DNA of 48,725 bases from Mariniblastus sp. (GTDB lineage: Bacteria > Planctomycetota > Planctomycetia > Pirellulales > Pirellulaceae): NCBI GenBank assembly GCA_014237975.1, contig JABACA010000003.1, positions 1-48,725 on the forward strand, in the 5' to 3' direction. Below the pieces are notes generated by a model. That model saw nothing but the letters and a program-made list of their open reading frames with translations, searched no databases and had not been told where the DNA came from. This document shows positions 1-48,725 of this stretch, piece by piece. Numbering within the stretch: the stretch's first letter is position 1; each line of letters begins with the position of its first letter. Both the position numbers and the translations under genes were made by a program.

Positions 1-1077
1 CGTATCAAACGCCAAACATTGACCGTTCGCGACGTCCTGACCGCGATGATTAAAGCGCACGAGATTCAGGGAATCCTGGCGATCGACAATGCCTTTAATC
101 GTGTTGGTCTCGATCACGTCCTGTTGGTACGGGTGGCCAGCACGGCTGTGGCTACGCATATGTTGGGAGGTAATCCTGTTCAGATCATGAACAGTCTGTC
201 CAATGCATGGATCGACGGCGGGGCCTTGAGGACCTACCGCCATGCACCCAATACCGGCTCGCGAAAAAGCTGGGCGGCTGGCGACGCGACCAGCAGGGCA
301 GTCCGGTTAAGCTTGATCGCAATGGCGGGTGAAATGGGATATGACACGGCATTATCGGCGCCCAACTGGGGGTTCCAGGATGTGTTATTTGGCGGTCATC
401 CCGTCACTCTTGCCCGTCCATTGGACGCTTACGTGATGGAAAACATCCTCTTCAAAATCGCCTTCCCGGCTGAATTTCACGCCCAAACGGCCGTGGAAGC
501 GGCGTTCGCCTTGCACCCAGAAACCGTCAATCGATTGGATCAGATCGAACGGATCCAACTGGAAACCCAGGAACCGGGTGTACGGATCATCGATAAAAAA
601 GGACCGCTCAACAATTACGCGGATCGCGATCACTGCCTGCAGTACATGGTGGCCATCGGTTTGATTTTCGGGGAATTAACGGCCGACCATTACTCCGATG
701 AAATCGCTACCGATCCGCGGATCGATGCGATTCGCCAGAAGATGGTCGTTGGCGAGAACGAATCGTTTACAAGCGATTATTACAATCTCGAAAAACGCGC
801 TATCGGCAATGCGATTCAGGTCTTTTTTACCGATGGTTCTTGTACCGAGCGGGTCGAAGTCCAATACCCGATTGGTCACCGGGTACGACGCGCCGAGGGG
901 ATCCCGATCATGGTCGAAAAATTCGAACGGGCCACCCGACAACTGTATGACGGGGATTCAGCCAACCAGGTGATTGGGCTGTTTTCAGATGGATCCTCGC
1001 TGGACGAAATGCCGGTGACCCATTTCATGGATATCCTGGCGCGAGAGGCCAATCCAATCGATTCGATGTTGGCATGA
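1..1077 (+). CDS. prpD: 2-methylcitrate dehydratase PrpD (5' end outside window)
   Basis: PrpD dehydrates 2-methylcitrate to 2-methyl-cis-aconitate in the 2-methylcitrate cycle, which oxidises propionyl-CoA in the cytosol. The reading frame is open from base 1, so the gene begins before the window; about 358 C-terminal residues of a protein usually near 480 are present. From memory the match to enterobacterial PrpD is strong and collinear: AHEIQG, FNRVGLDH, RTYRHAPNTGSRKSWAAGDA, SFPAEFH-like AFPAEFHAQTA, RIIDKKGPLNN, ADRDHCLQYMVAI and YPIGHRVRR. The TTG at 19 lies inside the conserved region and is not a true start. The gene converges on the S9 peptidase gene with 68 bases between the stops. 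Other prp genes would be expected upstream, outside the window. Confidence 0.93.
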   Translation, partial: RIKRQTLTVRDVLTAMIKAHEIQGILAIDNAFNRVGLDHVLLVRVASTAVATHMLGGNPVQIMNSLSNAWIDGGALRTYRHAPNTGSRKSWAAGDATSRAVRLSLIAMAGEMGYDTALSAPNWGFQDVLFGGHPVTLARPLDAYVMENILFKIAFPAEFHAQTAVEAAFALHPETVNRLDQIERIQLETQEPGVRIIDKKGPLNNYADRDHCLQYMVAIGLIFGELTADHYSDEIATDPRIDAIRQKMVVGENESFTSDYYNLEKRAIGNAIQVFFTDGSCTERVEVQYPIGHRVRRAEGIPIMVEKFERATRQLYDGDSANQVIGLFSDGSSLDEMPVTHFMDILAREANPIDSMLA

Positions 1078-1145
1078 TCCGAATGACGGCTCGGCATACC
1101 GAAACGGATGTTTTGGAAAATGCAAAGGCAGGACATCGATCGGGT

Positions 1146-3359
1146 TCAATTTGTGTCGCCGGTTGTTTTGGCCGGTTCAATCGCCTCAGGCCGCAGGTGT
1201 TTGTGGAAATACTCCCAGCGCAAGGCGCTGTAAGTACTGCCAATTCCATGTTTGAATCCAGGGTAGACCATCAAGTCAAATCGTTTCTTTTCATCCTGCA
1301 GTTTCTTGGCCAGTTCCCAGGTATTTGCCGGGTGCACATTGTCGTCAATCAATCCATGGACAAGTAACAGATTGCCCTGCAGCTGGTTAGCGAAATTCAT
1401 GCAGGATCCGTTTTTGTATCCCTCCGGGTTCTCAGCAGGTGTCCGCATATAACGCTCGGTGTAGATCGTGTCGTACTGTTTCCAGTCGGTCACGGGCGCG
1501 CCGGCCACCGCAACTTGAAACACATCGGGATACTTGAGGATCCCCAATGCCGACATGTAGCCACCATAGGAGTGTCCGTAGATACCGACCCGCTGGCCAT
1601 CGACATAGGGACGCTTGGCCAGGAACCGAACACCATTGGCCTGATCGAGAATATCGACGCCACCCAGTCCCTGGTATCCAGCCGTCTCAAATGCCTTGCC
1701 GCGACCTCCCGTCCCACGATTGGCAATCTTGGCGACCAGGTAACCAAGCTCACAAACAGGATTACCAGGACGGTATTGGCTGCTGATCGCCCTGGACGAG
1801 GGACCCCCGTAAACATCAATCAGCAGAGGATAACTCTTGGCTGGATCGAAATGAGCCGGCTTGTAGAGCGTTCCGTAAATCTCGGTTCCATCATCGGTTT
1901 TGAAGGTAAATAGTTCGGGCGCGGTCAAGCCAAGATCTTCGACTGCCTTGGGGCTACCTTCGGCGAGCACCGCAAATTCATTTCCCTGCGCATCATAAAT
2001 CACGGTTGCTGCCGGCGTATCGACGCTTTCGCGAATGCAAGCTACCCATTTATGATCGGGTGAAATATTAAAACCGCTATGATTCAGCGGCGATGACGTC
2101 AGTCGCTGATGATTGCGACCATCCAGTCCAACACGGTGAAGTTGAAGATGATACGGGTTTGTATCGCTATAGGCCGTGTAGTAAAACCAACCGGCTTTTT
2201 CATCCAGCTGGACAATCGAAGCACAGGGATAATTCGCAACCTCGCTGAGCGGGTTGAGCAATTCACCTGCCAGGTTCCGCAATTCAAAATGCTTGTACCC
2301 GTTGCGTTCCGTTTCCCAAACAAACCGGTTCCCATCTTCCAGGAATCGCATGACGGGCCGATTTTTTTGCCAGGCCGCTTGTTTTTCTGTGACCACCGTT
2401 GTCAGGCTACCGGTATCCAGATCTACCATCAAGATATCCAGCCAGTTTTGATGTCGATTGGTACGGCTAACCAGTACTTTGTGGGAGTTCGGAACAAACT
2501 GGATGTTGAACAGGTACTGGGTCGGTTCGCCCTCGATGGGGATCACGGACTTTTTCTTGGTTGCCACGTCGTAGACCCACAACTTGACTTTCGGATTGGG
2601 AAACCCGGACTTGGGGTATCGCACGGTATGCAGCTCGGTGTAGACGTCTGCGTTCTTTTCGGTCAGGAAATAATCTTTCATGCCGTCTTCATCGACTTCG
2701 TAAAACACGAGCTTCGATCCGTCCGGCGACCACCACATCGCATCCTGTTGATCCAGTTCTTCACCGTAAACCCAGCAACCAGTACCGTACCGCAACCGCT
2801 CACTACCCTGGTCGGTTACCTGGTAAGTCGTGATCTCTTCCTCTTTGTCTTCGCCTTTGTCTTCGCCTTTGCCTTCCTCTTTGCCTTCCTCTTTGCCTTC
2901 CTCTTTGCCTTCACCTTCTTTTTCATTCGACACCGATTCGATATGCACATTGAAATCTTTGTAGACAGCTTGCCATTTCCCATCAGGCGAAGGTTCCACG
3001 GTTCGCTGTTCGGCACGCGCAACCGGCCTGCCGCGACGCCGCGGTGATTTATCGGCAACCGCTTTATGATCGGTCTGGTTATATTCACCAATATTCCCAT
3101 CCAGCAGGTTCAACTGGCGCTTCTCACCGTCAACCGAATACCCAACGCTTTTCATATCGGAACCCCACTTGATCTGTGAGGCTCTTCCGCCTTCGCTCAA
3201 TTTCCTCCGTTGTTCAGAAATTTTTTTGTAATTCGAATACCCCGGCAATTCTTCAAATTTGAGCTCGTTGGGGGATTTGGATTGCCCCATCGAAATTGCC
3301 GGCAGGCCATGAAGCAAAATCAATACAAACGAAAACGTCAGAATGGGATAGCGAATCAT
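1146..3359 (-). CDS. Secreted S9 family peptidase (dipeptidyl peptidase IV-like)
   Basis: A secreted serine peptidase of clan SC, family S9, predicted to cut dipeptides or short peptides outside the cytoplasm. The chosen ATG gives 737 residues starting MIRYPILTFSFVLILLHG, a signal peptide, with AGGG about 8 bases upstream; a start at 3428 would add 23 residues ahead of the signal and is unlikely. Residues about 60-480 form the DPP4-type N-terminal propeller. The C-terminal alpha/beta hydrolase domain has GHSYGG with Ser597, IDDNVHP with Asp672 and GFKHGIG with His704; these spacings (75 and 32) are close to DPP4 (78 and 32). An oddity is a Lys/Glu/Gly-rich insert at residues about 145-176, encoded by a 12-bp tandem repeat. 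The substrate specificity cannot be read from the sequence. Confidence 0.9.
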   Translation of the reverse strand: MIRYPILTFSFVLILLHGLPAISMGQSKSPNELKFEELPGYSNYKKISEQRRKLSEGGRASQIKWGSDMKSVGYSVDGEKRQLNLLDGNIGEYNQTDHKAVADKSPRRRGRPVARAEQRTVEPSPDGKWQAVYKDFNVHIESVSNEKEGEGKEEGKEEGKEEGKGEDKGEDKEEEITTYQVTDQGSERLRYGTGCWVYGEELDQQDAMWWSPDGSKLVFYEVDEDGMKDYFLTEKNADVYTELHTVRYPKSGFPNPKVKLWVYDVATKKKSVIPIEGEPTQYLFNIQFVPNSHKVLVSRTNRHQNWLDILMVDLDTGSLTTVVTEKQAAWQKNRPVMRFLEDGNRFVWETERNGYKHFELRNLAGELLNPLSEVANYPCASIVQLDEKAGWFYYTAYSDTNPYHLQLHRVGLDGRNHQRLTSSPLNHSGFNISPDHKWVACIRESVDTPAATVIYDAQGNEFAVLAEGSPKAVEDLGLTAPELFTFKTDDGTEIYGTLYKPAHFDPAKSYPLLIDVYGGPSSRAISSQYRPGNPVCELGYLVAKIANRGTGGRGKAFETAGYQGLGGVDILDQANGVRFLAKRPYVDGQRVGIYGHSYGGYMSALGILKYPDVFQVAVAGAPVTDWKQYDTIYTERYMRTPAENPEGYKNGSCMNFANQLQGNLLLVHGLIDDNVHPANTWELAKKLQDEKKRFDLMVYPGFKHGIGSTYSALRWEYFHKHLRPEAIEPAKTTGDTN
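2872..2907 (-). repeat. Three 12-bp tandem copies inside the S9 peptidase gene
   Basis: The plus-strand unit ccttcctctttg occurs three times without change, with related degenerate units on both sides. On the coding strand it encodes GKEE-type repeats, part of a charged loop in the propeller domain. The copy number can change without altering the frame. Confidence 0.85.
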
Positions 3360-3519
3360 TTCAAGCCCTGGTCCATCGATCGTTGAGCGGAAAAACACCA
3401 GTTTAACCTCTGGAGGCGTGCTCAACAAACCAGTCGTACTCTTGCCATGGTTGCCATTCCCAAGCGGATAAAGAAAATGGGAGTTTTCTTGCTTTGAAAT
3501 ACAGGAATGGGCAAATTAG

Positions 3520-4551
3520 ATGACGAAATACCAACCGGAGAAAAATCGGTACGACGGTCGAATGAAGTACCGGCGATGCGGACGTTCCGGATTGCAGTTG
3601 CCCGAGATCAGCCTCGGTTGCTGGCATAATTTTGGAGGCCCGGCACCCACTGACCTTCAACGCTCCATGATTTATACAGCCTTCGATCAAGGCATCACGC
3701 ACTTTGACCTGGCTAACAATTACGGACCACCCTTTGGAAGTGCCGAAAACAATGTGGGTCAGATCCTGAAAGACCTGCCTCGCGATGAATTGATCATTTC
3801 GAGCAAGGCTGGCTACATCATGTGGGACGGGCCTTATGGTGAATGGGGATCAAGAAAATACATGTTGGCCAGTTTGGACCAATCCCTGAAACGCCTCCAG
3901 TTGGATTACGTCGACATTTTCTATAGCCATCGTTTTGACCCGGACACGCCGCTCGAGGAGACACTTGGCTCGCTCAACACGGCCATTGAACAAGGCAAAG
4001 CACTCTATTGCGGGATTAGCAGTTACACGTCGGATCAAACCGAGGACGCCGTTCGAATCTGCCGAGAGCAAGGGTGGCACCGCATCCTGATTCATCAACC
4101 GAACTATTCGATGTTCAACCGTTGGATTGAAAAACGCCTGACGCAAGCCTGTCACAAAGCGGGCATGGGTATCATCGCATTCTGCCCCCTGTATCAAGGT
4201 TTGTTGACGAATAAATACCTGGACCAGGTTCCCCAGGATTCTCGGGCAAACTATGCTTCTCAATTCCTCAGGCCAGACGATATGTCTCAGGCAACGTTGA
4301 ATGTCGTCCGTGATTTGGCGGCAATCGCTGCCGATCGATCTCAGACTTTGGCCCAAATGGCAATTGCCTGGATACTGAGATTGGATGGAATGACCAGCGT
4401 CCTGTGTGGTGCCAGCCGTCCTGAACAGATTATTGAAAACTGCAAAGCTTTGGAGAACACTTCGTTCTCCGAGAGTGAAATATTGAAAATTGACGGACTT
4501 TTGAACCAGGTAGAATTACCGACCAGTCTTTGGGCACGCGAAATTGATTAA
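3520..4551 (+). CDS. Aldo/keto reductase, Gpr/YghZ type
   Basis: A cytosolic NADPH-dependent aldo/keto reductase of 343 residues, close to the E. coli Gpr (YghZ) subgroup that reduces L-glyceraldehyde 3-phosphate and methylglyoxal. The catalytic tetrad is visible: Asp63 and Tyr68 (HFDLANNYG), Lys96 (SSKAGY) and His137 (FYSHRFD). Further subgroup signatures are SRKYMLASLDQSLKR, GKALYCGISSY and ILIHQPNYSMFNRW. The start at 3520 keeps the short N-terminal extension ahead of MKYRRCG that E. coli Gpr also has (it has NPERYGQMQYRYCG there). The gene is divergent from the S9 peptidase gene and appears to be monocistronic. The physiological substrate is inferred only from the subgroup. Confidence 0.9.
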   Translation: MTKYQPEKNRYDGRMKYRRCGRSGLQLPEISLGCWHNFGGPAPTDLQRSMIYTAFDQGITHFDLANNYGPPFGSAENNVGQILKDLPRDELIISSKAGYIMWDGPYGEWGSRKYMLASLDQSLKRLQLDYVDIFYSHRFDPDTPLEETLGSLNTAIEQGKALYCGISSYTSDQTEDAVRICREQGWHRILIHQPNYSMFNRWIEKRLTQACHKAGMGIIAFCPLYQGLLTNKYLDQVPQDSRANYASQFLRPDDMSQATLNVVRDLAAIAADRSQTLAQMAIAWILRLDGMTSVLCGASRPEQIIENCKALENTSFSESEILKIDGLLNQVELPTSLWAREID

Positions 4552-4706
4552 CGATTCTGCTCAATGAAAATCCGTCAAATCAAAACATTTACCAGGATAC
4601 TGCCAGCCCAAGTGGAAATCAGAGGTGTCCGATTTTACAGTATTCGGTACGCTTACAACTTCCCAACAACACAGAGAACAACGGATTCCAAACGCGCTAA
4701 CCCAGT

Positions 4707-5517
4707 ATGAATAAAAGCAAAAAAAAACAGACACTGAAGAAACGCGGCGGCATTCCTCGCCAAGCCCAACCGGTACAGGATCTGCCATCGACACAACGAG
4801 GGGGCCACACCAAGAGACGCTGGAGCCTGCTTCTGTTGTTCATCGGAATTGCATTGGGAGGTGTTTATCTGGAGCGTTTTCTAAGGCCCGTACCGGATAT
4901 CCCGATGTTCAAACACAAGGTGGTCGCCGAGCATCCCCATGACCCCGACTCTTTTTCCCAAGGACTCGTTTTGGCAGACGGACACGTTTGGGAAAGCACC
5001 GGGAAGTACGGCAAGTCCAAACTGCGCAAAACCGAACTTAAAACAGGAAATGTGGTTAATGAAATTGAGCTGGACAAAGCATACTTTGGCGAAGGACAAG
5101 ATCAATGAGTTTGAATTTGATGGCGAGGGTTGGGGGATCACGTTCGATGGAACCGAGTTGATGGTCAGCGACGGCACCAGCCAAATCCAGTTTTTTGATC
5201 CCGCAACATTCCAATTGAATCGCGTCATCAGTGTCCATCACGGACATCGTCGAATACCAGGACTAAATGAGCTGGAATATGCCGACGGCAAGCTGTACGC
5301 CAATCAGTTGGGCAGCGACTACATCTATAAAATCGACCCCCGCGATGGTAGCGTCGTAGGTTTAATCGATCTGACAGGCATGTGGCCAACTGCCGAACGA
5401 CCGAAAGAGGGCCTGTTGAACGGGATCGCCGTCGATGCAAAACAACGAAAGATCATTGTAACTGGAAAATACTGTCCCAAGATCTTTGAGGTTCAATTCG
5501 AGGAAGCCACTCGTTAG
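4707..5517 (+). pseudogene. Glutaminyl-peptide cyclotransferase, broken by internal deletion and frameshift
   Basis: The family converts N-terminal glutamine to pyroglutamate using a five-bladed propeller. The first frame (4707-5108) encodes a membrane anchor (LLLLFIGIALGGVYLERFL, residues about 41-59) and the start of the domain, with HDPDSFSQGLV, ESTGKYGKSKLRK and YFGEG, then stops. The second frame resumes near 5100 with NEFEFDGEGWGIT, VSDGTSQIQFFDP, LNELEYADGKLYANQ, LNGIAVDA and VTGKYCPKIFEV and stops at 5517. In intact homologues about 30 residues, including a DKI.GLTWK segment, separate FGEG from the FDGEGWG strand; here about 25 of them are gone and the frame changes. A 3n+2-base deletion explains both. 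The flanking sequence has two close copies of ggacaa (5072 and 5093 areas) that could have mediated it. An assembly error is possible but less likely because sequence is missing. Confidence 0.8.
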
Positions 5518-5553
5518 TCAACCGTTTTGAAACCTGGCGGGTAATCTGCCTAC

Positions 5554-6111
5554 TCAGTTGAGCAGTGGATCAATCGTACTTAAATCAAAATCGGCGCGAA
5601 CAGCGCCCTCTCCAGAGACAACCTCAAAGAAAAGATCAGATGACTGGTTGTAGTGCAGCGGAATGGCGTTTCCCGTTCCGTCATGCGGCGCCGCCCCCAA
5701 TGAGAAATGCCGCAACATCTCAAGCCGACCCCGGTTCTCTCCCTCTTCGTCGTCAGCCGATCCTTGCCCGAGTGGCTTGCTAATAAACACACGGTGCCTT
5801 CCTTCCATGGCGCCTGCTTCCAAACCATTTTGCTGGAGTTGATATTTCCCCTGTCGATCCGTCACGGCATAGGACATCGCAAAATCAGGGCCCAGTTGAT
5901 TCTCCATTGGCAGGAACAAAACTCGGGCGTCTTCGACCGGCTCCCCGTCCAGTTTGACCACACCGTGAACTTCAACCAAAGCAACACTGTCGTAATGCGG
6001 CAGATCACAACCAACACCTTGAAATACCAGGATCACCAGTACCGCAAACTTGCAAGCAAAATGAAAACCCGCTTGCCCAGTTCTCTCCAATCGACCTGGT
6101 GTTCCAATCAT
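5554..6111 (-). CDS. Small lipoprotein with carboxypeptidase-regulatory-like fold
   Basis: A predicted lipoprotein of 185 residues. The ATG at 6111 follows TAGGAG by about 11 bases; an upstream ATG at 6159 would add 16 residues. A hydrophobic segment (FAVLVILVFQGVGC) ends in a lipobox-like Cys. The mature part opens with VHGVVKLDGEPVEDARVLFLP, the motif typical of the very common planctomycete lipoproteins with a transthyretin-like / carboxypeptidase regulatory domain. It then has VTDRQGKYQLQQNG and GRHRVFIS strands and ends with FEVVSGEGAVRADFDL. The function is unknown; such proteins are usually placed on the periplasmic face. The gene converges on the broken cyclotransferase gene, with 36 bases between the stops. 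Confidence 0.75.
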   Translation of the reverse strand: MIGTPGRLERTGQAGFHFACKFAVLVILVFQGVGCDLPHYDSVALVEVHGVVKLDGEPVEDARVLFLPMENQLGPDFAMSYAVTDRQGKYQLQQNGLEAGAMEGRHRVFISKPLGQGSADDEEGENRGRLEMLRHFSLGAAPHDGTGNAIPLHYNQSSDLFFEVVSGEGAVRADFDLSTIDPLLN

Positions 6112-6595
6112 CAAGATAAAATCTCCTACAACCCACCGGAATAAAATAACAAACGGCATTGTATCGATCGTGTCCGCAACGTCATGCAGCGTTCTTGCCG
6201 CTGGTCGCCGACCACCTGGTTTGCAATCTCAAAAAACGGATCATAACCTTTTGGCACGAAAAACAACGGCCGGCAACCACAAAATTATCAGGCCGCCAAG
6301 CTGAACTCGCCGTAACACTAAGGGAATCCTAGATATTTTCGCCTAAATCGACCAGACCCAGGCTCTCGTTTGAGGGACCGCAACGGACAGGTTTTGATTG
6401 GTCGGTCCAAGCCAAGGCCCGCGTCCACTGCACGCCCCGTCCGGTTCGAATTATAATCTCCCGTAACCATCTGGTCGTCAACTCAAGTCCAAGCGGTTTA
6501 CTGGCTGAATGAATGGCAGACCGCCTGTAGCATCCTGGCGGTTGCAGCGTCATTTAATATTTATTCTCAGGAAAAACAGATTCGGGAGATTTTTT
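6112..6595. other. Intergenic stretch upstream of trxB
   Basis: A divergent intergenic region of 484 bases without a convincing gene; the 74-codon minus-strand frame at 6329-6553 has no family resemblance. A TATAAT sits at 6452-6457, but I see no matching -35 box. An inverted repeat, ACCGCC / GGCGGT, spans 6520-6542 and would lie in the trxB leader if transcription starts near 6460. Confidence 0.4.
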
Positions 6596-7657
6596 GTGGC
6601 AGAAAAGATCGTGATTATCGGTAGTGGGCCCGCGGGTTGGTCTGCGGCAATTTACGCAGCGCGGGCCAATCTATCCCCGCTGGTTTATGAAGGGACCGTT
6701 AAACCAGAGATGATTCCATTGGGTCAACTGGCCTTTACAACCGAAGTCGAAAACTATCCGGGTTTCCCGTTTGGCAACATTCGAGCGTTTGTGGAATCGG
6801 CCGTTGACAAAGGGCGTCATTGGAATTTACCACCCGCCCCAGATCACAAGCGGGATGGGGTCTATCACTACGCCGTGCAAGGCGTTGAATTAATGGAGCT
6901 GATGAAACAGCAAGCTTTGAATTTTGATACACGGGTGATTGGAGATGATATTGTCGACCTGGATCTGAACACAACTCCTTTCAAGGTGATCCCGGCCAAT
7001 GGCGAACCGATCGAGGCCCACACCATCGTGATTGCCACCGGAGCCCGAGCCAATTACATCGGACTTGAGTCGGAAGAAAACTATAAAAACAAAGGGGTCA
7101 GCGCCTGCGCCGTTTGTGATGGAGCCCTGCCTTTATACCGTGGCAAACCACTGGCGGTGGTCGGTGGTGGTGACTCGGCGGTGGAAGAAGCAACCTATTT
7201 GGCCAACCTCAAGAATGCGGCCACGATTTACATGATCATTCGTCGCGACGAGATGCGTGCCTCGAAGATCATGCAACAGCGGGCTTTGGACCATCCAAAT
7301 ATCGAAGTTAAATGGAATAGCGTTGTGGACGAAGTATTGGGTGACGGGAACCTGGTTAACAGACTTCGTCTGCGTAATACGGTCGATGATTCCACCAATG
7401 AAATCGAGGTGGGCGGGATGTTCGTAGCCATCGGGCATACGCCCAATACCGGATTTCTGAAAGGAAAAGTGCAGATGAATAAAAAAGGTTACATTCAATG
7501 GCAATTGCCCTTCAGGACCAATACCAGTGTCGATGGTGTGTTTGCTGCCGGTGATGTGGCGGATGATTACTATCGACAAGCCATTACGTCGGCCGGTACG
7601 GGCTGTATGGCGGCCCTGGATGTCGAACGCTGGTTAGCAGAAAAAGGAATTGAATAA
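6596..7657 (+). CDS. trxB: Thioredoxin reductase
   Basis: A cytosolic FAD- and NADPH-dependent disulfide reductase that reduces thioredoxin. The GTG start at 6596 is chosen because GGGAG lies 7 bases upstream and the protein then begins [20 protein letters not shown], the FAD-binding site; the frame extends further upstream but without homology. The redox pair is CAVC (Cys171 and Cys174) followed by [10 protein letters not shown]. The NADPH motif is [15 protein letters not shown], and the C-terminal FAD motif is [29 protein letters not shown]. At 353 residues it is about 30 longer than typical TrxB; extra residues lie near [20 protein letters not shown] (residues about 76-95). No thioredoxin gene is adjacent. 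Confidence 0.93.
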
Positions 7658-7802
7658 GTCACGTTATAAATTGTTGCAACATTCCGATGGGGTATCGCAG
7701 CAGTAGGTCGTTTCAGGCGATAATTGGGTTGACCGTCATCGTCGTTCCAATACGGGAAAATCAACCGTGTTCCAAAGCCGTCTTTGAAAAAATGGCAGAA
7801 CC

Positions 7803-9557
7803 ATGAGCGAATCCAAATCATTTCGAGATCGTGAAATCCTCTCCGCGGCTCACGAGCATGGCAAAGCAGCCACGCTTGGTGCGTTTTTCAGGCTGTCCGG
7901 TCCCGGTTGGTTGCAAAGCGCGATTACATTGGGAGGTGGCTCACTAGGTGGCGCCCTGTACCTGGGTATGCTGGCCGGTTACAGCATGCTTTGGTTGCAG
8001 CTCGTGGCGATCGTGATTGGCGTCATCATGCTGTCGGCCATCAGTTATGTCACGCTGTCTACCGGTACACGACCCTATACGGCCATTAATGAATACGTCA
8101 ATCCGGTCCTGGGCGTCGGGTGGATTACGGCGACGATCCTGGCCAACATGATTTGGATTGTGCCTCAGTTCAGCCTCTGTTTCGACTCACTTGACACCAG
8201 TTTGGGACAGGTGGAAGACACCCATACGACAAAGATCCTGATTTCCGCGGTGATCGCCATATTGGCACTCGTGATCGTCGGTCTTAGTTTCAAACCCGGC
8301 TGGACGTCGCGCCTGTTCGATATCTTTTTGAAACTCCTGGTCGGCTGCGTCGTGATCTGCTTCGTTCTGGTCGTTGTCCTGCTCTTTCGCGAAGGGAGCA
8401 TTGATTGGAGTGAAGTCCTGATGGGATTTGTTCCCAATATTTTCCACTGGTCCGAACCCGCGCCGCAGATCGAGGCCTTGGCGTCCACGCTTTCACCGGA
8501 TGCCGCCAGCTTCTGGTCGTCTCAAGTTGTTGAAAGTCAACAGAGCAGCATGATCGGTGTGACGGCAACCGCCGTAGGGCTGAACATGACGTTCCTGTTA
8601 CCCTATTCGATGCTTGCCAGGGGATGGGACAAACCGTTTCGGGGGCTGGCGCGATTTGACCTGATCACCGGAATGGCGATTCCTTATTTGGTTGTAACCA
8701 GTTGCATTGTCATCGCCTCGGCTCACGCGTTTCATGCGAAAGCCGACGCAGAATTTCTCAGTCAAGACCCATCAGTGGTGCAAACCAGCCGGCTATTTCC
8801 TGGCGCCAAGAAGGTATTGGCCTCACGCTACGAAGCGACGGCCGAACCCACGGCCAAAGAGAATTTCAGCAAAATGGATGACGCGGCTCGGGATGCACAG
8901 TTGGCCAAGTACGCCAGTACGATGAGCGTTGAGGAACGAAAGCTGGCAGCCACACTGATTAAACCAAATGCCGGGCAACTGGCCGCCTCACTGGCACCCG
9001 TACTGGGAAAAGAAAATGCAAACCTCGTATTTGGCATCGGCGCTCTGGCAATGGGTTTTTCGACGATCATCATCCTGATGTTGATCAACGGGTACGCTTT
9101 TGCTGAAATCGCTGGAAGGTATGAAAGTAATTATTGGCGCATGGGAGGTGCCGTAGCGGCCGTGCTGGTTGGTTTCTTTTGGTGGTGGCTGTGGGCAGGT
9201 GTATCCAAGACCTGGTTGATCATCGTGGCGTCAACGTTTGGTGCAATCCTGTTACCGATTGCCTACATTTCATTTTTTGCACTGATGAACAGCCGTCGAT
9301 TGCTGGGAGATGAAAAGCCAACCGGTCGCCGAATGATTGTTTGGAACGTGCTGATGGGAATCGGAGTCCTCGGTGCAGTCGTCCAGGCTATAGGTGCCAT
9401 TCTCACAAAAATAAATGACCCGCTCACGGGTGGATTTGTTATTGGTGGTGTGGCAACATTTCTCCTGTTGGCGATCGTCGGTTTTTCAGCCAGATTCCGA
9501 CGCAGTGAACCACCAGTGCCTGGCAATACGCCATCCAACGACGGCACTGGTAACTAA
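7803..9557 (+). CDS. Nramp-like membrane transporter
   Basis: An integral membrane protein of 584 residues with about 11-12 hydrophobic helices, probably in the Nramp / APC superfamily of divalent-metal transporters. The first helix, GPGWLQSAITLGGGSLGGALYLG, follows the Nramp layout of a GPG break in helix 1, but the canonical metal ligands (DPGN in helix 1, MPH in helix 6) are not seen; helix 6 reads LNMTFLLPYSMLARGW. The substrate may therefore differ from Mn or Fe. A soluble loop of about 80 residues (roughly 305-390) separates helices. The C-terminus is hydrophilic. Similar proteins are widespread in planctomycetes. The gene follows trxB by 145 bases and precedes asnS by 43; no functional link is evident. 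Confidence 0.65.
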   Translation: MSESKSFRDREILSAAHEHGKAATLGAFFRLSGPGWLQSAITLGGGSLGGALYLGMLAGYSMLWLQLVAIVIGVIMLSAISYVTLSTGTRPYTAINEYVNPVLGVGWITATILANMIWIVPQFSLCFDSLDTSLGQVEDTHTTKILISAVIAILALVIVGLSFKPGWTSRLFDIFLKLLVGCVVICFVLVVVLLFREGSIDWSEVLMGFVPNIFHWSEPAPQIEALASTLSPDAASFWSSQVVESQQSSMIGVTATAVGLNMTFLLPYSMLARGWDKPFRGLARFDLITGMAIPYLVVTSCIVIASAHAFHAKADAEFLSQDPSVVQTSRLFPGAKKVLASRYEATAEPTAKENFSKMDDAARDAQLAKYASTMSVEERKLAATLIKPNAGQLAASLAPVLGKENANLVFGIGALAMGFSTIIILMLINGYAFAEIAGRYESNYWRMGGAVAAVLVGFFWWWLWAGVSKTWLIIVASTFGAILLPIAYISFFALMNSRRLLGDEKPTGRRMIVWNVLMGIGVLGAVVQAIGAILTKINDPLTGGFVIGGVATFLLLAIVGFSARFRRSEPPVPGNTPSNDGTGN

Positions 9558-9600
9558 CGACGATTATCAAACCTAACTCAATTGGAACAACTGATTATTC

Positions 9601-10995
9601 ATGGAAAAATTATCCGTCGCCCAGGCGCGTCAAGAAGCATCCATCGGCAAGCAGGCCTGCCTGCAAGGCTGGGTTCGTACTCGCCGCGACTCCAAGGCGG
9701 GATTTAGCTTTATCGAAATCAACGACGGTTCCAGCCAAGGCAATATCCAGATCATTGCCGATGCCAATCTTGAAAATTACGAGTCGGAAATAAAAAACCT
9801 GACGGCCGGCTGCAGTATTTCAGCCATTGGCGAACTGAAAGCTTCGGGTGGCAAGGGGCAATCGACGGAGCTTCATGCCAGTCAAGTGACGGTCCATGGC
9901 TGGGCCGACCCCGACACCTACCCGCTACAAAAGAAAAGGCACTCATTTGAAAAGCTGCGGGAATGGGCCCACTTGCGCCCTCGCACGAACACCTTTGGGG
10001 CGGTGGCACGTGTCAGGAACTGTATCTGCAACTCGATCCACCAGTTTTTTCAGGAAGACGGGTTTCTCTACGTGCACACACCGGTCATCACGGCCAGCGA
10101 TTGCGAGGGAGCCGGCGAGATGTTCCAGGTCACGACAATGGACCTTGAGCATGTGGCCAAGAACACGATCGAACGGTTGGACTACCAATTTGATTTTTTT
10201 GACCGCCCTTCGTTCCTGACCGTCAGTGGGCAACTCGAAGCCGAAACGTATGCCTGTGCGTTGGGGAAAGTTTACACGTTTGGACCGACATTTCGTGCCG
10301 AGAACTCCAACACGTCACGTCACCTGGCCGAGTTCTGGATGATCGAACCGGAGATGGCTTTTTGCGAGCTGTCGGAAAACATGGATCTGGCAGAGGCTTT
10401 CCTGAAACGGGTTTTTGGGGACGCGATGGAAAAATGTGCCGAAGATATGGAGTTCTTCAATCTACGAATCGACACGACATTGCTGGAAACGCTCAATGGG
10501 ATCATGTCCAGCGATTTCGTTCGTCTTCCCTATACCGAAGCGGTCGAAATACTTGAGCAGTGCGGCGAGTCGTTTGAATACCCGGTTCAGTGGGGTGTCG
10601 ACCTGCAATCCGAGCACGAGCGTTTCCTGACCGAGACCCATTTCAAGTCGCCCGTCATCCTGTACGACTACCCCAAAATCATTAAGCCCTTTTACATGTA
10701 CTGCAACGACGATGAAAAGACAGTCCGCGGGATGGACGTTCTCGTTCCAAAAATCGGCGAAATCATCGGGGGCAGTCAGCGAGAACATCGGCTGGACGTC
10801 CTCGAGCAACGGATGACCGAGCAGGATTTAGTGATCGATGATTATTGGTGGTACACCGATCTGCGCAAATACGGGACGGTACCGCATGCCGGTTTTGGAC
10901 TGGGACTGGAAAGACTGGTGCAATTCGTCACCGGGATGGCCAACATTCGCGACGTCATTCCGTTCCCCAGAACGCCCGGCAACGCCGATTTTTAG
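9601..10995 (+). CDS. asnS: Asparagine--tRNA ligase
   Basis: A class IIb aminoacyl-tRNA synthetase that charges tRNA-Asn with asparagine using ATP. The length of 464 residues matches bacterial AsnRS (about 466). The N-terminal OB-fold anticodon domain is visible in [24 protein letters not shown]. The catalytic core has [41 protein letters not shown], motif 2 as [22 protein letters not shown] and motif 3 as [15 protein letters not shown] followed by [10 protein letters not shown]. These distinguish AsnRS from AspRS (no aspartate-specific insertion domain). No clear ribosome-binding site is seen upstream. The organism therefore can charge tRNA-Asn directly. Confidence 0.95.
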
Positions 10996-11091
10996 TCAAA
11001 CCGAACAATGGAAAGAGAGTGATCGGTCCGGGGCAAAAGGCTCTGAGGAACGCTGAATTTCTAACCGTGCCTTTTCAGTCACGGCCGGCCG

Positions 11092-12063
11092 CTATCGAGT
11101 GGTCCTCTCGTTCAAGATCTGGGAATTCGGCACGGAGTTGCCAAACGTCTTGAATTCGTCAAACGTCCAGACCACTTTTTTCGTCTTCGGATCAATCTCG
11201 ATCAGCAGCGGGTTGTCGGGGCCCGCGTGACAATTCCCGATCACGTAGTTGCCATTGGCCAAGACCTCGAGCGTCGTCACCCACGCCAAGCTGATGTCGG
11301 GAAGCTCGTTTTGGGTCAGGCTCCAGACGATCTCCTTCTCCGGCGTAACCTCGATCACACTGTGTCCATTGCCGGTCGCAATCAGAAAGTTGCCATGGGG
11401 CAACTGAACGGCACCGAACACCTTGTTACCAAATGAATCAGGCCCATGGCCGCCCTTGGCGGAGCGGCCAAACATCGGTATTTCGTATTCCCATTTTACG
11501 TTTCCCGCATCGTCGTAAAGCCGAACTTTCCCATCCCCTTCATGACAGACAAGATAACTGCCGTCTTTAAGTTTGCGCGCTAACCGGGTGTCGGTATGCG
11601 GATGGGGCCGATCCACTTTCAATTTGATTTGCTTGAGAAGTTCTCCCTTCCGATTAACTTCAATGATTCGAGCCGGTCCGGATTCTGCAATCATGACGTT
11701 TCCATTTTCGAGTGGTTGGAACGCGTGAATCTCAACTTTTTCGCCGGACTGATCACGATTGTTTGTCGCGGCGTCGTACTCCCAAACGACTTTTTTGGTT
11801 GGGATATCGATTTCCACTACGCGATGGCTTCCTTGCTGGACCATGATCGTCTGCGGATTACCCGCCGGACCGGGGCCAACATGAATATCGTGTATGCCTC
11901 CCCAGGGCATTTCCCATTCAATCGTCCCATCCTTATCGACGATGGCAAGTTTTCCATTTCCTTGTGTGATTAATCGGTGGGTCGTTTCATCAGCACCCGA
12001 GGTACCACAAGAAACCGTCAACAGGCAACTGATTATGAAACAACTGGTGGGACGGAACATCAT
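11092..12063 (-). CDS. Secreted PQQ-like beta-propeller protein
   Basis: A 323-residue protein with a signal peptide (FIISCLLTVSCGTSGA) followed by repeated propeller strands: GKLAIVDKDGTIEWEM, VVEIDIPTKKVVWEY, IIEVNRKGELLKQI, VRLYDDAGNVKWEY, VIEVTPEKEIVWSL and LIEIDPKTKKVVWTF. Together they suggest six or seven blades of the PQQ-like or arylsulfotransferase-like type. The start at 12063 has AGGAG 6-7 bases upstream; a second ATG follows at once. The Cys in the signal is not in a canonical lipobox. It converges on asnS. No catalytic residues are recognisable, so a binding or sensing role is only a guess. Confidence 0.75.
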   Translation of the reverse strand: MMFRPTSCFIISCLLTVSCGTSGADETTHRLITQGNGKLAIVDKDGTIEWEMPWGGIHDIHVGPGPAGNPQTIMVQQGSHRVVEIDIPTKKVVWEYDAATNNRDQSGEKVEIHAFQPLENGNVMIAESGPARIIEVNRKGELLKQIKLKVDRPHPHTDTRLARKLKDGSYLVCHEGDGKVRLYDDAGNVKWEYEIPMFGRSAKGGHGPDSFGNKVFGAVQLPHGNFLIATGNGHSVIEVTPEKEIVWSLTQNELPDISLAWVTTLEVLANGNYVIGNCHAGPDNPLLIEIDPKTKKVVWTFDEFKTFGNSVPNSQILNERTTR

Positions 12064-12228
12064 GCGGTGCTCCTGGTTAGAAATAGCAACGCTCCAATTC
12101 TAGCCGAAATGAGTCAGCCGGTGCTGGACATCAAAACAAGTGACTGGCTTTTTCTGGACAAATCGGCGGCCAAGACAGGTATCGAGTCATTCCCTTTTTT
12201 TGAGGTGAACGCCTGATTATCCTTAGCG

Positions 12229-12741
12229 TTACCGGAGCGGACCCTGCCCCTGCTGTTGACGAATGCGATTGACCGACGTCAACACCAGGTCGTTGGCTTG
12301 CACCAACTTGATCAACTGGCTAGTGGAACATCCCAGTTTTTTCGCGGCAGGGGCAAACCTGTAGTCAAAGGAATCAAGCCAGTCGAGCACTTCTGCAATC
12401 ATCGACGGAAAATCTTCATGCTCCACCCCAACCGAAATTTTGTTGCCTGACAACCGCTTCTCCCATAATTGACTGGGCATACGGTCGGGGCCGATTTCTG
12501 TTCGCAGCTGGATCGCCAGGTTCAACCGCAACCTTGCCATGGCAACCTGTCGATTGGAATGTTGACTGCGCCGCTCGCTGGCTTGACCTGTAATGCCGCT
12601 TGGTAAATGATGGGCAACAATCGCAGATTCCACCTTGTTACGATGTTGTCCACCCGGACCGCCACGTCGTGTCCGCTCAATTCGACAACTTTCCGCCAAA
12701 ACTCGGCTGGGAAGGCAAGCCGGATGGGGCCAATATTCCAT
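12229..12741 (-). CDS. Class I release-factor-like protein with GGQ motif
   Basis: A 170-residue protein containing the RF-1 catalytic domain only: RRGGPGGQHRNKVESAIVAHHLPSGI, in which GGQ would promote peptidyl-tRNA hydrolysis in the ribosomal A site. The domain continues with SERRSQHSNRQVAMARL, as in the PrfH/ArfB-type proteins. It lacks the codon-recognition domains of RF1 and RF2. The C-terminus (FAPAAKKLGCSTSQLIKLV...) is not the basic ArfB tail and may form a small helical domain. A role in ribosome rescue is inferred, not shown. The ATG at 12741 follows GAGG by 7 bases. The gene is divergent from the kinase gene. Confidence 0.8.
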   Translation of the reverse strand: MEYWPHPACLPSRVLAESCRIERTRRGGPGGQHRNKVESAIVAHHLPSGITGQASERRSQHSNRQVAMARLRLNLAIQLRTEIGPDRMPSQLWEKRLSGNKISVGVEHEDFPSMIAEVLDWLDSFDYRFAPAAKKLGCSTSQLIKLVQANDLVLTSVNRIRQQQGQGPLR

Positions 12742-12850
12742 GAAAGTCCTCAGGTTTGCTGAATCAATTTGAAAGTTGCGTTAAACTAAAGATCAATCCA
12801 CCGGAACCAGCCGGTTGGTAGGTACATAGGTACATTGTCGTCGAGCTCCA

Positions 12851-14629
12851 ATGAAGATCAAGAAACTAGGTCCATACAAACTATTGAGTGTCCTCGGTCG
12901 AGGCGGCATGGGAACCGTCTACCGAGCCAAGAACAGTGAAACCGGTAATTTCCAAGCCGTTAAGGTGCTTGCCGAACATTATGCCCACGATACCCACTTC
13001 AGGAACCGTTTTGAATCTGAAATCAAAGCCCTGATTAAACTGGACCACCCCAATATCGTGCGACTGATCAGTTATGGCCAGGAAGATTCCAACATGTTTT
13101 TTGCGATGGAACTGGTTGAGGGAAAGAACCTGTTCCAGCTGCAAAGGGATGGAAAACGATTTGATTGGCGAGAAGTCCTGGCGATTTCTCGCGATATTGC
13201 AAATGGCTTGCGGCATGCCCATGATCGGGGCGTCATCCACAGGGACTTGAAGCCTGGCAATTTACTGGCTTCCAATGATGGGTTGTTCAAAATTACCGAC
13301 TTTGGAATTGCCAAAAATTTTGGTGCTAATTCAAATACCGGCACCAACGTATTGGGGACCATGGATTTCATGAGTCCCGAGCAGGCCAAAGGAGACCCGG
13401 TCACCGTCAAAAGCGACCTGTATAGTCTCGGCTCCGTCATGTACTGCCTGCTTTCAGGCAGCCCGCCACACCGGGGAAATTCGGTCGAGGAGTCACTGCA
13501 CAATCTAACCCGAGCCACAGCGCCGCATGTCTCACGATCGGTTCCCAATGTGCCTTCGGAATTGGATTCACTCATCAGTCACTTGATGGAGCCTGATCCG
13601 GAAAAACGTTTGCAAACGGCACAGTCGCTGCTTTACCAGATCGAACAGGTAGAACAGCAATTGAAAGATTACAGTGAAGCCCAAACAGCCGAGCGACCTG
13701 TCGTTCCATCACACGACACGTTTGCCGTAGGCAAGCCCGCGACCTCGGAACAGGAAGATCGATCCAGCTATTCCAAAAGTACTGCCATCGAAAACGAGGC
13801 TTCGATAACCTTTGGCAGCCAAAAGCGGGCGATCGCCAAGACTGAGGCGAAAACGGCCAATGAAGTAGAAACTGCCGGCAAGCCGGATTCCGAATCCCAC
13901 ATTGATTATTTCAATACGGTCACCGATCAGCAAAGGCAACGCCAAGCTCCCGATGTTCAGAATAGGCGTGAAGCATCTTGGCGCAATGTCGGGTTAACGG
14001 CATTCCCGCTATTATTGGCGGTCGCGCTCATCGTCTTGGGTGTTGTATACGCTTATCAACGTCCATCGGCGGATCAACTTTATTCCACGATTACTGCCAA
14101 TGAAAAAAATCCGCAACTGGCCCGGGATGAAATCCAACAATTCCTTGAAGACTACCCGGATCATGAAAAGGCCGACCAAGTCCGGTCATTATCATCACTG
14201 GCCAACGCGATTGCACTGAAACAACGGCTCACGGTTCAAAGCGATTCGAGGATGGGGAATCAACTGACAGAAATTGAAAACCAGTTCGTGGAAATAATGG
14301 AACTCTCCCGTAAAGACGTACCAACCGCCTACTCGCGTTTAAATGCATTGGTAACTCTGTACGAGGGTGACAAATCTCTGAAACCCGAAGATGCTGCCTG
14401 CATTGCAGCCGCCAAAGTGTTTTCGAAACAACTCAAAAATGAAGCGAAAACCCAACAACTGGACGGTCGAAAACGAATCGAATCTTTGCTGAAGCGCGGC
14501 CAGGAATCACCGCCGGCGGAAGCGGCAAAGCTGTACAGATCGATCATTGAATTGTATGGAGAATCGTCATGGGCCAAACCATTGATCGACAAGGCAAAAC
14601 AGCGACTGGAAAAAATCGAACAGGAGTGA
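12851..14629 (+). CDS. Membrane-anchored serine/threonine protein kinase
   Basis: A Hanks-type kinase of 592 residues. The kinase domain covers residues about 8-270: glycine loop LGRGGMGTVY (15-24), Lys38 in AVKVL, catalytic HRDLKPGN with Asp132, DFG with Asp150, then GTMDFMSPEQ and DLYSLGSVMY. All key catalytic residues are present, so it should be active. A low-complexity linker follows. One membrane helix, VGLTAFPLLLAVALIVLGVVYAY, lies at about 379-401. The C-terminal region of about 190 residues is helical and should face the periplasm; it may sense a signal or scaffold partners (inferred). The stop is 3 bases ahead of yacG, so the two are probably co-transcribed. Confidence 0.9.
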   Translation: MKIKKLGPYKLLSVLGRGGMGTVYRAKNSETGNFQAVKVLAEHYAHDTHFRNRFESEIKALIKLDHPNIVRLISYGQEDSNMFFAMELVEGKNLFQLQRDGKRFDWREVLAISRDIANGLRHAHDRGVIHRDLKPGNLLASNDGLFKITDFGIAKNFGANSNTGTNVLGTMDFMSPEQAKGDPVTVKSDLYSLGSVMYCLLSGSPPHRGNSVEESLHNLTRATAPHVSRSVPNVPSELDSLISHLMEPDPEKRLQTAQSLLYQIEQVEQQLKDYSEAQTAERPVVPSHDTFAVGKPATSEQEDRSSYSKSTAIENEASITFGSQKRAIAKTEAKTANEVETAGKPDSESHIDYFNTVTDQQRQRQAPDVQNRREASWRNVGLTAFPLLLAVALIVLGVVYAYQRPSADQLYSTITANEKNPQLARDEIQQFLEDYPDHEKADQVRSLSSLANAIALKQRLTVQSDSRMGNQLTEIENQFVEIMELSRKDVPTAYSRLNALVTLYEGDKSLKPEDAACIAAAKVFSKQLKNEAKTQQLDGRKRIESLLKRGQESPPAEAAKLYRSIIELYGESSWAKPLIDKAKQRLEKIEQE

Positions 14630-14632
14630 ATC

Positions 14633-14902
14633 ATGAATTTTCAATCCGATACAAATGAGCCAGGCGACGGCCACGCCAGCATGCCTCGCCAGGCTCGGGC
14701 AAAGAGCCTTGATAAACGAGATGTCAATTCCAGGCGACGCTGTTCGTTGTGTGAAAAAACATTTGAAGCTGCCACCAGTGCCTGCCTGCCGTTTTGCAGT
14801 ACTCGCTGCCAGCAACTTGATCTGCGAAAATGGATGACAGAAGGTTATGGATTACCGCTCGATGGACATGAAGATGTGGAACATGGCGCCGTCGATGAAT
14901 AG
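14633..14902 (+). CDS. yacG: DNA gyrase inhibitor YacG
   Basis: A small zinc protein of 89 residues. YacG in E. coli binds GyrB and blocks DNA binding by gyrase. The signature is clear: CSLCEKTF followed by FCSTRCQQLDLRKWMTEGYGLP, giving the CxxC...CxxxC zinc site and the conserved helix, as in E. coli (FCSKRCQLIDLGEWA). The N-terminal 35 residues are polar and poorly conserved. AGGAG at 14622-14626, inside the end of the kinase gene, is 6 bases ahead of the ATG, so translation is likely coupled to the kinase. Pairing with a kinase gene is unusual compared with coaE-yacG in proteobacteria. Confidence 0.88.
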   Translation: MNFQSDTNEPGDGHASMPRQARAKSLDKRDVNSRRRCSLCEKTFEAATSACLPFCSTRCQQLDLRKWMTEGYGLPLDGHEDVEHGAVDE

Positions 14903-15092
14903 GGTGAGTCGTCGGCTTGGCTGGATTTCGATAAGACAGGTCTTGGTCCTTAGCTGGGCCCCTTGCTAGTGCTGGCCATCCTGGCGATTCGCCGTCGCCT
15001 GGCCTCTCGTTGAAACAACTTCCAGGAGTCAGGCTGCCGATTGATGCTAGTCTGCTCTCTGCGGCATCGACCTGTCCATGCTCAACGGCAAT

Positions 15093-16004
15093 TCAAGCTT
15101 GCCGTGCACGAGGGTGAGCTTTTTCGTAGGCTTTTCGCAGGCCGGCCGTACTGAGGTGGGTATAAATCTGTGTTGTTACCAAGCTCTTATGTCCCAGCAG
15201 TTCCTGTACGCTGCGAATATCCGCGCCGCGATCCAACAAATGCGTTGCAAAACTGTGGCGCAAAGTATGAGGAGATGTACGCAAATCCAGGCCGGTCTGT
15301 TTAAGATATTTCTCCAACATTCGCGCTACGCTTCGCGTGGTCAAGCGGTTCCCGAATTTATTCAGGAACAGGGGCGTCGGGGATTCCACCGGTGGTTTCC
15401 CGGACGGTAGCGACGTGCGAACTCGATTCCATTTCCGGATGGCGCGGATTGCATGACTTCCCAAGGGAGCCAGTCGTTCCTTCTTGCCCTTTCCCCTGAC
15501 GCGCACCAATCCATCATCGAGATCGAGATCCTCCATGTTGATTCCAACAAGTTCACTGACACGTAAACCGGCCGAATACAGGGTCTCGAGCATGGCACGA
15601 TCGCGAAGACCTAGCGGTTGGTCTTTCGGCGGCGCTGCCAGTAATTTGCCAATCTGGGCACCGGACAGGAAATGTGGCAGTTTCCTTTCCCGTCGTGGGT
15701 TTCTCAGTGGCTTGGCCGGATTGGTATCACAAAGTCCTTCTCGCTGGGAAAACCTGAAAAAACTTCGAAGCGAAGCAAGTCTCCGCGCGACCGAGGACTT
15801 GGCATAACCGGCTTCGTGTAAAGCTGCAACATACGTTCGCAAATCGCGTGGCGTGATTTTCCCAGGTGCCGGGCAGCTTCCCATCGTCTCAGTCAAGTAC
15901 TCCTGCAGGATCAACAGGTCTTCACGATACGATTTGATAGTCAGGTCGGAGCAATTCCGCTCTATTCTCAAGTAACGTAAAAAGCGATTAGTGGCCGCTT
16001 GCAT
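15093..16004 (-). CDS. xerC: Tyrosine recombinase XerC
   Basis: A site-specific recombinase of 303 residues that resolves chromosome dimers at dif together with XerD. Start at 16004 is chosen because GGAG lies 6 bases upstream and the protein then begins QAATNRFLRYLRIERNCSD, the usual Xer N-terminus; the frame extends 15 codons further without homology. All catalytic residues are present: Arg148 (SAGLRVSEL), Lys172 (RGKGKKERLAPLG), His246 and Arg249 (HTLRHSFATHLLD), His272 (LGHKSLVTTQIYTH) and Tyr281. No integron, phage or att features flank it, which favours a housekeeping XerC/D over an element-borne integrase. Choosing XerC over XerD is tentative. It converges on yacG. Confidence 0.87.
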   Translation of the reverse strand: MQAATNRFLRYLRIERNCSDLTIKSYREDLLILQEYLTETMGSCPAPGKITPRDLRTYVAALHEAGYAKSSVARRLASLRSFFRFSQREGLCDTNPAKPLRNPRRERKLPHFLSGAQIGKLLAAPPKDQPLGLRDRAMLETLYSAGLRVSELVGINMEDLDLDDGLVRVRGKGKKERLAPLGSHAIRAIRKWNRVRTSLPSGKPPVESPTPLFLNKFGNRLTTRSVARMLEKYLKQTGLDLRTSPHTLRHSFATHLLDRGADIRSVQELLGHKSLVTTQIYTHLSTAGLRKAYEKAHPRARQA

Positions 16005-16106
16005 TAGTACTCCATCCAAAAAAATGCCAGCAACTTCAATTGCTGGCAAATCGACTGGGTGAGTTGGGCGTCCGGTGTCCGGCGATTGGATTGAAACCGG
16101 GATCGA

Positions 16107-16382
16107 CTAGGCGATGGGCTCCTCGCCAGACAACAAGTCTTCAACATGCGGTTCTTCGTACCTAGCCTGCTGAATGGGTTTCCAGTCCGTCTGATCCGTT
16201 TGCGTCGTTTTGCGAACTTTTTGGCTCATGACGGCTGCGTCATACCAGGAAAAACTCAATTCCGGGTTGGATGCGTAACGACCCAGTGTTCGAAGCGTTT
16301 CACTACGATTTTCTTCGTTGTATAGAAAAATGTACCGCTCTTCGCCTTTGGCCAATGCCAGAATATTAATGTCTTTGGACAC
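16107..16382 (-). CDS. Conserved small protein upstream of xerC
   Basis: An unrecognised protein of 91 residues. The longer frame begins at 16664, but the GTG at 16382 has AAGGGG 5-6 bases upstream and the predicted product starts SKDINILALAKGEERYIFLY, which looks like a compact folded N-terminus; the preceding codons (Cys-rich, no pattern) look non-coding. The body reads ENRSETLRTLGRYASNPELSFSWYDAAVMSQKVRK, a mixed helix/strand pattern with conserved-looking aromatic residues, and ends in an acidic tail. There is no signal peptide or membrane helix. It is 102 bases upstream of xerC on the same strand and may share its transcript. I cannot assign a function. Confidence 0.6.
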   Translation of the reverse strand: MSKDINILALAKGEERYIFLYNEENRSETLRTLGRYASNPELSFSWYDAAVMSQKVRKTTQTDQTDWKPIQQARYEEPHVEDLLSGEEPIA

Positions 16383-16858
16383 GTTTTCCCCTTGGATCGT
16401 TACTGACGACTCGTTGAATAGATTCCAACTCGGAGTCGTCGGACCAAATGCACTGAATTGATCATTTAGTACGTATCGGTCGCAATCCCTGTAAACAACA
16501 CCAGACTTTTTAGTAACCGAACTCCTTTCGCATATATCTTCAGCGGGGGGGCAACAAAATCGGCACGGCTTGATGGGTCGCAATAAAACGCTGGCACAAT
16601 CTGCACCCGCAAACGTTATTACTGTTACAAGATGAAATGTTGCATGAGACAAAGTCTCCAGCACACGCTATCAATGACAGTCATAATCGACAGCAATTTC
16701 AGCAACAACACGAAGTGATTTTCCCTTTAACAGCCCAGTTCAAAATTTTGACTGAAGGCAAACTTAAGCAGATGAAATCCTGGCGTTGGACAACAGAAAT
16801 AGCCGGTATCATTTGCCGGCAGTTCAGCGATCAGCATTCGATTTAAAAAACGACGGAT
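16383..16858. other. Intergenic stretch between the small protein and the HTH-like gene
   Basis: 476 bases without a convincing gene. On the minus strand a GCCGG / CCGGC hairpin (plus coordinates 16802-16820), followed by a T-rich stretch, could be a weak terminator of the upstream gene. A perfect inverted repeat GAGAC-aaa-GTCTC lies at 16646-16658 and could be a small hairpin or operator. Confidence 0.35.
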
Positions 16859-18013
16859 CTATCCGCGCACCAAACGTTTTTCCAGGGCTTCAGCTGGAAT
16901 CGGGGTCACTTTGGAATTGGCGACAAGGTCGGTTCGCAAAATATCGATGTCCTTGTTGGACGGAACGTCAAATTGCACGATAAAAGCCCCGACTTGAATC
17001 CCTTGACCAGCATATTGGGGCGGCCAAAAATCTTCAGCTCGAGTGGCCAGGGCCCGCGCCAGCAGTCGTGTGGCTTTCCCCGAAAATCCACCCATCACCA
17101 TTTCCAGTCGCCCTTGGGATTCACGATGCACGTAAAAAACAAATGCTACCTCTTCTTTGGCCCCATGGGCCGAACAGGGAATCCAGTCACCCAAGGCGTT
17201 TTCGTAATAAATACCCGGTTTCTCTTGCCCGTTACCTTTGCTCAATTGCCAACCACCTACGCACGAGGCAACTTGAGGATCATTGTCCCGATAACGCAAA
17301 TAGAAAGGAATTGAGCGTTCTGCGGGATCGTCGAACTCGTCCTGGCTCTGAAACGGTTCACACGAGAACAACCTGGCAAGAACGATTTCAACCACCGGGT
17401 TACTTTTTGTGCTGCCAATTCCTACCAAGGCCTTATCCCCTTTGGATTCGGAAAAATCGTCATACACTACCTGGGCACGTGCTGTCATTTCTTCGGATGA
17501 GGCCTGACCCGGGCTCCAAACCAACGATTGTTTGAGATACTCAGGTTGGGGAATGGCATCAGCAGCCAATGTGGAACCAGATCCATCGCCCGGTTTCTTC
17601 AGTTTGGCCGTTCCTCCAAGGGTCGTAACGCCATTCAACAATTCCCCCAGTAGCACGGAATCTGATGCCACCACATAGGAAACATCAGCAACATCGGGGG
17701 ATTCATCCCGCCTTACTCCGACGCATAATTCCATCCGGTTCCGACGTGCCAGTAATTCCCAGAAATTCTCTGGTTCAACCGCAAAAAGAGCACCTGGAAG
17801 CTGTTCCGCTGTCGCATGGCCATGCTCGATGAGATAATCACAAAGCCTCGATAGAGCTTTGAGAGGTATGTATTTGACTTCGTTCTTCAATAAGGCAGCG
17901 ACCTGGTGACGATCCAAACCCGTATATTCGACGATTGACTTGATCGTACCGGGTCGGCGACGTGGATCGGGCACATGTCCTAATAACTCTGCTAAACGAA
18001 AACTGTATTGCAT
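16859..18013 (-). CDS. Unrecognised protein with N-terminal HTH-like domain
   Basis: A 384-residue soluble protein of no family I can name. Residues about 1-65 read LAELLGHVPDPRRRPGTIKSIVEYTGLDRHQVAALLKNEVKYIPLKALSRLCDYLIE in pieces that fit a Cro/C1-type helix-turn-helix (the segment ending in YIPLKALSRLCDYL is typical). The remaining residues alternate strands and helices, for example PVVEIVLARLFSCEPF, SIPFYLRYRDND and GRLEMVMGGFSGKATRLLARALA, and end with FIVQFDVPSNKDIDILRTDLV. There is no signal peptide or membrane helix. A DNA-binding regulator with a large sensor or effector part is plausible but inferred. It is divergent from the SPOR-like gene at 18314. Confidence 0.65.
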   Translation of the reverse strand: MQYSFRLAELLGHVPDPRRRPGTIKSIVEYTGLDRHQVAALLKNEVKYIPLKALSRLCDYLIEHGHATAEQLPGALFAVEPENFWELLARRNRMELCVGVRRDESPDVADVSYVVASDSVLLGELLNGVTTLGGTAKLKKPGDGSGSTLAADAIPQPEYLKQSLVWSPGQASSEEMTARAQVVYDDFSESKGDKALVGIGSTKSNPVVEIVLARLFSCEPFQSQDEFDDPAERSIPFYLRYRDNDPQVASCVGGWQLSKGNGQEKPGIYYENALGDWIPCSAHGAKEEVAFVFYVHRESQGRLEMVMGGFSGKATRLLARALATRAEDFWPPQYAGQGIQVGAFIVQFDVPSNKDIDILRTDLVANSKVTPIPAEALEKRLVRG

Positions 18014-18313
18014 GTCTGCAACTCGCTGTCATAAATCCGTTTAAGGGAATACTGAGTGCCGCAAAGCACAATCATGAAATTCGCGACATTAAAGAAGCTA
18101 ATATAACGCTCAAAGTGAGAAAATGCCCCCCTTCAAGTATCGGAAACGGTCAATTGGCCTCATATTTTTCCGTTAGTTTACAAAAAATTTTGCATTTCGC
18201 TGTAGTTGGCTAAAGGTCGTTTTGCTATTGTTCCCCCCGCTTTCGAGATCGCCAATGGGCGAACCAAAGTCGCAATACAAGAATCCGTCGTGACCAGCCC
18301 TTAGGGAGAAACG
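18014..18313. other. Divergent intergenic region
   Basis: 300 bases between two divergent genes. It is A+T-rich, especially 18160-18200, and presumably holds both promoters, but I could not identify -35/-10 pairs with acceptable spacing. The ribosome-binding site AGGGAGA at 18303-18309 belongs to the gene at 18314. Confidence 0.4.
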
Positions 18314-19483
18314 ATGAAAACCGCCAGTTTGAAATCGCTACTATTTGCATTGTTTGTTGTTTCTTTGACCGTCGAGGTCGCCAACGCCCAACTGAAATTA
18401 CCCTTCCGATCATCCCGGCAGTCGGCAACACAAACGACCGGTCTTGCCCAAAACGATGGCCCCTGGTTGATCATGTGTGCATCGTTTGTCGGAGAACAGG
18501 GTGAGCAACAGGCTCGTTTACTTGCGTCCGAGCTACGTCAACACAAGTTAAAAACATACATTTATCGACATACATTTGATTTTACAGATCCGGTTGAGGG
18601 CATCGGCTGGAAAGAACACACCGATGAAGATGGAGATGCTTACCAAGCCGTGCCAAAGACAATGAAGATGGCCGGGGCGGATCGGTTTGAAGAAATTGCG
18701 GTTCTCGTCGGTGATTTCCCATCAATTGACGATGCACGAGCACAACGCACCTTGGAAAAGATCAAGGCACTTCAAGTTGCCTCGATCATGGAATTCGATC
18801 CTCACAGTGATGAAGGTCAGCGCCTGCGATTTTACCGCGAACTGGTAAAAAGGGTCAGCAAGAATGACGAGCTCAAAACAAAAGGTCCCTTGCGCGCCGC
18901 GTTTCTACTCACCAATCCAATGTTGCCGGACGAATATTTCAACGTTGATGCAGTGGACTCGTTTATAATGGACCTCAACAAGGGAATCAAATTCAGTCTC
19001 TTGCAATGCCCTTTTCTCTACAGCGTAAGAGTAGCTACTTTTCGCGGGGATTCGACGTTTGAACTTTCTGAGATCGAAGCGCAACAAACAGAACAACGCT
19101 GGAGATTAAAGTTCAAGAAGCCTGTAAGAGATAAGGAAAGTAAACTGGCCGTGGCTGCAGCCAAGGCTCATCGACTAACGTCTGAATTGCGAAAAATGGG
19201 TGTTGAAGCCTATGTGTTTCACGACCGTTTCGAGAGCTACGTATGTGTTGGCAGTTTTGAATGGATCAAGAAAAACAACCAACAAAACCCTCAGGTCGTT
19301 AAACTCATTAATAGCTACAAGGCAAATGTAGAGGATTTGCCCGGAATCCCTGGCGCTGTAAGACCTCGGGTTTTGCCCTCGCTGAAAAAATACGACATTG
19401 CCTTTGACCCCCAACCGGTGCCGGTACTGGTACCCAAACCACAACAAACGCATACGTCCAGTTTGTTGGACCGATTCCGGTAG
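18314..19483 (+). CDS. Secreted protein with two SPOR-like segments
   Basis: A 389-residue exported protein. The signal peptide MKTASLKSLLFALFVVSL ends at VEVANA-Q (cleavage after residue 25). Two segments resemble SPOR domains, which bind denuded peptidoglycan: residues about 52-135 (GPWLIMCASFVGE..., LLASELRQHKLKTYIY, IAVLVGDFPSIDDA) and about 233-325 (LYSVRVATFRG, AAKAHRLTSELRKMGVEAYV, VCVGSFEWI). The second is the better match. The C-terminus is proline-rich (VPVLVPKPQQ). AGGGAGA lies 4-5 bases ahead of the ATG. A clear terminator follows at 19536. A cell-envelope role is inferred from export and the SPOR-like pattern; the planctomycete wall is atypical, so the ligand is uncertain. Confidence 0.65.
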   Translation: MKTASLKSLLFALFVVSLTVEVANAQLKLPFRSSRQSATQTTGLAQNDGPWLIMCASFVGEQGEQQARLLASELRQHKLKTYIYRHTFDFTDPVEGIGWKEHTDEDGDAYQAVPKTMKMAGADRFEEIAVLVGDFPSIDDARAQRTLEKIKALQVASIMEFDPHSDEGQRLRFYRELVKRVSKNDELKTKGPLRAAFLLTNPMLPDEYFNVDAVDSFIMDLNKGIKFSLLQCPFLYSVRVATFRGDSTFELSEIEAQQTEQRWRLKFKKPVRDKESKLAVAAAKAHRLTSELRKMGVEAYVFHDRFESYVCVGSFEWIKKNNQQNPQVVKLINSYKANVEDLPGIPGAVRPRVLPSLKKYDIAFDPQPVPVLVPKPQQTHTSSLLDRFR

Positions 19484-19872
19484 TCAACCTAAAGCAAAGC
19501 CGTTGAATCAACGGAATTCAAAAAACGAGTAAACCAGCGGGAACCTAGTTCCCGCTTTTTTCGTAGACACCGATGATGCCAGGCCATTTCCGAGGCCCGC
19601 ACGGAACAAAGCCGTGTTTCTGCTTAAGACTCAATCGATTTTCCCTGCTCCCTCTACAATCTGAAATCATCTGCGGTTTTAACCAACGGCAGCAGAGGGC
19701 TTTCCACCATCGACAGGGAGTGGGTTCGGTACCCGGGCAAACCTTGCCGGACGATATAATTCCAAGAAAGCAGTGGGCAATTCATTGTAAGACTTGGAAT
19801 CACCTCATTGAAACCACTAGAATGGAATTGAAAAGACAATTGAAGTCAAACAACTGATTGCAGGTAACCATT
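19484..19872. other. Intergenic region with terminator and presumed promoter
   Basis: 389 bases. It holds the terminator at 19536-19561 (listed separately). TATAAT occurs at 19755-19760, about 110 bases ahead of the peptidase start, without a good -35 match. The 94-codon frame at 19573-19857 shows no protein-like pattern. Confidence 0.4.
19536..19561 (+). terminator. Rho-independent terminator of the SPOR-like gene
   Basis: Perfect 9-bp stem AGCGGGAAC / GTTCCCGCT with a 3-base loop (cta), ending in a run of six T. It lies 53 bases after the stop at 19483. Confidence 0.9.
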
Positions 19873-21069
19873 ATGAAATCAACACGTTTTTATTTTTCGT
19901 GTCTCACCCTTGTTGCATCCATGGTCACATTGCCCGCTGTGGGGCAGGACAACGAAAAAGAAGCTGAAGCCAAGCCGGAAACACCAGCAACTGCCGAAGC
20001 TCAGCCAGTGGAAGAGGTTCCACCGGGTTACGACTTCACCATCGAAAAAGAAATTGGTCGCACCAACGTGAAGGATCAAGGCAGTACAGGAACCTGTTGG
20101 TGCTTTGCAACCGCCTCGTTCGTTGAATCGGAAATCATGAGAATGGGCAAAGGGGAACACGATCTTTCAGAGATGTTTGTGGTTCGGAATATTTACCAGG
20201 ACAAGGCGAACAATTACATAATGCGTCAGGGCAAGACGAATTTCAGTGAAGGTGCGTTGGCACATGATTTCATTCGAGCCGCCAGCCGACACGGAATGGT
20301 ACCCAACTCGGTATACACCGGTCTGGAAGACGGAACCAAAGGTCACAACCATTCAGAGATGGTCAAGGTGTTGGAGGGAATGGTCGAAGGTCTCGCAGAG
20401 CAAAAGACGCTTTCGGAAAAATGGCCGGATGCATTGGATGGCGTGATGGACGTTTACATCGGATCGGCACCGACTGAATTCAGTTATGAAGGAAAAACCT
20501 ACACCCCAAATTCATTCGCCAAGGAGGTAGGGTTTGACGCCGACAACTACGTCAACCTGACTTCCTACACCCATCATCCGTTTGGTCGTTCGTTTGCCCT
20601 GGAAATCCCGGATAATTTTTCCAGTGGTCAATTCCAGAATATGCCGATTGACGATTTGGTCGCAGCCATCGATAACGCCATCGCCAACGGTTATACCGTT
20701 GCCTGGGATGGTGATGTCAGCGAACGCGGATTTTCCCGCACGAACGGATTGGCAATCTTGCCGAAAGATCCCGGTCGTCGTGACGTTTTCAAGCTCCGGG
20801 GTGAAGAACTCGCCGTCGATCAGAAAATGCGGCAATCGACCCTGGGCAACCGGTCCACCACGGATGACCACCTGATGCACCTGGTTGGGATTGCCAAGGA
20901 TGCGGATGGCAAGAAATATTACCTGATCAAGAATTCATGGGGAGATGTCGGCAAGCACAATGGCTACCTTTACATGTCAGAACCTTATTTACGGCTAAAG
21001 ACCGTTGCCATCCTGATGCACAAAGATGCGATGCCAACCAAGGCGGAGGAAACTAAACCCAAAACCTAG
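19873..21069 (+). CDS. Secreted C1 (papain-fold) cysteine peptidase, bleomycin hydrolase-like
   Basis: An exported peptidase of 398 residues. The ATG at 19873 begins a signal peptide (MKSTRFYFSCLTLVASMVTLPAVG) and has AGGT about 8 bases upstream; an in-frame TTG 15 bases earlier is less likely. The catalytic residues of the C1 family are present: Gln-Gly ahead of Cys75 (QGSTGTCWCFAT), His336 (DDHLMHLVGI) and Asn354 (KNSWG). Insertions between Cys and His fit the C1B (PepC / bleomycin hydrolase) branch, but export is unusual because those enzymes are cytosolic. A short Glu/Ala/Pro-rich stretch follows the signal. The substrate is unknown; extracellular peptides are likely. Confidence 0.85.
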   Translation: MKSTRFYFSCLTLVASMVTLPAVGQDNEKEAEAKPETPATAEAQPVEEVPPGYDFTIEKEIGRTNVKDQGSTGTCWCFATASFVESEIMRMGKGEHDLSEMFVVRNIYQDKANNYIMRQGKTNFSEGALAHDFIRAASRHGMVPNSVYTGLEDGTKGHNHSEMVKVLEGMVEGLAEQKTLSEKWPDALDGVMDVYIGSAPTEFSYEGKTYTPNSFAKEVGFDADNYVNLTSYTHHPFGRSFALEIPDNFSSGQFQNMPIDDLVAAIDNAIANGYTVAWDGDVSERGFSRTNGLAILPKDPGRRDVFKLRGEELAVDQKMRQSTLGNRSTTDDHLMHLVGIAKDADGKKYYLIKNSWGDVGKHNGYLYMSEPYLRLKTVAILMHKDAMPTKAEETKPKT

Positions 21070-21163
21070 CAACCCCGCAGATCTTAAGAAATCCCGGCAA
21101 GCTCAGGGATGGCATTCATACGGCCAGCCAACCGAGCGGACCGGGTTTTTTTTATCGCCGTCA

Positions 21164-21199
21164 TTGAGTTGTTCATTTCATTTGAGTTGTTCATTTCAT
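21164..21199. repeat. Two 18-bp tandem copies ahead of a sulfatase gene
   Basis: The unit ttgagttgttcatttcat occurs twice back to back without change, ending 26 bases before the sulfatase ATG. It lies in the presumed promoter or leader region. Confidence 0.9.
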
Positions 21200-21225
21200 T
21201 TAACCAGAACTGATCCGGGCTGATT

Positions 21226-22791
21226 ATGTTCATGCGAACCTTGTCTTCAAACTACATGACGCTCCACTGCCTGGTCGTTTTTTTTCTGACGATGTTGGCC
21301 CAACCGATCCGGGCAGACGAAGAGCAGTTACCAAACATCGTTTTGATTCTCGCCGATGACCTGGGATACGGCGATGTTGGATGTTACAACCCGCAATCGA
21401 AAGTGCCCACGCCACATCTGGACCGTCTGGCCAAGGAAGGGATTCGATTTACTGATGCGCATAGTCCTTCAACGGTTTGCACGCCCACACGCTACAGTCT
21501 GCTCACTGGCCGCATGGCCTTTCGGCTGAATTACCGCGGGGTATTCACCGGCGTGGGCGGACCGTGCCTGATTAATCACGGCCGTTTAACAATGGCCAGC
21601 ATGCTTAAGCAACAGGGTTACGCTACGGCGATGTTCGGCAAATGGCACGTAGGCCTCACGGCGTACGACAAGGAGGGCAAGGCGATTCACCAGAACGGCC
21701 TGAAGGCGGTGCAACGGATCGATTATTCGCGTGAACTAGAGGGCGGTCCGTTGGATCATGGCTTTGAGCAGTTCTTCGGTACAGCTTCCTGTCCGACGAC
21801 CGATTGGCTGTACGCCTACATTGATGGAGACAGGATCCCCGTGCCGCCCAAACGCATTGTGGATCGCGGGCCGCTGCCCAAGCACCCGTATTCGCGCGAC
21901 AACCGGCCCGGTATGATCGCGCCAGATTTTGATCTCGAAGAAGTGGACATGGTGTTCCTCGAGAAGAGTAAGGAATTTCTCAAGCAACATACCAAGGAGT
22001 CACCCGACAAACCCTTCTTCCTGTTTCACTCCATGCAGGCCGTGCATCTGCCGTCTTTTCCCGGCGACGCCTTCAAGGAAAAAACCAAAGCCGGCCCGCA
22101 CGGAGACTTTATTTTTGAACTTGATTTCGTGGTGGGAGAACTGCTGAAAACCCTTGAGGAACTCGGGGTAGCTGACAATACTCTGGTGATATTTACCAGC
22201 GACAACGGCCCCGAGGTGCCCACCACCATTGCCATGCGGCGAGATCATCAACACGATGGCGCCCGCCCCTGGCGCGGTGTGAAACGTGACCAATGGGAAG
22301 GCGGCCATCGAGTGCCGTTCATCGCCCGTTGGCCTGGCAAAATCCGGGCCGGCAGCACGGCCGCACAAACCATTTGTCTTACTGACCTACTCGCCACCGC
22401 CGCCGCGATCACCGAGTTCAAGCTGCCCAACCATGCCGGCGAGGACAGTTTCAATTTCCTGCCCGCGCTGCTTGGCAGCAAGGAGCCCGTGCGCGAATAC
22501 ACTCTGCACCAAACCATCAGTCTTGCCCTGGCCATCCGCCAGGGCGACTGGAAGTACCTCGATCACCAAGGCTCGGGCGGCAACAACTACAACCGCACCG
22601 GCGAATGGGGCATGAAGCAGTTTGCCCTGCCCGAGTTGGCACCCGATGCGCCGGGGCAGTTATATAACCTGAAACAGGATCCGGGTGAATCACAAAATCT
22701 TTATTACGAATACCCGGACATTGTCGAAAAACTGAAACAACAGTTGCAGTCTTTTGTCAAAAACGGCCGCAGTGCCCCAATCCATCCTTAG
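21226..22791 (+). CDS. Secreted formylglycine-dependent sulfatase
   Basis: A 521-residue arylsulfatase-family enzyme that hydrolyses sulfate esters. A signal peptide (LHCLVVFFLTMLAQPIRA) leads into PNIVLILADDLGYGDVGCYN, whose Asp pair binds calcium. The activation motif CTPTR is at Cys85 (STVCTPTRYSLLTGR); this Cys is converted to formylglycine. Other conserved parts are GKWHVG, HGFEQFFG, PFFLFHSMQAVHLP, FTSDNGPE and GGHRVPFIARWPGK. Start at 21226 is uncertain because 21232 and 21256 are also ATG and no strong ribosome-binding site is seen. By eye the gene is richer in G+C (mid-region around 60%) than its neighbours, a possible sign of transfer. No formylglycine-generating enzyme is in the window. 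The substrate cannot be deduced. Confidence 0.92.
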   Translation: MFMRTLSSNYMTLHCLVVFFLTMLAQPIRADEEQLPNIVLILADDLGYGDVGCYNPQSKVPTPHLDRLAKEGIRFTDAHSPSTVCTPTRYSLLTGRMAFRLNYRGVFTGVGGPCLINHGRLTMASMLKQQGYATAMFGKWHVGLTAYDKEGKAIHQNGLKAVQRIDYSRELEGGPLDHGFEQFFGTASCPTTDWLYAYIDGDRIPVPPKRIVDRGPLPKHPYSRDNRPGMIAPDFDLEEVDMVFLEKSKEFLKQHTKESPDKPFFLFHSMQAVHLPSFPGDAFKEKTKAGPHGDFIFELDFVVGELLKTLEELGVADNTLVIFTSDNGPEVPTTIAMRRDHQHDGARPWRGVKRDQWEGGHRVPFIARWPGKIRAGSTAAQTICLTDLLATAAAITEFKLPNHAGEDSFNFLPALLGSKEPVREYTLHQTISLALAIRQGDWKYLDHQGSGGNNYNRTGEWGMKQFALPELAPDAPGQLYNLKQDPGESQNLYYEYPDIVEKLKQQLQSFVKNGRSAPIHP

Positions 22792-22815
22792 TCACTCTGT
22801 AACTGCGTTCCGAAA

Positions 22816-23316
22816 TCAAACGCTGGGCAACCCCTGGATCCGGCGCCAGGCACTCAACTGACCCAAATGCTGATTTTCGTGGTTCAACATCAAATAAGGT
22901 AAGGCCATTCCAACCCGCGGCATCCCAGCAGCCCAGCGGGGAAGCTTGACCGCCTGTTCAAAAACCGAATCGTCACAGTCTGACAACAGCTCGGACACGT
23001 CACGGTGTCCTTGCAGGAATGTCTCGATCAACGCTTCCCTGGTTGGATAGATGCCCGGGTCCGACTGGGGGCTCGATAGCATCCCAAAAACATGGTCCCT
23101 GGGATCTTCAAAAACCTCACCTCGGATCAAGCATTGCATCACTGGCAAGTACACGTTGAGATGGCTAAACACCCAAGCTGGGTGATTGGCCGCAGCCATT
23201 TCAGATGGGGCTGGTTGCAACAACATCTGTTCATCGGACAGATCAGCGACCAGTTTGGGTGCATAATCGGTGTTCTTTTTCCAGCAAAACAGCAAGCCTT
23301 CGATGATGGGTGACAT
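22816..23316 (-). CDS. DinB-like putative metal-dependent protein
   Basis: A 166-residue protein of the DinB/YfiT-like four-helix superfamily. Start at 23316 (ATG) is preferred; the frame extends to a TTG at 23355. The three metal-ligand positions are visible: His in NHPAWVFSHLNVY and the pair in LNHENQHLGQLSAWRR. These enzymes bind zinc or nickel and often act as thiol (mycothiol or bacillithiol) transferases or unknown hydrolases; the reaction here is not known. It is soluble and cytosolic. It lies downstream of the DUF1559 gene on the same strand, with 154 bases between them. Confidence 0.8.
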   Translation of the reverse strand: MSPIIEGLLFCWKKNTDYAPKLVADLSDEQMLLQPAPSEMAAANHPAWVFSHLNVYLPVMQCLIRGEVFEDPRDHVFGMLSSPQSDPGIYPTREALIETFLQGHRDVSELLSDCDDSVFEQAVKLPRWAAGMPRVGMALPYLMLNHENQHLGQLSAWRRIQGLPSV

Positions 23317-23470
23317 AGATAGTTCTTTTCCAGTTCGCAGCAATTGATTCGACAAGGGTACCGTAGAATCGGCGTCGAAATTCTAAAGGTTTCTCTGGAA
23401 ACCCGCCACCACCAGAGATGCGGACATAAAGGCTGGAAATTCAAGGTTCTCTTCAGCTACCCGTAACCCG

Positions 23471-24520
23471 TTAAAAACTGTCCGCCCCAATCACTTCTCC
23501 ACCGCTGACGGTTCCCAAGCTGCGCCAGATGTTCACGTCGATGGATTCGGCCAGAGACCGCGTCGACCCATCCAGCAGACCCACATTGACCATGCCACCC
23601 GCATGGTAACTGCGCGACGTAATCGCCGCGTAGGTAGCTTTCGTAGTACTATTACCTTCTTTCTCGGAATTGAAATCGATATCGTAAGTCTGACCCTCAT
23701 ACTCATACGGAACGACCGTGTTGGGTGTAAACACCGTCGTAAATCCGGAGTGATGGACTCGACCATCACACCATTCGGTATGTCCCGTGTTTTTATGAAG
23801 GTCACTACCCAGTTTGATTTGTCCGGTATAACCCATGAATGCCGTCGGATCCGCAGGCGGAACAGGACCCGGATCTTCGGTGTTTCGAATGTAAGAAGTG
23901 AAGGCCTTCACTTCAGCAACGCACAATGTATTGCTGGCACCATCCAAGACGGCACCAAAACGGACCTTGCCGTTCACATAAAAAAGCCCATCACCGCGTT
24001 GAGCCGTGGCCGGATCATGAACCAGCCAGGAACCAAAATTGAATCCGTAATTGTGAGGATGCACATGCGGCACGCCCGATTTAATCCGGACCGTATCATT
24101 GAGCTCACTGGGACAAAGATACATCGGCACCCGCATCGTCGGCACACCGGTCGCCTTGTTGGTCGGATCACTCCAGGCGATATCAAAATCGATCATGTCG
24201 TATGCGTTCGCCTGTTCACAGTAGGGCAGCAACTGGGCATGAATGGACCAGGCTCCATTTCCGGTTGCCAATCCACCTGGACCCAGCTCGTAGCTGGGCG
24301 GAAAATGGTTCCGCGCCGACTCGTAATTGTGCGACGACAAAACAACCTGTCGAACATTATTCAGGCACGATGTACGCCTGGCTGCCTCGCGGACCATTTG
24401 AACGGCTGGCAAGAGCATGCCAATCAGAATGCCAATAATGGCGATCACCACGAGTAATTCAACAAGCGTAAAGGCCTTCCGATCAAATAACGGAGGCCTT
24501 CCAAATTTCGCTGCGTTCAT
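23471..24520 (-). CDS. DUF1559 protein with prepilin-type N-terminus
   Basis: A 349-residue pseudopilin-like protein of the family greatly expanded in planctomycetes. The N-terminus has [35 protein letters not shown], split here into motif and helix: the prepilin peptidase would cut before Phe of FTLVELL and the following helix anchors the protein. Ala rather than Gly precedes the cleavage point. The body carries the DUF1559 pattern ([41 protein letters not shown]) and the typical C-terminus [27 protein letters not shown]. The ATG at 24520 places the motif near the N-terminus; an ATG at 24613 would add 31 residues containing eight Asn from a hexamer repeat. The function is not known; surface or pseudopilus assembly is assumed. 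Confidence 0.88.
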
Positions 24521-24550
24521 ATCGGTCTGAATTTCAACGCACCCAGTCTT

Positions 24551-24574
24551 ATTGTTATTGTTATTGTTATTGTT
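24551..24574. repeat. Hexanucleotide microsatellite, four copies of attgtt
   Basis: Four perfect copies, just upstream of the preferred DUF1559 start. In the extended frame starting at 24613 it would encode eight Asn. Copy changes would not shift that frame but would change leader length. Confidence 0.9.
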
Positions 24575-24721
24575 CGGAGTTGCCGGATCTATCGTAGTCT
24601 CGACAATAAACATCCGTTAATATTAAAGAGGTTGTTACTGCAACAATTATACCTCTTGAAAATATTTTTAAAGGCCTCTAAAAGAGCTTTTAAATTCCAA
24701 CGCCTCAATAACGACGATAAC

Positions 24722-25081
24722 ATGACTGTCTTTCCGCCCAAAAAACTGTTCGACCTGGTCGACACCAATCAGGTCAATCCGGTCGACTGCCCTTGTGGGC
24801 AATCCCGTCGTGCCTTTACCGACGATCCCGATCGAACCGCATCGCTGCACGTCGTTGATATCAGTACGGATGCAAGAACGCATTACCATCGCAAACTGAC
24901 TGAGATATATTATATCCTCGAAGGCCACGGCCAAATGGAACTGGATGGCGAGCTCCATGAAGTCGGCCCCGGCTCGGCGATCCTGATCAAGCCAGGTTGC
25001 CGTCATCGAGCCATAGGTGAAATGCGCATCATCAATGTGCCCGTACCGGCCTTTGACCCGGATGATGAGTGGTTCGACTAA
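24722..25081 (+). CDS. Single-domain cupin protein
   Basis: A 119-residue cytosolic cupin. Cupin motif 1 is THYHRKLTEIYYILEGHGQM with a G.G.E-like element (DGELHEVGPGSA), and motif 2 is LIKPGCRHRAIG; the two His of HYH, Glu in TEIYY and His of CRH form the usual metal site. The start at 24722 (MTVFPPKK) is chosen because the 30 codons before it in the same frame are Lys/Leu-rich without pattern. Near the N-terminus VDCPCGQSRRAF is a conserved-looking Cys pair. Its reaction cannot be assigned; small cupins include isomerases, dioxygenases and sugar-binding regulators. It is divergent from the DUF1559 gene and is followed by the small membrane protein gene. Confidence 0.82.
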   Translation: MTVFPPKKLFDLVDTNQVNPVDCPCGQSRRAFTDDPDRTASLHVVDISTDARTHYHRKLTEIYYILEGHGQMELDGELHEVGPGSAILIKPGCRHRAIGEMRIINVPVPAFDPDDEWFD

Positions 25082-25160
25082 TATCCTGCCGTCGGAAAAA
25101 TCCAGGGAGTGGTATCGTGTCGGCCGTCTGTCGAGCTGACCTATTGGGAAACAAGCAAGC

Positions 25161-25358
25161 ATGAAACGTTACACAGCATTATGGCGAGACACGTGGTGGC
25201 TATGGGCCGGGCTGGTCTCTCTGGGTGTCGCGCTGGCCATCCTGGTCGAATGGGTGTTCCTGATCGCGTTGCCAATCAGCCTGTTTGCCTTCTTCTATTT
25301 CGGTTTGATGAGGTACGACGACGAGGGAAATCAGGTTGGCGACCGTTTTAATCCCTAG
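25161..25358 (+). CDS. Small two-helix membrane protein
   Basis: A 65-residue protein with two hydrophobic helices, about residues 12-28 (WWLWAGLVSLGVALAI) and 31-49 (WVFLIALPISLFAFFYFGL), and polar ends: MKRYTALWRDT at the N-terminus and MRYDDEGNQVGDRFNP at the C-terminus. The paired Trp residues near the membrane edge and the short conserved-looking tail argue for a real gene, and I believe similar short proteins occur in other planctomycetes. The function is unknown. It follows the cupin gene by 79 bases. Confidence 0.7.
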   Translation: MKRYTALWRDTWWLWAGLVSLGVALAILVEWVFLIALPISLFAFFYFGLMRYDDEGNQVGDRFNP

Positions 25359-25372
25359 TCGCGATCACACCG

Positions 25373-26527
25373 TCACGAGGACCGCGGGAATCCAATAGGC
25401 GGACGTTCGTGGTAATCGCGATCCATCTGTGCCAGGTAATATCGGTCAAAAGAAGCCACCACACTCTCCAGGTCCGAATACGGCCCCGGCTCGTAACTCG
25501 AATCGCAAATCCCACGCTGGGCTAATTCACAAACCCTCCAGTCCTGCTGATTGGTCAAGTCCCAGAACTCTACCGCGGAGGTTGGATCAAACCCTGGCTC
25601 GGAAATCGAGTCCGGGTGAAACAGGAATTGGCACACGACCCTGGTTTCATCGGTCGCTTTTCGTTCCATCCGGTGCAGTAGGATGTAATCGGGATGGGGA
25701 CTGATAAATAAACCGGGAAACAAGGTGTAATAGGCGACCATTCTTTGTTGTTCCTCACTCAGTCCTGGCAGGTATTTCCCAACCCGTCGTCCGTCGGTGG
25801 ACATGGTTTGACAATCATCTGATAACAGCATGGGACCACCGAGAATCGGGCCATCGGCGATGTCATTGGTGGCACCCTGGAAGGGTGTCAACCGATTCAA
25901 TGCAGGATGCACCGTGGGGCAATGGTAGCACTCGTTGTAATTCTGAAAAATCAACTTCCAGTTTGCCTGCACGCAATAATCAATTTCCCGCGCTACAACC
26001 AAATCCTCAAAATTCCAACCGGTCGCATGCGATTCGAGAGGCGCCAGGAATTCTGCCAGGCGTTCGGATGGATCACTCAGGTGGACAAACACGAACCCAT
26101 GCCAGACCTCGCATTTGACCGACTTCAAGCCCCACTGCTCTGCATCGAACCCGTTCGCATCTGACATATTGGGTGCCGCCAACAACTTGCCACTGCGATC
26201 ATAGGTCCAAGCGTGATACGGACACTGGATACGACTGCCCATCGTATTGCAGTTTTCAGCCGTTACCAATTCACTGCCTCGATGGCGGCAAAAATTGCGA
26301 AACGCACGGACCTGTCCGTCTTCGCCCCGCGCCAGGAACAAACGTTCATTCAACCAATCGACGCGATACAGGCCAGACGATTCAGAAATCTCGGAGCTTC
26401 TGCAAACATATCGCCAGTGACGGTTAAATATTTGCTCGGATTCCAACTCAAAGATGGCCGGCGAAATAACATAGTCCCGCAGCAGAGCTTTGTTACCGTT
26501 GGCAGATCGGCTGGAAGAATGATTCAT
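25373..26527 (-). CDS. Rieske non-heme iron oxygenase, alpha-subunit type
   Basis: A 384-residue oxygenase of the aromatic-ring-hydroxylating / choline monooxygenase-like class, which uses electrons through a Rieske cluster to activate O2 at a mononuclear iron. The Rieske ligands are Cys80 and His82 (NFCRHRGSEL) and Cys102 and His105 (IQCPYHAWTYD). The catalytic iron motif is NYNECYHCPTVHPALN, giving His-x4-His, with the bridging acidic residue position occupied by Glu of NEC. The size and single-component look fit the demethylase / oxygenase groups found in marine bacteria. No ferredoxin or reductase gene is adjacent, so the electron donor must be elsewhere. The substrate is unknown. It is divergent from the DUF6786-like gene. 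Confidence 0.9.
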   Translation of the reverse strand: MNHSSSRSANGNKALLRDYVISPAIFELESEQIFNRHWRYVCRSSEISESSGLYRVDWLNERLFLARGEDGQVRAFRNFCRHRGSELVTAENCNTMGSRIQCPYHAWTYDRSGKLLAAPNMSDANGFDAEQWGLKSVKCEVWHGFVFVHLSDPSERLAEFLAPLESHATGWNFEDLVVAREIDYCVQANWKLIFQNYNECYHCPTVHPALNRLTPFQGATNDIADGPILGGPMLLSDDCQTMSTDGRRVGKYLPGLSEEQQRMVAYYTLFPGLFISPHPDYILLHRMERKATDETRVVCQFLFHPDSISEPGFDPTSAVEFWDLTNQQDWRVCELAQRGICDSSYEPGPYSDLESVVASFDRYYLAQMDRDYHERPPIGFPRSS

Positions 26528-26700
26528 GGCAATTTTAACGATTTCAAACTAAAAATTCGGCCTGCAACAACTGACTGGCTAATTCCGGGAATCAACCCGG
26601 CAAACGCCTTAATTCAATCCAATGTTTTGGCAGGGCTTGGTTCTTATTCATCTAGATTTGATTAGAATTTCATCTCTTCGTTAAGTACAGGTGACTCGCA

Positions 26701-27873
26701 ATGATACAAAATAATTTCGGACAAGATGTTGAATTTCTGAAGAAGTACGTCGAAACGATCGTGCTGACCAATGGTCAGGGCGGACAAGTTGCCGTCGTCC
26801 CCGACTATCAGGGACGGACCATGACCTGTACCGCAAACAATGATCTGGGTAACAGCTACGGCTGGATCAACTATGACCTGATCGCCAGTGGGCAACGCGA
26901 TCCGGTGGTGAATTTATATGGTGGCGAAGATCGTTTCTGGATCAGCCCCGAGGGGGGGCAATTCTCCCTGTTTTTTGATCCGGGTGACCCAATGGACCTG
27001 GCTCACTGGAGGACTCCCGCCCTGATCGATACGGAACCTTTTGATGTGGTCGCGCAGGACGAATCCAGCGTTGCTTTTCAAAAACGGGGACAGATGACAA
27101 ATTACAGTCGATTTACATTCGACATGCAGTTCGATCGCAAGGTCATGGTACCCGACCCGGCCTCTGCGGCCGCCCGGTTTTCGATCAACCTCGACGGCCT
27201 CCGCGCGGTGGCCCACGAAAGTCATAACCGGTTAACCAACGTGGGAGACCAGGACTGGAAACCGGAAACCGGTTTGATCGGGATCTGGGTGCTTTGCATG
27301 AACGCGCCTTCGCCGCGAGCCACCGTGGTGATACCGTATCAAACGGGTTCCGATGCGGAGCGGGGACCGATCGTCAATGCAGATTATTTCGGAAAACTGG
27401 GAGCGGATCGACTGCAGGTCGATGACTCCAGGGGCCTGATCTATTTTCTCGGGGATGGCCTGTTTCGCAGTAAGCTGGGTCTGCAACTCGGCCGCGTCAA
27501 ATCGACGATGGGCAGTTGGGACCCCGTTCGGCAGGCACTTTCGATCGTCGACTTCAATCTGCCGGCCGAAGCACCAACCGGTTACACGAATAACCTCTGG
27601 GAAATTCAGGACAATCCTTTCGCAGGAGACGTGATCAACAGTTACAATGACGGTCCCAATGAAACGGGTGGCATGCTCGGTCCTTTTTTTGAACTGGAAA
27701 CCATCAGTCCGGCACTCGCCTTGAAGCCGGGCGAAGGCTACACGCATCTGCACCGGACACTCCGCCTGGAAGGAGATCCAGATGCACTGAACCGGGCTGC
27801 CGAAACCGTGTTCGGTGTTAGCCTGAAAGAAATCGAAACCAAGTTTGGAGAGTCAGCAGGGAACCATGAATAA
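26701..27873 (+). CDS. DUF6786-like protein, first gene of the sulfatase operon
   Basis: A 390-residue protein without a signal peptide. It shows the pattern I associate with DUF6786: VNLYGGEDRFWISPEGGQFSLFFDPG, HWRTPALIDTEPFDVV, SVAFQKRG and AVAHESHNRLTN, then a beta-rich body ending ALALKPGEGYTHLHRTLRLEG. The fold looks like an all-beta sugar-binding or mutarotase-like domain, but this is a guess. AGGTGA lies about 8 bases ahead of the ATG. Its last 8 bases overlap the start of the sulfatase gene, so the two are translationally coupled. The role is presumably in carbohydrate metabolism, from context only. Absence of export contrasts with the two secreted partners. Confidence 0.65.
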   Translation: MIQNNFGQDVEFLKKYVETIVLTNGQGGQVAVVPDYQGRTMTCTANNDLGNSYGWINYDLIASGQRDPVVNLYGGEDRFWISPEGGQFSLFFDPGDPMDLAHWRTPALIDTEPFDVVAQDESSVAFQKRGQMTNYSRFTFDMQFDRKVMVPDPASAAARFSINLDGLRAVAHESHNRLTNVGDQDWKPETGLIGIWVLCMNAPSPRATVVIPYQTGSDAERGPIVNADYFGKLGADRLQVDDSRGLIYFLGDGLFRSKLGLQLGRVKSTMGSWDPVRQALSIVDFNLPAEAPTGYTNNLWEIQDNPFAGDVINSYNDGPNETGGMLGPFFELETISPALALKPGEGYTHLHRTLRLEGDPDALNRAAETVFGVSLKEIETKFGESAGNHE

Positions 27874-29473
27874 ATTTTCTTTTTGTAAATTCTGGATGTT
27901 TCAGACGGCCCTCATGCTGACTCTCGTTGTCCCCACAACGAACAACATCAGGGCTGCCGATCCGGATAACCAGCGTTCCTTTAAAAAACCGAACGTGGTT
28001 TTCATCCTGGCCGATGACCTGGGATGGCGCGACCTGAGTAACGAAGGCAGTACATTCTACGAAAGCCCCCATATCGACCGGATCGCCCATGAAGGGATGA
28101 AATTCACCCGTGGCTATGCCGCCTGCCAGGTATGCAGTCCCAGCCGCGCCGCCATCATGACGGGAAAAGCTCCCGCCCGGGTCAAGATCACCGACTATAT
28201 TGGCGCCCCCGGTGGCACCCAATGGAAGCGGAACACCAAGTTATTACCGGCCCAGTACCAACGCCATTTGGCCCACGAGGAAGTCAGCCTGGCGGAAGCA
28301 TTTAAAGAAGCGGGCTACGTTACCTTTTTTGCCGGCAAATGGCACCTGGGAGATAAGGGTTCGTTTCCCGAGGATCACGGCTTTGACTTTAACGTGGGCG
28401 GCCATCATCGTGGCACGCCTCCCGGCGGCTATTTCTCACCTTATAACAATCCGAAACTGAAAGACGGACCGGAGGGTGAGCTGTTGCCATTGCGACTGGG
28501 GCAGGAAACGGCCAATTTCATCCGTCAACATCGGGACCAGCCGTTTTTTGCTTTCCTCTCTTTCTATTCCGTGCACGGCCCGATTCAATCGACCGAAGCA
28601 CTCTGGAAAAAATATCGGGAAAAAGCCAGCCAGCAAACACCACCGGACCACCGTTTCATCGTCGATCGTACCTCACCCGTCCGACAGGTTCAGGATCACC
28701 CCTTGTACGCCGGGATGGTCGAATCGATGGACGACGCCGTCGGCCTGGTTCTGGATACGCTGGACGAATTAAAACTGGCTGACAACACGATCGTCGTATT
28801 CACCTCGGACAATGGAGGAGTCTCGGCAGGCGACGGGAAAGCGACCAGCAATTTGCCGCTGCGTGGTGGCAAAGGTCGGCAGTGGGAAGGTGGCATTCGG
28901 GAGCCATACTATATCAAGTGGCCGGGAGTCGTCGCTGCCGGATCAACCTGCTCCACCCCGGTCATTGGAATGGACTTCTATCCAACGTTGTTGGAAATGG
29001 CGGAACTGCCGATGCGGCCCGACCAACATGTCGATGGTACCAGCCTGGTTCCTCTGCTCAGGGGACAGTCGCTACCAACCAGATCGCTTTACTGGCACTA
29101 CCCACACTATGGCAACCAGGGGGGGGAACCGTCGGCCATCATCCAACAGGGTGATTGGAAATTGATCCAGTACTTTGAAGATGGCCGTCGCGAGTTGTAT
29201 CACATCACAGAGGATTTGGGCGAACAGGACAATCGGGTCGAGCAACAACCGGAGCGGGCTCAACGGATGGCCAACCAACTCCGCCAATGGCAACAGAGTG
29301 TGGATGCGACCATGCCCACCTCGAACCCTAATTTTGATGCGGCAAAATACGCAACGCAACAAATCAACACGCGAGAAAAAACCTTGCCCAGTCTTGAAAG
29401 ACAGGCAGCCAGTTTCCTCAAGCCAGATTACAAGCCAGGCAATGGCTGGCTTTGGAAAAGGCGGAAAAAGTAA
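27866..29473 (+). CDS. Secreted formylglycine-dependent sulfatase (second)
   Basis: A 535-residue sulfatase that overlaps the preceding gene by 8 bases. The ATG at 27866 has AGGG about 6 bases upstream and starts a signal peptide (FCKFWMFQTALMLTLVVPTT). The core has NVVFILADDLGWRDLS, the activation motif CSPSR with Cys90 (CQVCSPSRAAIMTGK), FFAGKWHLGD, HGFDFNVGGHHRG, PFFAFLSFYSVHGPI, FTSDNGG and GGIREPYYIKWPG, and ends with a hydrophilic tail. It differs clearly from the sulfatase at 21226. The product would act in the periplasm or outside the cell on sulfated sugars. The overlap with the DUF6786-like gene and the following DUF1080-ThuA gene suggest a common catabolic task. Confidence 0.93.
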   Translation: MNKFSFCKFWMFQTALMLTLVVPTTNNIRAADPDNQRSFKKPNVVFILADDLGWRDLSNEGSTFYESPHIDRIAHEGMKFTRGYAACQVCSPSRAAIMTGKAPARVKITDYIGAPGGTQWKRNTKLLPAQYQRHLAHEEVSLAEAFKEAGYVTFFAGKWHLGDKGSFPEDHGFDFNVGGHHRGTPPGGYFSPYNNPKLKDGPEGELLPLRLGQETANFIRQHRDQPFFAFLSFYSVHGPIQSTEALWKKYREKASQQTPPDHRFIVDRTSPVRQVQDHPLYAGMVESMDDAVGLVLDTLDELKLADNTIVVFTSDNGGVSAGDGKATSNLPLRGGKGRQWEGGIREPYYIKWPGVVAAGSTCSTPVIGMDFYPTLLEMAELPMRPDQHVDGTSLVPLLRGQSLPTRSLYWHYPHYGNQGGEPSAIIQQGDWKLIQYFEDGRRELYHITEDLGEQDNRVEQQPERAQRMANQLRQWQQSVDATMPTSNPNFDAAKYATQQINTREKTLPSLERQAASFLKPDYKPGNGWLWKRRKK

Positions 29474-29492
29474 ACCCGTGGTTGCGGTTTAC
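29470..29492. terminator. Hairpin at the sulfatase stop codon
   Basis: Perfect 7-bp inverted repeat GTAAACC / GGTTTAC overlapping the TAA stop, followed by CCATTTTA, a weak T-tract. It may be an inefficient terminator or a stabilising hairpin between the sulfatase and the DUF1080-ThuA gene. Confidence 0.4.
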
Positions 29493-29554
29493 CCATTTTA
29501 AGTAGAAGCTCAATAGATCGATTCCAGACTGTTTAACTTACCTGAGACCCAATC

Positions 29555-31132
29555 ATGAAACTCACATTCACGTTAACGAGCCTCGTTTGTCTACTCGTCA
29601 CCGCATCGATGTCATTCGCGCAGGAGACGGAATTCAAGTCCATTTTTGACGGGAAATCACTCGATGGCTGGCGAGGCGATACCGAGGTATGGCGAGTCGA
29701 AGATGGGGCGATCGTCGGGGAAACAACCGCCGATAAGACGATCAAACAAAACATGTTCCTGGTCTGGGACGAGGGTGAGCTGGACGACTTTGTATTGCGA
29801 CTCAAGTTTCGAATTTCCGGGACTGACCGGGCCAACAGCGGCATCCAGGTCCGCAGCTCTCAGGCCGAAAATGGAGCGATGGCTGGCTACCAGGCCGACA
29901 TCGATCGCAGCGGAAAGTTCATCGGTATCGTTTACGATGAACGGACCGGCCGAGGGATTCTGGCCCAGCGCGGGCAGAAAGCGACCATCGACAAGGAGGG
30001 CAAGAAGAAGAACGAAGCGATCGGCAAGGCTGATGAACTGCTGACCCATATCAACATGGATGATTGGAACGAATACGTGGTTACTGCCAAGGGGAATGAA
30101 ATCACGACCCAGATCAATGGCAAAACGATGTCACAGGTGATCGATGATCAACCCGATCATTTTGACCGCAAGGGACTGCTTGGTCTGCAGCTGCACGTCG
30201 GTCCACCGATGAAGATCGAATTCAAGGATATTGAACTGAAACGATTGCCGCTGGCAAACGAGCAGAAAAAAGTCGTTTTCATTGCTGGCAAGCCAAGTCA
30301 TGGACGGGGTCAGCACGAGCATAACGCTGGCTGCCTGCTGATGGCCGAGTGCCTGGACCAAGCGGCCAGCAAGGGCGAACTGCCGGTCGTCACCAAGGTC
30401 TATCAAAACGGGTGGCCGGATGATCCCACCGCCCTCGACAACGCGGATACCGTCGTCGTTTACTGCGATGGAGGCGGGCGGCATTACCTGCATGCCCATG
30501 GTGAAGAATTTGAAGAGATCATGCGAAAAGGGGTTGGCCTGGTTTGCATCCATTACGGAGTCGAAGTGCCCAAGGGAATGTCGGGCCAACGGTTCCTGCA
30601 ATGGATTGGCGGTTACTTCGAAACGGACTGGTCGGTCAACCCGCACTGGGTTGCCAAATTCGAATCGCTACCGAAGCATCCCGTTACCCAGGGCGTCCAA
30701 CCTTTTGAAATCAACGACGAGTGGTACTACCACATGCGTTTTTCACCTGAAATGAGTCGCGTTACCCCGATCCTGTCAGCCCTGCCAAGCGCCGATACGC
30801 TAAAACGCAAAGACGGCCCCCACAGTGGCAACCCGGCTGTTCGCAAGGCGGTACTGGAGGATAAACAGCCCCAACATCTGGCTTGGGCGTTTGTTCGTGG
30901 AGATGGGGTTGGCCGCGGTTTCGGTTTCACCGGGGGTCATTTCCACAGCAACTGGCAAAACGATGACTTCAGGAAACTCGTGCTCAATGCGATCGTCTGG
31001 TCTGCCAAAGTCGATGTGCCGGGCAACGGAGTTGCGTCCCAAACCCCGTCGGACGAGGCAATGGAAAATAATCAGGACACTCCGAAACGGGCTCCAAAAA
31101 AGAACGCCAACCCAAAGAAACAAAAAAAGTAA
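29555..31132 (+). CDS. Secreted fusion of DUF1080 (3-keto-disaccharide hydrolase) and ThuA-like domains
   Basis: A 525-residue exported protein. Signal peptide residues 1-22 (LTSLVCLLVTASMSFA). Residues about 27-230 are a DUF1080 lectin-like domain (FKSIFDGKSLDGWRGD, WRVEDGAIVGET, DFVLRLKFRISG, NSGIQVRS, WNEYVVTAKGNEI, GLLGLQLHVGPPMKIEFKDIELK), a family that includes 3-keto-glycoside hydrolases. Residues about 237-485 are a ThuA-like glutamine-amidotransferase fold (KVVFIAGKPSHGRGQHEHNAG, VVVYCDGGGRH, GVGLVCIHYGVE, GGYFETDW, HPVTQGVQPFEINDEWYYHMRF, FGFTGGHFHSNWQNDDFRKLVLNAIVW). The C-terminus is a Lys/Asn/Pro-rich tail. It starts 81 bases after the sulfatase stop. A role in oxidised-disaccharide breakdown is inferred from domains. 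Confidence 0.87.
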   Translation: MKLTFTLTSLVCLLVTASMSFAQETEFKSIFDGKSLDGWRGDTEVWRVEDGAIVGETTADKTIKQNMFLVWDEGELDDFVLRLKFRISGTDRANSGIQVRSSQAENGAMAGYQADIDRSGKFIGIVYDERTGRGILAQRGQKATIDKEGKKKNEAIGKADELLTHINMDDWNEYVVTAKGNEITTQINGKTMSQVIDDQPDHFDRKGLLGLQLHVGPPMKIEFKDIELKRLPLANEQKKVVFIAGKPSHGRGQHEHNAGCLLMAECLDQAASKGELPVVTKVYQNGWPDDPTALDNADTVVVYCDGGGRHYLHAHGEEFEEIMRKGVGLVCIHYGVEVPKGMSGQRFLQWIGGYFETDWSVNPHWVAKFESLPKHPVTQGVQPFEINDEWYYHMRFSPEMSRVTPILSALPSADTLKRKDGPHSGNPAVRKAVLEDKQPQHLAWAFVRGDGVGRGFGFTGGHFHSNWQNDDFRKLVLNAIVWSAKVDVPGNGVASQTPSDEAMENNQDTPKRAPKKNANPKKQKK

Positions 31133-31314
31133 GCGGAACGGGTGAACTTCATACGGCCATCGACAATGAATGGAACCGCGCGGCACTTGGAATTCGATCT
31201 CAAGGGCCAGGTTGAGTCCCGCATGGTAGAACGGCCATATGCCAACGCTCTTTTAGTTCACCAGGGACCGTACTGGCCAAGCACCCCTCACCTGTCGTGT
31301 TCACGGGAGTAACC

Positions 31315-31845
31315 ATGCCGATCGAAGTTGGCTTGATCTCTGACACCCATGGCTTTCTAGATCCACAGGTTGCCAAGGCATTTGCCGATGTCGATGAAAT
31401 TTGGCATGCGGGCGATTTTGGCGACCTGGAGGTAGCCACCCAGCTTGAACAGTTGAAACCACTTCGCGGGGTTTTCGGTAACATTGACGATTTGGAGATT
31501 CGCAATGAGTACCCGGAAGACAGCCAGTTTGAATGCGAAGGCGTTTCTGTCTGGATGACGCATATCGCCGGGCGGCCAGGTTTCTACCATTCACGTGTTC
31601 GAAAAAAACTGAAGAAGAGTCCGCCAGACGTGCTGATCTGTGGGCATTCCCATATTTGCCACGTCCAACGGGACAAGGACATTCAAGACATGCTGTACCT
31701 GAACCCGGGCGCCGCAGGTCACGCCGGTGCGCATGTTATGCGAACGTTGCTAAAGTTCCAGATTTTTGAGGGTCAGGTCCAGAATCTGCGCGTCATTGAG
31801 CTTGGCCCACGGGGCAGAATGTCGACCGGTTCTGGGCAATCCTAA
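31315..31845 (+). CDS. YfcE-type metallophosphoesterase
   Basis: A 176-residue cytosolic phosphoesterase of the YfcE / MJ0936 group, which hydrolyses phosphodiesters with two metal ions. The metal-ligand motifs are in order: SDTHG (residues 9-13), HAGDFGD, GNIDD, WMTHIAG and CGHSHICHVQ; the usual product-end NPGAAGHAG is also present. The ATG at 31315 is chosen because GGGAG lies 6 bases upstream and the protein begins PIEVGLISDTHG; the GTG at 31297 would add six residues. The normal size of the group is about 180. The physiological substrate is unknown. It converges on the large orphan gene. Confidence 0.88.
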   Translation: MPIEVGLISDTHGFLDPQVAKAFADVDEIWHAGDFGDLEVATQLEQLKPLRGVFGNIDDLEIRNEYPEDSQFECEGVSVWMTHIAGRPGFYHSRVRKKLKKSPPDVLICGHSHICHVQRDKDIQDMLYLNPGAAGHAGAHVMRTLLKFQIFEGQVQNLRVIELGPRGRMSTGSGQS

Positions 31846-31888
31846 TACTCTTGCATGAAACACATTACTGTCCGAAACAGGCTCACCG

Positions 31889-34800
31889 CTAACTGTCGGA
31901 GGATTGCTGGCGACGCGGCAGGCCTTCCAACTGCTCACGAAGCCGGGCGATCGGTGTGCGTATTGGCTCCACCAGATTCCCTTCTTCTGATTGGGCCCGC
32001 AGACGAAGTGGTAAACGATGTTTTTGGACTTCACTTTCGAGTGCCGCCAACCAGGATGGCAAATCCACCCCAACACCGACGGTCGCCCTGCAGAACGCAT
32101 GGGACTCATGCTGAAGTAAGTCAAAGGCGCGTTGACTTTTGCGCGAGCCCGAATCCTGCATCGCCGGTCCCACCAGAGATCGTAGCCGGTCAATCTGCAT
32201 TGGCTGTGAAAAACGCTCCTCCAGTCGTCGGCCGACCGTATCCAATTGAATCGAGTAATTACGGCGCATCTCCTCCAGGCGGTCCAAGAACTTTTGCGCC
32301 TCGGGACCGACTCGTTCGGTCAAGGATCTGCGCCACATGCGGGCCACCGAGTTTTCACCGAAGCGAACCAGGATCTCATGTCCCCAAACGACCGGTTTCA
32401 GATTCCAGCAGACCCGGTCATAACGACCACGCAGACGCAGGAAATCAAGAAAAATATAGACCTGTTCACCTCGATCCGATTGGGTAGTGGTTGAATTGTA
32501 ATCCCGGTATTCATTGTAATTCTCGTAGACCGCCTCCAACACAAGAGTCAAACAGTTGACTGCTTTTTCCATCGGCAATGCGGTACCCAATTCGTCCATG
32601 ATCCTCAAATCCAAAGGCACGGCCGCATCACGCACATTCTCAAACCAGACATTGGCGCCTTGATGCAATATCGAACGAATACTGGACAAATTCAGAAAAT
32701 CCTGGGTAAACAACCCCTCCCCATAACATTTAATAAACTCGACCAAATGATTCCATGATTCTTTATCGTTGACTTTCTCGAGCACGGTCAGCCGCAGCGT
32801 TTTGCTGTGGCTCAACCACATGATCAACATCGACTCTGTCAGCATTTCGACACAATCAAACAAAGCCGATTCGGCTTCCTGACTGGCGTCGGATTCCGAT
32901 CTCCCCTCAGCGATCAGTTGTTGTTCAAAGTCCTTGGTGGCCCGAACGAGGCATTTGACCGACGATGTATAGGCAATTTGAAACAGGTCATCAAATTCCG
33001 TGACAGCGCCGCGAGCGATCTTGTGATTGCGTTCCATTGCCAACGCGGTACCCGCCAACTCATGCGTCTCGGCGATCAATCCCAGGCGGGGCAAACTTGC
33101 CAGCAGGTCATGCAACGAAGATTGCAGTCCCCTGGCCTTTAAGATGCGCTCCGGCTGGCCCCCTTTACTCAACGGAACGTACAACAGCATGCGATCCCCA
33201 AGGTAATCGATCAAGTCGGGAAAATAATCCCGCACCGCTTGTGCATCACTCAACAAGATGGCCGCGAAAAGAGTGATCACCGGGGAGCCATTGATTTCCG
33301 AATCTACCTGGTCAAGGGGTTTATCGTCGATCAGGTAATCGATCGATGCACCGACAGCCGATAGCATTCGCAACGCGTTTTCCGTTTCGACGCAGCTGTT
33401 CATGATCCGTTCGAGTAAGGTCTCCTTGTACAACCGGTGTTTGTCGTAAGCAGCCATCGAATCCTGGTCGACCCCCGATTTTGGCAGGCGGTACTTGTAG
33501 ACCGTTTGCAGCAAATCCATCAGCCCGGTGCGATTACAGGATGCCTGCTCGATCCACTGGCTTACGATGGCTCGACGTTTCCTGAGCTGCGACTCAATCT
33601 TGTCGTCGACCTGTTGGCGCGACCGTGTAGGCAAAGGAACGGTCGCTGCGATTCGCCAAAATCCGGCTAGTGTCGCCAAGAACTCCAGTCGATCGTTGAC
33701 CCGGTCCGTCTCGGCCTCCAGTTCCTCGTCATGACTGGAATCCGGATCAAAAATGGGACCATCGATCCCATCGTCCGTGGAATCGACGTAGGTCACGTCT
33801 TCATAGGCAGCTTGATAAATCGCAACTTCCGGATCATCGTCATCATCAAATTCTTCAAGTTCCATCTCCTGCTGGGTTGCGGCCGATCGATCCGAGCCAG
33901 CCTGTCTCCCAATTTCAAACCCCGGAACTTGCCAGTAATGGTCCGCGTTGACCTCGATGAAGTCGTAAAATTTTTGGATGCGTTTCCAGATCGCCTCGCG
34001 CTGCTCACAATCAGCTTCATCCAGCAGGTCTCTCTGTTCTGAAATCCATCTCCACAACAGATTGTGAAACGAGCTGTCTCCCTGCTGCAATCGAATGTGA
34101 TCTGCCTGGCTTAACCAATGCACCATTAAGGCGGTCGCGGTTTTATAATCGGCGCGTTGCATCAAGGCATCAATGACCAGCGCGTAAGCCTTGGGAGAGT
34201 CAAAGATGGCAGCATATTGACCCCAGAACTGAATGTTCCCCGTTTCCGCACCCCCTTTGTGCCACAGGTTGAGCGCGTTGGCAACGTGCTCTGCCGCCTG
34301 GAAAATGTCCTGGGGATCCACCGCATCAACCGCCATCACCTGATGGGTCGCGTATTTCTGCCACCAGTCAACGATCCCCAAAAACTCTTGTCGTATTTCC
34401 TCGCACATCCCAAGATCATCAATCGCCGCCGCTTCGCTCCACAATTTCGAATGCAGACCTAAAATGCGTTCCACCAGTTCGACCAGTTCGTAGGCGCGAT
34501 GGTCAGGGACGGTATTTTCGTTGGCAGGAAACAGGCTGAAGTTGGCATCGAATCCAAGAATGTTCCAAGGATCTACCACGGCTCCGCATTCAACTCCCCG
34601 TTGCAACAGCGAGATGATACGAGGGACCTGATCAAATGCACTTCGCAGCTCACCGTTATTGATACGCTGGTTGGCGCTGCTCAACAGGCAATCAATTTGA
34701 CACAGAATGCGGGCCGAAGCGACGGGAACGACCTGGGACTGTTTTTCGGCAGCCTCGGAAAATCCCATTCTCGCAAAAATCGAAGCCAATCGGCAATTGA

Positions 34801-35938
34801 CCAGTTGCGAAGCCCGCAGCCGTGCCAAATTTTGGTTGAGATGCTGTCTTGCCCGTCCAAAGGGTTGGCGACTTGTTTCCGATTCGGCTCGTAAACGATC
34901 CTGATGGGACTGGGGTAAACGCCCCAGCAAATCGAGATAAAACTGATCTCGGTAGGCGGCAATCGCCGGCAACAATTTCGACAAAGTTGTATTGGAATCA
35001 AATGTATCTGGAGCGTTTCCACTGATCCCCGATGCCATCAGCATGGTTCCTGCCAAGACCGCTCCTGCCTCAACCACCAGTTCTTCTGCTGGAATATCTG
35101 GATTCAATTCTGCACCTTCGGCGCGCTCCAAAAGTGCATCCAAGGTAACCTGTTGCACAACGAAACGGTAATACAAACCCGAATTATCGACGCGATGCTC
35201 GTCCCATTGACCGAATTGATGGTTAGGACGCTTATTGATGGGATGATCAAAATCATAAGCCCGCGGATCAATCGCGAGAACTTGCAGGCGTTGCGGATCA
35301 AAATAGGCAGACCGGAGAATATCTGGATCTGATTGCCGAATGAAGTCGATTGCAATCTCGACAACCTGTTCATAGCGTCCATGAGCTGCACCGGCACCTG
35401 CCAAGTAAACAGGAATCGGGCAAACCCACTCGTGGGGATAGGCTTCAATTTTTTGAGATTCCAACGTCGCGACCTGTCGATGACCAATAAAATCATTCAG
35501 CTCCGACAGGGAACGCTTAACAACCGACGCTTGATCAACACTCTCTGTTCGATTCCTGAGAATGGCCTGCATGACCAAGCCGACAAAAAATGAATTAAAC
35601 AGTTGTTCATCCGGCTGGTGAAATAAAAGATCACCATGGTAATCACGATAGGCTTTGAGGAACTGGCAAGTTGCTTCCAAAACTTCCCGAGCCTGAGTAG
35701 CGTTTTGAAAATTCGAATCCGACTCGGCCAGTAAATCCACCGCCTGATTCAAAAACTCTACTACTCGAAATGCTGTCGAACCGGGGTTGGCGGACGCTTG
35801 GCAGACATCTTGTTCAGCAAAAACGGAATTCAGGTTCTTCATGAATTGATCATCTGGAACTCCTGATGAAAAATTCAGGTAACCGAGAACCTGTTCGGCA
35901 AATCGAGGATTTGGCGTTTCGGAATTCAGGGAACCCAT
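31889..35938 (-). CDS. Unrecognised 1349-residue protein
   Basis: I recognise no family. The ATG at 35938 has AGG 9 bases upstream; a TTG at 35980 would add 14 residues. There is no signal peptide or membrane helix, so it should be cytosolic. It is mostly helical, with regularly spaced hydrophobic residues (VEFLNQAVDLLAES, LFNSFFVGLVMQAILRN, HLNQNLARLRASQLVNC), which suggests an alpha-solenoid scaffold; no clear TPR or HEAT consensus emerges. Residues about 690-760 are strongly acidic (FDDDDDPE, DSSHDEELEAETD), dividing the protein into two halves. The C-terminus is basic and Arg-rich. It is a single gene flanked by convergent and divergent genes, with no operon partner. Possible roles in large complexes are speculation. 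Confidence 0.75.
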   Translation of the reverse strand: MGSLNSETPNPRFAEQVLGYLNFSSGVPDDQFMKNLNSVFAEQDVCQASANPGSTAFRVVEFLNQAVDLLAESDSNFQNATQAREVLEATCQFLKAYRDYHGDLLFHQPDEQLFNSFFVGLVMQAILRNRTESVDQASVVKRSLSELNDFIGHRQVATLESQKIEAYPHEWVCPIPVYLAGAGAAHGRYEQVVEIAIDFIRQSDPDILRSAYFDPQRLQVLAIDPRAYDFDHPINKRPNHQFGQWDEHRVDNSGLYYRFVVQQVTLDALLERAEGAELNPDIPAEELVVEAGAVLAGTMLMASGISGNAPDTFDSNTTLSKLLPAIAAYRDQFYLDLLGRLPQSHQDRLRAESETSRQPFGRARQHLNQNLARLRASQLVNCRLASIFARMGFSEAAEKQSQVVPVASARILCQIDCLLSSANQRINNGELRSAFDQVPRIISLLQRGVECGAVVDPWNILGFDANFSLFPANENTVPDHRAYELVELVERILGLHSKLWSEAAAIDDLGMCEEIRQEFLGIVDWWQKYATHQVMAVDAVDPQDIFQAAEHVANALNLWHKGGAETGNIQFWGQYAAIFDSPKAYALVIDALMQRADYKTATALMVHWLSQADHIRLQQGDSSFHNLLWRWISEQRDLLDEADCEQREAIWKRIQKFYDFIEVNADHYWQVPGFEIGRQAGSDRSAATQQEMELEEFDDDDDPEVAIYQAAYEDVTYVDSTDDGIDGPIFDPDSSHDEELEAETDRVNDRLEFLATLAGFWRIAATVPLPTRSRQQVDDKIESQLRKRRAIVSQWIEQASCNRTGLMDLLQTVYKYRLPKSGVDQDSMAAYDKHRLYKETLLERIMNSCVETENALRMLSAVGASIDYLIDDKPLDQVDSEINGSPVITLFAAILLSDAQAVRDYFPDLIDYLGDRMLLYVPLSKGGQPERILKARGLQSSLHDLLASLPRLGLIAETHELAGTALAMERNHKIARGAVTEFDDLFQIAYTSSVKCLVRATKDFEQQLIAEGRSESDASQEAESALFDCVEMLTESMLIMWLSHSKTLRLTVLEKVNDKESWNHLVEFIKCYGEGLFTQDFLNLSSIRSILHQGANVWFENVRDAAVPLDLRIMDELGTALPMEKAVNCLTLVLEAVYENYNEYRDYNSTTTQSDRGEQVYIFLDFLRLRGRYDRVCWNLKPVVWGHEILVRFGENSVARMWRRSLTERVGPEAQKFLDRLEEMRRNYSIQLDTVGRRLEERFSQPMQIDRLRSLVGPAMQDSGSRKSQRAFDLLQHESHAFCRATVGVGVDLPSWLAALESEVQKHRLPLRLRAQSEEGNLVEPIRTPIARLREQLEGLPRRQQSSDS

Positions 35939-36371
35939 CGAATAAACCTGCCGAGTTGGGAAATCTGGCTGCCATCTCAAACTGACAACAACAAATGATG
36001 ATCAAGTTCGGCTTCACACTTTAACTCTCACATCTGAGCCATCGTAAAAACGCAAAGGAATTTGGTCTAGGCGGGACAAACGACAAGAATTAAACCTCAT
36101 CCGAGCGACAGGCCCGGGATCCCCCCGCCCCGGCCAGCCGAAACGTCGACCGAAACGGCGACCGAAACGTCGACTAACGGCGAATATGGCATCGCAAACT
36201 AACAGTCGTGCCAGATAACGGGCTGAATGGGGTTTTTCCGGATAAACGCATATTGGTTTTTCTGAGGCATCATCTATTTCCCGTGTAATTTCATGGGAAA
36301 CCTTGTCGATTTCTTGATAAAATAGGACGTTGTTGTTTACATGGTGCTCCGCCGTTGAGGAATTTCCGAAG
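35939..36371. other. Divergent intergenic region
   Basis: 433 bases between divergent genes, holding both promoters in principle. It contains three 12-bp tandem repeats (36139-36174, listed separately) and a G+C-rich stretch at 36110-36180 next to A+T-rich sequence. The 160-codon minus-strand frame at 36014-36496 overlaps the start of the propeller gene and encodes Arg/Phe/Gly repeats; I do not accept it as a gene. Confidence 0.4.
36139..36174. repeat. Three 12-bp tandem copies, cgaaacgtcgac type
   Basis: Copies 1 and 3 are identical (cgaaacgtcgac); copy 2 differs at one base (cgaaacggcgac). The CGTCGAC ends contain the palindrome GTCGAC. It lies in the upstream region of the propeller gene at 36372 and of the orphan gene. 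Confidence 0.9.
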
Positions 36372-38087
36372 ATGTTTAACTTCAAATTGATGCCATATCT
36401 ACCGCTGGCCGTTTGCGCGTGCTTAATTGCAGGCTCACTTGTTGGGCCAGCGGTGCGAGCCAATGATGGTGTGCTTTCTGATGCGAGTGTCAGCAATGCC
36501 GGATTGGTTGTCGACTGGTTTACCCAGGTAGAAGTCGCAGCAGGCGGTTACTTGGTAGACATCCAGATGACGGTTGATGAGAACCAAACCACGACGCTGT
36601 TTGACGTCATCTATGGCAAACACAACGAACAGATTTCTGAAAATGACTTGGACGCTTTTGGCAAGCCGTACGGTATCAAAGGTGCAGAAGAGCAGGCCAA
36701 TGTTCGTCGCGAAATCATTCAGGCAGAACTCAAAGCCCAAAATCAATCGGATGTAGAGGTCAAGATTGAGAAAGTTGTTTTACCCAAGATCACTTTGTAT
36801 ACGGTTAATTCCCACGGAGTGACGACTGCGTTGGATGGTGCAACGGGTGAAACAATATGGGTAAAGGCGGTCGGCCGTCGGAACTTCCCAACGATCGGTT
36901 TGGGTGCGTCGACAGGTTCTTATGTAAGTGTCAAGGGCAAGTCGGTTTACCAACATGGCCGGGTGGCCGTGGTGAATGGCAATTCAATTTACTGCCTGGA
37001 TGCTGGCAATGGAAAATTACTGTGGAGCGAACCAGCAACGTGGCCTCCGATCGCTCCACCAGTGGTCAACGATAAATTCATCTTCGTTCCCACGACAACC
37101 GGACGGTTGCAGGTATTTTCTTTAGAGAACAAAGGGATCGGTGAAGACAATTTTGTTTCCATCGGCATTTCCACATCACGTCCATTGTTGACAGAAAGAA
37201 CCGTTTCATGGGCAACCGACAGTGGTTACTACACGGTTGCACCCAACCACGAAATCCGTTCACCAAAATTCCGTGTCAGTGCCTCGGATTCAATCATGTC
37301 AACCGGTGGCTACAGCAATGGACTCCTGTTTGTCACTTCAAAAGACGGTTACATCTACGCCGTGGATGAACTTCATGGAGGATTGGTTTGGGAACTCACC
37401 ATGGGACAACAGATTTTCAACTCCCCGGTGGCGATGCAAGATGATCTTTACGTTTTCACAAGGGAAAACAATCTTTTCAAGATAGCAGCCGAGTCGGGCA
37501 AGCGAGCAGACGGTTGGGATGACCCGGTTTCCAACATCACCGAGTATGTCGGTGCGAGCCAGAAAAGGCTCTACGTCTTGGACAAAATGAAAAAACTGAA
37601 TGTGCTGGATCAAGCTTCGGGTGACCTGATTAATGTTATCGTCAGCGATCCTGTCACGCTTGTTTGTGCAAACACAAAAACGGATCGTCTCTACGTCGGA
37701 TCCAAACAAGGTTATATCCAATGCATTCGCGAGGTCGGAAATGAGTTTCCTTTCTTTCACGATGCCGACACCAAGAAAAAGGATGAGGACGAGGGCCAAA
37801 AGGACAATCCTTTCCGCAAGGATGAACCCGGCAAAGATCCATTCAAGGCGGGCACTGACGACGACCCCTTCAAGACCACGCCCAAGAAGGATACCGATGA
37901 GGACAAGGCGGACCCCTTCAAAGCGGGTGGCGCCAACGACCCATTCAAATCGGGTGGCGGTGGCGATCCCCTCAAGTCAGGCGGCTCTGACGACAAATCA
38001 GGTGGCGGCGACGATCCCTTCAAGTCAGGTGGCTCTGACGACAAATCCGGTGGCGGTGACGATCCCTTCAAGTCGGGTGATGGTTAG
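36372..38087 (+). CDS. Secreted PQQ-like propeller protein with repeat tail
   Basis: A 571-residue exported protein. Signal peptide MFNFKLMPYLPLAVCACLIAGSLVGPAVRA. After an N-terminal segment of about 140 residues come PQQ-like propeller strands: LYTVNSHGVTTALDGATGETIWV, VVNGNSIYCLDAGNGKLLWS, GYIYAVDELHGGLVWEL, LFKIAAESGKRADGW and LYVLDKMKKLNVLDQASGDL (parts of each). The tail, about residues 470-571, is low-complexity with DPFK(A/S)GG elements, including two 48-bp repeats. ATG at 36372 is chosen to start the signal peptide; GAGG is 12 bases upstream. A terminator follows at 38140. A surface-exposed or ligand-binding role is likely; no catalytic motif is seen. Confidence 0.78.
   Translation: MFNFKLMPYLPLAVCACLIAGSLVGPAVRANDGVLSDASVSNAGLVVDWFTQVEVAAGGYLVDIQMTVDENQTTTLFDVIYGKHNEQISENDLDAFGKPYGIKGAEEQANVRREIIQAELKAQNQSDVEVKIEKVVLPKITLYTVNSHGVTTALDGATGETIWVKAVGRRNFPTIGLGASTGSYVSVKGKSVYQHGRVAVVNGNSIYCLDAGNGKLLWSEPATWPPIAPPVVNDKFIFVPTTTGRLQVFSLENKGIGEDNFVSIGISTSRPLLTERTVSWATDSGYYTVAPNHEIRSPKFRVSASDSIMSTGGYSNGLLFVTSKDGYIYAVDELHGGLVWELTMGQQIFNSPVAMQDDLYVFTRENNLFKIAAESGKRADGWDDPVSNITEYVGASQKRLYVLDKMKKLNVLDQASGDLINVIVSDPVTLVCANTKTDRLYVGSKQGYIQCIREVGNEFPFFHDADTKKKDEDEGQKDNPFRKDEPGKDPFKAGTDDDPFKTTPKKDTDEDKADPFKAGGANDPFKSGGGGDPLKSGGSDDKSGGGDDPFKSGGSDDKSGGGDDPFKSGDG
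37980..38075 (+). repeat. Two 48-bp tandem copies in the propeller gene
   Basis: Each 48-bp unit encodes GGSDDKSGGGDDPFKS (16 residues). The copies differ at only a few third-position bases. Shorter DPFK-containing elements precede them. Confidence 0.85.
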
Positions 38088-38139
38088 GTTGACCCCCCGG
38101 ATCCAACACGCGCCTCAGCTCTAAACGGCCAAACCAATC

Positions 38140-38168
38140 AACCGCTTGAAATTCGAGCGGTTTTTTTA
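38140..38168 (+). terminator. Rho-independent terminator of the propeller gene
   Basis: Perfect 7-bp stem AACCGCT / AGCGGTT with a 9-base loop and seven T, 52 bases after the stop at 38087. Confidence 0.88.
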
Positions 38169-38265
38169 TTCAACAAGCCATCGACAATTTTGACAATTGG
38201 CCAGCAGACACGGAAACGCCCGCTTGCGGCCAAACCAACGATTCGAGACAATCAAAAAAATAATG

Positions 38266-38297
38266 CCACTTTGCTCGATATGCGAAGTGGTTTTTTT
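38266..38297 (+). terminator. Second terminator-like hairpin ahead of purH
   Basis: Stem CCACTTTGC / GCGAAGTGG (one G-T pair) with a 7-base loop and seven T. An A-run precedes the stem at 38254-38260. It may end a short transcript from 38170-38265 or act on the purH leader. Confidence 0.75.
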
Positions 38298-38383
38298 CAT
38301 TGACGAGTCTCTGCGGTTTTCCAGATCAACCGCGGCAGCGGGACAGCACGAACTGGAATATTTGACGACGGAAATCATTTGAA

Positions 38384-39952
38384 ATGGAATCACCAAGAAT
38401 CAAACGTGCCTTGATCAGTGTCAGCAACAAAATGGGACTGACTGATTTTGCACGAGGATTGACGGATGCGGGTATCGAGCTGTACAGCACGGGTGGCACC
38501 CGGCGGCACCTGGAAAACTCCAACATCCCGGTAACGGATGTTGCCACGTACACCGGATTCCCTGAAATGATGGACGGCCGCGTCAAAACCCTACACCCAA
38601 AAATTTTTGCAGGCATACTTGCCCGTCGGAATAACGACTCCGATGTGGCAGCATTGCAGGAACATGAAATTGAGACCTTTGACCTGGTCGTGGTCAACTT
38701 GTATCCGTTTGCTGCCACCATCGCCAGGCCTAACGTCTTGATTCGGGAAGCGGTAGAACAGATCGACATTGGCGGACCCAGCCTCGTGCGGGCTGCGGCA
38801 AAAAACAGCGACTTTGTGACGGTCGTGACCGACCCCGAGCAGTACTGGTCCGTTCTGGAAGAAATACAATCCGAGGGCAAAACGACCGCTCGGATGCGGC
38901 ATGAATTAATGGCGAAAGCGTTTCAGCACACGGCCAATTATGACAAAACCATTTCAGAATATTTTTCCGGTCAAACCGAGGGAGAGGTCTTCCCAACCAC
39001 GCTACAGTTCAGCTTTCACCGGCAAATGACTTTGCGTTATGGAGAGAACAGTCACCAAAGTGCCGCACTTTACAGCAGTGACCATTGTGCCGATGCCAAT
39101 CTGGTCAACGCCCGCCAGCTCAATGGTAAGCAATTGTCCTATAACAACCTGCTGGACCTCGATAGTGCTTTGGCCATGGTAAGGTCCCTCGATCAACCTG
39201 CTTGTTCGGTCATCAAACACAACAACCCGTGTGGTGCGGCAACCGCTGAAACCCTGCTGAAAGCCTGCCAGGCCGGCCTGGCAGGTGACCCGTTAAGTGC
39301 ATTTGGATCGGTCGTCGCATTCAATCGAATCGTCGATGTGGAAACGGCCAACTTCCTGTCGGAGGGTGAGTTTTTCATTGAAGCGATCGTCGCTCCTGAT
39401 TTTTACGCCGATGCCCTTGATGTCCTGAAGACCCGTCCGAAATGGAAGAAAAACGTTCGTTTACTGCAGGTCGGTCAATTATCGGCTCCGCAACCAAGAT
39501 GGGAATTGCGGCAAGTTCTAGGTGGAATGCTGGTTCAGGATTCGGACAATCAGTCGGACGACCCAACCGATTGGCAGTTAGTAACCGACCCACAGCCAGA
39601 CGATCGGCTAATGGCAGAATTGAGTTTTGGTTGGCACATGGTTCGTTTTGTAAAATCCAATGCGATTACTCTGAGTAAGAACTGTGCACTAGTAGGTGTA
39701 GGTGCTGGGCAGATGAGCCGAGTTGACGCTGTAGAAATTGCCATCAAGAAAGCGGGGGACCGCGCCGAGGGAAGTGTCCTGGCGTCGGACGCATTTTTCC
39801 CGTTTCCGGATTCGATAGAGGTTGCCGCGAAAGCAAATATTGCGGGAATCATCCAACCCGGTGGTTCGGTTCGAGACGATGAAGTTATTGCAGCTTGTAA
39901 TCAACATGGGATTCCACTGATCCTGACCGGCGCTCGACATTTCCGACATTGA
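38384..39952 (+). CDS. purH: Bifunctional AICAR formyltransferase / IMP cyclohydrolase
   Basis: PurH carries out the last two steps of de novo IMP synthesis in the cytosol. The length of 522 residues matches the family (about 515-530). The N-terminal cyclohydrolase part has RALISVSNKMGLTDFA, LYSTGGTRRHLE, FPEMMDGRVKTLHPKI and NLYPF. The C-terminal formyltransferase part has LRYGENSHQSAALY, LSYNNLLDLDSAL, CSVIKHNNPCGAA with the catalytic Lys-His, KSNAITLSKN, GAGQMSRVDAVEIAI and PGGSVRDDEVIAA...ILTGARHFRH. The start at 38384 has no strong ribosome-binding site. It stands alone, without other pur genes, and is preceded by two terminator-like hairpins. Confidence 0.95.
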   Translation: MESPRIKRALISVSNKMGLTDFARGLTDAGIELYSTGGTRRHLENSNIPVTDVATYTGFPEMMDGRVKTLHPKIFAGILARRNNDSDVAALQEHEIETFDLVVVNLYPFAATIARPNVLIREAVEQIDIGGPSLVRAAAKNSDFVTVVTDPEQYWSVLEEIQSEGKTTARMRHELMAKAFQHTANYDKTISEYFSGQTEGEVFPTTLQFSFHRQMTLRYGENSHQSAALYSSDHCADANLVNARQLNGKQLSYNNLLDLDSALAMVRSLDQPACSVIKHNNPCGAATAETLLKACQAGLAGDPLSAFGSVVAFNRIVDVETANFLSEGEFFIEAIVAPDFYADALDVLKTRPKWKKNVRLLQVGQLSAPQPRWELRQVLGGMLVQDSDNQSDDPTDWQLVTDPQPDDRLMAELSFGWHMVRFVKSNAITLSKNCALVGVGAGQMSRVDAVEIAIKKAGDRAEGSVLASDAFFPFPDSIEVAAKANIAGIIQPGGSVRDDEVIAACNQHGIPLILTGARHFRH

Positions 39953-39974
39953 TTTCGGAGCAGGATTGCCAGCA

Positions 39975-40892
39975 ATGAAACGATCGGCCGCCATCCTGGG
40001 ACCCACCCCTTCGTTTGTAAGATGGGCCATACGCGTCGAATGCCCGTTACGGGACTTACCTGACCAAAACTTACCCGATTCCACGTTCCGTGAACTACGT
40101 GGCCTGAGGGAGCTATCCTATGGTCTGCGGCAAAATCGGGTATTCAATGGCATCTGCATTCATCCCGAATGGAATCAGGACAGCGATACCGCCAAAGGTT
40201 TTTTCACTGACGAAATATGCGAAGTTTTTGGAGGACCGGATTTTGTTGATTCCTGCTGCAAAACCTGCCCCGCCAACGCCTGCCAAGTGGCCGCAGGACC
40301 ATCGTCCGTTACAGCCGATCAACGGCCGCTATGGGCAGGCTGTTATGGCTGGTTTCCCTCTCGGCACGAAGCCCAGGATTACCTTCAGCTTTTCCACGTT
40401 GCCTGGGAAGCATCCAATGGCAAGCCAGACATCGACGGGGGACTGAAAACCACTCCTTGTTGGTATGGTCTATGGCAGGTTCACCATTGGGCCGGACAGC
40501 GATTGGAGCATCTCGACCTCTTGATAAACCAGGTGATCGAACTGGGTGGGGCAACCGTTGCCAACGATCCCAACCTTGGCGAATTGGCAGCCGCAGTCCG
40601 GCAGTGCCGAGATTCCCAATTGTCACTGGAAACCGAGCTGGTTCCAGCAGGTCACTCGGACGGGATCCACTGGTGCCTGGAGTCTCATTGTCCCGACTGC
40701 GGCAAGGAAATGGACTCGCAGCAACTCGACTGCCCTGCTTGCGGACGACACGGGCGCCCCCATCCAGAATCAAGAAGAAAAGTACTTGGACAACGCCCCT
40801 ACCGCCCACTGAAACAAATGATCGGCCCCAAAAAAACGGAAGAAATAATATTGACTTATAAGAAAACAAAGGACCGACAAGTAAACAACTAG
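39975..40892 (+). CDS. Conserved-looking protein with C-terminal zinc ribbon
   Basis: A 305-residue cytosolic protein of no family I know. The ATG at 39975 is preferred over an upstream TTG at 39966. Residues about 92-103 hold a Cys cluster (DSCCKTCPANACQV). The middle region is Trp/His-rich (LWAGCYGWFPSRHEAQDYLQLFH and CWYGLWQVHHWAGQRLEHL in pieces). Residues about 237-256 form a zinc ribbon (CPDCGKEMDSQQLDCPACG, two CxxC knuckles). The tail is basic (GPKKTEEIILTYKKTKDRQ). It is 22 bases downstream of purH, so possibly co-transcribed. The stop overlaps the stop of the small gene on the other strand. Confidence 0.7.
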   Translation: MKRSAAILGPTPSFVRWAIRVECPLRDLPDQNLPDSTFRELRGLRELSYGLRQNRVFNGICIHPEWNQDSDTAKGFFTDEICEVFGGPDFVDSCCKTCPANACQVAAGPSSVTADQRPLWAGCYGWFPSRHEAQDYLQLFHVAWEASNGKPDIDGGLKTTPCWYGLWQVHHWAGQRLEHLDLLINQVIELGGATVANDPNLGELAAAVRQCRDSQLSLETELVPAGHSDGIHWCLESHCPDCGKEMDSQQLDCPACGRHGRPHPESRRKVLGQRPYRPLKQMIGPKKTEEIILTYKKTKDRQVNN

Positions 40893-41065
40893 CGGGTGGA
40901 CTTGAAATATCCGCGGTTTGATCTGGCCGTTACAAAGTGGTCGTATTCGGTTTCCAGCTGTTGCAGCTCATTAACAATCCAGATCTCGAGTTTAAGTTCC
41001 AGGGGCGATATCGCCTCGGTATTGGATTCTCGGGAATCTGTTGTTTTGGTTTGCTTTTCGGACAT
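40889..41065 (-). CDS. Small 58-residue protein
   Basis: A short gene supported by its sequence pattern. The ATG at 41065 has AGAGG 7 bases upstream, a good ribosome-binding site. The product begins MSEKQTKTTDSRESNTEAIS, then LELKLEIWIVNELQQLE and TEYDHFVTARSNRGYFKSTR, i.e. a polar N-terminus, an amphipathic helix and a basic aromatic C-terminus. Codon use looks normal. Its TAG stop (40889-40891 on the plus strand as CTA) overlaps the TAG of the zinc-ribbon gene (40890-40892), so four bases, CTAG, end both genes. I do not recognise a family; conservation in relatives would settle it. Confidence 0.65.
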   Translation of the reverse strand: MSEKQTKTTDSRESNTEAISPLELKLEIWIVNELQQLETEYDHFVTARSNRGYFKSTR

Positions 41066-41623
41066 GATACGGCCTCTGTAAGAACAAACAGTTGGTTAGA
41101 TGCGACAAACACCGTGGTTTAATTCCTAAAACGCAACTGTCATGCCAAAAAGAGAGAATGCGTTCGGCCCCAGAACCACCACTTTTCATTGAGAAAATGG
41201 GCCTGTTGCGCACCTTTTTGCCACACGGCGAGACGAAAAGCGTCATTTTGAGCACACCCAGTGACCGAATTGACTGCAGCCATCACCATCACCGAGAACT
41301 GCTGGTACCGATCAAGCGGATAAGCCGGATGAGAAAAACCGCCGCTGCGCCTGGGTTAGTGTGGTAAGCGATGCCCTTGAAACGAATTACGTTCACCAGA
41401 CCACTTGTGAAATAAGAAAACCGAATTGGAGGCCGAACCTCCGTGTCAGACCAGGCAAGATAATTTGAGTCCTCCGGTTAGCCATAAATTACTTTTCAGG
41501 CAAATAACGGGCTCTGGGCGGTTGATGACATGTTTGAGAGTGATAAACTGATCGGGAATTGGAAACTTACGCCCGGTGTTGGGCACAACAAATGAGCCAT
41601 ATTTTTTCGGAGGCTACACCCAG
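41066..41623. other. Long intergenic region upstream of the cysteine-repeat gene
   Basis: 558 bases without a recognised gene. It has a GGAGG / CCTCC hairpin (41428-41442) and a 21-codon frame at 41530-41595 that could be a leader peptide. The 91-codon frame at 41092-41367 looks random. The region presumably carries the promoters of the small minus-strand gene and the cysteine-repeat gene. Confidence 0.4.
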
Positions 41624-42247
41624 ATGAAACGGAATCTTCTACCACTCGTAATTGCAATGCTGTTTGTCACTGGCACTGCATTCGCACAAGAAACGCCACA
41701 ACCAGCCGATGGCGTTGTTGAAGCGCCAGTGTCACCAGAAGCTGCGGTTGGAAGTAGTGACTGCTGCAATCCCTGCTGTGATCCTTGTGATCCATGCTGT
41801 AATCAGCGACAAGGTTTCTTTGCTCGAATGCGAGCTCGACGCTGTTGTGAAACAACCTGTTGTAACGAGTGTACGACAACGGTTCAAACAGCCTGCTGTG
41901 ATCCTTGTGATCCATGCTGCAACCAGCGTAAAGGTCTCTTTGCACGCATGCGAGATCGTCGCTGTTGTGAAACAACTTGCTGTAATGATTGCGCGACTAC
42001 CGTTGAAACGGCCTGCTGCGATCCTTGTGATCCCTGCTGCAACCAACGTATGGGTTTCTTTGCTCGCATGCGAGCTCGCCGTTGTTGTGAACCAACTTGC
42101 AACACATGCGAAACGACTGCAATGGCCATGCCTGAAATGACCACGACTGCTGCAGTTGCTCCAACCACTGATTGTGGTACGTGCCAAACTGACTGCTGCA
42201 AACCTCGCCGTCGCACAATGTTCCGACGTCGCAATTGCTGCAATTAG
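41624..42247 (+). CDS. Secreted cysteine-rich protein with three 40-residue repeats
   Basis: A 207-residue exported protein that I cannot place in a family. ATG at 41624 starts a signal peptide (MKRNLLPLVIAMLFVTGTAFA-Q) and has GGAGG 10 bases upstream. By my count it has 37 Cys (about 18%). Three tandem 40-residue repeats (residues 51-170) share CCDPCDPCCNQR, then G(F/L)FARMR, then RRCCE.TC and a Thr-rich end. The N-terminal part after the signal is Pro/Ala/Glu-rich, and the C-terminus has DCGTCQTDCC and an Arg-rich RRRTMFRRRNCCN end. Paired CC and CxxC patterns could form disulfide-linked networks or bind metals. A structural surface protein or metal-binding protein is inferred. It is followed by a strong terminator. 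Confidence 0.85.
   Translation: MKRNLLPLVIAMLFVTGTAFAQETPQPADGVVEAPVSPEAAVGSSDCCNPCCDPCDPCCNQRQGFFARMRARRCCETTCCNECTTTVQTACCDPCDPCCNQRKGLFARMRDRRCCETTCCNDCATTVETACCDPCDPCCNQRMGFFARMRARRCCEPTCNTCETTAMAMPEMTTTAAVAPTTDCGTCQTDCCKPRRRTMFRRRNCCN
41774..42133 (+). repeat. Three 120-bp tandem repeats in the cysteine-rich gene
   Basis: Units start at 41774, 41894 and 42014, exactly 120 bp apart. Each encodes the 40-residue module; the third has lost part of the CCETTCCN region (CCEPTCNTC). High similarity suggests recent duplication. Confidence 0.92.
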
Positions 42248-42270
42248 TCAATCTGACTAAACCAATCGCA

Positions 42271-42304
42271 AAAAACCGCTGTCGTATGGCAGCGGTTTTT
42301 TTTT
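42271..42304. terminator. Bidirectional terminator between convergent genes
   Basis: Stem CCGCTG / CAGCGG extended by an A-run on the left and a T-run on the right (nine T), with an 8-base loop. It follows the cysteine-repeat gene by 23 bases. The flanking A-run means it can also end the minus-strand cytochrome gene transcript. Confidence 0.88.
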
Positions 42305-42367
42305 GACCATCACTCTATCTCCATAGCCTCACCTGGCCTGGAAAGTCCTTAAGACAGGGCCGTCTTC

Positions 42368-44170
42368 TCACAGGCTATTCAGGAAAGCGAGCAAGTTTTT
42401 CACTTCTTCCTCACTCAGCGGAGCATCCAGTTGATGCCTGTATTTCTTGACAACATCAGCCAATGAACTGGCTCGATTGTCATGAAAAAAATAATCTCTT
42501 TGACTCAATCCCAACAGCACCGGCGGGTTGAAAGTTCGCAAACCATTTTCGTCGGACAGCCCCACATCATAATTTTGACGCGAGGAATAATGGGGAGGCT
42601 CGTGGCATTCAGTACAATTCAATGAACCAAACAACCGCTTTCCCTGATGGATTCGATCGACCTGCTCCCTTTTCCTGGCTGCATTGATTGCCGGTGGAGC
42701 TGGAAGCGTCTGCAGGAAAGCCGTGATGGCACTGACCGTTTGTTCTTCAACCCGATGGCTGGATTGCATGGTCACCTCAATCGACTTCCGCACCTGATCG
42801 TCCAGTGAGATGGAACCGCCATTCCAGGCAAAGGGCGCCGATCCGGATCGTCCCAATAGTGAGATAACCCTTTTGGGCGTCCCAAACGAACCATCGCTGG
42901 CATTGTCATTCAGTTGACCATTTGTGTGGCCTTCAACATGACAGCTATGACAGCTCATCCATCCATCGAGTGATAAGTTTGCATCGGAAAACAATCGCTC
43001 ACCCTGCTGCGCCATTGTCAGCTCCGGCGTCTGGCCCAAGCTGATCGTCTGGATCGCTTCGAATTTCTCCAGATCGATGACCGTCACGGAATCATCCAGC
43101 ATATTGACCACGAACGCCTGTCTTCCCAACCCGATTACATCCAGCGGCCGGCGGCCCGTTTCCACAAAGGCAAATTCCAATTCATCACTCAAAGCCACGC
43201 CCAGTTGATCAACGCCAGCAAGGGCTACCAAGGTGTACTGGGGACTCAACCAGATAGCACCCGGATCCGCTTTGGCGTTTCGCGGGCCACCGATAGCGCG
43301 GTAATCTTTTAAAAGCAAATCGACTTGGGCAGTTTCGTGCAACCATTCAACGGGTACCTGGCTGACTCGATTGGCCACCATCAAACCCCAGAATACGTCA
43401 TTTCGTGTAGACTGCGCCAACGGGTTTAACATTTGGTCCGTCAACAACAACGATTTCCCATCCGGCCGCAGTGCTGCTCCACCGAACCGATGATCAGCGA
43501 CTAACCGGTGGTTTACTGTGAAGGTCCGAGCATTGACAACAGCCATTTGTCCATCGAATGCACCGAGTATCAACAGATCTTCATTGTCTATCCAACACAA
43601 CCGGCCAGGAACGAAATCGAGGTCAATCACGCGGCGACTCATCGGGTTGGAGTCCCACTCCTTAATCTTGGAAATCTCGATTTGCCTCGACCAATGGCCT
43701 GCAACGGCAATCAGATCGTTTCCCGGAGAGATCTTGACCGACCGACAGTAATTAACTGTTTTAGAATTCCATTGTGCTTGAAGCCGACCGTCTGCCAGCA
43801 GTTTCAGACAATGCAATCGACCATCATCAACATCCGTCAACAAAAAAAAGCGTTTACTACGATCGGCAGTGAACCCAGCAGCCTTATTCACGACATCGAA
43901 TTCCGAAACCACAACGTTGTTGACCGAATCAATGACGGAAATAGAGCCACTGGTTGAGTTGGCTACCAACAGTCGATTCTCTAAATAAGTCGATTCAATA
44001 GAAATGGGGCGACGGAATCGAACCTGGTCCTTGGCACCGTCGAAATCCGCTTCCTCAGCTTGAGTCGTTTCCGCAGTCGTCCAGAAGAGCCCGTTCCCTA
44101 CAGTGATGAACACGATCATCACCAAAAGTTGGCCCACAAGCGAATACCCAAATCGAAATCTATCTAACAT
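42368..44170 (-). CDS. Secreted YVTN-type propeller and cytochrome c protein
   Basis: A 600-residue exported protein. Start at 44170 (MLDRFRFGYSLVGQLLVMIVFITVGNGLF in pieces, a signal or anchor helix); the frame extends to 44362 without homology. Residues about 45-400 form a YVTN-type propeller (RLLVANSTSGSISVIDS, GLGRQAFVVNMLDDSVTVIDL). The C-terminal third has two heme c sites: SCHSCHVEGH near residue 407 and NCTECHEPPH near residue 520, in an arrangement like MauG / di-heme cytochrome c peroxidases, with GTPKRVISLLGRSGSAPFAWNG between. It ends SEEEVKNLLAFLNSL, typical of this group. An electron-transfer or peroxidase role in the periplasm is likely. It converges on the cysteine-repeat gene and shares its terminator. 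Confidence 0.85.
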   Translation of the reverse strand: MLDRFRFGYSLVGQLLVMIVFITVGNGLFWTTAETTQAEEADFDGAKDQVRFRRPISIESTYLENRLLVANSTSGSISVIDSVNNVVVSEFDVVNKAAGFTADRSKRFFLLTDVDDGRLHCLKLLADGRLQAQWNSKTVNYCRSVKISPGNDLIAVAGHWSRQIEISKIKEWDSNPMSRRVIDLDFVPGRLCWIDNEDLLILGAFDGQMAVVNARTFTVNHRLVADHRFGGAALRPDGKSLLLTDQMLNPLAQSTRNDVFWGLMVANRVSQVPVEWLHETAQVDLLLKDYRAIGGPRNAKADPGAIWLSPQYTLVALAGVDQLGVALSDELEFAFVETGRRPLDVIGLGRQAFVVNMLDDSVTVIDLEKFEAIQTISLGQTPELTMAQQGERLFSDANLSLDGWMSCHSCHVEGHTNGQLNDNASDGSFGTPKRVISLLGRSGSAPFAWNGGSISLDDQVRKSIEVTMQSSHRVEEQTVSAITAFLQTLPAPPAINAARKREQVDRIHQGKRLFGSLNCTECHEPPHYSSRQNYDVGLSDENGLRTFNPPVLLGLSQRDYFFHDNRASSLADVVKKYRHQLDAPLSEEEVKNLLAFLNSL

Positions 44171-44659
44171 GAAAATCCAATCAATCAACTTTCGATTCCG
44201 GCACCCATTTTCCCAAAAAACGATGAGTCTGTCGAGTTTGCATTCGCTACCATCGTTTATTGGGCAGGGGAATGGAGGTTCAAGATTTAAGTTTTTTCGA
44301 AAACTAATTCCTGCCCTGTCGAACTGGGCCAGTACCTCGGCCTCTCTTAAACCAGTATCCAATCGCCCTAATCTGATCCAGAGTGATCGTCAAACACCAC
44401 CATACACGACACAAACGGGTTGGCTGACAAACGGGGCCGGTCCCTACGAATATCTGTTGGATTCGGCTCAGATTAGGTTTCGGCATGGCATGCGGGCATC
44501 GATACGACGCTGACTGGGCTCATTCGCTATGGAATTCACCAATCGGGCATGTGGCACTGGCATTTACTTGAATTGTTTGAAACAATGGAGTTTTGTTGTC
44601 GGCAAGGGTTCATGGGAACCGCAGGCAAAATCGTTCTGGAATTGAGCGTGGAAATTTAG
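44171..44659. other. Divergent intergenic region
   Basis: 489 bases between the cytochrome gene and tex. The frames that cross it (including the N-terminal extension of the cytochrome frame and the 136-codon plus-strand frame at 44103-44513) have no protein-like pattern. No promoter could be assigned with confidence. Confidence 0.4.
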
Positions 44660-47600
44660 ATGGTCATTGATCTCGCGGCGATTGCACGCGATTTAAAGAA
44701 GCCGGTTGAGCAAATCGAGACGGCTTTGAAACTGCTGGATGATGGAAACACTATCCCGTTCGTAACTCGTTTCCGTAAAGATGAAACCGGCGGATTGGAC
44801 GAGGAGGCATTGCAGTTTATCCAGCAACGCGTTGCCAAGATCAGGGCGATTGATGAACGACGCGCTTTCGTGCTGAAATCTGTCGAGTCGCAGGGGAAAT
44901 TGAATGACCAGCTTGCGGCAGCCATCAAAGCGGCAACTTCATCTAGAGAACTAGAAGATGTTTATCTGCCGTTTAAACCCAAAAAACAGAATCTGGCATC
45001 ACAGGCCAAGCAGGGCGGCCTGGAACCGCTGGCCATGGATGTGTTTGAAAGTCGCTCAACCGAAATCGATTTGGCAACACGAGCCACTGATTTTGTTCGG
45101 GTCGACAAAGGTCTGAAATCCGTCGACGATGTTATTAAAGGTGTCGGTTACATCCTCGCCGAAAAATTCGCAGATCGTGGAGATGTTCGAGCATTACTGC
45201 GGAAGTGGGTCTGGGAAAATGGAAAACTCTTCACAACCATTATCGGCGCTGGGGAAACTTCCACGAAAGCAAGCCCAGTCAAAGAAGCGACTGAAGCCCG
45301 CCCCAAACCGGCACCTGTTGATGCAGCAACCGACCCGTCACCGTCCAAGCCCAATGACCCGTCCAATTCAACCGTTGCCGCAGAGCTTCCCGCCAGCGAG
45401 AGTCAACAGGAGCCAGGGGACACAGATCAACCCAAACCATTGAGCTCGGCGGACGTTGCTGAACCGAAAACTGACGATCCGGTCACAACTACAGAAAAAT
45501 CGGCACCTGAAACGGAAGAATCCGTTTCACCACCACCTGAGAATCCTACACAAGATTCTGAGTCGCAGTCGGCAACAACCACTTCGGTGGATTCCGTTTC
45601 ATCAGATGCGGCCCAGCAACCTGATGAAAAAATTGAGCCCGCCGTGGTCAACGAATCGCCTGGCACTTCACAATCCAGCGAGGTTATTGGCGGGAGCAAC
45701 GGGAAAGACGTTCCCTCTGTCGATGCCGCCGGAACCGCCAAGAAGAAAAAGAAGAAAAAGAAGAAAAAGAAACCGGTCGACGACCCGTTTAAAGATTATC
45801 ACGACTTTCAGACACCACTGAAGAACATCCCGCATTACCGGGTTTTGGCGATCAATCGCGGTGAGAGGGCGTCAAAATTAAGGGTGAAAATCAAAATTGA
45901 AGACGAGCAGCTCATCGCCTTAGCGAGTGAACACCTGGTACCAGCCGACCATCCCAACGCGGAATTCATGAAAAGCTGCGTCAAGGATGCGCTACATCGA
46001 CTGATTATGCCCAGCCTGGAGCGGGAAATTCGCCGTGAATTGACCGATGGTGCAGAACGGCAGGCGGTTACCGTTTTCGCACACAATTTGAAAAACCTGC
46101 TGCTGCAAGCTCCAGTTCAAAACCAGAGAATATTGGCCATTGACCCGGGTTACAAGCGCGGGTGCTCGGTCGTTGCCATGGATAGCTGTGGCAAAATACT
46201 TGAATCGGCTCACATTTTTGTCGTTGGCAATCAACAACGTAAGACCGCGAGTACCGACAAGATCGTCGAGCTGGTCAACAAACACAAAATCGACCTGATA
46301 GCAATTGGTAATGGGGCTGCATGCCGAGAGGCTGAGCAAATGGTTTCCGATTCCATTGCCAACCACTTCGCAGAGCAAAGTCTCAAGTATGCAATGGTCA
46401 ATGAGGCCGGAGCCAGTTTCTATTCCACCAGCGAGATCGGTCGCGAAGAACTGCCGAAACTCTCGCCTGCCGTTCGCAGTGCCGTTTCCATCGGTCGCCG
46501 TTTAATGGATCCCCTGTCAGAACTGGTCAAGATCAGCCCGGCCAACATCGGGGTAGGCATGTATCAACATGATGTAAAAGCAAAACACCTGAGTGACTCT
46601 CTCGATGAAGTTGTAAGGTTCTGTGTTAATCGCGTGGGTGTCAATGTCAACACGGCCAGCCCGTCACTGCTGCGTTATGTATCTGGCTTGAACCAGTTAA
46701 CCGCTCGCCGTGTATTTGAGTACCGCGAAACTAATGGCCCTTTCAAGAATCGATTGGAACTCAAGAATGTAACAGGTTTTGGTGACGCCACGTTTGTCCA
46801 GTCAGCAGGTTTTTTGCGGGTACGTGACGGCAATCAGCCATTGGATTCCACTGCCATCCACCCGGAAAGTTACCCGTTTGTCGAAACGGTAATCAATCAG
46901 GTCGAAGCCTCACTGGAAGAGATTTTTCCGCAACCTTTGAATGAGAGCGACGTTAACCAGCCGGAGAAAACCGACACACCGCAATCGGTCGACCCCGCTG
47001 AAAGCGCCGCGGTTGATGGTGCCCCTGCCGACCCAACGAATGACAATGTCGAGCCCAAAGCCGACCTCGATTCGTCGCAATCCGCCGAACCGAAAGCGGA
47101 ATCAATGGAGGCACCTCCCACTCACCAGGAAACTCCGCCAAGCGACGGGGCCGACCCTGAACCCGCCTCGACCATCGATCCGAAAGGTGAAGACACCAAG
47201 GAATCCCAACCGACCAATCAAAACAAAGCGGCACGCCAACCGAGTCCTTACCGGCTTTCGCCGGAAGTTATGAATCGCCGGAAAGAGATCGTCAGGGCCC
47301 TTCGTGAACTGGACATCCAGCAATTGGCCGTTGAGAACAACGTCGGGAAGATGTTGGCCAAAGATATCCTGCAGGTTCTTTGTCGACCCGGTTACGATCC
47401 ACGGAACAAGATTAACCGACCCGTTTTTCGAAAAGGCATTCTTAAATTTGACGAACTGAAACCTGAACTGCAATTGGACGCCCAGGTTGTCAATGTCGTT
47501 GACTTTGGTGTGTTCGTCGACATCGGATTGGGAACCAGTTGCCTGGTCCACGTTAGCCAGTTGGCCAATCGTTACATTCGAGACCCCCACGAAATTTTTG

Positions 47601-47983
47601 CGGTAGGCGACGTGTTGCAGGTTTGGGTCACTGAGGTGGATGCCACTCAACGAAGAGTAAAATTGACTGCGATCCGTCCGGGATCACAAAGCAAGCCTGA
47701 CAACAAACGAGGGCAACCACGACGAGGATCTGGCAACTCTAACCGGCACGTCGCGGGCAGTAACCGCCCTGCCAACCGGCGAGACCGTCAGCCTGATCGC
47801 AAAACCCGTTTCAAAAAGGGACAAGAAAAATCGCGCCGCCGTCCACCTAAACCGGTCAAGCCGATTACCGATGAAATGCTTAGCGGCAACGCTCCGATGC
47901 GATCTTTTTCAGACCTGAGTCAATTCTACGATAAGAAATCTGACACTGATAAGCCCAACGACGTGAAAGAAAAAAATGAGTGA
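44660..47983 (+). CDS. tex: Tex (S1 RNA-binding transcription accessory protein) with two long insertions
   Basis: A 1107-residue Tex/YhgF protein, which binds nucleic acids and acts in transcription; typical members have about 720-785 residues. The N-terminal Tex domain has IPFVTRFRKDETGGLDEEAL and RELEDVYLPFKPKK. An insertion at residues about 198-373 is Pro/Ser/Glu/Ala-rich and ends in 11 consecutive Lys (361-371). Then come DYHDFQTPLKNIPHYRVLAINRGE, the YqgF-like RNase H fold (ILAIDPGYKRGCSVVAMD, about 492), helix-hairpin-helix (NVNTASPSLLRYVSGLN, about 661), a second disordered insertion (about 758-860) and the S1 domain (LDAQVVNVVDFGVFVDIG, about 940). A basic Arg/Lys-rich tail ends the protein. 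ATG at 44660; the last 8 bases overlap the DUF3144-like gene. Confidence 0.93.
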   Translation: MVIDLAAIARDLKKPVEQIETALKLLDDGNTIPFVTRFRKDETGGLDEEALQFIQQRVAKIRAIDERRAFVLKSVESQGKLNDQLAAAIKAATSSRELEDVYLPFKPKKQNLASQAKQGGLEPLAMDVFESRSTEIDLATRATDFVRVDKGLKSVDDVIKGVGYILAEKFADRGDVRALLRKWVWENGKLFTTIIGAGETSTKASPVKEATEARPKPAPVDAATDPSPSKPNDPSNSTVAAELPASESQQEPGDTDQPKPLSSADVAEPKTDDPVTTTEKSAPETEESVSPPPENPTQDSESQSATTTSVDSVSSDAAQQPDEKIEPAVVNESPGTSQSSEVIGGSNGKDVPSVDAAGTAKKKKKKKKKKKPVDDPFKDYHDFQTPLKNIPHYRVLAINRGERASKLRVKIKIEDEQLIALASEHLVPADHPNAEFMKSCVKDALHRLIMPSLEREIRRELTDGAERQAVTVFAHNLKNLLLQAPVQNQRILAIDPGYKRGCSVVAMDSCGKILESAHIFVVGNQQRKTASTDKIVELVNKHKIDLIAIGNGAACREAEQMVSDSIANHFAEQSLKYAMVNEAGASFYSTSEIGREELPKLSPAVRSAVSIGRRLMDPLSELVKISPANIGVGMYQHDVKAKHLSDSLDEVVRFCVNRVGVNVNTASPSLLRYVSGLNQLTARRVFEYRETNGPFKNRLELKNVTGFGDATFVQSAGFLRVRDGNQPLDSTAIHPESYPFVETVINQVEASLEEIFPQPLNESDVNQPEKTDTPQSVDPAESAAVDGAPADPTNDNVEPKADLDSSQSAEPKAESMEAPPTHQETPPSDGADPEPASTIDPKGEDTKESQPTNQNKAARQPSPYRLSPEVMNRRKEIVRALRELDIQQLAVENNVGKMLAKDILQVLCRPGYDPRNKINRPVFRKGILKFDELKPELQLDAQVVNVVDFGVFVDIGLGTSCLVHVSQLANRYIRDPHEIFAVGDVLQVWVTEVDATQRRVKLTAIRPGSQSKPDNKRGQPRRGSGNSNRHVAGSNRPANRRDRQPDRKTRFKKGQEKSRRRPPKPVKPITDEMLSGNAPMRSFSDLSQFYDKKSDTDKPNDVKEKNE
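45740..45772 (+). repeat. Poly-lysine codon run in tex
   Basis: Eleven consecutive Lys codons with the 9-base unit aagaagaaa repeated three times and then aagaaa. It ends the first disordered insertion of Tex. Confidence 0.95.
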
Positions 47984-48296
47984 AACCAATCATGATGACG
48001 ACCAGAAACCAGATGAGGAATTCTGGGACTTGGCCGATACATTCATTGAAAACGCCAACAATCTTTGTGAATTGTCTCACGACACGGGTAATGTGAGTGC
48101 TGCGCTGTTGTATGCGGCTTCCCGTTTCAGTGCATTCGTGGTCGCATCTTCAGCCGAGGATTCGGCCGACCTTGAAACCAAACAAGATGAGGCGACCGAC
48201 TATTTTGTAGATCAATTCCGGCTGATGATGGTAGAAAATTTGAAAGATTACCACCAGAATTTTGACGACTTTTTTGAAGACGATGAAACGGCTTGA
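47976..48296 (+). CDS. DUF3144-like small protein
   Basis: A 106-residue acidic cytosolic protein whose ATG lies inside the end of tex (8-base overlap), so it is translationally coupled. The pattern EEFWDLADTFIENANNLCE and NVSAALLYAASRFSAFVVASSAE resembles DUF3144, a family of uncharacterised short helical proteins. The C-terminus, YFVDQFRLMMVENLKDYHQNFDDFFED, is also helical and strongly acidic. No function is known; coupling with tex suggests a linked role, which is only inference. Confidence 0.7.
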   Translation: MSETNHDDDQKPDEEFWDLADTFIENANNLCELSHDTGNVSAALLYAASRFSAFVVASSAEDSADLETKQDEATDYFVDQFRLMMVENLKDYHQNFDDFFEDDETA

Positions 48297-48354
48297 TCTC
48301 CCAAACCGTGCAACACTCCAAACAGAAACCTCTAGACCTGAAATATTTCTTAAA

Positions 48355-48725
48355 ATGGACTTTGAAAAAAAACTGAGTAAAGCGATAAATCGAGGCGAGG
48401 AAAGAAGTTCGCATCGCAAGGAAGACCAACAACAGAAAAAACTGTCGCGCGAGGATTTGAAGAATCGACATAACGGATTTCGTCTGAATCTGTCTGACCA
48501 CATTGAAAAGTCGCTAAGAAAATTGATTGACCATTTCCCCGGGTTTGAATATGAAACTATTTATGGAGACCGGGGTTGGGGTGGTGCCATCTCCCGCGAC
48601 GACATTACTCGTTCTGCAACGGGCAAGAGCGGCTCATTCTTTAGCCGCCTGGAACTCACGGTCCGGCCGTTAAATGAGTTCAACGTCGTAAATATCACAG
48701 GAAAAGGTACGGTTCAAAACAAGGA
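48355..48725 (+). CDS. Conserved-looking protein, 3' end outside window
   Basis: The frame is open from ATG at 48355 to the window edge (123 complete codons). It starts MDFEKKLSKAINRGEERSSH, an N-terminal charged helix, then REDLKNRHNGFRLNLSDHIEKSL and a second part with HFPGFEYETIYGDRGWGGAISRDD, SGSFFSRLELTVRPLNEF and NVVNITGKGTV that looks like a compact folded domain. The RGWGGAISRDDI stretch with following Phe/Arg/Glu strand looks conserved. There is no signal peptide. The start follows the DUF3144-like gene by 58 bases and may be in the same operon. I cannot name the family. Confidence 0.65.
   Translation, partial: MDFEKKLSKAINRGEERSSHRKEDQQQKKLSREDLKNRHNGFRLNLSDHIEKSLRKLIDHFPGFEYETIYGDRGWGGAISRDDITRSATGKSGSFFSRLELTVRPLNEFNVVNITGKGTVQNK

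Follow-up and report, generated by a model that had tools for sequence, protein, structure and literature searches.

A cysteine-rich repeat protein of Mariniblastus as a candidate accessory of the YTV wall

We describe P0001, a cysteine-rich repeat protein of Mariniblastus sp. whose gene lies in a 48,725-nucleotide stretch of DNA, here called the window, and which we read, with about even confidence, as an exported, stand-alone and disulfide-linked structural accessory of the YTV protein wall. One exported chain would carry repeated units, each made of a Cys cluster, a basic stretch and a second Cys cluster; disulfides would join these clusters internally and to the Cys-rich YTV wall proteins, the basic stretches would dock the protein to partner chains, and P0001 would act as a linker or mortar in the YTV layer. 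The three near-identical Cys units placed behind a signal peptide support this reading. We infer the wall location, the disulfide state, the partner and the mechanical role from sequence, and export was judged by eye. The features of the locus are listed in Table 1.

Table 1. Features of the P0001 locus, in window coordinates
Feature	Position	Strand	Basis
Leader conserved at the DNA level, 5' of the gene	41455..41623	+	identity to orthologous loci
GGAGG, likely ribosome binding site, 10 nt 5' of the ATG	41609..41613	+	sequence; function inferred
P0001 gene, Cys-rich exported repeat protein of 207 aa	41624..42247	+	ORF, Cys count, dN/dS
Signal peptide, residues 1–21, MKRNLLPLVIAMLFVTGTAFA	41624..41686	+	by eye
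Cys-free linker, residues 22–46	41687..41761	+	protein sequence
Unit 1, residues 51–90	41774..41893	+	TRF, Cys positions
Unit 2, residues 91–130	41894..42013	+	TRF, Cys positions
Unit 3, truncated, residues 131–162	42014..42109	+	TRF, Cys positions
Cys/Arg tail, residues 184–207, CGTCQTDCCKPRRRTMFRRRNCCN	42173..42244	+	protein sequence
Intrinsic terminator, 14-pair hairpin then T run	42270..42304	+	z -4.5

The signal peptide, 37 Cys and three repeats noted in a preliminary description of the same DNA are all present in the open reading frame (ORF), the third repeat being shorter. The signal peptide was read by eye as ending between AFA and QE. P0001 has exactly 37 Cys, none of them outside the mature part, where they make up 19.9% of the chain. 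Among the window ORFs with 120 residues or more, 32 when overlaps are excluded, it is a Cys outlier (17.9%, versus 4.9% for the next one and a median of 1.1%). The units follow the pattern CCDPCDPCC...RRCCE, with CCDPCDPCC starting at residues 51, 91 and 131, and TRF detects at 41772–42100 a 120-bp period with 85% matches and 2.7 copies, which is why the third unit is considered truncated. CC pairing is above expectation in the mature chain, with 14 pairs versus a mean of 7.2 over 5000 shuffles, yet some shuffles exceed it (maximum 16). The Arg-rich ends reported earlier are present, and that account was incomplete in that a basic stretch also lies within each unit. The idea that this stretch forms an amphipathic helix was dropped, the alpha moment being significant in 0 of 24 segments and the beta moment in 1 of 24. 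An AlphaFold prediction from the three-sequence alignment of P0001 was unusable (mean pLDDT 34.3).

Downstream, the hairpin and T run of Table 1 bear out the proposal that the gene has its own terminator; this hairpin was absent from a simple terminator scan, which returned two other sites, a chance-level number. The 558-base upstream region described previously corresponds exactly to 41066–41623, provided that a 58-residue ORF on the minus strand (40889–41065) counts as the neighbour. This small ORF ends in or beside the end of a 308-residue gene, is equally long in the two orthologous loci (L025 and L026) and is possibly a real small gene.

Orthologues of P0001 are found at the same locus in two Mariniblastus MAGs, ALOHA_ZT_22 (L025) and ALOHA_ZT_21 (L026), where they are positioned between purH plus the 308-residue gene and tex. 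The dN/dS ratios, 0.07 and 0.17 for the window versus the two orthologues and 0.11 between the orthologues, support coding of the ORF, and P0001 is under purifying selection. Residues 22–36, within the Cys-free linker, are the same in all three proteins. The number and spacing of the Cys residues differ, with 37, 31 and 27 Cys in the three orthologues and 30/37 and 25/37 of the window residues retained; such variable and odd numbers are better suited to a network than to a single fixed fold.

Conservation extends beyond the protein. As far as the ATG, the leader shares 93.5% and 79.2% of its bases with the two orthologous loci, and GGAGG is unchanged in both. In the three comparisons, pS is only 0.19, 0.25 and 0.35 over codons 1–40 of the P0001 gene versus 0.75, 0.75 and 0.83 over its remainder. 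Synonymous positions in the neighbouring genes are close to saturated: pS is 0.69–0.81 for purH, with 0.53–0.58 for its first 40 codons, and 0.51–0.62 for the first 40 codons of tex. The leader identity and the low pS of the first codons together suggest that about 280 bp (41455–41735) are held, across the three species compared, by more than the protein sequence. An RNA element in the leader was rejected, since the leader has no match in Rfam and 41455–41735 shows no excess of RNA folding (z 0.38). Other leader matches in the 28 genomes of the genus cover just 18 to 26 bases, with E 0.0185 or worse. The simplest reading of the conserved leader would be a transcript under tight regulation or with high expression.

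The neighbours of the P0001 gene are purH, the 308-residue gene, for which Pfam gives no match, tex and a gene resembling cytochrome c peroxidases. P0001 could, in principle, be a secreted Cys-rich protein that serves some other purpose, for instance an adhesin, a redox buffer or a peptide used in competition or as a cationic antimicrobial, and the signal peptide, the basic stretches, the patchy distribution in the genus and the strongly conserved leader and first codons, which suggest tight or high expression, would all suit such a protein. We consider this quite improbable: no immunity, transport or processing gene is present among the neighbours, and the net charge of the mature chain, about +1 in the window and -7 and -4 in the orthologues, is unlike that of a cationic antimicrobial peptide.

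The cytochrome c peroxidase-like gene (CCP_MauG, 42368–44362, minus strand) is an insertion that separates the Cys gene from tex in the window locus alone among the three orthologous loci. As a partner of P0001 it was rejected, with relatives in 4 of the 28 genus genomes and none in the two that bear the orthologues (G005 and G011). The tex locus was retrieved for 24 of the 28 genomes, and a P0001 match lies upstream of tex in the window itself and in two others (L120 and L121); the upstream stretch of the remaining 21 has no P0001 match, an absence that is weaker for L126, L128 and L131, which have less than 900 bases upstream of tex. A plasmid origin was rejected, as a plasmid collection gave no match. 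Elsewhere in the window, DPFKSGG-type tandem repeats (37914–38079) lie at the C-terminal end of the ORF at 36330–38087, and the tex-like gene (44660–47983) has a lengthy insert of low complexity that includes a run of about 11 Lys codons (45740–45771).

P0001 falls outside the known families, as had been claimed, and profile searches, by which that claim could be challenged, found no match in Pfam or NCBIfam at E up to 10. This includes metallothionein, disintegrin-like and OmcA/OmcB models in both databases, and keratin-associated protein models and the YTV domain (PF07639) in Pfam; Pfam and NCBIfam do contain Omc models, and Pfam contains models of keratin-associated proteins. The single PHROGs match has an E value of 0.2. 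Similarly, none of the relatives of P0001 passed a cut-off: two have Pfam matches with E 7.6e-4 and 0.093, one has an NCBIfam match with E 0.012 and one reaches the late cornified envelope model with E 0.032. For the A2 set, Pfam returned four families, each in one of the eight members and insignificant (E 0.032 to 0.94).

P0001 does, however, belong to a family of stand-alone unit proteins of the Pirellulales, which seems to be without a name so far. Homologues that share the repeat, on which the preliminary description had made its interpretation depend, thus exist. The unit has the consensus DPCxPCCxxRxG(L/F)FA(R/K)(L/M)(R/K)A(R/K)xCC and is carried by Cys-rich, apparently exported proteins; the best window unit matches the unit profile A1 with E 2.7e-15, the window units themselves being part of that profile. 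With up to 20 to 27 candidates scored per genome, which makes the genome counts lower bounds, A1 matches at least 20 of 296 genomes of the order, in 12 of 121 genera (E 1e-3 or better), and the wider profile A3 matches at least 8 of 392 genomes of the phylum, seven of them inside the order and the eighth (G578) with an internal stop. The matched ORFs are mostly small, with many Cys pairs and, by look, an apparent signal sequence; L050 is an exception with 67 residues and 5 Cys, and L043 and L045 have just 13 and 14 Cys. At L116 (7051–8592, minus strand; the wider context of L078 in G010), an exported-looking protein of 514 residues has 75 Cys, four DPCxxRVGLL units and no Pfam or NCBIfam match. 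A full-text search of open-licence papers for the unit strings CCAPEPT, GLFARLKA, CCDPCDPCC and GLFARLRA gave no paper, and among the open-licence results listed in planctomycete literature searches no title or start of an abstract describes such a family, most results being off topic, which is not proof.

Kinship within this family was examined with a profile built from the three orthologues alone, which leaves the tested relatives out. Among 26 relatives, chosen by a match to the unit profile or to P0001 and related to each other, 21 score above all 300 Cys-fixed shuffles, in which every Cys keeps its position. The other five are reached by some shuffles, namely by 1 (L042), 1 (L088), 5 (L061), 48 (L023) and 266 (L064) of the 300; L023 is counted in the 26 although its scored ORF is in the wrong frame (104 residues versus the 82-residue protein). 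Within the genus, 14 of 28 genomes have a unit match with E 0.01 or better, of which the one in G004, where the overlapping ORFs have no more than 5 Cys, is probably due to chance. The window-type gene is present in 3 of the 28 and a type of 191–199 residues in 7. With this distribution, the unit protein is not a universal wall part.

The wall itself is documented, in the available portions of the sources, as follows: YTV proteins, known as components of SDS-resistant walls, are Cys-rich wall constituents (PMC8567305) and major constituents of SDS-boiled Gemmata walls (PMC5287468), wall rigidity is suggested to depend on YTV cysteine (PMC10632474), and accounts of planctomycete walls as protein-rich go back a long way (Konig 1984 and Liesack 1986, cited in PMC8567305). 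All 28 genus genomes have YTV domains, versus 0 of 14 controls. The genome that carries the window encodes a Cys-rich YTV protein of 474 residues with 67 Cys (PF07639 score 102 bits), and a second YTV protein, with 2 Cys, on the contig of the window near 66205. We compared 21 YTV proteins, from this genome and 20 further ones of the genus, taking the type that resembles the own-genome protein where there were several. All of them carry CCGGASY near the N-terminus and all 21 have, by eye, a Cys-basic-Cys tail at the C-terminus.

These tails resemble the stand-alone unit. With the HMMER composition correction off, no more than 3 of 300 Cys-fixed shuffles reach the score in 6 of 21 tails for the P0001-type profile and in 16 of 21 for A3, versus 0 of 21 for the preceding 130-residue YTV stretches (A3, uncorrected); with the correction on, the numbers fall to 1 and 0 of 21, and in either case the tails come from a single genus and are not independent. 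The own-genome tail is reached by 0 of 300 shuffles with both profiles uncorrected, and by 116 and 225 corrected. The clearest unit within a YTV tail is that of G041, a genome that has no stand-alone unit match: it scores 32.5 bits uncorrected versus a shuffle maximum of 17.1, and is negative when corrected. The open frame of this YTV protein (L179, 1134–2774, minus strand) contains 72 Cys, and the unit-like stretch of the tail reads DPCCNGGRRGLFGKRCGC...CCCEPAP, then GCGFFARMRGLFAGCGC.

The likeness between unit and tail might instead reflect convergence in Cys/Arg composition, which would make it uninformative on the wall while remaining compatible with all the other readings; we regard this as a serious possibility, if somewhat short of an even one. 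Convergence would concern the likeness of units and YTV tails and leaves aside the kinship among the stand-alone proteins. It gains from the biased unit of about 32 positions, from the near disappearance of the signal under the composition correction and from the five relatives, one of them scored on the wrong ORF, that some shuffles reach. It is opposed by the design of the Cys-fixed shuffles, which preserve composition, by the uncorrected difference between the tails and their neighbouring stretches, and by the uncorrected scores of the own-genome and G041 tails. Kinship between the unit and the YTV tail is thus supported in part, by one scoring and not by the other. The Cys content of the YTV proteins has a median of 9.5% in genomes with a stand-alone unit (n = 9) and 4.6% in those without (n = 13; Mann-Whitney p 0.0007), an association that had already caught our attention when we tested it and that leaves out 6 of the 28 genus genomes; taking into account a tree of tex fragments from 19 genomes, p is 0.067.

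The preliminary description had offered two ideas, a disulfide-linked surface or wall component and a metal-binding protein. The first seems the better one, judging from the recurrence of the unit in further Cys-rich proteins of the order and from the likeness of the YTV tails, and what counts against it is the outcome of the searches for VKOR and DsbA. VKOR was not found in the own genome (G000, 94.8% complete) nor in G005, G011, G018 and G036, and was present in G010, G105 and G108; DsbA was above the cut-off in 0 of 8 genomes, the own genome included. The same searches were positive in 3 and 8 of 14 control genomes. Oxygen, or an oxidase other than these, would then need to oxidise the Cys residues of P0001.

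If the thiols stayed reduced, the second idea would gain: P0001 could be a periplasmic or extracellular metal-binder, whose CxxCxxCC clusters would hold Zn, Cu or similar metals as thiolates for storage or protection. The 37 Cys and the repeated CDPCDPCC are consistent with such a role, and the best PDB match is a zinc-binding LIM domain, albeit an insignificant one (E 0.085; E 0.58). We nonetheless judge it unlikely, as P0001 matches no known metal-binding family in Pfam or NCBIfam, its mature chain has no His, and the drift of Cys number and spacing among the orthologues is not what a fixed site would show. Those bacterial metallothioneins that are known, to which P0001 is similar in its high Cys content, are cytosolic and small, whereas P0001 has a signal peptide and no match to their profiles.

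Some relatives of P0001 have a recurrent neighbourhood. In 8 of the 20 neighbourhoods retrieved (L100, L101, L103, L104, L105, L107, L111 and L115), a gene for a P-loop NTPase of about 500 residues, a lipoprotein-like gene and the Cys gene follow one another in this order on the same strand, and a ninth has the lipoprotein-like gene without the NTPase; they are spread over three families of the order (f1, f7 and f13). The P-loop was assigned by eye, with sub-cut-off NACHT/AAA matches in Pfam for 2 of the 3 NTPases scanned, and the five lipoprotein-like genes scanned have no Pfam match. The pair was set aside as partners of P0001 because the NTPase was not found in the 28 genus genomes, none of which served as a positive control for that search; P0001 thus seems independent of the NTPase.

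Extending the preferred reading, that of a disulfide-linked accessory of the YTV wall, we tentatively envisage, as a possibility well short of even, a two-part wall in the Pirellulales, made of long Cys-rich YTV proteins and of small exported cross-linkers that consist of strings of units, with a Cys-basic-Cys docking unit on the YTV tail. Such a wall would be a bacterial counterpart of keratin and its keratin-associated proteins; neither VKOR nor a standard DsbA would take part in its oxidation, and its control would run via the strongly conserved leader. The small Cys-pair repeat proteins of the Pirellulales would be concrete candidates for holding the protein layer of the wall together, and how so many exported Cys would become oxidised in a genome in which the searches found no VKOR and no DsbA above the cut-off is a puzzle.

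Among known systems, the YTV proteins share with P0001 a signal peptide (by eye), many Cys, repeats and a C-terminal tail that looks Cys-basic-Cys; they differ by the YTV domain and by their length (474 residues in the own genome versus 207), P0001 corresponding to tail-like units alone. The chlamydial Cys-rich proteins OmcA and OmcB are described, in the available portions of two sources, as cross-linked by disulfides in the envelope (PMC6752827) and as Cys-rich envelope proteins (PMC2811131). P0001 is likewise Cys-rich, whereas it has no Pfam match and its disulfides are predicted from sequence. We know of no 40-residue tandem units in OmcA or OmcB. Keratin-associated proteins resemble P0001 in their very high Cys content, and some relatives of P0001 have runs such as CCAPEPTCCAPEPT, which we take to be similar to the pentapeptide motif of hair proteins. 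A repeating pentapeptide is reported for high-sulfur hair proteins in the available part of one source (PMC3107965). These proteins nevertheless belong to unrelated organisms, and P0001 is without a Pfam match. Our best reading is that P0001 would work most like the Cys-rich envelope proteins, YTV and OmcA/OmcB, with a composition that is also like that of the keratin-associated proteins.
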